Notes under the pieces: generated by a model
The model's input: the letters and a program-made list of their open reading frames with translations, nothing else
Told to the model about the DNA's origin: nothing
Databases searched by the model: none
Made by a program: the position numbers and the translations under genes
DNA from: Agelas oroides
Taxonomy: Eukaryota > Porifera > Demospongiae > Agelasida > Agelasidae
Assembly (NCBI GenBank): GCA_949130485.1
Contig: OX422184.1
Coordinates: 2,148,117 to 2,212,116 of the forward strand
Direction of reading: 5' to 3'
DNA: 64,000 bases
Shown here: one piece after another, positions 1 through 64,000 of the stretch
How the letters are laid out: the number at the start of each line of letters is the position of its first letter
Position numbering within the stretch: position 1 is the stretch's first letter

Positions 1-179
1 CCGCACCTGCACTCAAGACTAAGAGTATGTGGTGTTACACTGTTGTTACACTGTTATAGTAGCAAAGGATTTATGGTTGATAACAACCCAAGTCTGAGGG
101 TGCAGGTTAAAGAGCTAGTTAAATAGGGAGTGAAAATTTAGAATAATTGTTAATACCAATGCACACTTTACTTATGCAG

Positions 180-617
180 CTCCTCTTCGAGTTTCGTTGG
201 GCATGTCACCGTTGGTCATGGTCCAGAGAGTACATGCTCCCCTCTCAACACGTCACCCCCCACCAAAATCAAACTTAGCTGCGGTAACTCAGAAGGTACC
301 AGAGGAGCAAGCTGCACAAGGAAGTAAAGAAGACGTCAACTCACCGGCTGCTGCCCGAACACGTGCCAACATGGTCAACTCTGAGTACGTCACTAGAATC
401 ACAACTCCGGTCAGACCTACCAAAACACCCCACATCCCTCTCCAGAGGGCGGTTCTTCTCTCAACAGCAAGGAGGACAGCTAGAGGGCCACTGACCAGCC
501 AGGGAGAGGAGGCTGTTGTGACTCCATTTCGGGGCGGGAGAAGAGAGGGAGAATTTCCATCTGATGAGACCATTCTACCAACAGCCCTGCATGAGAGGGC
601 AGCAAGTACACCTGAAG
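180..617 (+). CDS. Internal coding exon of an unrecognised basic protein (gene A)
   Basis: Open exon of about 146 residues, bounded by an acceptor (ttatgcag before 180) and a donor (GAAG|GTAGTG at 618). It enters with one base supplied by the previous exon, which lies outside the window, and leaves in phase 1. That phase fits the exon at 4386 exactly, giving ...STPEGLVES.... The residues are low-complexity, rich in Ser, Thr, Pro and Arg, with no recognisable domain. Open frame continues past 617 into the foldback element, but I treat that as read-through because the donor gives a phase-perfect join. No homology is recognised, so function is unknown. The Arg/Lys-rich end of the joined protein suggests a nuclear protein (inference). 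Confidence 0.6.
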
Positions 618-1671
618 GTAGTGAATCTATTTACAATTATACCAAGCCTGCTATCAGAGAGTCGGTAGACTCTCTATGTAGGGATGGCGCCGACGCGCAA
701 TATATGCAATACTTAAGCAAAAGCCATATAACTTCACCACAAACACGCTAAAAGCTTATTTAAGTGCCCAGGCCTCCTCTTTAAGTGCCTTTGTGATCAG
801 CAAGACTCATATAAGTGGCCAAAAGCCACGTGGAAGACAGCTAAACGCAAAAGTGTGCGGTCATGAAAGTGCCATTTTTCGTATTCTTCTTTCTTTCTTT
901 CTTTCTTGTTAAGACCACTATGTTCAACAACGATATCTCGCAAACGGTTTAAGTACTCACCGTCATTTTAGCACGAAACTGATGCTTATCCCAGCGCGGA
1001 GCTCTACGACCACTCAGCGTCTTCATAGATTCAAATTCACCCTGGTCAACAAAAGCCATTCACAACACTCTGAGGCTGCTGTCCGTTGCTTAGGACGCCA
1101 TTTTCTAATTTTGTACGCATGCGCACACGAAGTCTCGTTCCCAGACCAAAGACCACGGTCATTGGTCTGGAAGCGAGACTAGTACACAAGCGAAAGGGCC
1201 AGCGGGCAGTACGCGTGGCTGACACTGTCTTCCCCCCCCCCCCCCCCCCCCCCCCCGCGGCATTGGGCAAGGCTTATGAACACCACGTAGGTAAGGCGCT
1301 ACCTACTTGTAGCTGCACTAAAATAGCCTACTCACAGCTTTAGTGAACTGTAATACTAGGATGGTCAGTTGTCAGTATGATAGTTTTCTGTGCTGCAGCT
1401 GGTCAGTCGTCATGACAACTGAATCATGAAATTTGTTTCACAAAGTTTGGTAGGGAGAGTGGTTGGCCCTTCATCAGGTTCTAGCTGGCTATATTACACA
1501 TAATTATTACATGCCTGGAACCACTACTAAACTGTCAACGCCGTTTCAAAAGTTCTGGTGTTGCAGTTACACTTGAAATATTCTTCTTAGGCTTAGGTCT
1601 AACTGTAACTGAGATTAACATCAAAAAAGTACAGAAACAAGACTTAAAAAACATTAAAAATGTGAAAAGAT

Positions 1672-1760
1672 GTAGGGATGGCATGCCAAAAAGTATGCAA
1701 ACAAGGTAGGGATAATGCATGAAAGCAAAGGTCAACATATTGGCAAAGCCCCATCCCTAC
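1672..1760 (+). repeat. 89-bp palindrome-ended module, copy 1
   Basis: The module starts GTAGGGATGG and ends CCATCCCTAC, so it has 10-bp terminal inverted repeats. It resembles a tiny MITE that multiplied inside the foldback element. Near-identical copies follow at 2106, 2591 and 3206. A weak related stretch (attatccctaccttg) occurs near 7445. Confidence 0.75.
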
Positions 1761-2105
1761 ATCTTTTTCACACTACTGCAATGTTGCTAGATCATATTAG
1801 CCTCGTTCCTGAGCCAACATGTGGGAGAAGGAATGTGGCCTGGGGACGAGGTTAAAACCATGCCATGTACTTTAACGACACTATCATAAGTCTGCATGTC
1901 TACTCCAACTCACTGCTTAAGTTGTTGAAGAGGTTCCATATAACATAATGCTACCAAGAGGGTCATACTAGCCTCATTACCAGGCCATGTGGGAGGAGGA
2001 GGTGGCCTGAGAACGAGGCTACAGCCATGAACTGCCAGTAATAAAGGTTGTGAACTTGTATGTTTTAGGAAGACCCCCATGCACTAACTGTAGTGTGAAA
2101 AAAAT

Positions 2106-2193
2106 GTAGGGATGGGCTTTGCCAATATGTTGACCTTTGCTTTCATGCATTATCCCTACCTTGTTTGCATACTTTTTGGCATGCCATCCCTAC
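2106..2193 (-). repeat. 89-bp palindrome-ended module, copy 2 (inverted)
   Basis: Inverted copy of the module at 1672, in the central part of the foldback element. It keeps the GTAGGGATGG/CCATCCCTAC ends and the internal GGCATGCCA palindrome. Confidence 0.75.
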
Positions 2194-2590
2194 ATCTTTT
2201 CACATTTTTAATGTTTTTTAAGTCTTTATATAATTGGAGCACTGTTTATAAGTGTATACCGCACTTAACTGGTACATTTATCTATGGCCGCGTAGACTGT
2301 GACAAAGTCCACTTATGCTAGATAGGCTCTCTCTGTGCACATATCCCCCAAGGCCCCAACTTTTCATTGCTTTCATGTTTTAGTCCTGTAGGGTCTGCAA
2401 GAGCGCATAAGGCGGGCCGCACGTTCTTATGCACTCTTGGGTCTGCATTAGAGGGGTTCCACTATTTTTTATTATTATTTTTATTTATTTATTTATTTAT
2501 TTTTTGGGGGGGGGGGGGGGGGGGGGGGGGTCTGTATTAGAGGGGTTGCACTATATAAAGACTTAAAAAACATTAAAAATGTAAAAAAAT

Positions 2591-2679
2591 GTAGGGATGG
2601 CATGCCAAAAAGTATGCAAACAAGGTAGGGATAATGCATGAAAGCAAAGGTTAACATATTGGCAAAGCCCCATCCCTAC
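2591..2679 (+). repeat. 89-bp palindrome-ended module, copy 3
   Basis: Same orientation as copy 1. Like copy 1, it follows a cttaaaaaacattaaaaatg stretch, so the duplicated unit is larger than the module itself. Confidence 0.75.
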
Positions 2680-3205
2680 ATCTTTTTCACACTGCAGTTA
2701 GACAGCGTGCTTGAGAGCTGAATCTGTACCCATCCATGCAGTTAGCATGAGTACTTGAGTTTACACACTGATTACTATGACTAGTCTGCAGCCCACTCAA
2801 GCTCAGTGTCTAGGTTGTATCAGAAAGGGTGCCACTGTCACTACAAGTAGTATGATGGCAGTAAAGCTACTTAGTAGCTATCTGATAGGTACCTACGACG
2901 GCTACAAGACATAATGCTGGATCATACTAGCCTCGTTCCCAGGCCATGTGGGAGGAGGTAGGAAGTGGCCTGAGAACGAGGCTACAGCAGAAAGGTTGGT
3001 GAACTTGTAGCCTCGTTCCCAGTCCATGTGGGAGGAGCTAGGAAGTGGTCTGAGAACGAGAAACTTGTAGCCTCGTTCCCAGGCCATGTGGGAGGAGGTA
3101 GGAAGTGGCCTGAGAACGAGGCTACAGCCATGAAAGGTTGGGGTGTACTTGTGGTACGTTTTAGGAAGACTCCCATGCACTGTCTAACTGCAGTGTGAAA
3201 AAGAT

Positions 3206-3294
3206 GTAGGGATGGGGCTTTGCCAATATGTTGACCTTTGCTTTCATGCATTATCCCTACCTTGTTTGCATACTTTTTGGCATGCCATCCCTAC
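3206..3294 (-). repeat. 89-bp palindrome-ended module, copy 4 (inverted)
   Basis: This copy marks the inner end of the right arm of the foldback element and mirrors copy 1 of the left arm. Three TAGCCTCG-type mini-hairpins (about 2929, 3008 and 3068) precede it. Confidence 0.75.
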
Positions 3295-4385
3295 ATCTTT
3301 TTACATTTTTAATGTTTTTTAAGTCTTGTTTCTGTACTTTTTTGAGGTTAATCTCAGTTACAGTTAGACCTAAGCCTAAGAAGAATATTTCAAGTGTAAC
3401 CACAACACCAGAACTTGAAAAGGCGTTAACAGTTTAGTAGTAGTTGTAATAATTATGTGTAATATAGCCAGCTAGAACCTGATGAAGGGCCAACCGCTCT
3501 CCCTACCAAACTGTGTGAAACCAATTTCATGTTCAGTTGTCAGCACAGAAAACTATCATACTGACAACTGACCATCCTAGCTTTACAGTTCACTAAAGCT
3601 GTGAGTAGGCTATTTTTAGTGTAGCTACAAGTAGGTAGCGCCTTACCTACGTGGTGTTCATAAGCCTTGCCCAAAGCCGCGTGGGGAAAAGACCGTGCCA
3701 GCCATGCGTACTGCCCGCTGGCCATTTCGCCTGTGTACTAGTCTCGCTTCCAGACCAATGACTGTGGTCTTTGGTCTGGGAACGAGACTTCGTGTGCGCA
3801 TGCATACAAAATTATAAAATGGCGTCCTAAGCAACGGACAGCAGCCTCAGAGTGTTGTGAATGGCTTTTGTTGACTAGGGTGAATTTGAAGCTATGAAGA
3901 CGCTGAGTGGTTGGGAAGCTGCGCGCTGTGATGAGCATCAGTTTCGTGCTAAAATCAAGGTGAGTACTTGAGCCGTTTTCGAGTTATCGTTGTTTGACAA
4001 GTGGTCTGAACAAAGAAAGAAAGAAGAATACGAAAAATGGCACTTTTGCTACCGCACACTTTTGTGTTTAGCTGTCTTCCGCGTGGCTTTTGGCCACTTG
4101 TATGAGTCTTGCTGATCACAAAGGCACTCAAAGAGGAAGCCTGGGCGCTTAAATGAGCTTTTAGCGTGTTTGTGGTGAAGTTATATGGCTTTTGCTTAAG
4201 TATTGCATATATTGCGCGTCGGCGCCATCCCTACATAGAGAGTCTACCGACTCTCTGATATGTGCAACACTGTGACCAGACTGTCAGACTCCCAACTACG
4301 ACATGTTGGAGGGGTGAAAATCCTGAACTGTCTATATAGACGTATCCACAAGTCATTTTGATGCATTACTGCTGACTTCTCACAG

Positions 4386-4560
4386 GCCTTGTGGAGTCCA
4401 TCTCATTCAACGTGAGCTCCCTGGTACCTCCCTCTCCCATTCCTGCCAACACCACGGTTGAGAGCTATAGCAGGAGAACTCGTTCCCAGACCAGGAAGAA
4501 GAAACAGGAGAAAGAGACCGGGCCTGCTGTTGACATTTTGATGCTACCACCAGAAGCTGA
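4386..4560 (+). CDS. Gene A, penultimate coding exon (basic region)
   Basis: Acceptor ctcacag before 4386 and donor GA|GTAAGT at 4561. It enters in phase 1 from the exon ending at 617 and leaves in phase 2. It encodes a Pro/Ser stretch, then a strongly basic patch (SYSRRTRSQTRKKKQEKE) and VDILMLPPEAE. The basic patch looks like a nuclear localisation or nucleic-acid-binding segment (inference). A short stretch, ctcgttcccagacca (4479-4493), happens to match the ends of a MITE family in this window, but the reading frame and both splice sites are intact. Confidence 0.6.
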
Positions 4561-4958
4561 GTAAGTACCTCTCTTCTCTCTCTCTCCCTTTCTCTCTTTC
4601 CTCTCTCCCTACTTTTCCCCACTCTCTCTCTCCCCGTTCCCTCTTCTAACCCTTTCTCCTTCCTAATCCTGCCCAAGTATTTGCTGGGAATACTTTACAG
4701 TGGATGTTTTTTAGCCATGTGGAATTTCACAAAAACTAAGCAAGTAGCCACAAGTAACTAATCTTTAACAAAACAGTAAACTTACTTGTTCACCATGCAA
4801 TTTCATTCTCTCTACCTGTGACAGTTACCACGATATACTTTGGCAGGCTCCTTTCTTTCAGTTTTTGGTTCACATGACAGAGAGTTTGGGAATGAGACCA
4901 ATCAAACACTCTTAGCCTTGAAATGTTTTTATTAAGAATATATATATTTTTTTTGCAG

Positions 4959-4998
4959 GCCAAGAAAACTGGATAAATGGAAAGTCACTGTTAAGTGA
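4959..4998 (+). CDS. Gene A, last coding exon
   Basis: The acceptor is a T-rich tract plus tttgcag before 4959. The exon completes the split GAG codon and encodes PRKLDKWKVTVK, then TGA at 4996-4998. Agreement of phases across 617/4386/4560/4959 is the main evidence that this is the true 3' end of the coding sequence. I do not recognise the family. Confidence 0.6.
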
Positions 4999-5128
4999 GA
5001 ACATGTGGACCAAGTTTCATTAATAAGCAGTATATACATAGCCTTTTTTTTCAGTTGTGACTTCTTTTACAACTTTTTGCACCCAATGTTTTTTTGTTTG
5101 AACAGTTGTATTCATTTATAGCACTTAA

Positions 5129-5722
5129 GGTTACGATGAACAAGCTGTGCGCGCGCTTATTTATAATTATATTCATGACATATACCCGCAAGTCCGAATG
5201 CATTCCTACCGTTACTGTCAATTTTAGCGAACTACTTCTATTTTCTGCGGAAGATAACAGCTCAACGGCCTTCCGTACTAAATTTTCGAGGTCGACTCGT
5301 CAAGTTTTGCCAAAAAAGTTCTGGACAAACCGTCAGAAAATGGCTTTTTCGGTCGTGGTTTACGAAGACTGCTACTCAAAATTTTATGTAGCGCCTACAT
5401 TTCGAGTGCTGCTTGAAAATTGCCATCGACTCGACCTAGATACTTGTGCTAGGAGACTAGTAACCGAAAACAGTGAGTTTGAGGGCCGTCAGTAAGCAGA
5501 TATTTGACGCAAGAGAGTTTATGTGAAGGCTTTGTTCTGGATGGTGTGGATTATAAGCTGCTAGAGCTGTTATGACCAAAAGAGCATTGTGTATAGCCTG
5601 GTCTTCGGTATCTCCATAGGCTTTTGAAGCGCTAAAATACCTCCAAGCGCTCTAGAGTTATAACGCTGACATTCAAGCGCATTTATTGAATTCTGAGATA
5701 GGACAGGTTGTTCATCGTAACC
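5129..5722. mobile_element. 594-bp MITE flanked by TTAA duplications (piggyBac-like target)
   Basis: Inverted ends GGTTACGATGAACAA and TTGTTCATCGTAACC are flanked on both sides by TTAA (5125-5128 and 5723-5726). TTAA is the hallmark target of piggyBac and also of Kolobok elements. A 133-residue open frame (5094-5495) starts outside the left end and runs into the element, so it is unlikely to be a host gene. No transposase DDD domain is visible. Assignment to a superfamily needs comparison with an autonomous partner. Confidence 0.8.
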
Positions 5723-5726
5723 TTAA

Positions 5727-7603
5727 CACCTACTATAACAGTTAACTTATGATGCTAAGAATTGCCCTGCACAGAGGTCTGATTTGGGGGTATAAATTTA
5801 TCCACACCTTGCAAATGACTTCGGTCTATGCTGCTTGCAGCCACTACACATACAAGGTCTTACACCAGTGTGACATCAGTTGCTAAGTTGCTCAGTAGCA
5901 AGACACATTGAATACCATACACCCCCCCCCCCCCCCCCTCTTCTCCCCCCAAAGCCATTCATCATCTTTGCTAACTCTCATATTCTAGTCTTTGATGTGA
6001 TCATTGTCAGACCTCTTTGGCCACAACATAACAACCCCAATATTCAATAGTGACAGAATATATTAGTAGCCTTGTTTGTGGGCATCCCCACTTAGTACTT
6101 TCACTTGTGTGGATACCTGGTGGAGCTGTTGGACAGATCACTGTGGTTTGTCTTGGAGCGGGGACACTACGGAGCGGGTTACTTCATGGATTTCTAATTG
6201 ATTTTGTGGCAATACAATTATCGAATATTGGCCAAGATAAACCACAAAGTAGGTTAGGGGAGATAGGAATCTCGCCCGCTTTTCGCGTGAGATTCTGGCT
6301 ACGCAAGACTAATACTGTAATAGAAAGCGGGTAATTTGGGTTCATATTTGCCATTGCCAATTGCACCTCCAGCCGCAGTGACTGCCAGTGGGTAAGTTGC
6401 TGACGCCATGTGATTCTTCTTGTCCCAGTGTACTATCGTCACATAATTGTGTCGTATTGTTGCAAAATTTGCAAATATGTAGCGATGAGCCGTCGCAGAA
6501 GTTTGTGAGAGCAAAGCAGTTCTTTTTTGCACTGCAGGCCCTTTTCTATCATATAACGATGACAAAACCGTATCTACCCGGGGATTTCACACCAGGGGCG
6601 GAGTTCCGTCCTGGTGCAGCTTTACAGCAAGTCAGGGGGGGGGGGGGGGGGGGGAGAGATACAGGATGTATTACAGGGAGATAATAATTATGGTGCGTAG
6701 CTACCAACTTAGTTGGTGGCAGTGGAGCTATCATAGATACGCAGGTATCCGATCGACCAAGCTACAAAGTCTAGAAGTGCACAGTAAGACAGCTAGTCTG
6801 GCCATTGCCAAGCCGTAGGCTTGACCTTTGAGCAGCCGGATTTTGGGTAATGGTTAGGGTTGGGCATGCAGCTACATGTTCACAGCACCCTTGGTCCATC
6901 ATGATCAAGTATGGGTGGATTGGGTCTACCTCTTTGACACTCTCAGTGCTGATCGTTTTTGATTTTAAATGAAGTAGATCAGTGCTGAGGAATGCGAGGA
7001 ATGGAGACCAGTTGAAGCCAGGCCAGTCCAGAGTTAACCCTAGACAGTCTCGCATGGCCAAGAGTGACCACTGCCTAACATGCAATTGTTTTTTTTTCTT
7101 CGTAGTCATGCTAAATCACTGGGGTTTTTTTATCATAGCTTTACCACGTGATTAGTGGCTGCATGAGACTAGACATGCACCAGATGCTTCAAACGGGTTA
7201 ATAGGTCTGCGGTCCAGCAAGGTATTCAGCTACTATAGTACATTCTTGGCTAAGTCAGCTTCCATATACTTAGTGAGAAGTTAGTGAAGTTGACTCAATC
7301 ATCAACTCCATGCACTGCCAGCACTACATTCTTGAAATTAGCATGGGAAGCTAGTCACACAACTGTACAGGAAATGCATGCATTCCGATCACAATCTGTG
7401 GGAAGATTGTAGCTAGATATGAGGCTTGTATGTTTATCTTTTGATTATCCCTACCTTGCCACACATTTGCATGCCATTAATAATGCTTTTTAGGTTGTAC
7501 CTGCATGTCAGGAAGTTGCTGGGGTTAAAACTATACATACTCCCTATAAACACAATAATGATTATTGTACATTTGGTGAGTGGTTCATGCATTTACTCTA
7601 TAG
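5727..7603. other. Intergenic stretch, no gene recognised
   Basis: It contains a poly-C run near 5921, a poly-G run near 6637 and several short open frames with no recognisable domain or matched splice sites. The last part is probably the upstream intron or 5' region of the receptor-like gene, because its start codon follows an acceptor (ctctatag). Confidence 0.4.
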
Positions 7604-7604
7604 G

Positions 7605-8018
7605 ATGGCATCCTGGTACAAAGTCTTTCTTCTGATTGTGCTCTTACACCTGCTGCACAAGGCCACAGCAGATTGTAACAGTGAAGGCAAAAGCTGTGAT
7701 CAGTGCTACCAAACACTTGCATCATTTCTTGTGAACACAAGCGACAACTTGTACCAGCTCCAGAGAGCATTCTTTCCTCCCAAAAAAACACCTTCTGTTT
7801 TTGTGGCAGTGACATATAACTACAGCAACCCTAACATCTCAAACCAAATATGGTTCTGGAGTGCTGGAATATTCTACTTCTACCAACCACTGCGAGTGTT
7901 TCAGTTCACCTCCCTGTTCTTTGGAAATCCAAACTGGCGAAGAAACAACGTAACTCTTACCCTGCCAGCAGACTGTGCAGATGCCCCTTATGAATTTATG
8001 GAGTTACTCACTCAGCTG
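7605..8018 (+). CDS. Seven-transmembrane receptor-like protein, copy 1, exon 1 (ectodomain)
   Basis: ATG at 7605 lies two bases after an acceptor (ctctatag), so a 5' non-coding exon is likely upstream. The 138 codons give a signal peptide (about residues 1-23, ending near ATA|DC) and an extracellular domain. The domain has a Cys cluster (DCNSEGKSCDQC), a fourth Cys in ADCADAP and several N-glycosylation sequons (for example NNVT). The exon ends at LLTQL|GTAAGT in phase 0. A near-identical exon occurs at 19719. The domain family is not recognised; it may be lineage-specific. Confidence 0.85.
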
Positions 8019-8105
8019 GTAAGTACATGTTTTACCACACCTGAAAGCATGGGAACTGTGTGCTCTGATATATTGACTTTCATTGCCTGTATTATAGATA
8101 CCGTA

Positions 8106-8485
8106 TAGCCGGAAATATTCAGGCGGTCTTTAATTTTAAAAATATTGGCGGAATTTAAATTTGGTGGTGGTGCCCCGCATCATATTACGTCATCATAACT
8201 GCGCACGCACACGCACACGCAGTTATCAGGGAGCATTGCCGTCCTCTCACTTGAGGTACTTGAACGATGCCGTGAGTTCGCAAATTTAAAAGAAATATAA
8301 CTGGCAGCGTGCGAGCTAGCTATATCGTGTAGAGGGGCGCCAGGCGGGGCCAAGAGCACTACTGCATGCATTACATCATTATGCAAAAATGATATTGGCG
8401 GATTTAATTTGGCAGATTTTAATTTAGCAGTTTCAACCCCGACCGCAAACCGCCAAATTTAATTCCCCGTCAAATTATCCGGCTA
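8106..8485. mobile_element. 380-bp MITE in intron 1 of receptor-like copy 1
   Basis: Ends TAGCCGGAAATATT and AATTATCCGGCTA are inverted repeats flanked by TA (8104-8105 and 8486-8487), suggesting a Tc1/mariner-type target. Paired inner segments (ggcggaatttaaatttgg and ccgccaaatttaatt) extend the hairpin. The equivalent intron of the second gene copy (20133-20427) lacks it, so insertion followed the duplication. Confidence 0.75.
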
Positions 8486-8533
8486 TAAGGTAACTGATTT
8501 TTTGTTGTTGTTTTAATTCATTGTACTCTGCAG

Positions 8534-9861
8534 CTCAAGCTTTATGCCAAGTGGCAGATTCCCAACCCTCGCATTAATGATGGTTACATTGCTGTGGCCG
8601 CCAAATTGGACACTCTTCATGATGATCTCCGCCATGACCCGTTTCTCAATGCCAACATTCCAGACTTGCTTTACGTCTTCCAGTTCTTATTCCCAGCTCT
8701 TGTTTGTCTTCTGGCTGTATTGTATGTCAGATGTTCTTATGAGTCCATAATGACGCATGTTAAGAAGCAGGTTAAACATGACAACTGGGCAACGACAACT
8801 GCCTATGCTTTCATGTGCTGCACCTTTTTAATATTTGTCGTTGCATTGGATGCAGTTGCAGTTGGTTTTCGAGACCACCATGTTATGCCTACTTCAGAAT
8901 TCTATACTAGTGCTGACGACAATCTCCTCTACCAGTATCCTCTAATGCTTGTTGTATTGGATGTCCTCACTATTTTCTACATTGTGATTGTCGCTATAAT
9001 AGTGGGGTGTATGTACAAAAAAAAAAATTTCAAACTGCAGATGACGCTAAGAAAACAGCATTGTACCTCTTTCTGATCCTATTTGGAATAGCTCCCCTGC
9101 TTTGTCTTGCGTCACATGTTCATTACATAGCTATTGCTTGGATTACAGACCCTGTTTATTCTGGTGCTATTGGAATCTACTATGGGATAGTAATCTTTAT
9201 GCAGTTTTTTCTGCTAAAGCAAGCCTACGCCAACAATTGTCGTAAGCAGATGGTTTGTCAGATGTGTTCAACTTGGCTTGCTATCAATGGCTTCCAGGTG
9301 CTGATAACAGTCTTTTTTGTTTATATTCCCATCAAACACTCCATTGAGAACACGCCCACTTTTCTGTACGCATTTATAAGTGGCAGCGGTGTACTGCTTC
9401 TTCTCTTGATTGCATACAAAGTTATCCATGATCCAAGAGGCACACTTTCGATTAGTGGCACAATACAAAATGTATTTCACAAAATAAAGGACAAAGACGT
9501 TTGTGATATGGGTAACAAAGCCTGGAAAAAGCTTGATGAAGAAGAGAAACTTGCTGAACTCATGTATCGCCATTTTGGTATTGAAGAAATGTGTCCACCA
9601 CAACCTGAAAGAGAACCTAGCCCACCACAAAGAGAAATTGCTAGTGCAGCAAGTAACTTGATACCAGAATTACGTCTATCACAAGAAGAAGAAACTGGAG
9701 AAAAGGCAGCAAGTGGTTCAAGTGCAGATGCAACCTCAAAAGTAAAAACAAAGCAGAAATCATCAGCAGCTGAAGCAAGACAAAAAATGACAGGTTCTGG
9801 AGGGAGCCCAAAACCCAAAGAATTCACTGAGACGTCACCTCTTCTCAATAAGAAGGAATAG
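8534..9861 (+). CDS. Seven-transmembrane receptor-like protein, copy 1, exon 2 (membrane core and tail), one frameshift
   Basis: Acceptor ctctgcag before 8534, phase 0. It encodes a short linker, seven hydrophobic segments and a cytoplasmic tail. The frame breaks at an 11-A run (9016-9026): upstream frame ends at 9076, downstream frame runs to TAA at 9861. One extra A would restore a continuous protein of about 580 residues that aligns throughout with copy 2, so a homopolymer error or a recent lesion is likely. The tail is about 90 residues longer than in copy 2: Pro/Glu/Ser/Lys-rich, ending TETSPLLNKKE, which contains an ExxxLL-type acidic dileucine sorting motif. Seven passes plus a signal peptide suggest a plasma-membrane receptor, but no GPCR class motif (DRY, NPxxY) is evident. 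Confidence 0.8.
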
Positions 9862-10604
9862 CTAACATGCATGATAATTACAATAATTGCAGCTCATAGT
9901 ATTAAGTAACTATCCTATCTACATAAGTTACAACTACTGTTCTATCTGGACGGATATAGCTACTTAGGTGCTGGAATTGTATGTTAATCTTTTTAGCTCT
10001 GTCATTGGTTATTGTACACGTTTTGCAAGCCCAAAGATGATTTTAACCATGCCATATTGAGTGGTTTCCTAAAGTAGCTTACCTAACAAAATTAAGTTCA
10101 CATTACACAAAATCTTGATGTGTAGCTTCCTATTTGGCCACTCCTACATTTCACTCCCTAATGCTACAACTCATCAGTAGCCCAGGCCAGTTCCCAGGCT
10201 CCCCCACTTCAGGATGCCAAATTTGAAGTTGTGTGGGCAGGGAGAACCTGGCATGAGCTATCCCAAGGTACTTTTCAAAGCTCTAACCCTATTGGTCGAT
10301 ATATTATACACCACTATATGCACATATGCGACATCCCCCCTAATTTAACCCTAATTAAACCTAACTTATCGCTAATAAACCGTAACCTAACCAATCAGAC
10401 TCGAGCTTTGAAACGCATGCGCACTGGTCTTTTCTCACGTGAGTAGACGTAGTCAGAAAGGGGCCAGAATTTTCGGCGCAGCAAGGTTACGTTCTACACG
10501 CTGACTTTAAAAGTACGGATTTACTTAACTTTACTGCAGTGACGTCTGCATTCAGCTTTCAGTGAGTATCAAGGAAAAAAGCAGACTACACTACAGAATG
10601 TAGA
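9862..10604. other. Intergenic stretch downstream of receptor-like copy 1
   Basis: No gene recognised. It includes the 3' flank of copy 1 and one short MITE at 10272-10413. Confidence 0.4.
10272..10413. mobile_element. About 140-bp MITE with ends TTTTCAAAGCTCTAA / GAGCTTTGAAA
   Basis: The ends are imperfect inverted repeats and the interior is AT-rich with ...CCTATTGGTC and ...AACCAATCAGA paired. A second copy lies at 53471-53584. No clear target duplication is visible. Confidence 0.6.
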
Positions 10605-10612
10605 CTGCACCG

Positions 10613-11177
10613 TAGCCTCGTTCCCAGGCCCTGCTCGTTCGTCGCTTACAGTACGAAATTCGCGCAGAGGGCCTGGGCTCGTTCATCACGTGATGTGTGC
10701 CGCAGCTTACGTCACGTCCATTCTACTGGAATCAATGATGTCATAGATGAGCTAGCGCCCAGTTTAGCGTTGAAAGAGGCCCACAGAGATCACAGTAATG
10801 GTTCGTGTGCGAGCTTACGTAAGTGCTAAAAGTCTCGGCAGCGAAAGAGCACAAGCTGTCATGTTTAGCTGGATAGTAGACGTCTATATTCAGATACCTT
10901 GCTACATCGTGTTACTAGGTCGACCCTGGATTTCGGCTCCTCGTCTTCTTCAGCTCGAGTTTACTATTGTAGTCTATCGTACGCGCGTGACCTGTTTCAG
11001 GTTCTTCCAACTCCATTTGTGGTTATCTCTACAACCAATGCTGCAACACGGCGCGGCCATATCTGGTGTGACGTAAAATTACGGCTGCGGCACACATCAC
11101 GTGATGAACGAGCCCAGGCCCTCTGCGCGAATTTCGTACTGCAAGCGACGAACGCGCAGGGCCTGGGAACGAGGCTA
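10613..11177. mobile_element. 565-bp foldback MITE, TAGCCTCG family, with 8-bp target duplication
   Basis: It starts TAGCCTCGTTCCCAGGCC and ends GGCCTGGGAACGAGGCTA. Long inner arms pair (for example cgcgcagagggcctggg; catcacgtgatg). CTGCACCG repeats directly at 10605-10612 and 11178-11185. A decayed relative is at 35289-35570 and many shorter members occur across the window. It has no coding capacity. Confidence 0.85.
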
Positions 11178-11185
11178 CTGCACCG

Positions 11186-12483
11186 CACTGCATGCAGTGA
11201 AGTTTAAATTGCGTAAGAAGAGGGTTAACATCTAAATTTGGGGTAAACCCGTAATTATCTTTTCCTCATATGTATGAGCCAAGTCTGTATACGTAACGAG
11301 ATTCTGTTTACAGTCCAGACTCTCAGAGTTGGTGCAGATCTCGAGTCTGTAGGCAAGCATCACTCAGCCTACGGTATTTAAGAATACTCGTAGCACCGCA
11401 AACAAGCACACGATCTTTCAGGGTGAGTCTTGGTGTATGGTTATGTGATCTCGTGGGTTCAACTCTATTAATCTAGCTACACAAATAGCGCCATATTATT
11501 AACAGCCGCGCCTAGGCTCACAATTTGTGACGGTCTAAATTTGGCCGTGACTCAGTGACCGTAGTCTGGATTCCAGACCCTTCTGGCCGCGCGAGGAAGT
11601 GTCTGGAAAATCACCTTGCTCGGAGTGTCTTGTTAGTGGAATGCCACAGTTTTTAAATCCTGCAAACTGCGTATAAAGGGGCGCATAGACAGAGATCCAT
11701 TTTCGTATATTCACTTCCTGTCATTAGTAAAACTCGAACACTGGTTGGCTGATGTGCCATTCTTTCCCTCATCAGCACCGACGGCAGCATTCCAGCACTC
11801 AAAACACTTCTGGGCAAGGTTATTCCCTGTGCTGAAATGTAGCAAAGTGAGCGTCTCTTGCCGATGCTTGCAGCTTTGTAACCACCGGCACACTGCGCCA
11901 CCAAGCACGCATCCCAACCACATCTCTGTCCATGTGCCCCTTTGTGTGTGCGCCCCTTTGCTGCCCTTGCGGTTTAACAACATTAAACCTCATCTAACCT
12001 ACTTGTGAATCAGTTTAGTTGGTTCGCAAGTTTGCTTAAGGGAAGGATGTCGCCAGCTTGTGCAAGTTCTGGGTTGATGACTGAAATCAAAATTTACTGA
12101 TTTTTTAGTTATTGACCATTGCTTTGGGAACTAATATTAGGGAACTTTGCTAACTATTTGAACGGGATAGTTACGCAACATTAATTTTAGCAAGAAAAGG
12201 ATAACTTCCTGATAGTAGCATTTTTGGTATAATAGATTATCTGTTCACCAGACACGTCTTTGTGACTACTGTATGTCTTTTTACTATAAGGAGAGTGGAT
12301 AGCTTGACACGAGACTAAACGAAAATAGTGGGCGTTTATTTGGGTACACTTACTTTGACCCATTACTGGAAATTGAGTGTAATTTCTATAATTGACATGG
12401 AGAAGCAAATGTTTTTCATTTACTCTGCATGCTTCAGAATCTTAGGTGTGTTACTTGGCTATAACATTCATTTACTATCACAG
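11186..12483. other. Upstream region of the frame-broken gene, no coding exon recognised
   Basis: No supported coding exon. An acceptor (ctatcacag) at 12475-12483 shows that at least one upstream, probably 5' untranslated, exon lies in or before this stretch; I cannot place it. Confidence 0.35.
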
Positions 12484-12495
12484 GATTTCATTTGT

Positions 12496-14773
12496 ATGGC
12501 TCACCAAGAGAAAGAAGCTTCAGATAGTGAGGCTGAGTTCAAGTCTCCAGAAAACCTTCCATGTTCTGCTAAGTCTGAAGGGACAATTGAGGAATGCGCA
12601 ATTTCAGAACTTAGTCTGGAACCTACGGTAGCAAGCCCCTATTCTCACATGCCCAATGAAATGTGCACTACAGATAGTGTTACCAAAGCTGGCAATTCTA
12701 AAATGGTTGAGGAACACGCACATAAAACTTCCGAAGCCATCAGCGAGGTCTCTCGAGAGAGAGAGTTCTGATGAATCCACAAACAAGACAGCCCACTGTC
12801 CAAGCAATCTTGAAGAGTTTCAGAGAGTAACTGAAGAAGATTGGGCTACTGAACATGATGTAAATCTTGGCCATGAACAAACAAGAAGGTTGGTAACTAC
12901 AGACAACATCAAAGAAAGGTTAATTTCCACAATGTGCAAAGCTGCAGCTTGTATTGAAACTTACTATGATACTTCCAAAGAGACAGAGGCTTCTACTGTG
13001 GAAGTAAAGGAGATGGAAGTGGACCTTAGCAAGACGATATTAGACATCCATTCTCAGTTTGGGATTGTCAAAGAACATTCGCTACTGCAGGATGTTGCCA
13101 AGAGTATTGCTAATTCTCCCCGAGTAGTCCAAGCCCTTTGTACTTTTGTAGAACACACATTCGAAAGATTGGGTACAGGAATTTCGCTAGACATGGCTGC
13201 ATGTCTCTTGTCGGTGGAACATTGGTTCTGGGATTGTAGTCAGGAAAGTGACCTGTTTTGTGCTGTACTTTCCAAAAAGGGAATGATTTTGCACTTTTTA
13301 TACCAGCTAGGAGAGCTCAGGAAAAACTCTACATGTATACACATTGAGACTGTGAAGCATCTAATGTTGATCAGCATTGGTGTTGTACACAGCTTCGCTA
13401 CTCGCAGTGAATATCACAAACAATTTTCTGATATTGAATACTATCGAGTGTTGGCTCCTTATACACTCTCCCCTCTCAAACAATTGCGATTTGCTTCTCT
13501 CTTCACTCTTAGCTACCTTGCTGATATTATACCTGAAGAGCTTACTCATCTACTTGCCATTGAGAAAGCTGAGGTTGAGAAGACTGTGCAGGAACTAAAC
13601 CTGTCAGTCAATACAAATAAAGTTCGTCTTGGGACGTTGGTTTTTTCAATAGCTGAGATTCTTGTAGTACTAAGGAATCTAGCTGTGCTACACAAAAATG
13701 CAACTGCACTGATTAGTTGTAATATCCTAGGGACCCTTGGTGAACTTCTTAAGAGCACAGATGTAGAGATCAGATTGTATTCTCTACTTCTGTTGTGGAG
13801 TCTCTCCTACCTAGAGTGCAAGGGGACAATGGAGACCGTTCTTAGACAGTTTGAACCGCTTTCGTCAGATGAAGAAGAAGTGAAGGCAGCTGTTGAATTT
13901 GAAACCCAAGTTAGTACACACAAAGTTGATGTGAATAAAACCATCCTTGCAATGAGAGCCTGCTATAAATATCACAAGTATGTGAACTGTCTTAAAGCTT
14001 TTGAAAGTATCAATCCAATCCACGATTCGAAAGAGACTGATAAAGCGAAGCTTCTCCATGCCAAAGCACTTTTCCATCTATTTCAGAAAGAGCAAAGGTC
14101 ACTGAGCAAGCTTTCCAGCAGTGTAAAGGAATACAAAGTGCAACATCACAGCTGCTACTTGAAAGCAAAGGAAATTATCCAAATGCTTGGTGCTGCTCTT
14201 GATGGCGGGTACCTTGATGCCGAAGCAAGCAAATTCTTGGATTTGAGCATGATTGCCTATGTGTCTGAGACGAACAACCTTAAGCCATTAAAATGTTGTG
14301 TATTGTGCCGTAAGAGAGCACCACTAAGAAGAAGCCACTTGTGGCCAGAATCTCTTCTGCAGCTATACAAATCCAGTGTCGACTCACCTGGTAGCCACAA
14401 GCTTTTTTACAAGATCAGTGAAGGCGGAACTCTGAGCACCTGGTCACCACACCAGTATTCATATTGGATGTTTTGTAGTGAATGTGAACAGACTCTTAGT
14501 AGGAATGGAGAGACACAATGCATCCCCCTGATAAAAACACACATTTATAATGTTGCTGACCCGTCCTCTTCTTCACAACACCTCCACATTCGCTACAAAG
14601 AGTGCCTATATCATTTTTGCGTCGGTCTTATATTTCGTGGGCTAGCCTCTCCTAATCCACATGTTTCAATCACTGCATTTACAAATGAAGATGAAATCTA
14701 TGAGCTCCTTGTACTTTGTCAACAGGCAATCCTTGACCTTAAAAAAATGAAATTTCCCCCAAGTTTAGGGTAA
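12496..14773 (+). CDS. Large helical-repeat protein with treble-clef-like Cys/His motif, segment 1 (frame broken)
   Basis: I choose ATG 12496 (MAHQEKEASDSE), 13 bases after an acceptor, because all frames upstream are intronic. The N-terminal ~90 residues are acidic and Ser-rich. The frame switches at the GAGAGAGAGAG run near 12760, where one missing AG unit would explain it, and then continues to a stop at 14773. The central ~450 residues look alpha-helical and armadillo-like (for example STDVEIRLYSLLLLWSLSYLE). Near 14290-14360 is CCVLCRKRAPLRRSHLWPE, a CxxC followed by RSHLWPE that resembles an HNH/treble-clef zinc site, with a second FCSEC further on. The stop at 14773 is probably artefactual: the adjacent frame continues smoothly into segment 2. 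Family unknown. Confidence 0.65.
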
Positions 14774-15555
14774 CAATCTTTTTCACACCAACTCACTTGC
14801 AAGACAGTGTGAAACATTCTGGCTTTATCAACAGCCTTTTGACATCCTTTGGTCTCTTTGCACTGTCTGATGCTTGTCTGTCTGATGGATCTGTTTGCAA
14901 GCCTCGAGAAGCCCAGTTCTTTCTTGCTCACTGTGGGGTGTTCAACATCATTGTTCCCCTTGGAAAGTCACATGGAGTGTATTTGCAGGAGGAGTGCATC
15001 ATAGCTCCTGTGAAGGGAACTTATTCAATACCACCAGGTGAAGACAGACTGAAACACCTTCCACCTGGGGTGATGACTTTCTTTTGCCTTCTTGCTGACT
15101 GTAAAGAGGTCAGCTTTCTCGTACAGCCTAAAAGAATTGAAGAGCATGGTTGGATCGAGCCTCCACCAGAACGAGAGAAGGTTGTAGGATATAATGCTGC
15201 ATTGGACCAAGATATAGAACAAACAGGTGGTAAGATCAGACCATCTTGGCTACATAGTAATCCCAAAGAGCTGAACTACTTGCCACGTGCGTTTCAGATC
15301 CACAGGCCTTTTCATCATCCCAACTCTGTCATTCTTCCACCAGGACATAAGATACTTTTGCATCATACGTACACAATTGAAGAAGATCATACAGTCACTC
15401 TGTTTCTTGCAGTTAGTTCTGATAAGACATTCTCGGCGAGTAAACCTTACATCATTCAACATAGCTCTGATAAGCAGGGATTCCAGGTCAGCACTGGATT
15501 CTTTATTTCACCAGAAACTTTGACAGCTACCGATTTTCTCCCAGATAACCTTTGA
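14767..15555 (+). CDS. Same protein, segment 2 (after second frame break)
   Basis: Reading frame +1 runs without an ATG from the end of segment 1 (..RVTIFFTPTHLQDS..) to a stop at 15555. A single missing base in the A7 or C5 run around 14742-14760 would join it to segment 1. No GT-AG intron of suitable length and phase fits; the only candidate would be 34 bp and out of phase. It encodes about 250 residues of mixed beta-rich sequence with a GVFNIIVPLGKSHGVYLQEE stretch. No domain recognised. The stop lies inside a 32-bp tandem duplication. Confidence 0.6.
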   Translation, partial: RVTIFFTPTHLQDSVKHSGFINSLLTSFGLFALSDACLSDGSVCKPREAQFFLAHCGVFNIIVPLGKSHGVYLQEECIIAPVKGTYSIPPGEDRLKHLPPGVMTFFCLLADCKEVSFLVQPKRIEEHGWIEPPPEREKVVGYNAALDQDIEQTGGKIRPSWLHSNPKELNYLPRAFQIHRPFHHPNSVILPPGHKILLHHTYTIEEDHTVTLFLAVSSDKTFSASKPYIIQHSSDKQGFQVSTGFFISPETLTATDFLPDNL

Positions 15556-15583
15556 CAGCTACCGATTTTCTCCCAGATAACCT
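15552..15583 (+). repeat. Second copy of a 32-bp frame-breaking tandem duplication
   Basis: The unit ctttgacagctaccgatttt plus ctcccagataac occurs twice head-to-tail at about 15519-15582. Because 32 is not a multiple of three it terminates the upstream frame. Removing one copy restores the coding frame. Confidence 0.85.
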
Positions 15584-16349
15584 GGAAAAAAGTCTAACAC
15601 CCATGGGCATTGGACTTTTTTCCAAGGAGGGACCTGATAAATTAAGAGCAAGGATTGAAGAAATGCTTCATCGAAAAGGATTTGCAAACATTTACTCCCT
15701 CCTTCTTCACTCAGAAAGAGACAGGAATAACAAAGTATTTGATATGAAGTGCAGCCCACGAAGATGCTGGTACTGCAGAGACCTTTGTGAACTTTGCATG
15801 AAGCAGTGTGTAGTTGGATGTGAGATGATGGACCATCACAACCACTTCATGTATACCTTTTGCAAAACTTGCTGGGAAGATATAAATATGTCAAAATTGG
15901 ACGAGCAATCTTTGCCAGAGGTTACTGTGTTACCACTTGAAGAGGCAGAAGATCTAAATTCAGCGAGAGGTGTTTTTCCATACCACAAAACATTACTCTC
16001 TTTTCAGTTTTCATCTGATGTTTTTAACCATTTTACAGTATCTATGTGTGTTGCAGACACGAGTGGTCTCTACAGGCACCCGTATGTTTTGACTCAAGTT
16101 CGTACTCTTAACGATCAAGATTGTGCCGAGTGCTTCATTTCACAAGACTTTTCTCCATTGCTACCACTGCCATTTTGTGAGAACTGTGAAGTGATGCAAA
16201 CTAAAGTCACCAGTTTGAAAGAAGAAGGCTTTGTTCAGTCACTACTTCATCGTGTCCTTACATCTGAAGATTGTAAGGAAACATTGGGCATTTTTAATTC
16301 TTACTTTTCCACTTCTGATTGTATACCTGACAATGACTCAAGCTCATAA
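15552..16349 (+). CDS. Same protein, C-terminal segment 3 with a dense Cys/His cluster
   Basis: It begins in the second copy of the duplicated 32-bp unit (TATDFLPDNL appears at the end of segment 2 and the start of segment 3). It runs to TAA at 16349. It contains RCWYCRDLCELCMKQC, then CEMMDHHNH and FCKTCW, a zinc-binding-like cluster of at least seven Cys and three His within about 50 residues. The three segments together would make a protein of roughly 1,290 residues. Metal binding is inferred from spacing only. Confidence 0.65.
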   Translation: MTATDFLPDNLEKSLTPMGIGLFSKEGPDKLRARIEEMLHRKGFANIYSLLLHSERDRNNKVFDMKCSPRRCWYCRDLCELCMKQCVVGCEMMDHHNHFMYTFCKTCWEDINMSKLDEQSLPEVTVLPLEEAEDLNSARGVFPYHKTLLSFQFSSDVFNHFTVSMCVADTSGLYRHPYVLTQVRTLNDQDCAECFISQDFSPLLPLPFCENCEVMQTKVTSLKEEGFVQSLLHRVLTSEDCKETLGIFNSYFSTSDCIPDNDSSS

Positions 16350-16820
16350 TTGTTGTAACTGCATCATTAGAGAAATGTTTCCATGATTTGACTTTTAAAA
16401 AAAGCTTGTGCCTAAACTATAAACATTACATAATTGCCGAGTGCCTTAGCGCGAGGCTACTAATCTTGCAGTGCGTGTTCTCGGTTGGTGGGGTGTGGCT
16501 TTGACTTCCGTCCCGCTTTAGGAATGCAATTGAAGGTGTGGCTTGTGCGCAAACATCCGTCCCGCTTAGGAATGCAATTAAAATATCCTGTTGACAAAAA
16601 GTTGTGTACACTTATGTAAGTTTATCGTTCTCAGCACTGGTTTAGCAGATCAATACCATAATTATTTTCTTGAATGTCTGTAATTTAAGTTCACAAAAGT
16701 AATGTGTTACAAGTGCACAACTTTGAGTGTTGTAATACTATAGCTACAGATTCAAGTGCTTATAATATAACCTATATATACATGCAAGTCTGACAAATTG
16801 GTCTGTTTTGACATGATGCA
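16350..16820. other. 3' flank of the frame-broken gene
   Basis: No gene recognised. A short direct repeat (cgtcccgctttaggaatgcaattgaa / cgtcccgcttaggaatgcaattaaa, each broken by a few differences) lies near 16509 and 16558. Confidence 0.4.
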
Positions 16821-16904
16821 ATAAGACAATCCAGCTGGCTGGGATATTTTGAAACTGTCGGTTTCTCATCTGGACTGTGCATTGTTCAGTAATGGTGTTT
16901 ATGA

Positions 16905-17189
16905 TTGTGTATCCTCTTATACCCCATTCACCTCAGTACGTACTTTGCAATACACATTCTTTCATGCAATTTAGTGCTCATACTAATCATTTTCAGCATT
17001 CCTTTTTGTAACTGCCTTATGGAACACATTACCTAGTGCTATTACTTCTCCACCATCTCTTCCTGTTTTTAAGCACTACATTCACTCCTTATAGCTTATT
17101 TTTACGGGCACAAGTGTACTTTCACTATTCTTGTGCTTTGCATTATGCATAAAGTTTCATAGAAAATTTTTTTTTTTAAATGAAAAAAT
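16905..17189 (+). mobile_element. 5'-truncated non-LTR retrotransposon (LINE) tail
   Basis: Absent from the homologous position in the intact kinase exon. On the + strand, 17007-17095 reads LWNTLPSAITSPPSLPVFK, a phrase typical of the C-terminal end of CR1/L2/RTE-like reverse transcriptase ORFs (LWNxLP...SLxxFK). It is followed by a short 3' tail ending in T- and A-rich sequence. Only the extreme C-terminus survives, so the clade is uncertain. Confidence 0.6.
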
Positions 17190-17356
17190 ACGATGCATAT
17201 CAGACCACTGGCTTTGAAGCAAACCACTGAAGCTGGCATGGTCTGGAAACACAGTACTAATTGTTATTTCACAAACTAGTATGCCATATATAGCTATATA
17301 TATGAGGGTACCTGAGGACTGTGGGAATTGATACACACTTTCAGGTTCTGTGTATA

Positions 17357-17672
17357 GAGCGTTCTCAGCACGTGATCACAATTCCGTATACTAGAAATGA
17401 ACCGCCATTTTGGTGCACAACTTGTACAGTATGTTATTAGCAGTATATGCGATATCGATTAAAACACCCACAGGTAAGCGTTTATATAGCTGTTTTAACT
17501 TATGTAGCAATGGTATTTTGTCCGATTCAACACATATTAGAAGCATTATAAGTATATCACTCATTTCGTGAAGATCGCCATAGAAGCTCCTATCTCGTTG
17601 TGCACCAAAATGGCGGCTGTTTTCTGATTTCCTTCGTAATCTCGAACGTAATGACGTCACGTGCAATCGCTC
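17357..17672. mobile_element. 316-bp MITE inserted in the kinase pseudogene, TATA duplication
   Basis: Ends GAGCGTTCTCAGCACGTGA and TCACGTGCAATCGCTC are imperfect inverted repeats. TATA flanks both sides (17353-17356 and 17673-17676), while the intact kinase gene has a single TATA at the matching site (cgtatacaag). The interior carries paired cgccattttggtgcacaac / gttgtgcaccaaaatggcg. The empty-site comparison defines the boundaries well; the exact duplication could be TA or TATA. Confidence 0.85.
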
Positions 17673-17765
17673 TATACAAGGTGTACCTTCACCAGGATCG
17701 AGTTGTTGCGATCAAATTAGCTGATGGAGCCAAAGTCAGAGAGTTTGAATTATTGTAGGAGACAT

Positions 17766-17848
17766 AGCCTCGTTCCCAGGCCCCGCCCAGCTTTCCGTCG
17801 CTTGCAGTAGCACATAGCGACGGAAAGCTGGGCGGGGCCTGGGAACGA
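17766..17848. mobile_element. Short TAGCCTCG-family hairpin
   Basis: tagcctcgttcccaggcc pairs with ggcctgggaacga. The inner arms are near-perfect (agctttccgtcgc / gcgacggaaagct). The right terminal six bases of the family consensus are missing. Confidence 0.7.
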
Positions 17849-18628
17849 TTGCAGACTTACATGCCAACGCGCTGAGCGCAGACTTCTTGCTTAGGGTTTA
17901 TAAAGCTGACGGTTTCATCGTAAAGCTGCAGCCTCATTCAGACAACGAGATACAGGTACGCACCAAATTAGTTCGTAGTAGGTGGGGCTGATCATTAATC
18001 GCTATGCGGGCGATGCATGGAGCTTCCTAGTCTTCTAAATCATCAGATCTCCTATCAGTTGTATACATAGTCTTGCTTAGCCAGACTCCCACCAGAGTTT
18101 GCCTACGCGAGACTATCAGTTGTACTTGACGAACCAAGTGCACAACAAACTATATCATTAAGGGGGCGGGTAAATAATTTCACAATAAATTACACCAATA
18201 TAATATTATGGGGATGACATAGATACGATGACTTTCACATTATTTTTGCAGTTATGCACAACTATAGCTATGGCACAACTTTTATATAGGTAGTGGTAGG
18301 TAGGGGTCTCCAAATCTATAAAGGGGTCCTTATATAGTACCAATTGCCTTTGTGCCAATACTCGAAAGGCATGCACTGAGGAACAGAGGCTTGTGAAACT
18401 AATTTTGAAGCCAGCCCAGAGTTACATACGCATTATCAATGCAAAGCAAAACTGTTGTCTTAGTTACTATACATTCCATGCTAATTCAATACTTAATCCT
18501 ATTGTAGCTAGATACTAAGTGGGAAATTTACTCAAGCATCAACTCCCACGGAATTCCCAGCGCTGCATGTCTATGGAAGGACAGTCAACACAACCGTATT
18601 ATACTAGTGAGATGATTATCATCATCAT

Positions 18629-19272
18629 GGGGCGAGCCTGAGCAAGCAGCAAACTGCTGATTTACTAGCTACTTTGTCATGGCACACAACAGGATGTGTC
18701 ACTGTCGACTGCTTAAAGCCAAATTTGATAACGCATAAGTAAGTAGTAAGTCCTCACTATGCATATGCCAGCCATTTCTCCAGCCAGGGCAGCTAACGTG
18801 GCTACACATGCATGGACTAAGCTTTACTCATGAGCTAAATTTCTGGCTTTTATGAGTACCATTTATGCATGGCCCTACCTGAAGCGACCCCGGCAGTCAC
18901 CTAGCTACCGTCCATATTTTTACTGCCTGTGAGCGGCCTGCCGTCGTCGATACAAGCACAAATCAGAATTAAGTTGCCACGCGTGCTTCAACTTCAGTCG
19001 TCTTCGCTCCGGGTCGCCAACACTGCACTCCGACTCCACTGGCCTTCCACATGCTTCACGATATCTTCGTGAAATATTTGAATGCGCTCATTTAAAATTT
19101 ACGGTAAGTGGTCGGTCCATGCAAACTAGTCTCGTCCCCAGACCCCACCCTCTCCCGAGGAGAAACGCGCGCGGGCGGGGCACGAGACTACATGCAAACA
19201 AGCAAGCAAGCAAACATACACACGCACGTGCGCAATGAAGTCACAAATGTGGGGCTCGCTCAGGCTCGCCCC
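18629..19272. mobile_element. About 640-bp element with GGGGCGAGCCTGAGC ends
   Basis: The left end GGGGCGAGCCTGAGCAAGC mirrors the right end GCTCGCTCAGGCTCGCCCC. A relative is at 60629-61473. It carries a nested MITE at 19127-19190. No coding region or clear target duplication is seen. Confidence 0.6.
19127..19190. mobile_element. 64-bp TAGTCTCG-family mini-MITE with perfect 9-bp duplication
   Basis: Ends TAGTCTCGTCCCCAGACC and CACGAGACTA, flanked by CATGCAAAC at 19118-19126 and 19191-19199. It gives the cleanest 9-bp target-site duplication of this family in the window, pointing to a Mutator-like mechanism. Confidence 0.8.
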
Positions 19273-19431
19273 AATCACCTCTGATGAACATTTGCTCACT
19301 CTAAATTGTTTGTTTCAACTAACCCAAACTTTTAAGAGTGCCCTGTATTTGCTAACATGACCTCAAGTTGGTTAATGGTTTTAATTTGACATATCCCATG
19401 TATTCATATATAAACTTCAAGTTGTCAATCA

Positions 19432-19500
19432 GAGAGTCGGTAGACTCTCTATGTAGCTAGGGATGGCGCCGACGTGCAATATATGCAATACTTAAGCAAA
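19432..19500 (+). mobile_element. Terminal fragment of the 3.6-kb foldback family
   Basis: cagagagtcggtagactctc followed by atgtag(ctag)ggatggcgccgacg, as at 655, ending after acttaagcaaaa. It is a solo end without a matching partner nearby. Confidence 0.75.
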
Positions 19501-19718
19501 ATTAATTTAGAGTTGCCTTTGGCTCAAGGGTTTGTACCATGCATGTCAGGACATCGCTGCATGTAGCTAGCTTAGACTAAATCTCTGCTGGGGATTGTTT
19601 TTGAAGAATATACATAGATCCTATATAATATTTTTGTGAGTGCTTGCACAATAGAGATGTGAATAACATACTATGATTATTATACATCTGGTGGGTGGCC
19701 TCATACATTTACTGTAGG

Positions 19719-20132
19719 ATGGCATCCTGGTTCAAGGTCTTTCTTCTGGTTGTGCTCTTATGCCTGCTGCACAAGGCCACAGCAGATTGTAACAGTGAGA
19801 ACAAAAGCTGTGATCAGTGTTACCAAACACTTGCATCATTTCTTGTGAACACAAACGACAACTTGTACCAGCTCCAGAGAGCATTCTTTCCTCCCAAAAA
19901 AACACCTTCTGTTTTTGTGGCAGTGACATATGACTACAGCACTCCCAACATCTCACAACAAATATGGTTCTGGAGTGCTGGAATATTCTACTTCTACCAG
20001 CCACTGCGAGTGTTTCAGTTCACCTCTCTCTTCTTTGGAAATCCAAACTGGCGAAGAAACAATGTAACTCTTACCCTGCCAGCAGACTGTGCAAATGCCC
20101 CTTATGAATTTATGGAGTTACTCACTCAACTG
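19719..20132 (+). CDS. Seven-transmembrane receptor-like protein, copy 2, exon 1 (ectodomain)
   Basis: Same structure and length (138 codons) as the exon at 7605: ATG just after an acceptor (actgtag), signal peptide, cleavage near ATA|DC, Cys cluster DCNSENKSCDQC, donor CAACTG|GTAAGT. Nucleotide identity to copy 1 is very high across the exon, with only scattered differences, mostly conservative. It joins in phase 0 to 20428. Confidence 0.85.
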
Positions 20133-20427
20133 GTAAGTGCACATGTATATATACGCTAACAGAAAACATGGAACATGCATCTTAAGGTTCTAAGATTCAC
20201 TGCCTGTGCATACACCTGTTTGGGGTTGGGCTGTTTTCTCATTGCATAATTTAAACAGGTGTGCATGAAGTGTGCTTTAACTGGGTAGTAATGCTTGCAT
20301 GCACAGTACATTCAAGGACCAATAGGCTAGTGATGAAATTTTTGTTAAACCGAATACATTCAGCGGTGACCCAATATAACTATAATCAAGGCCAATTTGT
20401 TAACATTTTATTTGTTGTTCTCTGCAG

Positions 20428-21489
20428 CTTAAGCTTTATGCCATGTGGCAGAGTGCTAAGCCTCGAATTGATAATACTTATGTTGCTGTAGCTGCCAAAC
20501 TGAAAACTCTCAATGAAGAACTCTACCATGACCCATTTCTTGATGGCAACATTCCACAGTTGCTTTACTGCTTCCAGTTCTTATTCCCACCTCTGATTTG
20601 TCTCTTGGCTCTATCGTATGTCGGGTTGTCTTACAAGTCAATACAAAAGTATGTCGAGAAGCAGAGCAGACATACCAAAAATTGGGCAGCAATTTTTGCC
20701 TATGCTGTCATGTGTTGGACTTTTGTAGGGTATGTTATTGCACTGGATGCAGCTGCTGTTGCTTATCGAGGACAGCATGTTATGCCAGAATTCTTTACTG
20801 ACAATCTCCTCTATCAGTATCCTCTAATGCCACTAGCTGTGTGGGATGTGGTTGCTCTGCTCTTCCTTTTGCTATTTACTATACCAGTGATAGGATTTTT
20901 ATTATCCATTAAATGGGAACAATGTAAAGAAAAGACATTATACTTCCTCATGATCCTGCTTGGCATTGCTCCTCTGCTCTGTCTTGCATCGCACGCACAC
21001 TACATAGCTATCGCTTGGATTACCGACCCTGTCTATTCTGGTGCCATTGGAATCTATTATGGGATACTTATCTTTATGTGGTTTTTTCTGCTAAAGCAAG
21101 CCTACGCAAAAGATTGTTTTTGGAAGACAGTCGCTCAGATGAGTGTAGCTTGGCTTACTATCGTTGTCCTCCAGCTACTGACATCATTCTTTTTTGTTTA
21201 TATTCCCGTCAAACACTCCATTGAGAACACACCCACTTTTCTATATGCAGTTATAAGTGGCAGCGGTGTACTGCTTCTTCTCTTGATTGCATACAAAGTT
21301 ATCCATGATCCAAGAGGCACACTTTCGATTAGTGGCACAATACAAAATATACTTAACAAAATGGAACGCGAAAAACGTAGACTAAACAATGTAAATGACT
21401 GGCATCATCTTGATGAAGAAGAGAAAGTCACTGAACTCATGTATAAACATTACAATATTCAAGAAATTAGTCACGTGCCACAAGCTTGA
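20428..21489 (+). CDS. Seven-transmembrane receptor-like protein, copy 2, exon 2
   Basis: Acceptor ctctgcag before 20428; intact frame to TGA at 21489, giving a full protein of 491 residues. Hydrophobic segments fall at about residues 188-208, 224-251, 273-298, 308-335, 343-363, 376-398 and 408-429. With the signal peptide removed, this predicts an extracellular N-terminus and a cytoplasmic C-terminus. A conserved HYIAIAWITDPVYSGAIG lies between segments 4 and 5, and KVIHDPRGTLSISGTIQN follows segment 7. The tail is short (ends EISHVPQA) and lacks the extension and dileucine of copy 1. The family is not recognised; a receptor role is inferred from topology. Confidence 0.88.
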   Translation, partial: LKLYAMWQSAKPRIDNTYVAVAAKLKTLNEELYHDPFLDGNIPQLLYCFQFLFPPLICLLALSYVGLSYKSIQKYVEKQSRHTKNWAAIFAYAVMCWTFVGYVIALDAAAVAYRGQHVMPEFFTDNLLYQYPLMPLAVWDVVALLFLLLFTIPVIGFLLSIKWEQCKEKTLYFLMILLGIAPLLCLASHAHYIAIAWITDPVYSGAIGIYYGILIFMWFFLLKQAYAKDCFWKTVAQMSVAWLTIVVLQLLTSFFFVYIPVKHSIENTPTFLYAVISGSGVLLLLLIAYKVIHDPRGTLSISGTIQNILNKMEREKRRLNNVNDWHHLDEEEKVTELMYKHYNIQEISHVPQA

Positions 21490-22585
21490 GCTGTATAATA
21501 TTGTCATGTGCTTCTACGATATAGTTACAGCCAGCTGGACTTCTAGATGTAGCTAGTGTGTTAAATGTGCTGTATTATATACACTGCTGTGTTATTAGTG
21601 ACTCAGCGAGTAGTAATATCATTTTTGTCAGCATGATCACACAGTAAGCCCAATTAGTTCACCTGTTGTAACACTATTGTTCATGTTACCCACCTAAACT
21701 TCGTACAATGGTAACTGCATGGACTTACTGGGCATTGTGTATCCCCGGGTTATAATAATTAAGAGGCTGCATCACATGATACAAAGATGGTTGCAGTTGG
21801 ACATATGTAAACAAGGAATTGTGATGACAATCACTCAAATTTTCAATGTGCAACCGAAACCTAACTTGGTATTCAAAACCATAGATGACAGTGGGATGTA
21901 TATTTTGTCTGATAAGAATGGTTAAATCTTAGTTCATTTAGTTCGCCAATGTACTTGATTTTGGAAGAACTCTGAAGGCAATTACATTTCATGCTGCTGT
22001 TTAGTCTGAGGGGGCTTGTACCTCATGAATGAGCTTACAACCACGGAGGCACAGCAACAGATGGAAGGCTGTTTTGGTTTTGTCTTCTCTGAAGACTTGC
22101 GACATTTTCTTTGAGTGCTTTGTTGCTTCAGCGTCTTCTGGACCGTTTCAGGTGACCAGTTCACAATTTCTTGTTAGTTTGCATTACTGAGCACTGAAAT
22201 AGGTCGTTCCATTGCTCCATGAGAATGACAAATCAATAACTTACATGTTTCACTTACTGCATGTCTTCTGATCTGGTAAGCATGCATTATTGAAACTGAA
22301 AATTGACTTCCTAATGTAACACCTAGCATCTAAGTGACTTTGCTACCAAACATGCATTGGGAATCCAACTACAGGACACCAAGAGGATATTTGACCCTGT
22401 TGGCAACCTTGTGTATACGTGTATTATCAAGATAACCATACTTAACAAACCACATTAGGTTCTGGGATGAATTTGATCTGTTATCTCACACTTTTTTCAA
22501 GTCAATTTATGTGCACATATAACTATGAGTGTTGTACATACATATGTACCTCTTGGTGTCCTGTAATATAGCACTTATTGGTATA
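21490..22585. other. Intergenic stretch between convergent genes
   Basis: No gene recognised. It holds the 3' flank of receptor-like copy 2 (+) and the 3' flank of the UEV-kinase gene (-). Confidence 0.4.
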
Positions 22586-22591
22586 TTTATT
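22586..22591 (-). terminator. Candidate poly(A) signal of the UEV-kinase gene
   Basis: AATAAA on the minus strand, about 145 bases downstream of the kinase stop codon. Position and sequence fit, but there is no transcript support. Confidence 0.45.
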
Positions 22592-22734
22592 TATGCACAA
22601 GCTTATTATAAAATTTTACCGTGAATGGACAATTTTGAGCTTAATATGAAAATATGCATACTAGCTACCAAATTTGACAGTTGATTAGAGGACTGGTGTA
22701 AGTGTATGTGCCTGAAAACCATATGAATACATAA

Positions 22735-25113
22735 TTACAGTGTGTCTGCTGTAATAAGACTATCCAATTGACCAATGATGTTCTGCATAGTCGGTCTCTC
22801 GTTCGGACTCTTCCGGGTGCATTGCTCAGTAATACGATACATATCAGGCCATTGGCTTTGCAGCAGTTGCAGCAAACCATTGAAGCTGGCATGGTCGGGA
22901 AACGTACTTGTTGTTACTTCACAAACTAATATGCCATAGCTGTATACGTCTACTGAAGGTGCCTGAGGACTGTGGGCATTGATACACATTTCAGGTGCTG
23001 CGTATACAAGTGCACCTTCACCAGGAGTTGTTGCTACCCGGACTAAATTAGCTGAACCAAAGTCAGAGAGTTTTGCTTTCCACATTTCATTTTCTATTCT
23101 TTCAAGCAGGACATTTGTACTGCTGACGTCCCTGTGGATTATTGGCTTGTGCTGGAGATGGAGGTAGTTCAGAGCTGATGCCAGCTCATGGAGTATCGGC
23201 AGTTTGTTCGCTTGTGTGATTTTGTTTTCATGATATGCTCTACGCAAGGTGATGCTTAAGAGTTCTGTGATGATCTTTGGGCTAGAATGATCGTCCAGGA
23301 TAGCTGCAATGAAAAGAACCAGATTTGGATGGCGAAGGTCTGCCATGATGCTTATCTCACGCTGGATTTGACCAACTGTGAATTGCGATAGGATCTCCTG
23401 ATGCAGACATTTGATGGCAACAGCTTTACCCCTGAATTTCCCCTCGACCACAAACCCCCATGCTCCTGTCCCCAGTACCTTGTCTCGAAACAACTCTACT
23501 TCCTTAGAACTCACAACATATTTCGAGCTTATCTGTGGCTCACAGCTCTGGGTGCTGCTCTCCAGTTCTGTGATCTTCTTTTGTGCTTCTTCAAGCTGCT
23601 GTTGTAGGTTTTCCATCTGTGGCTCACAGCTCTGGGTGCTGCTCTCCAGTTCTGTGATCTTCTTTTGTGCTTCTTCAAGCTGTCGTTGTAGGTTTTCCAT
23701 TTGCGATGAGTGGTTACGTTCCATCTCAGATGTCATGTTGATTTGGGTGAGGAAAGAGTTCATCAACTCCTGCCACTTGGTTTCAACTGTTTCAAACTTT
23801 TCTTTGGCTTCTTTCTCACTTTCCTGGGAGTTTTTCAGCTGCATCCTTAGCTCCTCTATGTCTGCACTTGTGGGTACTGCCTGAGACACACCCACTTGCA
23901 CCGATTTGCTAAGTTTCTCACTTGACTCCTCTATGTCTGCACTTGTGGATATTGCCTGTGACACATCTCCATCTCTTTGCACCATTTTGTTAAGTTTATC
24001 ACTCGACTCCTCTATGTCTACACTTGTGGATAGTGCCTGTGACACATCTTCATCTCCTTGCACCGTTTTGTTAAGTTTATCACTCGACTCCTCTATGTCT
24101 ACACTTGTGGATATTGCGTGTGACACATCTTCATCTCTTTGCACCGTTTTGTTAAGTTTATCACTCGACTCCTCTATGTCTGCACTTGTGGATATTTTTG
24201 CCTGTGACACATCTTCATCTCCTTGCACCGTTTTGTTAAGTTTGTCACTCGACTCCTCTATGTCTGTACTTGTTTCCAGACTTGTATTCGGTGACACGTC
24301 TTCTCGCACCATTTTGCTGAGATTCTCGTTCAACTGCTGGCCATCTTTGTGAGATTTTTCCAATCCAGTTTTTGTCTCCGGGCTGTTGGAATACTGACCT
24401 AACATTATTTGTTGGTGGTTTTCTTTCAGCACTTTAGCTTCAGCCTTTGCTTGTGACAGTCTTGCTGTTGCTCTAGCCAGCTCTGTTGTGGCAGCATTGA
24501 GATTTTGTCGAAGATCTTCATTCTCATCGTGCAGATGTTGGGCTCTCTCTTTCACTCGACTAAGCTCAGACATGGTCGAATAGAGGGACTGTTGAAACCC
24601 CTCCTTCTCAGCATTCAGTTGTAGGATTCCATTCTTGGCCTGGCTGAGTTCAGTTTCTGTCGAGCGGAGAGTAAGTTGAAGTGCTTCTTTTTCAGCTTTC
24701 TCTTCTTCGAGTTCTTCTCTCACTATTACCAGCCTTGACGCAATCTCTTCAACTTTCTGTTCAGTATGTTCTTTGTATCTTTTTTCATCCCCCAGCTGTT
24801 GTTGCAAGCTAGCCACTTCTTCACTATTGGATGGCGGATGAGGCTTTGACCTTTCTTCTTCTAGCTGCGTGTAAGCATCTTGTAGTCTTTGCTGGAGATC
24901 CATTATTTCCTTTTGGCTCCTCACAAGCTCAATTTGCATTACAACTGGGTTATGTGATATAGCACTGATTGGAGAAGAGGGCTGTCGGTTAGCTTGCTGC
25001 TGATGATGACCATAACTTTGTGGAAGAGTGCGATGTGTCGTGGTGTACACTGGACATTGTATGGAAAATTGAGCACACAATGCTTGCACTAAAGCAGTCA
25101 AGTCCGACTTGCC
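22735..25113 (-). CDS. UEV-kinase fusion: UEV C-terminal helix, linker, coiled coil and TKL-like kinase (last exon)
   Basis: The exon opens after tttatag with GKSDLTALVQALCAQF, which continues the UEV domain of the previous exon in phase 0 and aligns with the TSG101 helix after HEW. Next come a His/Gln/Pro-rich linker, about 180 residues of coiled coil, five copies of a ~27-residue DIEESSDKLNK repeat, a second coiled coil with an exact LEEAQKKITELESSTQS duplication, and a kinase domain (about 22750-23510). Kinase motifs are complete: GTGAWGFV loop, VAIK lysine, HRDVSSTN catalytic loop, DFG, APE, and a C-lobe Arg in NERPTM. Active catalysis is therefore plausible. Motif style (GTGAWGFVVEG, GALVYAAPE) suits TKL-type Ser/Thr kinases. 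The stop is at 22735-22737. The whole protein would exceed 900 residues. Confidence 0.88.
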   Translation of the reverse strand, partial: GKSDLTALVQALCAQFSIQCPVYTTTHRTLPQSYGHHQQQANRQPSSPISAISHNPVVMQIELVRSQKEIMDLQQRLQDAYTQLEEERSKPHPPSNSEEVASLQQQLGDEKRYKEHTEQKVEEIASRLVIVREELEEEKAEKEALQLTLRSTETELSQAKNGILQLNAEKEGFQQSLYSTMSELSRVKERAQHLHDENEDLRQNLNAATTELARATARLSQAKAEAKVLKENHQQIMLGQYSNSPETKTGLEKSHKDGQQLNENLSKMVREDVSPNTSLETSTDIEESSDKLNKTVQGDEDVSQAKISTSADIEESSDKLNKTVQRDEDVSHAISTSVDIEESSDKLNKTVQGDEDVSQALSTSVDIEESSDKLNKMVQRDGDVSQAISTSADIEESSEKLSKSVQVGVSQAVPTSADIEELRMQLKNSQESEKEAKEKFETVETKWQELMNSFLTQINMTSEMERNHSSQMENLQRQLEEAQKKITELESSTQSCEPQMENLQQQLEEAQKKITELESSTQSCEPQISSKYVVSSKEVELFRDKVLGTGAWGFVVEGKFRGKAVAIKCLHQEILSQFTVGQIQREISIMADLRHPNLVLFIAAILDDHSSPKIITELLSITLRRAYHENKITQANKLPILHELASALNYLHLQHKPIIHRDVSSTNVLLERIENEMWKAKLSDFGSANLVRVATTPGEGALVYAAPEMCINAHSPQAPSVDVYSYGILVCEVTTSTFPDHASFNGLLQLLQSQWPDMYRITEQCTRKSPNERPTMQNIIGQLDSLITADTL
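23890..24290 (-). repeat. Coding minisatellite in the UEV-kinase linker (5 units of about 81 bp)
   Basis: Five in-frame units encode variants of DIEESSDKLNKTVQGDEDVS plus a short ISTSA-type spacer. Unit lengths are multiples of three, so copy-number change would keep the frame. The units are acidic and Ser/Thr-rich. Confidence 0.85.
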
Positions 25114-25169
25114 CTATAAACAAGCAGAACAGATGCAAAATAGAGACATTTTTATTGTTACAAGGTAAA

Positions 25170-25300
25170 AATAGAGGGAAGTGGAAAGCTGGCAGTTGCA
25201 AACCCATGGCTGAGTCGCCAGTGCTCTACCTTGGGGCTAAAACCACCAAACAAACCCCAGATAATTTATCCAACTGATTCCTGGTGACTGCCAGCTTTTT
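25170..25300 (-). repeat. tRNA-derived SINE-like sequence in a UEV-kinase intron
   Basis: On the minus strand it reads ttagccccaaggtagagcac...ggcgactc...ccatgggtttgcaactgcc, resembling tRNA A-box and B-box blocks. The cloverleaf is not complete, so it is more likely a SINE head than a tRNA gene. The related ctggcagctgctggctttt motif occurs near 28440. Confidence 0.4.
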
Positions 25301-25723
25301 CACTTTTGCCTCATAACATCAAACTGTAAATTCAACTGAGGCAGGATGTACAAAGCCTTTATAGATGCAAACTGTGAAAGTGTAGAAACTCGTATATGCA
25401 GCATTCAAATAATAGGCCACAGTTAAATGCTTGAACATACTGTTTCGTAATGCACTGGATTTTAGCAGAATATTGTATTACTGAGCCTATATATTGCCCT
25501 AACATCCAGAACACCAACGTGTATCTTTGCCTGGATGTTTATGATTACCAGTTTAATTGTATGTGCACACACAATAATCACACTCATGCAATGCTGCATA
25601 CAAGTAATTTACATGTGCATAATAAACAATATGTACCTAATAGCAAGGCGCGCTTGAAAACCAGATTCTACACTCAGTCTAAATTTGCTGCATACAATTT
25701 GCTTGGCTACATTCACAGCTAAC

Positions 25724-25899
25724 CTCTCTCCACTCTCTCAAGTATTCCAGCTCCACTTTCCCACTTTCGTTGATGTATCTGACTGGGGCAATGGCCATAT
25801 TAGACGTGGGGTTGACAAACACAATCGGTCTCGAGCTTTCTGGTGTTCCTGGGTGGCCATGCTGGATCCAAATACGTACTGGGATGGTGCACATTTGTC
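25724..25899 (-). CDS. UEV-kinase fusion: central UEV exon
   Basis: Acceptor cttacag and donor GAGAGAG|GTTAGC; 176 bases that enter in phase 1 and leave in phase 0. It encodes GQMCTIPVRIWIQHG, then SSRPIVFVNPTSNMAIA and ESGKVELEYLREWRE. This matches the core of the TSG101/Vps23 UEV domain (NIPICLWL, CFVKPTSSM, GKIYLPYLHEW in human). The E2 catalytic Cys position (Tyr110 in human TSG101) is Glu, so it is a ubiquitin-E2 variant, not an active E2. The PTAP-pocket Met (Met95) is kept; Tyr68 is Cys. Confidence 0.88.
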
Positions 25900-26589
25900 C
25901 TGTAAGTACATACGTATAGTGTATAGCAGGGTAGCCTATACTGTTGTGCAACATACCTATTGTAACTAAGTTATTTAGTAAACCACAAAACAACTGTTTC
26001 CTTAAACTGAAGGTTGTAGCTAATACAGATGCTTTAGCGAGGGGAAATTTGCTGAGGTTCTTAAACAACGTTTACAGTGCACAAAACTTGATACAACTGC
26101 AGCCTTTCAGCTCCAGAGCCTAATCTTCAGGCAGTACAATGACTTTTTCCCTTAGGTCCTAACTAACATAGCTATATTGTATACTGAAGTGACAAAAAGC
26201 TGGGTCAGTCCCAGAAACTAGGATAGAGGCACAGAGTGTGGCTGGTGAAACCGGTTTAGGATACAACTATGGGTTGGATCACTATGTCTGTTCTGACTAA
26301 GGCCGTACGTAGATAACGTCCTAGCAACTCAAAATAGTATGTGTATAACTATATACCTAAAAGTGTTTTATAGCCTCGCTCCCAGGCCTCCCCCATTTTT
26401 GTTCTTCTGTCAGTTGCGTTCAGTATAATACACAGAAGCAGAAGAGTGGCAAAAAGGGACGAAAATGCCACTCTTCCGCTTCTGTGTATTATACTGAACG
26501 CAAACCAAACAACAAAAAACAGGGGAGGCCTGGGAATGAGGCTAAGTGTTTTACAGCTCTTCAACATTGAAACAAGTATACTTGCGTAC
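25900..26589 (-). other. UEV-kinase intron with a MITE
   Basis: No coding exon seen. It contains the TAGCCTCG-family element at 26371-26544. Confidence 0.5.
26371..26544. mobile_element. 174-bp TAGCCTCG-family MITE with perfect 9-bp duplication
   Basis: Ends TAGCCTCGCTCCCAGGCC and GGCCTGGGAATGAGGCTA; AGTGTTTTA repeats at 26362-26370 and 26545-26553. The inner arms, around gaagagtggca and tgccactcttc, pair almost perfectly. Confidence 0.85.
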
Positions 26590-26655
26590 CATTTGTGGTG
26601 GTTGGAATTGTGCCACTGAGTTGCATCATGTCGACCTTTTGGCCATTAGGGTAGA
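26590..26655 (-). CDS. UEV-kinase fusion: UEV exon with the GTIP strand
   Basis: Acceptor acacacag-type before 26655 and donor AATG|GTACGC; 66 bases, phase 1 in and phase 1 out. It encodes YPNGQKVDMMQLSGTIPTTTN, matching the human TSG101 stretch that runs from VFNDG to LTGTIPVPYRG. Human Tyr63 aligns with Thr here. The split codons on both sides close correctly. Confidence 0.85.
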
Positions 26656-26882
26656 CTGTGTATGAAAGAAAGGGAGTATGGCTCTCTATGTGTGGATACA
26701 TCTGCATAAATACTGGGTGGTGCTACAGTATATCTACTTACGTAGTTGCATGCTTTATTTCTGCTTCACAACAATATCATTTAATGACTGCCTTCAATGT
26801 AGAATGTCCCAGTTAGTATTATTGACATTGTAACAAAATTACATGGTTTGCAACCCAGTTATCATCGTATATCAGCTCCTAC

Positions 26883-26967
26883 CATATTCTCTGACAGATG
26901 GCTTCAGGTCTTTGAACGTCTCAATAACAGCTGTGATGTGCTTTGCAGCCGGACCTGCATTCTTATA
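26883..26967 (-). CDS. UEV-kinase fusion: first recognised UEV exon
   Basis: Acceptor gtttag before 26967 and donor TATG|GTAGGA; 85 bases ending in phase 1. It encodes YKNAGPAAKHITAVIETFKD then LKPSVREY, matching the N-terminal UEV helix of TSG101 (VITLYKDLKPVLDSY). The codon across the junction gives V, as in the TSG101 SYVF. The start codon and the first ~14 residues must lie on an upstream exon that I could not identify. Confidence 0.82.
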
Positions 26968-28100
26968 CTAAACACAAAAAACAGTGGCATGGTAAACTTT
27001 GTTAGTCTTGTATTCAAACTTTCAAGCTTTTGTCACTTGCAGTGCTAAATTATGAGAAGTGCTGCATGCAAGTGGGAAAGCTGGTTCATTGAAGACCTGG
27101 GTATGAGGCTAAATTTTTGTGACCATGTACAGTATATCTGCAGACGTTTCTATAGCAACATAGACAGCTGCACAAAGAGACACTATACCTTTGAGATGCT
27201 ACTACTATACATTTGGATGAGGCAAGCCACCTAGCTGAGGCGAGCCACCTGAGTCTTTCTTGGCAACATGCATGCAAAAGGTTTGCTGTCTCTTTGCGTG
27301 AACATGTGTACCGATTGACTCAATGGTGGCTGTATGTGTAAATATAGGCTGCTGACTATGCCAAGTATATTTTAAAGGTACGCTTGCTTATGACTGAAGC
27401 TCCGGCTGTGTTGTGAGATTCAAATGCAGTCGTGTTATTTCTGGTAACGAATTACTTGTCTCCAAAAACCCTAAGTGTTCTACGTACCTATAATGGCCTT
27501 CTGCTGAGTACCTGTCTATTAGCTATCATATGTTGTGGTTGTGTACATCAGCTAGTAGCTACTTCTTGCAGCTTGTAGTAATTACCTTGTTTGTTTGTTT
27601 CAGTGTGGCTAGAGTTTTGTATATAGCTATTATTCATATACGCTCCCAAAAGATCGTAGTTTGATAACGCTTACTTTCAAGTTTTTCAAAGTGTGTTTCA
27701 ATTGCCTTTCTGATGGATGCGGAGTGGCCATTGCAATGGAACTGTTAAATCAACAGCCTGTGTGTAAAGATCAACAAGGGAAATGACTTCACACAACAGT
27801 AATTGATGTTGAAACACGTGTTCACTACATCTAAGTGCCCACACCATGCTGGTACACAGAGGAATGCATCGGGTAATTGGCCATAATTGTTCTTGTTCTT
27901 ATATAATAGAGAGCACAGGTATATAATTATCCCTATATAGTGCTACTTCCAGTCTTCATTATGGGATGTATTGCATGTGACTTGGAAATGTGAAAGTTAT
28001 GAGGCTGTGTACATATATAATGCAATGTTTCTGCAGTACCTGACATACTCCCAAACCACAGTAGGACAGGCTATAGCATCACCATACAAGTTACTTTCAT

Positions 28101-28307
28101 GAAGAGAAGGGTATCTGTTACCAACTTGAGCTCGGAAAATAACTTGCTGAAGTTTCAACTGAATACTCCAGTCGTCATCAGGGTGAAAGTGTGTTTGTGA
28201 GATTCAAATGCAAATGCGAAAGTTCCCTGATGACGACTGGAGCATTCAGTCGAAACGTCAGCAAGTTATTTTCCGAGCTCAAGTTGGTAACAGATAACCT
28301 TCTCTTC
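28101..28307. repeat. 207-bp foldback hairpin
   Basis: gaagagaagggtatctgtta and the next ~70 bases are repeated in reverse complement up to aacctctcttc-type sequence at 28307, with a loop of about 40 bases around 28185-28222. It is probably a non-autonomous element or foldback duplication. No target duplication was seen. Confidence 0.7.
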
Positions 28308-28418
28308 ATTTGTGCAGAAGCCAACTGAGAAGCCACTGAAAGTTACTTTCAATTTAGGTAATATTATTGAACCCAGGGTTGAGCATTGATGTATATGCGA
28401 GAACCAGTGGTTGTCTGG

Positions 28419-28460
28419 TGACTGTAGCTCAGTGGTCAGAGCACTGGCAGCTGCTGGCTT
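28419..28460 (+). repeat. tRNA-like (A-box) SINE head
   Basis: gactgtagctcagtggtcag followed by agcactggcagc matches a Pol III A-box region (TAGCTCAGTGG). No B-box or cloverleaf follows, so it is not called as a tRNA gene. Confidence 0.4.
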
Positions 28461-28740
28461 TTCATTTTCCTCTCCTTCATCTCATATAGCAAACGTGTCG
28501 TGACTCATTATTTGTACACACCTAGCAACCATGCATGTCCTTTAACACATTTTTAAAATTTGAAACTAATTGAGACTAATGGTATTTGTGTACCAAAGTT
28601 GTGTAGGATGGTACTTGCAGAGATATCAAATTGCAGCAGAACTCACACCCCTGAAGACACTCATTCAAAATACCAGACCACGTCTCAAACTGAAATAAGG
28701 GCACTCTGTGTTCTGTGTGTGGGATCTTCAGGATATCTAG

Positions 28741-28813
28741 CTAGTTTCCCAGGCTCTCCCCTCGCCTCGACGAAAAATAAAAACAGAGGGGGTTAGGGTT
28801 GGGAACGAGGCTA
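28741..28813. mobile_element. TAGCCTCG-family relic flanked by a 22-bp direct repeat
   Basis: tttcccaggctctcccc pairs loosely with ggttgggaacgaggcta. cttcaggatatctagctag plus ttt occurs on both sides (28727 and 28814), longer than the 9 bp usual for this family, so the left end may be rearranged. Confidence 0.5.
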
Positions 28814-29440
28814 CTTCAGGATATCTAGCTAGTTTCTGTAACCCAGGCATGCTGCAGACCTCCATACAGGAACATATGTGTAAGTACTTATTGTTGTATA
28901 GCATATAGACTGAAGGTTCAAGCATGCATGTAGAACATGTACCAAGGACTCCACAACATCATATCATAAGATCGATAACTTTATTTGCTGAGTGCGTATT
29001 ATATTATACAAGAAGACAAGGTAATGCATTATCATGAACAATCTATTGTAGTAGTCCCAATCAATAGAAATACATTTACTAACCTGCATGAAATGGCTTT
29101 GGAGCCTTATGGCTGTAACCCGCAACCTCAATCTCTTAGAAGTATCGATATCGACCACTAGCTTAGTATGGCTGTGTTAGTACACACCTAGCTATATGAC
29201 TCGAACTGCTATAGTTTATCAGAATGCCAGAGTTGTTAAGCTGCTTTAGCTTTGTATGGCTGTAAAACAGTTGAGTTAGTCAACAATGTTATTATTTTGT
29301 TATGAAACAGGGGCATACTCATGTTAGTTGGTTTCAGTAACAAATACATTGTATTGGGAGCTCTTGTACCCGAAACTAGATGTATACAGTATGTATATCA
29401 TGCTTCCTGTGCAGTGGGCTATATAGTCTGTGTGACATGC

Positions 29441-29735
29441 ATCTAAGCTAGGGCTGCCTTTACTAGGCAGAAGTGGGTCAATGTTGTCCATGCACACATG
29501 CTTCTACCTACCCTATGGATAGGCCATGCAGCCACCTGACTGCATTTTCTGCATGAGATATGTACTGTAGTAGTCTCCATGCATCTCCCAGTCACCCCAC
29601 CACAGCTGATGAGGCCTGCATGCATGGTATCAGCTGAAAAAGTATCCTGTGTAGTGGGTGACTTTGTACAACATCAGATTATTCTAGAAGCCTGCTTTTT
29701 TCAGGGAGATGTGGTTCATTGATTGTACATGAATG
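29441..29735 (+). repeat. Dispersed repeat family, copy 1
   Basis: Key blocks are cctgactgcattttctgcat, cagctgatgaggcctgcatg, gtgggtgactttgtacaaca and cagggagatgtggttcattg. The same blocks recur near 30040-30085, 62990-63140 and 63749-63870. It looks SINE- or MITE-like; boundaries are unclear. Confidence 0.55.
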
Positions 29736-30676
29736 TACTCGTGTGTGTGTGTGTGTGCAGTATAGCAGAAAGTAATCTGTTTCTACACACATTTGCGGTA
29801 GCCATTAATTGTTAACCCTAATAGCCAGGTTTGTATATATCACCACTGATATGCAGCATTGGGCATGCATGCAGTTTCACACTAGGTGGCTGGTCAACTG
29901 GTCCATCCATGCACGTTCTCTGTAGTTTATGTGGAGTTTATTCATGGTTGCCTAGTTACCATAGCTCAGTGCTTGTCCATCTTGCCTCAACCATATAATT
30001 ATGTGTTTACCTGTAACAAAAAATACTGACATGAGTGACTTTACATAACATCTAGGCCTTTTGTTAGGGAGATGTGGTTCGTTGATTGTTCATGCTGATA
30101 ACGTGTATACGCATAACACCCAATGTACTCTTTCATGTGTAGTAGCTACATAGATATATAGCAACCTGTATATACATACAAGTGTGGTAATCTATTGTTA
30201 CATGCAGGTACATATATCCTGTATAAGTTACTGATTTGGAATATGACAATATAGACACATTACATTCCATCAAGAGTTCATTACAGTAAGAGTGTGCAAC
30301 TCCCATTATGATTTCTATACCTGTCATCTGGATGACGAGGCAATCAGCAATGAATATGTTTTAAGCTGTGAAAACACAGCAGCAAAGAGGCAGGCTTTTG
30401 CTACAGTATTCACTCAGCTAATGTACACTAGCACCTATAGTGGATTCACTGCTGATGGCCTACATCATCCTATCCAGTTGGCAGGTATAGAAACCATATG
30501 GGAGTTGCACACTCCTACTGTAATAAACTCTTGATTCCGTGTATCATTGTGTGTAGTGGCTGGCCGATTCATTCATCCATGCTCTCTGTAACCCATAATG
30601 TGCTTGGAGTTTACGTGTGCATGCTTGCTCAATAATATTGATGCACTGCATGCAGAGAACTGAGGCTTTCAAATAT

Positions 30677-30682
30677 TTTATT
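30677..30682 (-). terminator. Candidate poly(A) signal of the large Ser/Pro-rich gene
   Basis: AATAAA on the minus strand, about 370 bases downstream of the stop codon at 31051. Confidence 0.35.
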
Positions 30683-31050
30683 GCGATCAAAATTTATAGC
30701 ATGACACAGTGAAGGAGACAGTCACAAGATACATGATACAGTGTTATAAAAACGTTTCTTGTATATACTTACAGGACTACAATATTGACAGTAATATAAT
30801 ACAGGTGTGTAAAAGAAAGTTGCATGGCATAGTGTTAGATTTTTGATTAGATTCAGATTAGGATACAAAAAGTAAAAATTAAAAACAAATGGAAACGGTT
30901 GTTCCCTTTGATTGGATACAATGTGCATCAAATAGGACGACAAAAGTGTACACGGTACACAATCAATGACAGAACTAATAACGTAATATTTCTAGCTAAT
31001 AAAATATTGAATTAAAATTAAAATTATACACCCTAAACAAAATTCCCCAG

Positions 31051-33878
31051 TCAGTAATCCAAATGTTCGGTAATGTTACATGTACCATCGGCTAACAGTG
31101 GATCACGTTGTGTCTGTAAAATGGAGTCTAGGCAATGAAACTTCAGTGTTGCTTCACTAGTGAAATTGTCCAAGCTTCCGTGAACTGTGCTTGGCTGTGC
31201 AAATGAATAGGTTGTTGCATTTACAACACACTGTCTCAGAGATTCGCTTGTTTGAATAGCTATGCGATCACTGTCTGTGAGTGCTGCCTGTTTGTACTGC
31301 TGTGGTCCGTTTGAGTAGTGAACACTACCTGTGGCAGAAACATTATTGCAAGGTCTCTGAAGGTTCACATGGAGATGAGTCTGGTTTGGTGGTTGCACGG
31401 GCTTACAATCGTTTTGTGTGTCTGAAAGAAACTCTCGAATGCAGTCAATTTCCATTGACTCCTGTTCGCTAGGTGTTGGCGGTGAGTCATTGCTATCTAA
31501 GATCTGAGCTAATTCCTCAGACAGGTCTGAATGTGCAAGACTGCCACAATTGAGTTCCTTTTCACTCTCAACCCCTTCAATCATGCCCAGTACACCGGCA
31601 TCCATGGAAAGAGAAGATGAAGAGAGTAGAGTGTCTGGATTGAAATGAAAATCAGAGAATATGTCGTCCTGAAGTAGCAGATCTGAAAATTCTAGTGAAT
31701 TGCCTTGTGCAGTGGTATCATTGGGAGAGTTTGCACAGTGGTCCAATTGTAAGGACATGGGAGATTTAGACATGGAGCCAAGATCTGTTGACTCGCTGTC
31801 ACAGAATCCTTCCATGGTGGTGTTTCTTTCACACATAACTTTGACTCTGTACTCAGAGCTTGGAGAAGGTGCTTCGACCTTAGGAGTGACGGAAGTTGCT
31901 ATTGCGTTCACTTCAGAGCTGGAATACATCATTTCTTCTTGTCCCTTCTTGAGTTTGCTCAAGATGTGCTCACGAAATGCCATCAGGTTAGCTCTGTTCA
32001 TTGATCGAGGCCACTGGGAAGACTTACTTTTCTTGTGAGAAGGTTTCATCGCAACTGGGTTACCTGCCTTGTGAAGACGGGCTCTCTGGCCCTTGAGAAT
32101 TTGTTTTGCACCTAAAGATTCAGAGTCTTGGATAAGATACCTGTGCTGAGCAGTGTCTTTAGGAGGATGACTCACTCCTACCGGTCGACCATTTGCTAGA
32201 GTGTTTTGAAGACCATGGTTAGGTGAAACTGGAACTGAGGTGGTTGGAGGAAGACAACCGTTTGACTGAGTGGGAAGGATCCGTGCAAACACCGTTCTCT
32301 CTGTGGGTTTCTTTCCCTGTACAGGTGCAGCCTGGGAACATGACCTGAGATTTAACTCCGTAGGAGCAGGAGGATTGGAAGAGAAAAGGGAAAGTGTGGC
32401 ATCTGCCTTGAGGGATAAAAGCTTCTCAATTTGGTCAGCTCCTAAGTTGGCTATCTGTGATTTCAGCTGCTCTACTTCTGTAGGTGGTAGCTTACTAAGC
32501 TCGGATTTGATCCCTGGCAGGCTGTTTACATTTACACTTGTTGCCCCATTGTTCTGAAACGGTTTTGTGAGTGTAGAGAGAGCTGTGGTGATTGCAACCA
32601 AGAAGATAGCAGGGTTGCTACTGGAAGCCAGAAGCTTGCTCAACATTGGCATCTGTGAGCACAGAGTCTGAAGTAGCTGCGTGCTGAGTCCGGGAATATT
32701 TGGAAGGCTTTGAAGACTAGGTGAAAGAGTTGCTTGCATTTGTGTGGGGCCTGACGCACTTGTTGCAGCAGTCTCTGTCTTGATACTGGAGACGATAGTG
32801 GTAGGTTCACCTTCAGTGTTACTGGTATGGGGTTCCATAGACTCAGAGCCAGCGACGGAGCAACTGACTTGATCGGCTTCAGATTTAACCACAATGTTTG
32901 GTGACTTGGGCATGTTCAGACTAGCCGGTTCATGTTCGTTTTTCATGTTAGGCAGAATTTGCGTCTCCAGCAGACAGCCTCTATTCACCACGGATCCTGG
33001 GCTTCCACTTGACATGAAATTCTCGTAGTGTATCAGGCCATCAGTGGTTCTTTGGCAGGCAAGTGGATTTGATCTAAGGTCTGTAGGTTTAGCATCATCC
33101 GTGAAGGTGCTTTCTGGTGTAAGCAGGTCTGTAAACGGGGAACTGATTCCATCCATAGTGGCGGTGGTGGTTGGGTTTTCAGAAAAGTATGTTCCTGTGC
33201 TTAGTAAACTAGGACTACAATAGTCCTGTGGTTGAGTGGAGTAAGAAAGAGTTTGAGAAGGGTGGGAGAGAGGAAGAGGAGCAAAAATGGAAGTTTGCAA
33301 GTAGGAAGTGTCTTGGTTGGGACCGAAAGCAGTGAACTGCGGAGGAGAAAAAATGCTGGCATCATTGATGGGGCTTGTTATGGAGTCGTGGAGGGGCGGG
33401 TGAATCATATGAGGAGAGGAAGGCGGAAACGAGGGATTTGTTGGTGAATAGTTGCAGCGGAAAAAAGAAGTGGGGTCGACAGGTGTGAGTGCTGGCGATA
33501 GAGAACGGCTTTGAAAGGTACCCGGTGGAAGGTGAATAGGAGCCGTGCTTGTCACTGGGCTGACATCATATGTGGAATAGCCACTATCTGACTCGTACCC
33601 TGTAGCGGAAAACAGCTTTGCTTCAATTTCACTGAGATCAACGGCAGAACGCAAAAACTGCTCAACTTGCTCTCCAGACCAATCAGCATTTTCTGAGAGA
33701 ACAGCTTCAATGTCTTCCACTGTGAGACCAGGCAGGTCGACATCTTTGATAATCTCCTCATTCACAAAGTTGAGAATCTCCGTGGGAATGGTGTGGGAGG
33801 CTGGGAGGGCATCCTGTGGGTGAAGTGGATGGCCCAGGTGAGGGCTAATACCATCTGGTACACATCGTCTTTGTGCAC
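31051..33878 (-). CDS. Large Ser/Pro/Thr-rich regulator-like protein (single long exon)
   Basis: An acceptor (acattacag) places the exon start at 33878, entering in phase 1; the ATG of the open frame at 33927 is intronic read-through and the true start lies upstream. About 942 residues to TGA at 31051. The N-terminal part has IPTEILNFVNEEIIKDVDLP and a helical TVEDIEAVLSENADWSGEQV segment. Then come long low-complexity Ser/Pro/Thr/Gln stretches, a Leu-rich helical centre, a basic conserved-looking block (SQWPRSMNRANLMAFREHIL then SKLKK), and an acidic C-terminal part (DLSEELAQILDSNDSPPTPS). This pattern suits a nuclear co-regulator or transcription factor with acidic activation segments (inference). 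No bZIP, homeodomain or zinc finger is seen. Family not recognised. Confidence 0.75.
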
Positions 33879-34740
33879 CTGTAATGTGTATGTATAGTGG
33901 AGAGCGAGAAAGTGAGTGAGTTAACAAATCTGTTTAAGCGGTAATTAAACCAATGTACGTAAGGATAATAGTTATTTTGGTATAATTTCTTTTCATATCT
34001 GAAATGAGGGTGAGTGTCAACACATACACTGAAATGTGCCACTTGCTTTGGAATAACAATACCCAGCTTAAGTGAGTGACATTGTTTTTGGCCATAAGCA
34101 TACATATTCAGTCTTAATTTCGACCAATCAGCATCTAGCTCCCAGACATGAAGTGTAATTCAGTTAACAACCCATCAGTGGGTAATTACTACAGTTTTAG
34201 TGAGCTGTAGGTTAATTAAATTAGAGAAATAACTATGGAGGGAATTCACAGACTTGATTATCATCCATCATCCCCCCTCATAATTCCACCAAACCATGTG
34301 CAGAAACCTGTGTGCTAGCTAATCAGTTCCAATTTGGAAGTAATAAAAACTGCGAGGGAGGATTATAGTGGTAAATTGTTACTGAATCCTCTTCGTATTA
34401 CTCAATAGCCTGAAACTGGGTAAATACCTCTGAGTAATGCATCTTAAGTATATGTTTTCGCATATACTACGAAGCGACAAGGCTGCAGACTAGCATGTAC
34501 AAATAAATAGATCTAACATACTTCATAGCTATTCCCCCTGTAACTCATTATAAATGACTAAAGAGCTCCTAGACCCTCCATGAGTCTCAATAATAAGGGA
34601 GGAGAAACTCGTTACCATGGTGATAGCTACTATAAAGTACTAGATAGTCACTATGCGACCAACTGTCCCAAGTTCTCCTCTCTTTATATAAACTAGTGTG
34701 CTGCTTCAGAATATCCTAACTAGGGTTACTATTAGTGTTA

Positions 34741-35239
34741 CAGGGCTGTAGCCATCAAATTTGGAGTGGTCAGGTTAGTGGTGCGTGCTTACGCACACAC
34801 CAGCTAGGGGGGTCTGGGGGCATGCCCCCCCAGAAAATTTTTGAAATTTAGAGTCTATGAGGTTGCTTCTGAGACCATTTTTGGGCCAAAACGATGCTTC
34901 TCCGAGGCCAGACGACAGAGTCTTACATGTATGAGAACATCTACCCTTTCTGCCCGTTGTGCCATATAGCACTGCATGCTTTCGGCTTTCCGATCGTTCA
35001 CTAATCTCACAAGCCACACCCTTTGCAGATCGTTCGGTAATGGAAAATTGTTGGAAGACTCGGTCTTTCGCACTGTTCGCAGCCATCTCGTATTATGTTG
35101 CAACATGTCACCACGCTGTGTGCGTGCCATGGGCGTTTGCCGAGCATTGGCCCTATTTGGCGACGCCAAGCAAGCCATGGGTGAGGGAAAAAGTGGTCCG
35201 GTTGAAACCGGACTAACCGGACCGGTGGCTACGGCCCTG
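34741..35239. mobile_element. 499-bp MITE with CAGGGCTGTAGCCA ends and 5-bp duplication
   Basis: Ends CAGGGCTGTAGCCA and TGGCTACGGCCCTG; TGTTA repeats at 34736-34740 and 35240-35244. The subterminal ggggggtctgggggcatgcc stretch is a style I associate with repeats of early-branching animals (memory-based). No transposase. Confidence 0.75.
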
Positions 35240-35288
35240 TGTTAGCGTTGGGGATTTCACAGAGACCTAGGATTGTGGGACCTTGCAT

Positions 35289-35570
35289 TAGCCTCGTTCC
35301 CAGGCCTTGCGCGTTTGTCGCTTGCAGTACGAAATTTGTGCAGAAGGCCTGGTACATTTTATCATGTGATGCGTGGTGCAGACATATTTATTCGTCACAC
35401 CCAGCATTGTGATATCTGGGGGGCTCTTTCAACACAGTGCGCTAGCTCATTTATGGTTTCAGTAGAATGATTGTAACGTAGGCTGTGGCATGCATCACGT
35501 GATAAATGGCCTTCTAAGTGAATTTCGTACTGCAAGTGGCAAAGCGCAAAAGCGCAAGGCCTGGGCTAAC
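35289..35570. mobile_element. Decayed relative of the 565-bp TAGCCTCG foldback
   Basis: Shares tagcctcgttcccaggcc, gtcgcttgcagtacgaaatt and catcacgtgat with 10613-11177, but is about half as long and lacks clean ends. Confidence 0.7.
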
Positions 35571-36426
35571 CTCGCACCACTTTCAAGAGTGGGACTTCCC
35601 AGGACAGTTTTTGTCGGCCCTGGACCACCCTGATTCTCAATGTTTGCAGAATTTCATACACCAGTGAGTATCACTTGAGGAATACAGAACATTGTAAGGT
35701 TGAGCTTGAGTCAATTGTCTACAGATCAGCACTGAACTGGCTGTTTAGCCAGTTAGGCACCATTTTCAGCTCACAGCACAAAAGTTGCACGTTCACTGAT
35801 AGCTACCTAGCCGCAGGGTTTGTCACTATCTACTGCCTGTGGTCAGCCTCTATACAGGTCTAGAAAAATTGCAGAGAACAGAAGAGGTACTACACAATAC
35901 AGTTACTGTTGTCCTGCTTGGCAGCTATGTACTATGGCCAACTGAGCGTTGTACACGGAGACCAAGGTCACCCAAGTGGGACAAATGGCTACAGTGCGTG
36001 TGGTATCTCTTGGTAAAGCCTGCCTTCTTCTACAGGATAAGCTGTGACAATTTCCCTAAGCTGTCTCACGTGAGGATTTATGCATGGAGCAGCTTGGGGT
36101 GCTCACAGATTTTGAAGGTAGGGAGTAACAAGCCTCTGTTAGCATGGCCGGGTCTGTCTGTGTGCTTGAAACGGCACTGGTGAAGGTTGTCAATGCTGTG
36201 CTACAAACACTGCTTGTTCAGGTTTGCGCCCCACAATGTTCTGTATTCCAAAAATAAGGTATATTTCATTGTGCCCCGTCAGCTAAATACTTACGTACAT
36301 TTTGGTACATGTTTCAGGGTCCTGAAAATGCCTTGCTGGTAGAGAGTGTACATGTCCTGTACAATTTAACTATGGTTCTGCTTGTTAATAAACTAGAACT
36401 ATTGAATGAGGTGCTTCTTGTGATGT

Positions 36427-36476
36427 TCAGGTGTCCTTCGGTGCTGGCTGTCTTCTTACGTCTCTCAAAGTACAGA
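36427..36476 (-). CDS. Tentative last exon of the C2H2 gene
   Basis: Acceptor tattatag gives an exon whose phase fits the previous exon (G|TC = Val). It would add VCTLRDVRRQPAPKDT and a TGA at 36427-36429. Only splice-site and phase agreement support it. Confidence 0.3.
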
Positions 36477-37112
36477 CTATAATATACATACGTACATACA
36501 CACACAACACAATGTAGAGTATGTTCTGTGCATGTAGGCTAACTGAATGTACAGATTCTTCGCTCGAAATCAATATCAATCAGGCGTACAAAATATCTTG
36601 CTGAAACACAACACAAGTGCGGAGAGTTCCTACTGGAGTTTCTGCTATTGAGATGATCCAGGTAGATATTGTAAGAAGTCCTCAAATCCTTCGAATGAAG
36701 TGAAGTTTAGATCGACTGAATACTGTAGCCTGGTAGATGTGCTTATATACACTTCATGGACCAAACAGGAAGGATAGATTCCTTACTAAATATGAACCAC
36801 CGTATCCTGATTAGGTTTGGATAAAAATGTACGTATTCAGGATGAAAACAGGTAGTGTGATCACGTCTAGAAAACCCTGAGAGGATATCTGTTTTATTCA
36901 TGGAATATATGATATCACGACTAATTACAAGCTTTAAATACTTGTGGTCCTATATGTACATACCTAGGCAACGCCACCTGACACTACTAATCGATTTATT
37001 GTCGGGTCCTAATCCAAACCATTGTTCCTAAACTAAGAGATTTGTAACATCAAGAATGTACCACACTACTACACAGTCTATATATAGCCCTGGAGTAATG
37101 GAATAATATGAG

Positions 37113-37316
37113 ACACCTTGTTTTATCAGGACACCTTTATCAGGACACCTTTATCAGGACACCTTTATCAGGACACCTTGTTTTATCAGGACACCTTTAT
37201 CAGGACACCTTTATCAGGACACCTTTATCAGGACACCTTGTTTTATCAGGACACCTTTATCAGGACACCTTTATCAGGACACCTTTATCAGGACACCTTG
37301 TTTTTATCAGGACACT
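37113..37316. repeat. Minisatellite with 14-bp units in 60-bp higher-order repeats
   Basis: tttatcaggacacc is repeated; every fourth unit carries an extra ttgt, giving an exact 60-bp period over about three copies. The unit resembles the subterminal aatcaggacac of the pogo-like MITE at 46776. Confidence 0.85.
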
Positions 37317-37441
37317 TAATCAAGTTTCAACTACAGATAAGAAATGTTCTTGCATAAAGGGGTCCACCATCACTAAAGGGTATTTTTTGGGTGAGACCCT
37401 GTAATTATTTGTTATTATCCGTGTAGCAAGATAGTTGTTAC

Positions 37442-37597
37442 CTGAGTTGCTATGGACTGCTCGGCAATGGAGCTCCAGTCTGGAGGGAGTCGGGAAGCTG
37501 AGCTTGCAGTCTGCGTGCGGACATCGGTGTCCATAGTTGATGTGAGTATTCAGGTGTTCGTTGTAATCTGCCTCGGAGCTGAACTTTTGACTGCAGT
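37442..37597 (-). CDS. C2H2 zinc-finger protein, exon with fingers 7 (part) and 8
   Basis: Acceptor ctctatag and donor ACTCAG|GTAACA. It joins in phase 1 to the exon ending at 37881: CPVL|DCSQKF, completing finger 7 (C-x4-C-x12-H-x3-H). Finger 8 is CPHADCKLSFPTPSRLELHC with a closing RAVH. Length is 156 bases. Confidence 0.8.
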
Positions 37598-37880
37598 CTA
37601 TAGAGTGCAAAGTACAGAGTGCAAAGTACACATTAGACTTAAGGTTATTTACTATAATAGGAAGAAAAGCAACAAACAAGCAAACAGCCCTGACTTACAA
37701 GTCAAAAAATAAGCAAGCAAGCAACTAAACAACCAACAACAAACAAAAACAATAAACAACTAAACAACCAACAACAAACAAAAACAATAAACAAGTAAAC
37801 AAACAAGTGAGCAAAAAACAATAAACACAACCAAATAAGCAACCGCCAAGTCAACAAACAAGCAAGCAGTCCGGACTTAC

Positions 37881-38061
37881 CAAGCACGGGGCAGACAAAC
37901 TGATGGTCTTGCGTGTGAATCTTGAGATGGTTCTTGAGGTGCGACTGACGCAGAAATACTCGGTTGCAGTTTTTGTGTGGACAGCTGAACTGCTTTGTGT
38001 TCTTGTGTGTGTCCTGGTGCTTCGACAGCCTCTCACGGGTCACAAATGACTTTTCACATCC
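37881..38061 (-). CDS. C2H2 zinc-finger protein, exon with fingers 5 to 7
   Basis: Acceptor ctccttag and donor CTTG|GTAAGT; 181 bases, entering in phase 0 after SAQ and leaving in phase 1. Finger 5 is CSAQ|GCEKSFVTRERLSKHQDTH, finger 6 CPHKNCNRVFLRQSHLKNHL with KIH, and the start of finger 7. A long GT microsatellite lies directly upstream in the intron. Confidence 0.85.
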
Positions 38062-38070
38062 CTAAGGAGG

Positions 38071-38204
<134 letters not shown>

Positions 38205-38992
38205 GAATAAGTGCTGGCCAGCAGCTCCAAATCTTAACTGTAGCCTGGTCACTATCGGTTCTTCAAGCATCTTGCCATGTGGTTTTGTCTTCAAATTTAA
38301 TATGAGCAAAGAGTCTGGGAAGCCAATGAAAAATGTGCACACTAGAGACAATTATGAAATGTAAATATTGTAACCTAGCAACCCTGGGCTTTAGTGATTG
38401 GTTCCTGGTTGCTAAATTCCTCACTCTTGAGGAAGTGTGGTTCACGTGGCTTCATAACAGGAGTGTTCAGTTCACATTTCTCATCAGCACAACGTGTGTT
38501 TTCTAACGAAGGAACTTCTATTTACTATATATAGGTTTGTAACAAATGATATAATTGCCGTGTTTTTGGAACTATCAACTGCATTATTTGGTTTTCGTGA
38601 ACTTGTAAACAAATGAAAATATGCAGCATTTATATAAACAAGTGATGTATGTAGTATTTTTGGCTCCCTTCCTTCCTCCCTCCCTCCCTCCCTCCCTCCC
38701 TCCTTGTTCTCTCTCTTTCCCTATCTCTCCCCTCCCCCCTCCTTCCCTGCTTCTAACCTCCCTCCTCTTAGCATTGCTCCAAGTACTAGTGTGACGAACA
38801 CCTTGGCAACGAGGCTATCACCCCATACACCTTGTTTCTTCCCTGTAGCCTATAGGTAGCCATTGACGGCAATCGTGTGAAAAAATCTTTCAGACTTTCT
38901 CCCTCCATTATTAAAGTACTTTAAGCACTTGGAAACTGGACAGTGGCAAAGGTCAATTAAGGCTACCTCCTTATCTTTCAAATGTTTATTAC

Positions 38993-39095
38993 CTGTGCGC
39001 TGCACTTGAATGGCTTCTCCCCAGTATGCAATCGCATGTGATTGGTGAGTTTTGACTGTGACAGACATTCCTTCTGACACTTGGGGCACTCAAAC
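38993..39095 (-). CDS. C2H2 zinc-finger protein, exon with finger 4
   Basis: Acceptor catcacag and donor CACAG|GTAATA; 103 bases, one base completing the previous codon and ending in phase 0. It encodes FECPKCQKECLSQSKLTNHM then RLHTGEKPFKCSAQ, including the classic TGEKPF linker. The first two Cys of finger 5 are split across the intron. Confidence 0.85.
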
Positions 39096-39133
39096 CTGTG
39101 ATGAGGGAGGGGGGAGGAGAGAGGTGGGGAGGG

Positions 39134-39165
<32 letters not shown>

Positions 39166-39544
39166 ATTGATGATGAAACCAAGTCAGACTGTTGTCTTGG
39201 GTTATTTGAAGGTAAAAGTGATATTGATCAACATCTTATCCATTACATCTTTCTTTGGTGGGGTGGTTTACACCCAACACCATTGTAGCTGACCCCGCCC
39301 ACTTGGAGACCATTCACCAATGTACTAAAGCTTTGTACTGATACACTGAATATTTAGCACCTACTTTGTCGTTTGTGAGCTTGCGGGAGTTTTTGGCTCT
39401 GCAGACTCTAAACTGCTAGTGCTGCTTGCTCTGCTGTTGGAAGACTTGTTGGTTGCAGCATTGTTTGTTTGTCTGTGAGGTGAGGGAGGGAGAGAAGGAT
39501 GATGGCTATATCTCTAGGCCTCCCTGTAGCCCTCTTATGCAGCA

Positions 39545-39778
39545 AATGGAAGAGTGAGAGAGAAAGGAGGTAGGAATGGAGGAGGAAGAAAGAAGGAGGA
39601 AGGGAGGGAGGGGAGGGAGGGAGGGAGGGGAGGGAGGGAGGGAGGGAGGGAGGGAGGAAGGGAGGGAGGGAGGGAAGGAGGGAGGGAGGGAGGGAGGAAG
39701 CAAGGGAGGGAGAGAGGGAGGGAGAGAGGGAGGAGGAAGAGAGGAGGAAAGGAGGGAGGGAGGAGGAGGAGGATAAAT
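39545..39778. repeat. Purine (GGGA)n microsatellite
   Basis: About 230 bases of GGGA/GGAG repeats in the intron beside the zinc-finger exon that ends at 39786. Open frames over it are artefacts. Confidence 0.95.
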
Positions 39779-39785
39779 GACGCAC

Positions 39786-39964
39786 AGTGTTTTCCACTCT
39801 TTCTTGTGGATCTTTCTGAGGTGTCCGTTGAGTCGTGGTTGAGTGTGGAACGCCTCCTTGCATCCTCGTATAGGGCACTTGTACTTCTGAGGCTGACTGT
39901 GGATGGTTTGGATGTGCATTAGCAGGTTGTAGCGAACGCTAAACCCACGACCACACTCCTTGCA
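39786..39964 (-). CDS. C2H2 zinc-finger protein, exon with fingers 2 and 3
   Basis: Acceptor cacacacag; donor probably CACT|GTGCGT, which gives the phase 2 needed by the next exon. Finger 2 is [20 protein letters not shown] with IH; finger 3 is [20 protein letters not shown] with RKIH. The donor is less certain than the others: an alternative GTGGAA nine bases earlier also fits in phase. Confidence 0.75.
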
Positions 39965-40070
39965 CTGTGTGTGTGTGCGTGTGCATGTGCGTGCGTGCGT
40001 ATGTGTGTGTGTGTGCATGCGTGCGTGCGTGCATGTGTGTGCGCGTGTGTGTGTGTGTGTGCATGTGCAC
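39965..40070. repeat. GT/GC-rich microsatellite
   Basis: Imperfect GT/GTGC/GCGT repeats directly beside the acceptor of the exon at 39964; they form the polypyrimidine-poor CA tract of that intron on the gene strand. Confidence 0.9.
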
Positions 40071-40734
40071 GTGTATGTGAAAAAAAGTGAATTAGCAACT
40101 GATTGACTAGACAGCTCCAAAATTTGTTGAAATTCTGGCTCAGTGGCTAAAACAGATCATGTGTGAAAACATACTGGGCATCATTGTTGCCAGTAAACCA
40201 AATTTAGTTGACAGTAATTTACATTTTATTGTCAGTAAACCAAATTTAGGCAGACAAAGAAAGAGAGTGTGTGTTGTAACAGCACATGATCAGAAGCAAC
40301 AGATTTGTACTTGTTACACACACCACAGTTTCTGTCTGCTTTCATCTGTGGTCATGGAAACACTGATAGTGCCAAGACTGAGTTGTGGAATATTTGGTTG
40401 TGTGCGGTCAGGATTTGTTAGTGTTCCCGAGACGGTTAGTTTTTCATGAAGACTTACTAGGAAAAATGTGTCACACACACCAGCATATTACTATGTCGCT
40501 TCAGGGCAAATTAGTGCAATTAAAATTCCTACATCAAATCTGTGCCCACAAGTTCTCAAATGGTATAGTGGAACACAGCTGGCTCATGTTTGAAGGTTCG
40601 AGAAAATATCACGAATGCAGAGAAAAGCTTGCTATCAAGCAGATAGCAGTCCCTACCACAAATATACATATATCCCTCATTTTTCCTTCCAGGCAAGTCT
40701 TGCTTCCAAGCTTTTCCCTAGTCTTTGGGAAGGT

Positions 40735-40930
40735 ATAGACTCTCTATGTAGGGATGGCGCCGACGCGCAATACATGCAATACTTAACCAAAAGCCGTATA
40801 ACTTCACCACAAATATGCTAAAAGCTTATTTAAGCGCCCAACCTTTCCCTTTGAGTGCCTTTATGATCAGCAAAACTCGTACAGTTGCCCAAAACCCTTG
40901 CAAAAGACAGCTAAACGCATCTTGTGACCA
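40735..40930 (+). mobile_element. Terminal fragment of the 3.6-kb foldback family
   Basis: Starts tatagactctctatgtaggg and continues for about 190 bases parallel to the arm at 672-860. The outer half of the terminal palindrome is missing, and no partner arm is nearby. Confidence 0.75.
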
Positions 40931-41050
40931 AAAAGTTGGAAAACGGGGGAAGTGATGGCAGCTACTGAGTGTTCTATATATACACAAGTCTCAGAAGAGG
41001 TTGAACAAATTTCCCCTTAGCAACGACCCCAGCTGTTTTTAGGTTCAATT

Positions 41051-41578
41051 TGTCTCCTCCAAGCCTTGTTTCAGGGCCATTCTTCCTACCTGGGAACAAG
41101 GCTAGTCCCCTCCCAGAGGAGCTAGGTCTGACACAGTCACATGCGCTATGCATTAATGAACATTCCAAGGACTAAAAACCATCAATACAACAATCGGAAA
41201 CGCTGTGTGGCAAAGATCATGATGGGTTTAGGGTTTTTTTTGTGATGCTGAAAGTGTCTCGCCAGTCAGAAGTAACATTGCATGCCTTTGTGACCTCCAA
41301 ACGACATTTATGTGGCTGTTGAGAGCTAGATGAACGGCAATGATCGATCTCGACCTAATAGACAGCTTCAGTATGGTTGAAAATATCCCCCAACCCGAGT
41401 GAACCCAGCACGCTACAGCTTCTGATGCCCAGAAATCGTTCTTGAAGCATTGGAATGCAGGCAGTTAGCAATTAACTTGACAATCAGGATCACATGTTGA
41501 TGTATATGAGCTGGCCCCCTCCAAGCCTTGTTTCGGGGCCATTCTTCCTACCTGGGAACAAGGCTAGTCCCCTCCAAG
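41051..41578. repeat. Direct repeat pair of about 60 bp (41051-41113 and 41516-41578)
   Basis: ctccaagccttgtttc(a/g)ggg followed by ccattcttcctacctgggaa and caaggctagtcccctcc occurs twice, about 465 bases apart. The ends resemble the TAGCCTCG family. Confidence 0.7.
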
Positions 41579-42762
41579 TCTGGTCTAGTTGCAATACCAA
41601 ATGTCTACCATATGTGGCCTAACTAGTTGTGGAGTATTTAATTAAACAAACAAAATATCATTTCCTAATTTGGTCATTAGTTGGCTGACTGCTGTATTCA
41701 TAGCTGTTATACCTGTGGTTACCATGACAACCACACCACTTTTACACTGTTTGTAGTGGTACATTGTGTAGTGAGGCACTACCTACGTGAAATGAGTACT
41801 ATGAGTACCATATTAGTCCTGGGTACCAATTAGTGGTGTATACCATATTAGCATTGGGACAATTCTTGTCACAAACACCGTAGCCAGTTGTATGACAACA
41901 ATTATTGTTGCTGTAAAAATAAATTGGCCAGGTGTACAATGCTCCTATCCCATCTGTTAATTCTTCGCAACAGCTGACAATAACAGGAGTCAAATTTAAC
42001 TACTTAATGCTCAGAAGGGCCGGGAAGTTGATGCCGAAAGGACGGCAAATATAATGAAACAAAACCCTTGCTTGAGCTGTCAGTGTTCTGATCACTGAGC
42101 AACGACAATCAGGCAACCAAACGTAAAATCTGATTGGTCAAATATCACATGACCAGTCACACAATCTTTTAAAGGCTTCTCAACAAAAATGGAGTTGAGC
42201 TGTCAAGAATCAAGCGCATTAGGTGCCATAATACAAAATGGCACACATTTTTTTAGGCATTTTGCATACTGCAAGCGATCAAAACCGGAGGCGGGGGAAG
42301 GCCTGGGAACAAGGCTAGCAGCTTGATACACATGTAATTCTTTCTAATAGTTTTTTACAAGCTTTCCAATTACAGTGTCGAGTAGGAGTGGTGCAGTCAG
42401 TACCACCTGTACAGCACGGCTGTTCACCAATTTACCAGGACAAGCGCTAGGGTGAACAAATATGTTTCTTTCCTCTGCGAACAACGGTAAAAATCAATCA
42501 AATTTGCTGATAGGCTGATGTTCCTATGCAATGCACCTGTGCTGTGCACCCTGGCGACTTGTGTGTCCTAAATATGCTACTGTGGCCGCCCTCCATAATA
42601 TATGGGCTGCCTACAAAAAAAAAGCTTATTAATAACATCAGTGGGGTAAGCGCTTCGATATTTTTTTTCAAGAAAAAAGAGATGTTTTGCAGTTGCAGTA
42701 TGCTGTGTGCACAAATTCAGCAGTACTATTCAGACGCTATTCAGAGCGCGATAATTTAATGT

Positions 42763-43091
42763 TTCTCGTGCCCAGCCCCGGTGTGCCTCTCGGCGAGAAA
42801 CGGTCTGGTGAACAAAGTCAAATTTCTTGGGCTTATTCCCAAAAAGTGGTAAGGACCAATGAGATTGCAAGATCGGTGATTATTACGTAGTGCTTCCCTT
42901 ACAACAGTAAAATTTGTTCATCTCCATTCGAGTATCCATACCTTTTTTTGAGTGGGCTTGCCACAAAATGTTTTGATTGTGGCTAGGCCTTTACACTGTC
43001 GCAAAAGTGTGCATACGCTAGCCCAAGAAATTCGACTTGGTTCAACAGACCGTTTCTCCTCGCAAGAGGGTGGGGTCTGGGGACGAGACTA
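42763..43091. mobile_element. TAGTCTCG-family foldback MITE, long form
   Basis: ctcgtgcccagccccggtgt ... aaacggtctggtg pairs with cagaccgtttctcctcgc ... ggggtctggggacgagacta. Its right half is closely related to 44526-44724. Confidence 0.7.
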
Positions 43092-43675
43092 CACAATAAT
43101 AGCAATAATGGCTACAGAAGCAGGCCCCTAAAAAGGGGTGTGTTTGAGGAATGAGAACAAATTATGCAACAAATAGCGGCCCACTTGTGCAGTCAAGTTT
43201 GCTGACAGCAACCGAAAATCTACAGTACCACCTGCCTGTCAAACAGGATATTGGCGAAAATTAATTGCACTGGTTGCCATGGTTACACTTCTTTGGCAAG
43301 GAGAAAGCATCCAAAAGCAGTTATGGCCCAGACAATAGTGACAACATTGGCACCAGCGTTGACCACTTAACACTACTTTGTCCAAACACTTGTTCGGTGC
43401 TTTGCTCTGCTTTGAAAAGCACTCAACGGAACATCTTGTGGTTTGGAGTGTGGGTAACCAAGTGGTCATGAATGATAGGCAGCTGGCTTGGGCCTCATCC
43501 AATTTTGACTACAAAGGAATTAATGAGCACACGTACATATGAAGGCCTCAAATACCCGTGCAGTGTGTGGTGAGTTAGCTATGGTTCTAAGCCCTTCGTA
43601 TGTACATGTTGGCTACATGCAATATGTAGGTCAAAGGGCCACTAAGCTTCCTGTGTTATTCCAGCCATACCTGCT

Positions 43676-44065
43676 ACAGGTCATGTATATGACATTTCAA
43701 TACCTGACAGTTTCATGTATACCTGGTTATAGAATATGTAAATGACATTTCAATTCCTGACAGTTTCATGTATACCTGCTATAGAATATGTAAACGACAT
43801 TTCAATACCTGACAGTTTCATGTATACCTGCTATAGGTCATGTACCTAACATTTCTAGGTATAGCAAGTATACATGAAACTGTCAGGTATTGAAATGTCA
43901 TGTACATGACCTATAGCAAGTATACATGAAACTGTCAGGTATTGAAATGTCATGTACATGACCTATAGCAAGTATACATGAAACTGTCAGGTATTGAAAT
44001 GTCATATACATGACCTATAGCAGGTATACATGAAACTGTCAGGTATTGAAATGTCATATACATAT
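43676..44065. repeat. Palindromic tandem array: 52-bp units forward, then inverted
   Basis: Units containing gacatttcaatacctgacag then tttcatgtatacctgctat repeat about three times to 43856 (starts at 43691, 43744 and 43796). The array then continues as about four reverse-complement copies to 44065. The turning point is near 43857. Confidence 0.85.
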
Positions 44066-44525
44066 TCTATTACGTGTTATTATTGATAGTAGCTGACATT
44101 TCATGGTAGGTAAGATACTTAAAATTTATTTTTAGACATTTTGTGGCATGTACCTAGTAAGGTACCTGACATTGATTGTAGCTGGCATTTCATGGTATTG
44201 TACCTACCTATCATTTCCATGTACGTTATTACTTTTCCTGGTAGAAATTTCTTGGTTAGAACACCAAGGCCTTCAAATTATTGTTGTATGTAAGCTACTG
44301 CTGAAACTAATAGTGCAGATTTGAATATTCCATCGTGGTTAAATTTTTTTGGAGTGTCACAGTTTTTATATGAATATTAGTTTGTTGCCGAAACCCCACC
44401 CACCTGCTGATAGCACTCAGGTCTAGTATGTGATGCATTTGGTAATTCTGTGGTCTGTGGTCTGCTTTATGAGAGCTATGGTTTGTTATAACAACAATAG
44501 TTACAAATACTCCGCTGCTACCGTG

Positions 44526-44724
44526 TTAGTCTCGCGCCCAGCAACAGTAAAATTAGTTCATCTCCATTTGAGTATCCGTACCTTTTTTGAGCGGGTTGGC
44601 CACAAAATGTTTTGAACGTTGCTAGGTTACATTGTCGCAAAAGCGTGCGCAAGCCCAAGAAGTTCGACTTGGTTCACCAGACCGTTTCTCCTCGTGAGAG
44701 GGTGGGGTCTGGGGGCGAGACTAC
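44526..44724. mobile_element. 199-bp TAGTCTCG-family MITE with near-perfect 9-bp duplication
   Basis: Starts TAGTCTCGCGCCCAG and ends GGGTCTGGGGGCGAGACTA. It is flanked by CTACCGTGT (left) and CTGCCGTGT (right), which differ by one base. Confidence 0.75.
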
Positions 44725-45430
44725 TGCCGTGTGTGCAAAAAAGAGGTCATTAATCCATGTCATGACGATTACATAATGGTTTGTTGAGAACAGCTTTGAG
44801 CAAGAAAACAATTTAATTTGCATTCAAGGTGTGGTACATACTAGCAACTAAAATTGGTTTATAGTAAACATTGAGCAATGTCTGATGACAAAAATGAGCC
44901 TAATCGTCTTTTTGAAGGTTTTAATTAATGGTGCACACGAGTCTAAGGCAGTTTGAAGCCAAGTGGGTGTGATATCCGGTGGTGTAAAACACACCGGCGT
45001 ACCGGAAATTGATGAAAACATTTCTCAAGCTTGTCCAAATTAAAAGCTGGCAACAACTATATAGGTACAAAATGCTTACAAATTATGTCTGCATGCATTT
45101 AAAAGTTTTCCTAAAGAAGTCCAAATTAGGCATTTATAAAAACATATATCATCTTTCCACACAAATGTAATGCAGTGAAACCCGACGACCATTTAAGGCA
45201 GTGGCCTCCTTACGTTTGGGTCTCGTGTGAATGTAAAGTAATTACTGGAAAAGCCTGGAAGGCATGTGCACTTAATAAAACATGTATTTTGTAATATATG
45301 AGAATCAAGTCTCACGAGAATTGGTATCAGGTGTTACAAGTCACACGTGCTACGTCTGAATGCGCAATGAAATTGGATGTTTGTATTATTTGGTCAAAGG
45401 AAGCAAATTTGATTATGCGTGCTGTCTCAC

Positions 45431-45520
45431 CCGAAATGGCGTTTCTTTTGTGTGGCTCTTGATGTGTCTTCTTAGTTTGTAGGGAGTGGCAAATCTCCAC
45501 GGACAACCATCAAACGGGCA
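45431..45520 (-). CDS. C2H2 zinc-finger protein, exon with finger 1
   Basis: Acceptor ctctgtag and donor TTTCGG|GTGAGA; 90 bases, phase 0 in and out. It encodes CPFDGCPWRFATPYKLRRHI then KSHTKETPFR. The PWRFATPYKLRRHIKSH style closely resembles fingers of the vertebrate ZXD family (for example TTSYKLRRHLQSH), my reason for suggesting that affiliation. The next exon begins with the Cys of finger 2. Confidence 0.82.
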
Positions 45521-45715
45521 CTACAGAGAGAGGAGAGGAGGGAGAGGAGGGAGGAGGGGGAGGAGGGAGGAAAGGAGGGAGAGGAGGGAGAGGAGGGAGA
45601 GAGAGGGAAGGAGAAAAGAGGGAGAGAGAAGAGAATAAGAGGGGAGAGGGTGAAAAGGGAGGAGGGAAGGCAGAGAGATGAAAGGAGGGGGAGGGAGAAG
45701 ATCAAAAGGGGGAGT
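45521..45715. repeat. Purine-rich GGA/GAGG microsatellite
   Basis: About 190 bases of GA/GGA-rich repeats immediately upstream, in gene direction, of the finger 1 exon. Confidence 0.9.
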
Positions 45716-46183
45716 AAGTATTGAAAAGCACAGACAAAATTCTGGGAAATTATTTTGCCCAGATTGTCAGATACAGGATCTGTACACTATGAATATACTG
45801 TATTACACCCGACAAAGATTTCTGCTACATGTATTGTCTGTTAATCCCATTCATTCCAGATCTTGCGATGCTTGAAATATACATTTTAAGAAAATTACTG
45901 ACAGTACTAATTGTGCAGTACTAGATCAATATTTTATAGATCCCACCACACTCAGGAATGCAATATTTAAGTTGATTAGGTGACATAGTTAGCATAAGTA
46001 AGTGATTAATTGTAGTAAATTTGAAAATGTAATTATGACATTCTTTACGCATATTTGGTTAGAAAGCAAACGTTTTATCGTGTGTTTCGATTACGTAAGT
46101 TCTCAAAACTCAGAAGCACAAAAGTTTTGCCAAGGATAGGGGTCATATGCGCTTTGTAGATACGATACGTTCTTGCACCAAAG

Positions 46184-46433
46184 CAAGAGCGCATAAGAAC
46201 GGGCGGCTAGAGTAAGAGCGTGTAACTCAGTAAATTTGAAACCAGTTGGAATTATTGAACTGTACTAAAAGTAGTAACACGTATGCGCAGCTGCGTGTAG
46301 ACATAAGCGCCAATATTGCTAAGCACGTGCCGGGTGTTCTATTTTTAGTACGGTTCAATAATTTTGACCTGACTGTGGGCTTCTATTGGAGTTACACGCT
46401 CTTACTCTAGCCGCCCGTTCTTATGCGCTCTTG
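46184..46433. mobile_element. 250-bp MITE with about 44-bp perfect inverted repeats and 7-bp duplication
   Basis: Ends CAAGAGCGCATAAGAACGGG and the reverse complement pair almost perfectly through AGAGTAAGAGCGTGTAACT. ACCAAAG repeats at 46177-46183 and 46434-46440. A short relative is at about 2398-2446 inside the foldback element. Confidence 0.85.
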
Positions 46434-46775
46434 ACCAAAGTAACACATACGAGCCCCACCCAAAATGAAAGTGGATGCACTTCAGCACTGTGATAAAAAA
46501 CGTTTGATTTCTGCCCTGACTTTCGTATACGGTCCTGCCCCGCGTGGCGAGATGTTACTCAGAACGCCAGACCCTGTTTCTTCCTATCAAGAATGAGAGT
46601 ACATTTTGTATGTTTTTGTTTACTACATGCAAACGAGAGTGGAAGCCAGGTACAGATCCATTCAGCCCATACCCCGCACACAGGACAAGTGTACACAGGC
46701 CACCCAGACTATGTACACTAACATACAGTGGCTTCATGGTGAATAAGTATGACTCCCATACCAAGATACACAATA

Positions 46776-46943
46776 CAGTGGAACCTCTCTTAAAGGACAC
46801 CTCTGAAATAAGGGCCCCTCGTTAATCAGGACACTTGACTGAGTCCCAACTTTATATAAATACATATTATTCTCTCTCTGAAATAAGGACACCTCACTAA
46901 TCAGGACAAACCCAATGGTGTCCACATTAGAGAGGTTCCACTG
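46776..46943. mobile_element. 168-bp pogo/Tigger-like MITE with TA duplication
   Basis: Ends CAGTGGAACCTCTCTTAA and TTAGAGAGGTTCCACTG-like inverted repeats flanked by TA (46774-46775 and 46944-46945). CAGTxGAACCTCT is the typical terminus of many pogo-like mariner elements (established knowledge). The interior repeats aaataaggacacctc and aatcaggaca. Confidence 0.8.
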
Positions 46944-46973
46944 TACTTAGGTTCTACATGCCACATTTACTAT

Positions 46974-47250
46974 GAAGGAGGAGAGGAGAGGAGAGGAGGG
47001 GAGGAGGGGAAGAGAGGAGGAGAGGAGGAGAGGAGGAGAAGAGGAGGGGAGAAGAAGAGGAGGGGAGAGGAGGAGAGGAGGAGAGGAGGAGGGGAGGAGA
47101 AGAGGAGGGGAGGAGAGGAGGAGGGGAGGAGAGGGGGAGTGGAGGAGGGAAGGAGGGAAGGAGGGAAGGAGGGAAGGAGGGGAGGAGGGAAGGAGGGGAG
47201 GAAGGGGGAGGGGAGGAGGGAAGGAGGGAAGGATGGGAGGGATAAAGAAA
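46974..47250. repeat. (GGA)n-type purine microsatellite
   Basis: About 275 bases of GGA/GAGG repeats. Apparent 90-residue frames on both strands (Glu/Arg/Gly or Pro/Ser/Leu repeats) are artefacts. Confidence 0.95.
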
Positions 47251-47722
47251 TGCTGGGCTTCAATTCTGTGATTGCTGGTCCATAAATGCACGCTCTGTCT
47301 AGTACTACATACTACAACGTACTACGCAGTTTACCTCCTTTGGGCTGATAGGAGAATTCATGGCAGGGAGCAAAGGGCAGAAGCGGCCATGAATTCTTAA
47401 ACACAACAATGACTATCAAGGTCACGGGTTCACCAAAAGCAGCAATCTGATATTCACAACCTTGAAACGTGGTAAGCTGATAGGTTCTGGTAGAAGGTGG
47501 GCTGATCGATTCAGCAAATGATTTTGATTAGCCAACGTCAGGTTAAAAATGAATCTGATTGGTCTGTTCGAAGGGGACTCATAAAGTATTACAAAATGGT
47601 ATGAAATCAGGCAAATGTATCTTTTTCACAATTCAAGTGCAGAGCCACATATTTCCAAGTACATACATGCATACATGCATACACGCATACATACATACAT
47701 ACATACATACATACATACCATA

Positions 47723-47896
47723 GATTGGGAAATTTTTGTGGTAAAATTTAATTCACGTTTTTAATTTTTGCGTTAAAAATTATTTCGTTGCTTGACGGTT
47801 CTGCAATGTAGCGCATAATATACGTTTTTCGTGCATTTAATTTTCGTCGCTCCGGTGCCCTGAAAGAAACATTTCAATGTCAAAAATTTTCCAATC
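47723..47896. mobile_element. 174-bp MITE with AGATTGGGAAATTTTTG ends, inserted in a CATA/CA microsatellite
   Basis: Ends pair with CAAAAATTTTCCAATCT and are flanked by TA. Microsatellite (CATA and CA) lies on both sides, 47660-47720 and 47905-48105. Confidence 0.7.
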
Positions 47897-47904
47897 TACA
47901 GTAC

Positions 47905-47926
47905 ATACATACATACATACATACAT

Positions 47927-47996
<70 letters not shown>

Positions 47997-48105
47997 ATAT
48001 ATACATACACACATACACACACACACACACACATACATACATACACACACACACACACATACATACATACATACATACATACATACATACACATACATAC
48101 AGTAA
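47905..48105. repeat. (CA)n/(CATA)n microsatellite
   Basis: Compound CA and CATA repeats of about 200 bases. Confidence 0.95.
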
Positions 48106-48199
48106 TTTTCACTTCACTTGGTAATATTTATGTTGGAACGTTCCTACCTGAATATAAAACCCACAGACATATAGACGCCAGTCACATGTTCAAACAAGT

Positions 48200-51050
48200 G
48201 CCAAGTGGTAATTACTACGTCTATATACGACCATTATTAAAATATCTCACTTCACATTTATCATAAACTAGTTATCACATTTCGGGAAGTATTCATTAGC
48301 AGTTACTAGCAATGGTGAAATTTGAGTTGGTATCGGTGAGTTTGTTAGGTTTTTACATAATGACACTCCGACGTGGCAAAGCGAGTAGTACAACGAAGAA
48401 AGAAGAAACGTATCGGGTGACCTGTATGATAAAAGACAAAAGAAATCCTAGTTCCCCCACGCATCTCAATAACCTGTTGCTATGGTAACGACTCCCATCA
48501 TTTTTGCACATACATACATACGCTACTATTTGTTGCATAACAGTTTCTCACCCTCGGCCCGAAATCATCTTTAGGGGCCCACTTTAGTAGAGATCATCGC
48601 TACTATTCCACATGTGCTATCGTTCTATCAATCTTGCACTCTGACTAGTGTTAGTTTTGCTGACTTACAATTTGTAAACGAACATACTACAAAACAGCTG
48701 AAATTTGTCCGTAAATTGTTGGAGTGCTTCCCCCCACAGATGTTACATTTCATGTTGTTGTTTTTTTGTTCCGTAGCGGAAGCCGAATTTGGTTTGTGGT
48801 AGACAAAATGCAACAAATAGTACGAAGCTGTGAGACTATGTGCAATAAACAAACCTACCTTCCTCATTCCTCCATTATGAAAATGAAACTAAACATTTCA
48901 TGTATAAACAAACTGCACACCACAACCAAGTGCTTACTATCTGTGGCTCTCAAAACCAACAAACAAACACACATATAATAAATACACCTTGATACTGAAA
49001 TTGGTAAGCGTCTAAGTAAACCATCAAGCTTCTAAAACACTGAAACTGGCCAAGCAGCTGAACGAAAGCTTGAGATGCGACTATCCTACTATAAGGCTAT
49101 GATAATTTTTTGGTATGAATGAGTTTTTGCTAGTCAAGAGGCCTAACTACTGAAAGCTTTGCTAATTGGTGGGTGTGGTTAGAGTCGTAAACCCGCACAG
49201 AAGGGCTGAAAGTACAACTCGTGTGTCTATATAGTTAGCAGAATAGACAGGTGTGTGGTGTGTTAAATGTATCCATGTATGTACATTGATCTAAAATCAA
49301 TTTATGAATTTAGAGAGGGTTCTTAATTCTAAGTATTTTCATGTATGGTATATTAAATGTATCCATAGGCTAAAAGTGACCTCTGAAAAGTTAAAAAAAG
49401 GTCAACTAGAGAGGATTCTTAGTGTCTTCATGCCCACCCAAGTCGTGTGATGTGATTCGTGAAACCACAATTGTAGGGGGATTTTGTTAGTGGATAAACA
49501 AGATCAAAGCACTGTGGACGAGGCACACGCCATCACTTCGCATTGTTTACATATTTAGGGTATTCGCATTCTCCCAATAGAGACCAATATCCTGTAAATA
49601 TTTTCATAATCCCAAAAACATATCTTGGAAGGTTTATGCATGGTATTTGTAAACAAAGTGTATATAATACGCATAATGTATACATGTATACAAACGACAG
49701 ACACATTCAAAAGCCTTTAGTAATGTAAATGCTTTTGTTCCAGTTTAAACAACACTATTAAAACATGCGTTGTTTATAGCTTGTATATAACTTGTAGCTG
49801 CAGCTGACCGGTTACATTAGTGTACACAAACCTGTACAGCTTTAACAACAAATAAGCATGTTTACTGACAACAATAAGGAGCATCAACCTAATACAGTTA
49901 GTTGCCCCCAACAATTTACTGTCAGTTATTGTACACAACTGACTGGAGTTACAACTTTGTACAAAAGTTTGTTCAAACACAGAGTTACCAGCCCCCATTC
50001 TTAATTGGCAATTAACTGCCAGTGTTAGTGACAAACACCATTTCAACAAGGTCTGGCCGTCAAAAGACATGCAGGTTTAAATTTCCGAATGCAGCAATGA
50101 TTTTTAAGCAGATGTACTTTTGCTATATATGTAGCTCTAAAGTCTAAGATAATAATTGTTCTCTAGCTACATCAAACTTTTTCCAAACAGTTACCATCTG
50201 TTATAGATTGCATAAGCCCACATTGCATGAAAACGTCCCCCTCTCTCCCCACTCCATTTCAAACACAATACATACACACGAGTATACCAAATGATATGTA
50301 TCTCGTGTGGTAATAATTCCCTTGTTGATGTGGGACGATTTTGAGTTAGCAATAGCTGGGCAGAGACACAGCGACCATCTGTCAATGTTGGCCTTCAGTT
50401 TGGAAGAAACACAACAGTGCAAGTCTTAGTGTGGGTAGCCAAGGTGTCTTTGGTCCTACGCAAGGTTATACAGTATCATCACTTTTTTTTTGTTCTTTTT
50501 GTAACGAGCATAACTGCACCCCAGTGGAAAGAAAAGGGTGACTGGGGTGTGGGCAGTAACTGCATCCAAAGTGCAAAGTATCGGGTGTAGGTGGTAGGCC
50601 ATTTTGTCCTGTGCATAACAGGAGATCCAATAGAGGCACACACTTCCAGGTGGTGAGCAAGCAGCAAGAGCGCAAGCTTTGACTAAGAGAAAGGCCATGA
50701 AGGGTGTGGTAAGCAAGGGTGAAAGACGGAGGGTTAAATGAAGACATGGTCCTACTGACAACAAAGGCACCGAGGTAAAAATGAGGTGCAGTATCCAGCC
50801 GTTAACAGTAAGCATAGCCATATGCATACGATACTGCTGAGAGAGCGAGGTTCAAGATAGTTGACTAGACTTGTAGATAGTGTTCCTACGCAAGGTAGCG
50901 GATATTCAATATCAACTCCAGGTTTAGGCCCATCTTTGTGTACGAATGTATTATGCTTGTACGTGACTATCTATGTATGCACAAATTTACATATGTATGT
51001 TTTGTATGTACTGACCTCAATGGCAGTATATAGAAATTACCTAGCCAACC
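48200..51050. other. Long intron stretch of the C2H2 gene, nothing recognised
   Basis: It lies between the finger 1 exon and the Pro-rich exon. No finger-encoding exon or phase-matched candidate was found. Confidence 0.4.
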
Positions 51051-51688
51051 CCTCATTTTATGGCTGAAAGTCTGCTACACTAGAAATTATCTCCTCTCCT
51101 CCCTCCCTCCCACCTTTCCTCCTCTTCTCCTCCCTTCCACCGTCCCTCCTCTTCTCCTCCCTCCCATCGTCCCTCCTCTCATCCTCCCTCCCACCTTCCC
51201 TTCTCTCCTCCCTCCCACCTTCCCTTCTCTCCTCCCTCCCTCCCACCTTCCCTCCACAAACTACTACAGGGAACACAATAGGGATATTGTTGCAGGCCAT
51301 AATTTTATTGTGCAACAGATGGAGCGTTGGTAGTTTAGGCAGTATTGATCAAAGGTCAACCCCCCCAAGAATTATGTCGTCTGAGTGTTGATACTTCACT
51401 TATGCGCCTGTCTGTCTACGTATGTATGTATGTATGTACATACTTACTGTATGTTGGTTGGATGTTGCTTAGCAACCAAAACTTTGAACTTTAATAATAC
51501 AAAGAGGAAGGTGATAATGGGTGTGGCAGTGAGTTGCTAGGGGTAACATCCAACAATACATTACATTCCCTAGACGGAACTACATTTGCCCATCGGGCTC
51601 AAGCTGCTCCGTCTGGGGAATGTAACTATTATATGTAATATGTATTTATGTATGTATGTATGTATGTATCTATCTATCTATTTAGTAC

Positions 51689-51940
51689 CTTGTGTTTCAA
51701 TTTGGTGTTGGAGGCACTGGGTGGATGTGGGTGGCGACCACCTCCAATCCTCAAATCTGATTGGAGGGGCTTTGGACCAATGGCATTGAGGTGTTGACGC
51801 TGAGGTCGGCCCATTATATCAATTGTCTCTGTCTGAGTTGATGCAACAATGTTGTCAAGGGGCGGAGCTTGTTGACAGGGCTGTTGATGGGACAATACTG
51901 GAAGGGGTGTGGCTTTGGGTACAATAGTCTCTGATGGCAA
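51689..51940 (-). CDS. C2H2 zinc-finger protein, Pro-rich exon before the fingers
   Basis: Acceptor ccttttccag and donor CACAAG|GTACTA; 252 bases, 84 codons, phase 0 at both ends. It is rich in Pro, Gln and His (LPSETIVPKATPLPVLSHQQ at the start, NTKLKHK at the end). Joined directly to 45520 it reads KLKHK|CPFDGC, a natural entry into finger 1, and phases agree. Further 5' exons must exist; see the rejected candidates near 55.1 and 55.5 kb. Confidence 0.65.
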
Positions 51941-52901
51941 CTGGAAAAGGAGAAAAAAACATGAACATTTGAAATCTGAACACAAAGTGTGATATTCGGT
52001 AAAACTTGTCCGTTAATGGTTACTGCTATCCCAGTGCATTTTTACCATATTTGGTAGCCATTGCCATAGCAACAGGCTATTCTTACCTCTCTACTGAGAC
52101 GAGCACAGAGACGATGGCTACAAATTACTTTATTTAAAAAAAATTTTTTCTGCATCGATCATGTACGTATGCGACAGTTCCGTGTAGACTACACATTTTT
52201 CACATTTAAAAATCACTGTACCGTTGGACCTCTGTCATGGGCGGGGCTCGCACATAGGTAGGTACATGAAAACCTGATGCATCTGTGAAACACGTAATGA
52301 GCCCCGCCCTTAAATGTTCAACACACAAAGCCCCCATTGGCCCCCAAACGCAAGAGAATTCCCTGTGAAAGTCAAGGCTACCCGCATAGATTCACCTCAA
52401 AGGAGCCATTGACTTCTAGCTGTGATGAACAATGATTGCTTGCAAGACCTCCAGAAGCTCAGCAATAAAGTGCTTCCTTCAAACGCAATCGAAACAGAAT
52501 AATCTCAGTTATGGAAGAGATCTGGAGGCCTGGCAAGTAGTGAAATACTAACAGACACACAGTCCTGGGGCTAATATAATTAGGAGGTTTTTAAGGTCGC
52601 CTATTGTACATGTGACACCACGAGGGATGACATAAGATACTCGATCAAGGCATTTCTTGGTACAACAGTTTTCATATGATCCTCCCTCGTACACTCGTTT
52701 AGGTTTAATTAGCACATACCGCATACCTAACATATATTAGCAGTCCTACGCTGCTATTTATGTCTTTAACATCTCATGAAATTATTTGTGGAAATTCATC
52801 CTAACCCCACCCAACCTATATATGCATATATGGCAGTCCTAGATAGAAATCATGTATTATTCCTTTGAGTATTTTGATCACACCCCTGTGTTTAATAAGT
52901 A

Positions 52902-53042
52902 TCACCATAGTACAAAGCTATACCGGAAAATATCACGAGTTTGTTGCTGTATGTATTGTTACGAGTGCGCAGCACGAGTAGCAATGCCAATGGCAACAAA
53001 CGAGTGATATTTTTCCAGTATAGCTTGGTACTATGGTGATAA
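52902..53042. mobile_element. 141-bp hairpin MITE
   Basis: atcaccatagta(c) ... agctataccggaaaatatcac pairs with gtgatatttttccagtatagct ... tactatggtgat. No target duplication recognised. Confidence 0.65.
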
Positions 53043-53470
53043 TGATTTTATCATACGAACCTTCGATTTCATTGCATGTTCAGACGCAGCGCACGTGATT
53101 TGTAGTACCTGATACGGATTCTCGCGTGACTTGCAGTACTGATACGGATTCTTGCGTGACTTGTAAAAAATACGGCTTTTTATAAACTGCGTGCAGCTGC
53201 AAGGCTTCCCCACATACATTAGCGTGAGTTAGACGTATGATAAAGAGCTGTATCGCTGAAGGGTGGGGCTCACTCGGGCAACATTGATACATCAGCATTC
53301 ATGCATTTACAAAGCATGTGTGAGCCTTGCCAAAGTCCAGCGATACAGTGCTTCGATTGTGGAAATACAATTGAAGAGTACTGCAGAATACAGCGGTATC
53401 CTGCAGTACTCTTCAAAGCTCTAATGGAGGGCATGCATGTGATGTCATCGGAAGGCAATTTCTAAAGTAC

Positions 53471-53584
53471 TCTTCAAAGCTCTAATCCTACTGGTCAATA
53501 TTTTGTACCCAAGTGTATGTGCATATACCAAACTTAACCTGACCCTATTTTAATCTAACCAATCAGATTAGAGCTTTTGAAAAA
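53471..53584. mobile_element. Second copy of the TTCAAAGCTCTAA MITE
   Basis: Ends tcttcaaagctctaatccta and atcagattagagcttttgaa. It is a shorter relative of 10272-10413, and a further terminal fragment is at 53400-53425. Confidence 0.6.
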
Positions 53585-54419
53585 TCCACTGCAGTACTTG
53601 TAGCTGTTATGTAATGTTATGAAGCGTGTTGTGAACATTGTTGGGTGCAGTTTTGACGTGATATTCAAATTAAGTGCAGCCAGAAAAACTAAACAATGGC
53701 TTCAAGCCTTTCTTGGTCAGGATATTATCATACTTTGAGCTCCACCCACACACCCAGCTCAAGTGTCACCCTAATCACGCATTCCTTACTGACCAGTGGT
53801 TACCACTGCAAGGCATATTCATAGCAAGTGGAACAGTGTGGTGAGGATCAGCTGTCTAAAATTAGTAGCCATTACCATAGCAACAGGTTATTATAGGAGA
53901 CATGTGGGGTCACTGGCAGTTCCTTAGTCAGTAAACTAGCACCACCGAGCAGCTAGAGCAGCTAGAGCAGCTAGAACAGCTGGTTTGACCTTATTGCACT
54001 TGGAGGATATGAGGAAGGAGATGAGGAGAAGAAAGAAAATGTTTGTTTTTATATTTACAAGTTTGTGTACGGTATTGTGGTCTTAATGAAATGGTGTTCT
54101 GTAAGCTATGAGCAATTCCCAGGTCAAGGGTACACCGTTGTCAGGATAGAAACCATCAAACATGCTATCCAAGTCACTTCCTTCTTTCCTTCCTCTCCGT
54201 CTTCCAATTGCTATGAGATTAGCACCCACTGTGTGCCAATAGTGCCAACACCTTCTCCCATAAAACTTTATGTACATATTTTTATAGTTTTATAGCATCA
54301 AAACTACGGCAATTAGTTTTTGTGCAATGATGGTAGGTGGCAAATTTTAACAAATGTTTTCTGTACGTTCATGCATACTCAAAACCAAAGTTTGCCAACA
54401 GATTAAGTTAAAATAAAAG

Positions 54420-54590
54420 CCCCTCTATTCCAAGCCTCCCCCCCTCCCTCCCCCCCCCTTCTGTAAACGGAGGACGTACACATACAAGACACTTGCTTAT
54501 AAAGCCCCAAACACACTCTCTTGACTTGAAACGGAGACACCTCTTAATACTTTCAAGTTGTAAGGATGTCCAAAATAGAGGGGTTCCCCA
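54420..54590. mobile_element. Pogo-like MITE relic
   Basis: gcccctctattcc on the left and aatagaggggttcccc on the right are inverted. The interior has ggagacacctctt and ggatgtcc, as in 46776-46943. No clean TA flanks. Confidence 0.5.
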
Positions 54591-57500
54591 ATGTATATAC
54601 TAGCTAGCCAAAAGTTAATTGCTAGCGACAAACTGGAGAAACAGTAAATTATCTAATGATTAAGTTGTAGCTTAAATGAAAATTTCTAAGCCACAGAAAT
54701 TACTATAACCCTTACGGTAGTCAACTCTACAGGTTTCGTGAAATGGATCTGCCTATTACATTCACATACACACATGAGGCTGTCTCTTTACATGCTGGTA
54801 TGTATATACAAAATTCAGGTGATGTGCAACTGTTAAGTATGTATTTATGTAGGTATGTATGTACATGCAGAAAAAATGAAAATTCTGCTTTTTAAATTTT
54901 TTGGAAAGATTTTGCTTTGTACAGGGGGGAATAACAGTTTTACATCTATCCTATGAGATACAGTGAGGACAGGGGTTATAGCAGGTGAGTAGGCTAACTG
55001 TCTGCAACGTCTCAGAAAGGGGTCTTATTTATGAGTGCTGCAAAGTTGGTCATAATTTTAAACTCTTGCTGAAGGACAAAATAGGGCACGAGTCTTACCA
55101 AGAGACACTCTCAGCTTCCCTTTTGGTGAAAATTATTTGATACTGCCTCACAAACATGTGCCACTTACAAGTGGTGGAGTGGGACTTGGAGTATGCAGGT
55201 TGCAACGGGAAGCTTGAGCAACAAAACTCACGTTTAGTGCAGCATGTCTTTTGCATAAGTTTGTTTTTCGCTTGAGTTTGTATTTTGTATGCTAAAAGAT
55301 TCAGACTAAAAACTGTTTTTACAAAAACTGCAGTTCTGCACGTTTCTAAAACTGAGAATTGGCAGCTATTAACAAACAAACTATGATTTTGCAGATATAT
55401 AAGTAAAATTTCTGGTAAAACTGACCTAATAAATAAAGTAGTGAATCCAAGCAATTTATAAACCAGCCCAGTTCACGAAAACTTAACTCACCATTGGGTT
55501 GAATTCCATCGAATAAGAAGGTGACATCGCATACCAGTTCAAGTTGCAATCTGGGAATGCATGACCTCGAACAAAGCTTCGGCGGCAGTTGTAATAATGT
55601 TCGTGGTAGTAGGAGTAGCGGAACATGGCTAACAACACCACAACCACTCTGAGGGCCGCCACAAATCAAGTACTTCCTCAGATAACTTACTAACCACTTC
55701 AGAACACTCTTGTACAGACAGATTACTATAGCAACGGTGCAAATTTTTTAACAGCCATTCTATTTGCACATGTAATCAATTGTTAATATGTGCTTTTGCT
55801 ATGCTACTCTCTAAACTATCAAGTTTATAAGTAGTCAGTAGCTTTTCAAATATGTGTACTTTGCATCGGCACAAGTCAAACACAGTCCTCACACAGTAGT
55901 TGCAGCATCTAAACTCGGAATCTGAATGCTTTGCAAAGCATTCAGCTATACACAGGCTTAGCTACCTAACACAACACAAATACTGCAACATATGCAGCAC
56001 AGGGACACTACAAGCACTGGTAATTCTTCACAACTGATTCCAAAAGTGTGTGCAAGTGTCCTAAATACAAGCCCACTGCAGAACATGCAAACACCACCAC
56101 CTGCTAATGTGTACATACCCTGCAAAAATCAACCACGTATGCTGCACTTCAAAACACATCTGAAAGTGCATGCTCAAATGCAAGGAGGAGCCAGTGGTCA
56201 TAGAACTAGTTGATACTAAAAAAAACTTTCATAATCAGACCAGACGTCTTATGAAAACTACATTCATACAACGTTTTGACCTCTAGGTTCAGCCCACCTA
56301 GACGCTTGGTCCATCTAGTTTGATTTTCGAAATGGATTATCACGAGGATCTCACATCATACCACCTCACCCCCATGTGTGATCAATGCCACATGCAACAA
56401 ACTTGTCAAACAACTGACAACATAAATGAGCATACAATGCATATAGATATGCGGCTAATTATAGCCGTGCTGACAGAGCCGAGACGAAAAAATGCCGGCT
56501 GTGGGACATTTTTCATACCAGCCCCCGCTCAAGAGCAATCTAGCTATTTAGCTGCTGACAACAACTAGCTGCATACTTCCTCACCTGTTTTTTATTCACT
56601 TCTTGCTGGTTGCGGGCTGTATGCTGGGGTTGAGGTTTTTTGCTTCGGCAAAACTGATTGCATCGCATCGCGGAAAGTATTTCCGTACAATCGCGTCCGT
56701 AGTCTCCACCGCCAGCGGTATCTACTTCAGCTGGCGTTCACAAACTGTGCTGCTTGCTTGCTCGTGGCCTCTTTCCAGCAAACTGCAGCCTACCAACCAT
56801 ATTATAAACCCACTCCACCACCAGAATGGTCAATGACGTCATGTCGATCGACTGCAGATACTAGATCGATCATCATGGAATAGTTTCCGGTACAATTTCC
56901 GGCGTTGTTTACTCCGTATCCTGTCCACTTTTTGCACTTTAGTTTACTGTAGAAATAATGCATTATATATATTTGACGACTATACCCCTTCCATACAGTT
57001 TGTTGCTCCTAGAGCACATATACCATATTGAAGTTCTGTTTTACATGTTGACACATGGTGTCCATGGCTTACGCTCTTTCCCCTGTCTCCTATTGTCACA
57101 GTGATGTTATTTTGAGCAAATTATTCGGTATTTGGTAGCTACCCCCATAAAATAGTTATAACATTCCAGACAAATTAGCTGCAACTCGTAACATACTCAT
57201 TTGCAGCACAAAGACTTCACTAGAGATCGACACGAGTAATGAAAGTTTCTGGCACAGTAAAAGTCCTGGTTTAGAACATTGTGGGATATATCTATAGAGC
57301 AATCCTACTGAATACCTAGCTATACCCAGTAGGTTTTGGTGAATGGGAGATTTATTAAACTACATACTAAACTGGGGCAACTGATCCACTGGGGCACTGC
57401 AAGTATCGTTTGCACGGTCACCCTGAGAGAAGGAATAGCCCATGTGCGATTGCTCCTGGTAGCTACTATAATTATGTCCACTCTGGTTGGGAGAGCCCGG

Positions 57501-58072
57501 CGTAAGATTGCTGGGGTGGACCATACCCAGACATGTAGTCCACTGTCTAAGACTCCAACTGCGAGAGAATCAGAAAAACTTTGACATCAAACTCTGTATT
57601 TTCATTGCCCATCAGTTTCTAAGTATTTTGGTATTTTTTAACATGAAGTCTTATGAAATTTTTTTAACTCCAAGCATAAATGTAAAAGCAAACTACTCAG
57701 TTGTCCATGTCAACATATACAAGCACACAAATATTTATGCAGAAAATATATATTTTTATTCCTAGCATTGTGACAATAATTTGTTCAGATGGTTGCGGTG
57801 GAAATAGCTAACTGGAGTTACAGGAATGCTGTGGTTACCAATCTTGTCTGGTGGACTCCAGGGAAGCCACAGTGCAATGTTGTAGTAGAGCACATGTCTA
57901 CCTGCAAAACAGCACCAGCTACAATAAATGGCCTGGCCAGAGGAGGCAGGACAAGTTTTGTGTCACACGACTTTAGGTCCTGCACACAAAAACTGTCTTC
58001 AGATTTCTGTCATTGCAGGGATCAGGCTCGCGTTGCCTCTGTTCTCCAGATGTTAAAGTGCAAGACTTCTAG

Positions 58073-58262
58073 GCATGCAATTAATATGGGTTCATTGCCA
58101 TGTACTTTAAACAGTAACCAAGCTTCACTTTTATCACCACATGTAATTAGCCAAAGATGATCTCAATTTGTCTGCCAAATACTACTAAGATCAAGCATAT
58201 TATGATTCATGGTGACCAGTGGTGATTTCTGTTTCAATGTGCTATATTTATTTGTGCAGCAA
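58073..58262 (+). repeat. Direct repeat, copy 1
   Basis: Shares atgtaattagccaaagatga and over 100 following bases, nearly unchanged, with 59178-59353, plus ttaatatgggttca and catgtactttaaacag at the left edge. Confidence 0.85.
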
Positions 58263-59177
58263 TCTAGTTAATATGGGGCAAAACAATAATTATAGCAATG
58301 ACATCCAGGGGCATTTCCAGATGTTATAGTGCAATTAGTGTACAGGATGTCTTGTCATTTCTAGAATAACAGTTGCATACCACATACTCATGTGTATTAA
58401 AGCATGGGTGGAAAACAAATGTAGGTTTCCAGAACTTTTTTTCCGCTTAACATGTTATCCAAATTTGGAGAGAAAATATATCTCACTAACCTTAATTGCC
58501 ACGCCCACTTTGGTGATCAGGTGACCAATGATGACATCACTATTTCCAAAAAAGGGAATAAAAATACGTTGCCAAAATACCATTTCTTTCCCTAACTTGA
58601 GATGTAAGGTTGAAATAGTGAGGCAAAAGTAAATGGTTGAAATTGGCTTGGCCATCACTGGCTCCAATATAAGTCACGTGATCACCACAGTAGGCGTGGC
58701 CTCATAATTTTATTAGTTCTAGTGCACTGTGAAGTTTGGTGCCCATTGTGATTATACTTTTTGAGTTATTCAAATTTTGCATTTAAGGCACTGGTGGCCC
58801 ATGCCCATGCCTTAAATGCTGCTGAGTAGTGTTTATCATGTGCCACGTGCACATTAATGCTGTACAACTTTTCTTTCATCTCATCTACATTATAGTTCAG
58901 TTACACATGTATGCAAGACACCAATATGCAAGACCACCTCCCAAGGAGCTGTGGGATATAACTGTCATATAAACAGGTAACACAACTGCTGAAAAGTGAT
59001 ACAAGTACCACTCTTATACGTCGCCTGGGTAACAGGATATGTTGCTGAGCTACATCCCAAGATCTCCACCATGTGGTATGAAACCCTGTCAATTAAGCTA
59101 TTATTAAGCATAGAAAGTATCATCAATGTTTGCACATCAATCAAACTTCTACAACTTCAATGTACTTCACCATAGGT

Positions 59178-59353
59178 GTGCAATTAATATGGGTTCAATT
59201 GCCATGTACTTTAAACAGCAACTCACCACATGTAATTAGCCAAAGATGATCTCAATTTGTCTGCCAAATACTACTAAGATCAAGCATATTATGATTCATG
59301 GTGACCAGTGGTGATTTCTGTTTCAATGTGCTATATTTATTTGTGTAGACTGC
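59178..59353 (+). repeat. Direct repeat, copy 2
   Basis: Nearly identical to 58073-58262 over the right 120 bases, with a 14-base gap near 59220 relative to copy 1 (tgcaattaatatggg is shared at the left edge). Confidence 0.85.
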
Positions 59354-60051
59354 AATCTAGTAAGGATTTGTTGGCAAAACTAGTCAGCATTTTAATTTCT
59401 GTCTATATAGTCTATCCAGTATAGTTTCAGAATCAAAAAATAAAGTATATATACAGGTCCCTTCAAGGAAAAACTACCCTCATTATCGCCATCTCTGGGG
59501 TATCACTACTTCCACTATTTGATTGCTTTCCGTAATCTTGCATACTGGTAGCAATCAAATAGTGGAGGTGGCGAAGGCCTAGCCTTGTTCCCAGACTGAG
59601 AATGAGGGCTGAGGAAGGACAGAATAAGATTTTCTCAAGATTCAGCATTTCATTTATCACTAACAGATGGGTACACACACTGTTCAAGACGTACCATGCG
59701 AGCGGTGCATCCAGGCCTGTGAGGTAGATTATTCCGGCGCATAATTGTCCATCAGGATTGATACACCTACAAGGCATATATGTGCGTGAGCCCTGCCTCA
59801 GAAGTTAAGCAATACAGCGCTTTGAACGTGATAATGCGATTCAGGACTGCCACAATACTGCCCTCTTGCTCAGCTTGTTTAGCATGAAAATGAACAAAAG
59901 ATTTTAACAGTACCAAGAGAAAGGGTCTACGAAATTAGGGGTATTGCACATACTTTGCAAGATACTTCGTAAAAGAGCAAACATTAAGACAAGTATTCAT
60001 TATTAATCATGTTGAGTGCAGTTCACTTCTTTTGTCCTCCTGTACAGCAGT

Positions 60052-60153
60052 TCATTTCTTTCGTCCTCCTCTCTCCTTTAGTCCTAGCAGGACAACTGTG
60101 TCGCTGCTTATGTTGTAGAATCCGAGAGAGTTGGAGTCCTTGATAAATGTACT
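60052..60153 (-). CDS. SF3A1: Splicing factor 3A subunit 1, last coding exon (ubiquitin-like domain end)
   Basis: Acceptor ttcctacag before 60153. The 33 residues STFIKDSNSLGFYNISSDT to LKERGGRKK, then TGA at 60052, match the end of the ubiquitin-like domain and the C-terminus of SF3A1 (human: FIKDSNSLAYYN ... LALKERGGRKK). SF3A1 is a subunit of the U2 snRNP SF3a complex, needed for early spliceosome assembly in the nucleus; the C-terminal domain contacts U1 RNA (established knowledge). The RGGRKK end is intact. No preceding exon was recognised in the remaining 3.8 kb, so the upstream intron is at least that long or other exons escaped notice. Confidence 0.85.
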   Translation of the reverse strand, partial: STFIKDSNSLGFYNISSDTVVLLGLKERGGRKK

Positions 60154-60628
60154 CTGTAGGAAGTATAAACAAGAACTGTTAGTTGAACCTGCCCATGAAA
60201 ATATAATTGGTCACAATTGAGATTGCAATAGTTTTGCAACAAGTAGGGGTTCGTGGATTATGCCAGCATTAAAATGAGTATAATAGGTGTGCAAAAGCAT
60301 CAAGCATAATGCGAGCATAATAGGCAGATTCTCTGAGGAAATTGCATCATTTAATTAAAGTTTTGTGGAAACTTGGCCACGTGGTGATTCTGATGGTGAC
60401 AACTAGCCCCGTTGACGAGAGTTGAGTGGCTGTCAGCAGCTCACAGGCCGCAGTTTCTTCTCCAACGTCCTTACTAAGCAAACTTCGAGCCCCCATACAG
60501 TTGGAATTAATAGGGGTGTAATAGGTAGATTTTTGGAGCAGTGCAGCATATATAGCATAGTAGGTAGATTTTTGAGCACAATCTGCCTACCCCTAGCAAC
60601 CAGCATTAAACCACAATTAATTGGGGCG

Positions 60629-61473
60629 AGCCTGAGCGAGCCCCACACTAGCGGGACTGCATTGCGCAGATGTGTGTATACGACCTTGCGGCCATATACC
60701 GTAAATTTTAAATGCGCGTTCGTTTAAATATTTCCCGAAAATTGAACGTCCTCGTCGTGCACTTAGTAGGTAGCGGTAGCGTCGATAGGTGAAGGGCATG
60801 GCACTGTAGCGGAAACGGCTCAAGTTTAAGCACGCACGGCACCTTACTTCTTGTTTGTCACAGCAGCTACGGACTGACCATCAACGGCAGGCTGCTCGCC
60901 GACCGCACAAAATTATATACGCCGGGTTGAGATCGCTTCAGGTAAGGGTCGTGCATAAACGACACTCATAAACGCTACACTCATTTCAGCGTGAAGCTTA
61001 GTCTATTCATGTGCATGTTACCGTGGCGTAGCCAGGCTGGGGCACACTGGGGCATGTACCCTAGCAACTAGAGGCCGTGCCCCACCAGTGCATGTATGCA
61101 TGCGAATTATCGGCGCTGATCCCGTCGTTGTCAATCCCGAATCAGGCGCTAAACGGTCTTGAAATCGAACGGCGCAGTATCGCCATGTATATCCACAGAA
61201 TTACGAGTCTCGTACGCTCACCGTACCGTCGCGATTTTGCTGTATAACCGACGTACACTGCAGTACGATATGGCCTCAGAACTGACCTGGGAGGCTGTGA
61301 AATTCCAAACATTTTTTGGGGAGAGCATGCCCTAGACCCCTCCCCCCCCAAATGCTTCTGCACTTCACGCAGAATTTCGTACAAAAGTAGTGTGCCCATG
61401 CTGTGCCCTAGCATCGGCGATGTCCTGGCTACGCCACTGGCATGTTAGCTGCTTGCTCAGGCTCACCCCCACA
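60629..61473. mobile_element. GGGGCGAGCC element split by a hAT-like MITE
   Basis: The left end GGGGCGAGCCTGAGCGAGCC and the right end gctcaggctcacccccac are inverted and match the ends of 18629-19272. Removing the inserted 420-bp element leaves about 420 bases. Confidence 0.55.
61021..61440. mobile_element. 420-bp hAT-like MITE with perfect 8-bp duplication
   Basis: Ends CCGTGGCGTAGCCAGG and CCTGGCTACGCCACTG; GCATGTTA repeats at 61013-61020 and 61441-61448. An 8-bp target duplication plus short inverted ends fits hAT elements. No transposase; subterminal cccctcccccc and ggagagcatgccctagaccc. Confidence 0.85.
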
Positions 61474-62246
61474 ATGTTCTACATTTTCTAGTTTACCAGT
61501 TGTGACAAGAAGAGGGGATGCTAAGGCGGGAAAAATAATTAAATTCATATGTAATTGTGATTTTTCACATGCTGGTTGTAAGACTTTCACAATCTGCTGT
61601 AACTATCCACAAATAATTTGGCAGTTAACTGTTAAACATATTCATTGAAGGCTGAAAGTCAAATAAAACTTGAAAGGACATGTACATATACTATGTGAAT
61701 GCATCAAGCAAATATTAAGGATGATTAAAAATTAAAGCACGACTAAAGCTACTTAGTGTGTCCACATATACAGATTCTAGAGTTCTTTAATTGGCCGTGC
61801 AGGATGAAACTGGTGTGTAATGGAAGCAAAGGGGACCTGACATTGGCTATCAATTACTTATAACTACCGGACTATTCCTGTGGGCAGAAACCCAGAAACT
61901 CGTATACTATAGAAACGGCAAAATAAATTATGTGGTTAGTAAAAAATGGCTACACATTGTGAGCTTGCAAGTGAAGTCAGCATTAAGCAGCAACTGTGGT
62001 AAACTTGACTGAACACACAGATAGACACAAAGCACTGACAAACTATTGCACAGATAATTTCCTTTGAGTATGCAGGGTTTCATACAGGATTTTCCCCTGG
62101 GTAAGGGGGGAGGGGGGGGGGGATGTAGATGCGTGCAAAGGGCGCATGCGCATGTCAGTGCATTTGCTGGGGTTTTGTAGATTTTAGTGAAATTCAGGAC
62201 ACATTGTAAGGACAAGAATCGTCGGATTCAGCTATAATACATTTAG

Positions 62247-62315
62247 CCTCGTTCCTCTCTTGTGTGTGGGCAGAGAAAACACTTTTCATTCTCCCCTGCA
62301 CGAGAGCCTAGGAAC
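62247..62315. mobile_element. Short TAGCCTCG-family hairpin
   Basis: tagcctcgttcctctcttgtg with a distal cacgagagcctaggaacgat; imperfect pairing around agaaaacacttttcattctcc. Confidence 0.5.
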
Positions 62316-62989
62316 GATAATATATTAAGCCTATACTTATGGTGTACTCTGTTATTGTGTTGTATACCCTATGCAGCTGTTGAGACAATTATGACATCAT
62401 AATTTTTACGTTTCTGGGGTGGAACTCTGACTGGAGGGAGGAAACCCCAGTGCACCCTCCCCCCCCACCTCCCCACCTCTGTATCAAATCCTGGTATGTA
62501 TGTATAGAAGTGATTTTTGATTCAGTAGTCAGTTGGGACTAGAAGAAAAGCTGCACAGTTTCGAGAAACCTAGCAACTTTCACCAGACATGGAAGCCATG
62601 ACAGTGCTTGCTGCACACATGTAAGCCTATAGTAGCTCCGTAGCACCCCTTAACAACCGAATGCATTTGTGCACTAGCCACAAAGTGTTCTAAGTGGTCG
62701 AGTGTAGTAAATACTGCATAGTAACCATGTTATAAGAGCCTGTATTGTTGGCAGCGGGTATTGAAATGAACATCTGCAGCTGTTTCTCTCCTCCAGTGTG
62801 CTGTAACAATTCATCACAATGTCTAATTCATACCCCAAGCTGCTGACAGCGGTTTCCAGAAAGAGAGAAGACCAGTTACTGGTTGTTCTCACGTTATAGT
62901 ATTCTAATACGTGGAAGACCAAGATAGATTATTCTGTTGCAAACTTCAAACATTACTGCATTTGAAGTACTGTATCACTGAAATTTTGT

Positions 62990-63140
62990 TAAGGGCAGGG
63001 CTTGTACACACTTCAGATACAGGCCAGTTACCTGACTGCATTTTGTGCACGAGATAGCAGTCCCCATCTGCTGAGGATCTTGTTCGAAGTAAAATGCATG
63101 AAAGTAACGTCTTGTAGTAACTGGTGTTCCATGCATTAGA
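62990..63140 (+). repeat. Dispersed repeat family, partial copy
   Basis: Shares cctgactgcattttgtgcac and gagatagcagtccccat-type blocks with 29441-29735. Confidence 0.5.
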
Positions 63141-63330
63141 AATGCCTAATTGGCTTATGTCACGCATCCTTCCTGCTGAAAGTATTTATATAACTTTCGG
63201 TACAATGCTGATTCTAATTGCCCTTTTGTAACACAACAATTACTTCCTCTGCATTGGCTTCAGTGTAAATATTATAAATGCACCAGTTTTGGTTTGTACT
63301 GAAGGAAAGCATCCTTACACGTACATACCA

Positions 63331-63738
63331 TATGGTGGGTATTTTTCGCAGGGGGGTAATTTCTGCGTTTTTCATGGTCGAGTGGGATCCACGATTAGCC
63401 CGCAAAAGTTTGTGACTCGTATCCACGTGCATGCAATTCTACAGACAGTTGTGTCCGTGAAACATGTCACTGCTAAAGTAGCTATTCTACGAAGACTCCG
63501 AAGGTCCACTCTTTATTCTCAGTTCAGCCTAGTCTTACATGAGACAGCCCACTTCCGCTTGCGAGAGAAGTCCGTGCCCACCGACGAGTGCATCCCGCCA
63601 ATGTGTGTGTCCATAACTACACTGCAAAACTTGACAAAGGTCTCCGTTGCAGGCATTTCTGGTGCAAACTAGCTTACTTTGCGCTTGGTGAGAAAATTTA
63701 AAACGCGAAAATTTTGTCCCGCAAAAAATACCTGCTAT
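63331..63738. mobile_element. About 408-bp MITE with TATGGTGGGTATTTTTCGC ends
   Basis: tggtgggtatttttcgcagg pairs with ccgcaaaaaatacctgcta. Inner ends aatttctgcg and cgcgaaaattttg are also consistent. It spans a 127-residue open frame (63289-63672) that is therefore not called as a gene. Confidence 0.65.
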
Positions 63739-63748
63739 ACAGTATGTT

Positions 63749-63870
63749 ACCCCAGTGCAGCTGATGAGGCATGGTATTGGCTGAAATGCGTCTTGCACAG
63801 TGGGTGACTTTGCATGAAATCTAGGCTTGCCTTTTTTCAATTCAGGGAGATGTGGTTCATTGATTGTTCA
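63749..63870 (+). repeat. Dispersed repeat family, partial copy
   Basis: Shares cagctgatgaggcatggtat, gtgggtgactttgcatgaaa and cagggagatgtggttcattg with 29441-29735. Confidence 0.6.
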
Positions 63871-64000
63871 TACATTGAAGCCTATGCCAATATGCTAACT
63901 AACATTACCTAGGTGTGTGTCTAGGCCATAGCCTGACAGTGTAGTAGATTATTAGAGCTATTTATAGTCATAGCAAAAAAATTAAAAAAATTAAAATTGT

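Follow-up and report, generated by a model that had tools for sequence, protein, structure and literature searches.

Within the 64-kb stretch of Agelas oroides DNA that we analysed (the window), the minus strand carries a gene whose product appears to combine a UEV domain with a coiled coil and a complete protein kinase. The sequence-only reading had described four exons joined with phases 1, 1 and 0, and that description is borne out: these exons (exons 2-5 below) lie at the coordinates it gave, are separated by three GT..AG introns with consistent phases, and join to form 901 codons plus a stop codon with no internal stop. The four-exon model has no start codon, however, and appears to have missed a first exon at 27731-27675, which supplies an ATG and a TSG101-like first helix and, when counted, gives an open reading frame that is continuous over four introns. 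We therefore list the following features:

27675..27731, minus strand: probable exon 1, 57 nt, 19 codons from the ATG (MATPHPSERQLKHTLKNLK), predicted to form a TSG101-like N-terminal helix
26883..26967, minus strand: exon 2, start of the UEV core (YKNAGPAAKHITAVIETFKDLKPSVREY), with the acceptor position and donor phase of A. oroides TSG101
26590..26655, minus strand: exon 3, UEV (VYPNGQKVDMMQLSGTIPTTTN), with the phases of A. oroides TSG101
26371..26544, no strand: inverted repeat in the exon 3-exon 4 intron, two pairs with arms 83% and 87% complementary, outside the protein
25724..25899, minus strand: exon 4, UEV core (GQMCTIPVRIWIQ...LEYLREWRE), UEV match of 53.1 bits, with the phases of A. 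oroides TSG101
22735..25113, minus strand: exon 5, holding the UEV C-terminal helix, linker, coiled coils, repeats, kinase and stop codon, all in one exon
25042..25113, minus strand: UEV C-terminal helix and tail within exon 5 (GKSDLTALVQALCAQFSIQCPVYT), aligning with human TSG101
24943..25041, minus strand: Pro/Gln-rich linker, read from exon 5
24394..24942, minus strand: first coiled-coil region, assigned by eye (Tropomyosin match under the Pfam cut-off; 94/178 residues identical in the database entry P0009)
23846..24359, minus strand: in-frame 81-nt (27-residue) repeats of two repeat families
23524..23763, minus strand: second coiled-coil region, assigned by eye, with an 84-nt in-frame duplication at 23531-23698
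22738..23523, minus strand: TKL-like kinase domain, from Pfam, matches to solved structures and a motif check
23472, 23412 and 23358, minus strand: first bases of the GTGAWG motif, the VAIK lysine and the alpha-C Glu
23136, 23064 and 22998, minus strand: first bases of the HRDVSSTN, DFG and APE motifs

An Rfam scan of the 64-kb window gave no match at gathering thresholds. The candidate exon 1 ends at a phase 0 donor (AAA/GTAAGC) and, among 22 candidates in 4.1 kb, had the highest similarity to the candidate first exon of A. oroides TSG101 as well as a joint-best donor score. When control sequences were generated at random with the dinucleotide make-up of the real one, some candidate reached the similarity score in 138/1000 of them and both scores in 6/1000, and we therefore grade exon 1 as likely, not certain; a gene of five exons encoding a protein of ~920 residues is, on this sequence evidence, likely.

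The head of the joined protein is a TSG101-type UEV domain, as had been proposed for the first three of the four exons and the start of the last. Residues 8-131 match Pfam PF05743 (E 9.6e-33) across positions 2-121 of its 121, and TSG101 UEV structures were matched by phmmer with a best E value of 6.3e-24. The head is identical to A. oroides TSG101 at 64/146 positions and to human TSG101 at 46/121. Comparison of the DNA indicated that the three introns between exons 2 and 5 coincide in position and phase (1, 1, 0) with those of A. oroides TSG101, and the exon 2 acceptor position is likewise identical. Because the introns are shared in this way, we conclude from gene structure and sequence that the UEV head was copied from TSG101. 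At the position of human TSG101 Tyr110, which we take to be that of the E2 catalytic cysteine, the fusion has Glu, and it thus does not carry the catalytic cysteine of an active ubiquitin E2.

Descent from TSG101 raises the possibility of an ESCRT-directed kinase, in which the UEV would still recognise ESCRT-0 and cargo by their P(S/T)AP-like motifs or ubiquitin, and the endosomal sorting machinery would be the substrate of the kinase. We compared the PTAP site with the human TSG101 peptide contacts given in PMC7650771. By alignment, the fusion retains 6/12 contacts (Asp34, Thr58, Ile70, Thr92, Met95 and Val141, human numbering) and A. oroides TSG101 retains 9/12. Human Tyr63, Arg64, Tyr68 and Asn69 are replaced by Thr, Asn, Cys and Thr in the fusion; Arg64, Tyr68 and Asn69 are kept in A. 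oroides TSG101, so a state shared with human has been altered in the fusion. Phe142 and Ser143 are mildly altered, and four residues are inserted before the PIVFV strand. The pocket thus appears remodelled, and the ESCRT-I-style cargo recognition suggested by the sequence-only reading is therefore unsupported and, judged from these residues, doubtful. A Pfam scan of the joined protein identified no steadiness box (PF09454). The sequence-only reading had named a separate steadiness-box exon, spliced to the UEV exons, as an observation that would count against it; a genome-wide exon-by-exon search, in which short exons can be missed, gave one match, C11:8503535, which belongs to A. oroides TSG101. 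With no steadiness box found, ESCRT-I assembly by that route is therefore not expected. The retained contacts and the TSG101 ancestry are consistent with an ESCRT-directed kinase, but the altered site, its insert and the missing assembly route lead us to consider it unlikely.

One exon encodes the kinase together with the final helix of the UEV, and the junction between them recurs in other sequences. A UEV tail precedes a kinase within one ORF in P0002 (19/22 identities) and in P0009 (14/22, versus 7/30 over the 30 residues that follow), and P0010 contains the end of the tail only (7/15); these database entries consist of the kinase ORF and begin at or inside the UEV tail. The kinase of P0009 is identical to that of the fusion at 215/261 positions. 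Among 121 proteins, a regular expression for the tail matched P0001, P0002 and P0009. A quick tree built from 60 of the 150 rows placed the UEV-tail rows within one clade of six (SH-aLRT 95). Two members of this clade, P0003 and P0008, start too far downstream to include the tail and give no information on the UEV; the sister clade (10 tree rows) also begins downstream of the tail position and is therefore uninformative on this point. Searches for UEV and kinase in one chain, as had been suggested, recovered the UEV tail of P0002, the only match in one search, but no spliced UEV-kinase in the protein database. A chimeric query with the A. oroides TSG101 UEV in front yielded 0/185 candidates at E 0.001, none of 74 genome-contig and 8 viral-contig pattern matches encoded a relative of P0009, and no UEV-kinase appeared in the titles and abstract openings of the literature matches listed.

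Alternatively, two adjacent genes could have been wrongly joined, with TSG101-like UEV exons belonging to one and a separate kinase exon with its own start to the other; the A. oroides genome does contain two further TSG101-like copies (L006 and L007) and many kinase ORFs without a UEV. Exon 5 opens with the last UEV helix in the right phase, however, the junction recurs in P0002 and P0009, and the sole steadiness-box match in the genome lies elsewhere. Because UEV helix and kinase share an exon and the junction recurs, wrong joining is very unlikely. A decaying duplicate, in which the UEV exons are a fossil and the kinase alone is used, would account for the altered ligand-site residues and for the UEV core being seen in one genome only. 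We consider this very improbable as well: at 64/146 identity the UEV has acquired no stop or frameshift, it scores 117.7 bits against Pfam versus 124.4 bits for A. oroides TSG101, its splice sites are GT..AG, the chance of 157 random codons remaining free of stops is ~0.0005 by a crude estimate, and the tail in P0009 is more conserved than the adjoining linker.

The kinase matches Pkinase PF00069 (E 1.2e-33, residues 653-889) and also PF07714, and it retains the glycine loop, VAIK lysine, alpha-C Glu, HRD, Asn, DFG and APE, in agreement with the earlier description of a complete TKL-like kinase. Within the best 60 of 2201 structure matches, the nearest were TKL kinases, with CTR1 (1.3e-25), TNNI3K (4e-22), MLK, Roco4 and RAF, and LRRK2 was also among the 60; an EGFR chain held sixth place, and a small number of further tyrosine kinases were present. 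Of 150 kinases of the same family, 149 have the VAIK lysine, 150 the alpha-C Glu, 149 the HRD Asp, 148 the Asn and 150 the DFG Asp. The catalytic-loop lysine is typical of many Ser/Thr kinases; Ser occupies this position in the fusion and in 147/150 family members. The catalytic residues are otherwise intact, but given this Ser, kinase activity is putative.

The A. oroides genome contains 55 other members of this family, some in clustered copies. We define the family here as coiled coil-kinase proteins with differing heads, and the fusion has its C-terminal kinase, a coiled coil in the same exon (by eye) and sequence kinship to the other members. The heads seen on relatives, whether in A. oroides or in other sources, include Neuralized, CAP-Gly, four ubiquitins, AZUL, HSP70 and SPRY. 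Seven Neuralized exons alternate with seven family kinases in A. oroides, which repeats the build of a head on a cassette. Single ORFs of database sequences combine a family kinase with further heads, and the HSP70, AZUL and ubiquitin heads are known in this analysis only from database sequences. By sequence, therefore, the UEV-kinase is one member of a multi-head kinase family, not a one-off fusion. Most family members read have a coiled coil immediately N-terminal of the kinase (by eye), and the coiled coil of the fusion is therefore probably that of the kinase family and not that of TSG101. The number of repeat copies differs between P0002 and the A. oroides gene (by eye). Of the TSG101-like linker and coiled coil described previously, then, the Pro/Gln-rich linker is present and the coiled coil probably has another source; the kinase, too, probably does not stand in for a TSG101 steadiness box, as most family members read carry the coiled coil directly before the kinase.

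A large family with clustered copies, several differing heads (some from the ubiquitin system) and a remodelled ligand site are features that would also fit an innate sensor or integrated decoy, in which the TSG101 copy would be the bait or sensor for pathogens exploiting ESCRT-I and the kinase would signal their presence. Plant receptors that incorporate host domains provide a parallel. The kinase of the UEV clade is highly conserved (P0009, 215/261), unlike what an arms race in the kinase domain would produce, and we regard the sensor or decoy reading as quite improbable. A broader proposal, which we hold tentatively and think rather unlikely, is that sponges possess a large intracellular kinase family in which a single coiled coil-TKL kinase cassette is combined with many heads, several of them from the ubiquitin system (TSG101 UEV, Neuralized, polyubiquitin, UBE3A-type AZUL, CYLD-like CAP-Gly and A20-like zinc fingers). 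Every head would report on its own state of ubiquitin or proteostasis, or act as a decoy for pathogens that attack it, with a shared phosphorylation output. If so, these kinases would be an animal counterpart of receptor families with integrated host domains.

The UEV-coiled coil-TKL-like kinase architecture is well supported by the sequence, and we favour, as the probable explanation, a single five-exon gene whose product acts by clustering on a client. A TSG101 gene would have been duplicated, and the 5' part of one copy, along with its introns, joined to a coiled coil-kinase exon of an expanded family. The join point would fall within the exon encoding the final UEV helix, and UEV and kinase exons would be transcribed as one mRNA. 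The UEV head, presumably no longer a standard PTAP reader, would attach to a client complex by way of ubiquitin or some other ligand, and the coiled coil would give dimers or oligomers. Kinases clustered on the client could then activate each other, with the client itself or a common target further downstream as their substrate. In such a protein, a single chain would both recognise ubiquitin or a peptide and phosphorylate, and the large kinase family to which it belongs, probably one of sponges, whose heads include several ubiquitin-system domains, may represent a sensor system in early animals. To our knowledge, and judging by the searches made, this is the first kinase, and the second enzyme after the UEVLD dehydrogenase, found joined to a TSG101-type UEV in animals.

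The fusion resembles TSG101/Vps23 in its type of UEV, in the intron positions and phases that it shares with A. oroides TSG101, and in having a Pro-rich linker followed by a coiled coil. It differs in its C-terminal kinase, altered PTAP site and kinase-family-like coiled coil, and in that no steadiness box was found. UEVLD, according to PMC2926785, goes back to a duplicated TSG101 whose UEV exons were fused, at identical intron phases, to the gene of a different enzyme, which is the same kind of origin that we propose for the fusion. The partner in UEVLD, however, is a lactate/malate dehydrogenase and the event belongs to the vertebrate branch, whereas the fusion has a kinase and is found in a sponge; a Pfam scan of the joined protein identified no dehydrogenase domain. 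With TKL-group kinases, the fusion shares the kinase fold, motifs and sequence kinship, but its family is distinguished by an HRD[VI]S[SA]xN catalytic loop, expansion, the coiled coil and differing heads. Finally, choanoflagellate GPCR-TKL/K fusions and choanoflagellate and sponge GPCR-TK fusions, as described in PMC12716839, are further cases from these lineages of a kinase domain attached to a receptor or sensor module. Their head is a 7TM receptor, and the likeness noted is one of architecture.

The sequence-only reading had proposed an in-frame, four-exon gene joining a UEV domain to a complete kinase, and the spliced DNA bears this out: the four reported exons, joined through three GT..AG introns, encode 901 codons and a stop, and in the product Pfam recognises the UEV and kinase domains at full length, each at ~1e-33. 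TSG101 genes begin with a short exon that encodes a helix. Searching the 4.1 kb upstream for an ATG and a phase-0 donor enclosing 8-21 codons in all gave 22 candidates, among which the stretch at 27731-27675 (MATPHPSERQLKHTLKNLK, then gtaagc) had the joint-best donor score and the top similarity to the candidate first exon of the genome's own canonical TSG101 (MAQLSIKDVKNKLKS, itself the product of the same kind of search). Some candidate attained both scores in 6 of 1000 random sequences with the same dinucleotide make-up, and the similarity score alone in 138 of 1000. This stretch is likely the first exon, judging from its sequence, and with it the predicted protein has ~920 residues.

27731-27675, minus strand: candidate exon 1
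26967-26883, minus strand: exon 2
26655-26590, minus strand: exon 3
26371-26544: inverted repeat within an intron, arms of 60 nt and 30 nt, 83% and 87% complementary; perhaps a small transposon remnant
25899-25724, minus strand: exon 4
25113-22735, minus strand: exon 5
23531-24359: in-frame tandem repeats of 81 nt and 84 nt, around and between the coiled coils
31051-33933, minus strand: 960-residue open frame upstream of the gene, no Pfam match
7494-9861 and 19677-21489: two copies (alike by eye) of a gene whose product resembles a multi-pass membrane protein; three of their ORFs were scanned, none with a Pfam match

The kinase retains the glycine loop, VAIK lysine, alpha-C glutamate, HRD, Asn, DFG and APE motifs, and its best structure matches are mostly TKL kinases (CTR1, TNNI3K, MLK, Roco4 and RAF), with an EGFR chain ranking sixth (best 60 of 2201). 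The description of a complete TKL-like kinase stands, and the enzyme is probably active. In an alignment of 150 family kinases (the window's, 29 from its own genome and 120 from the protein database), the VAIK lysine is conserved in 149, the HRD aspartate in 149, the Asn in 148 and the DFG aspartate in all 150. The position two residues after the HRD aspartate, which is Lys in many Ser/Thr kinases, is Ser in 147 of the 150, and the catalytic loop reads HRD[VI]S[SA]xN family-wide.

Exon 5 runs uninterrupted from the last UEV helix (GKSDLTALVQALCAQFSIQCPVYT), which we call the UEV tail, through the linker and coiled coils to the kinase, and the same junction occurs in related protein database sequences. 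P0002, a single ORF, is identical to the window gene at 19/22 positions of the UEV tail and 259/262 of the kinase; its repeat copy number differs by eye. In P0009, also a single ORF, the corresponding figures are 14/22 and 215/261, with just 7/30 in the 30 residues that follow the tail. P0010 has only the end of the tail (7/15), and P0003 and P0008 begin 3' of it and are thus silent on the junction. These five sequences and the window kinase form one group with SH-aLRT support of 95 in a quick tree, built without bootstrap from 60 kinase domains hand-picked from the 150. Retention of the UEV tail across such divergence would make little sense unless a UEV core lay upstream. When UEV and kinase were sought in one chain, as had been suggested, no spliced UEV-kinase was found in the protein database: one search returned a single match, P0002, and a second returned none. 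A precomputed UEV domain was present in none of the 120 kinase relatives listed of 426.

A search of the window's own genome (259 Mb, 141 contigs; the window lies on contig C2) gave four UEV loci. The locus on contig C11 (L005) is the canonical TSG101 and holds the only match found in the genome to a steadiness box, the TSG101 C-terminal domain (43.3 bits; exon-by-exon search, which could miss short exons). Two loci on contig C1 are further TSG101-like copies:

C1:2317000-2326900 (L007): UEV gene, no steadiness box found there; contains a reverse transcriptase-like ORF (by eye)
C1:2350000-2359500 (L006): UEV gene, no steadiness box found there

By eye, the window gene and L005 share the start position of exon 2 and the positions and phases (1, 1, 0) of the three introns that separate exons 2 to 5; agreement of the first intron (phase 0) depends on the candidate first exons. 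The window UEV is identical to that of its own TSG101 at 64/146 positions and to the human domain at 46/121, and own and human TSG101 agree at 54/121. The shared introns and the identity with its own TSG101 indicate that the head derives from a genomic-DNA copy of TSG101, in agreement with its earlier assignment to the TSG101 type.

The ligand site has diverged. The excerpt of PMC7650771 used here lists as human TSG101 peptide contacts Asp34, Thr58, Tyr63, Arg64, Tyr68, Asn69, Ile70, Thr92, Met95, Val141, Phe142 and Ser143, where the window UEV has, in order, Asp, Thr, Thr, Asn, Cys, Thr, Ile, Thr, Met, Val, Tyr and Thr. In the alignment, the window UEV keeps 6 of these 12 and its own TSG101 keeps 9, including Arg64, Tyr68, Asn69 and Ser143, with changes at Asp34, Tyr63 and Phe142. 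The window UEV also has a four-residue insert ahead of the PIVFV strand and reads LEYL in place of LPYL. Given the changed contacts and the insert, reading of PTAP motifs is doubtful, and so is the proposed ESCRT-I-style cargo recognition. Of four residues taken as TSG101 ubiquitin contacts, the window UEV and own TSG101 both retain Val43 and Phe88 and differ from the human protein at Asn45 and Asp46.

The kinase belongs to a large family. Among 145 kinase matches in the genome, 55 besides the window's are 40-54% identical to it along almost the entire domain (table count), many of them clustered. One or two stops were noted in the matched stretch of 25 of the 55 (search table); in the copies read on contig C7, the stop marks where the protein itself ends, because the match extends past it. 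We fetched 29 loci in addition to that of the window, and in most of them the kinase follows directly on a coiled coil (by eye) in the same open frame; no coiled coil was seen within the open frames read at L015 and L021. Two of the 120 relatives listed are named Amphimedon queenslandica and Geodia barretti, in keeping with a sponge as the source of the window. Other heads accompany this cassette:

G000:C2:3336531-3410679, all on the same strand: Neuralized-kinase array (L012-L014, L016, L018, L020, L042; genome searches)
C23: CAP-Gly at 904604 (29.4 bits), upstream of the kinase at 907149
C23: CAP-Gly in the L041 ORF (33.1 bits), upstream of the kinase at 911859

In the C2 array, seven of the 19 Neuralized matches found genome-wide alternate with seven family kinases (six intact, one broken), each Neuralized exon lying 2.1-4.5 kb upstream of its kinase, and one pair was read directly. 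This arrangement suggests Neuralized-coiled coil-kinase genes; two extra kinase fragments in the array have no Neuralized exon of their own. The CAP-Gly search that gave C23 904604 did not list the L041 match, which came from a separate search; the whole stretch, G000:C23:904604-912608 (L011, L022, L041), holds two neighbouring family kinases.

Heads on database relatives of the window kinase. Those in single ORFs are over the Pfam cut-off unless marked; in P0118, P0076, P0080, P0073, P0121 and P0057 the kinase comes together with the family's coiled coil.
P0118: four ubiquitin domains and family kinase, single ORF
P0076, P0080 (close to each other): HSP70 and family kinase, single ORF
P0073: SPRY and family kinase, single ORF
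P0060: Neuralized and family kinase, single ORF
P0121: AZUL and family kinase, single ORF
P0057: A20 zinc finger-like repeats and family kinase cassette, single ORF (by eye; not so named by Pfam)
P0095: CAP-Gly C-terminal to the kinase, then a CYLD protease-like stretch (the latter by eye)

We regard the window gene as a fusion of domains in a kinase family of modular build, and the family itself is perhaps the more interesting discovery. What the analysis shows is the gene's anatomy, descent and conservation. By analogy with the general behaviour of clustered kinases, the UEV head would most likely tether the protein to a client, with either ubiquitin or a new ligand as the contact; several chains would be gathered by the coiled coil, and their proximity would switch the kinases on.

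No UEV-kinase appeared among the papers listed from the openly accessible literature. The nearest work in spirit, as far as the excerpt of PMC12716839 goes, concerns fusions of kinase domains with 7TM receptors in choanoflagellates and sponges; UEVLD is also close. According to the portion of PMC2926785 consulted, vertebrate UEVLD arose in a comparable way, its UEV likewise having been copied from TSG101.
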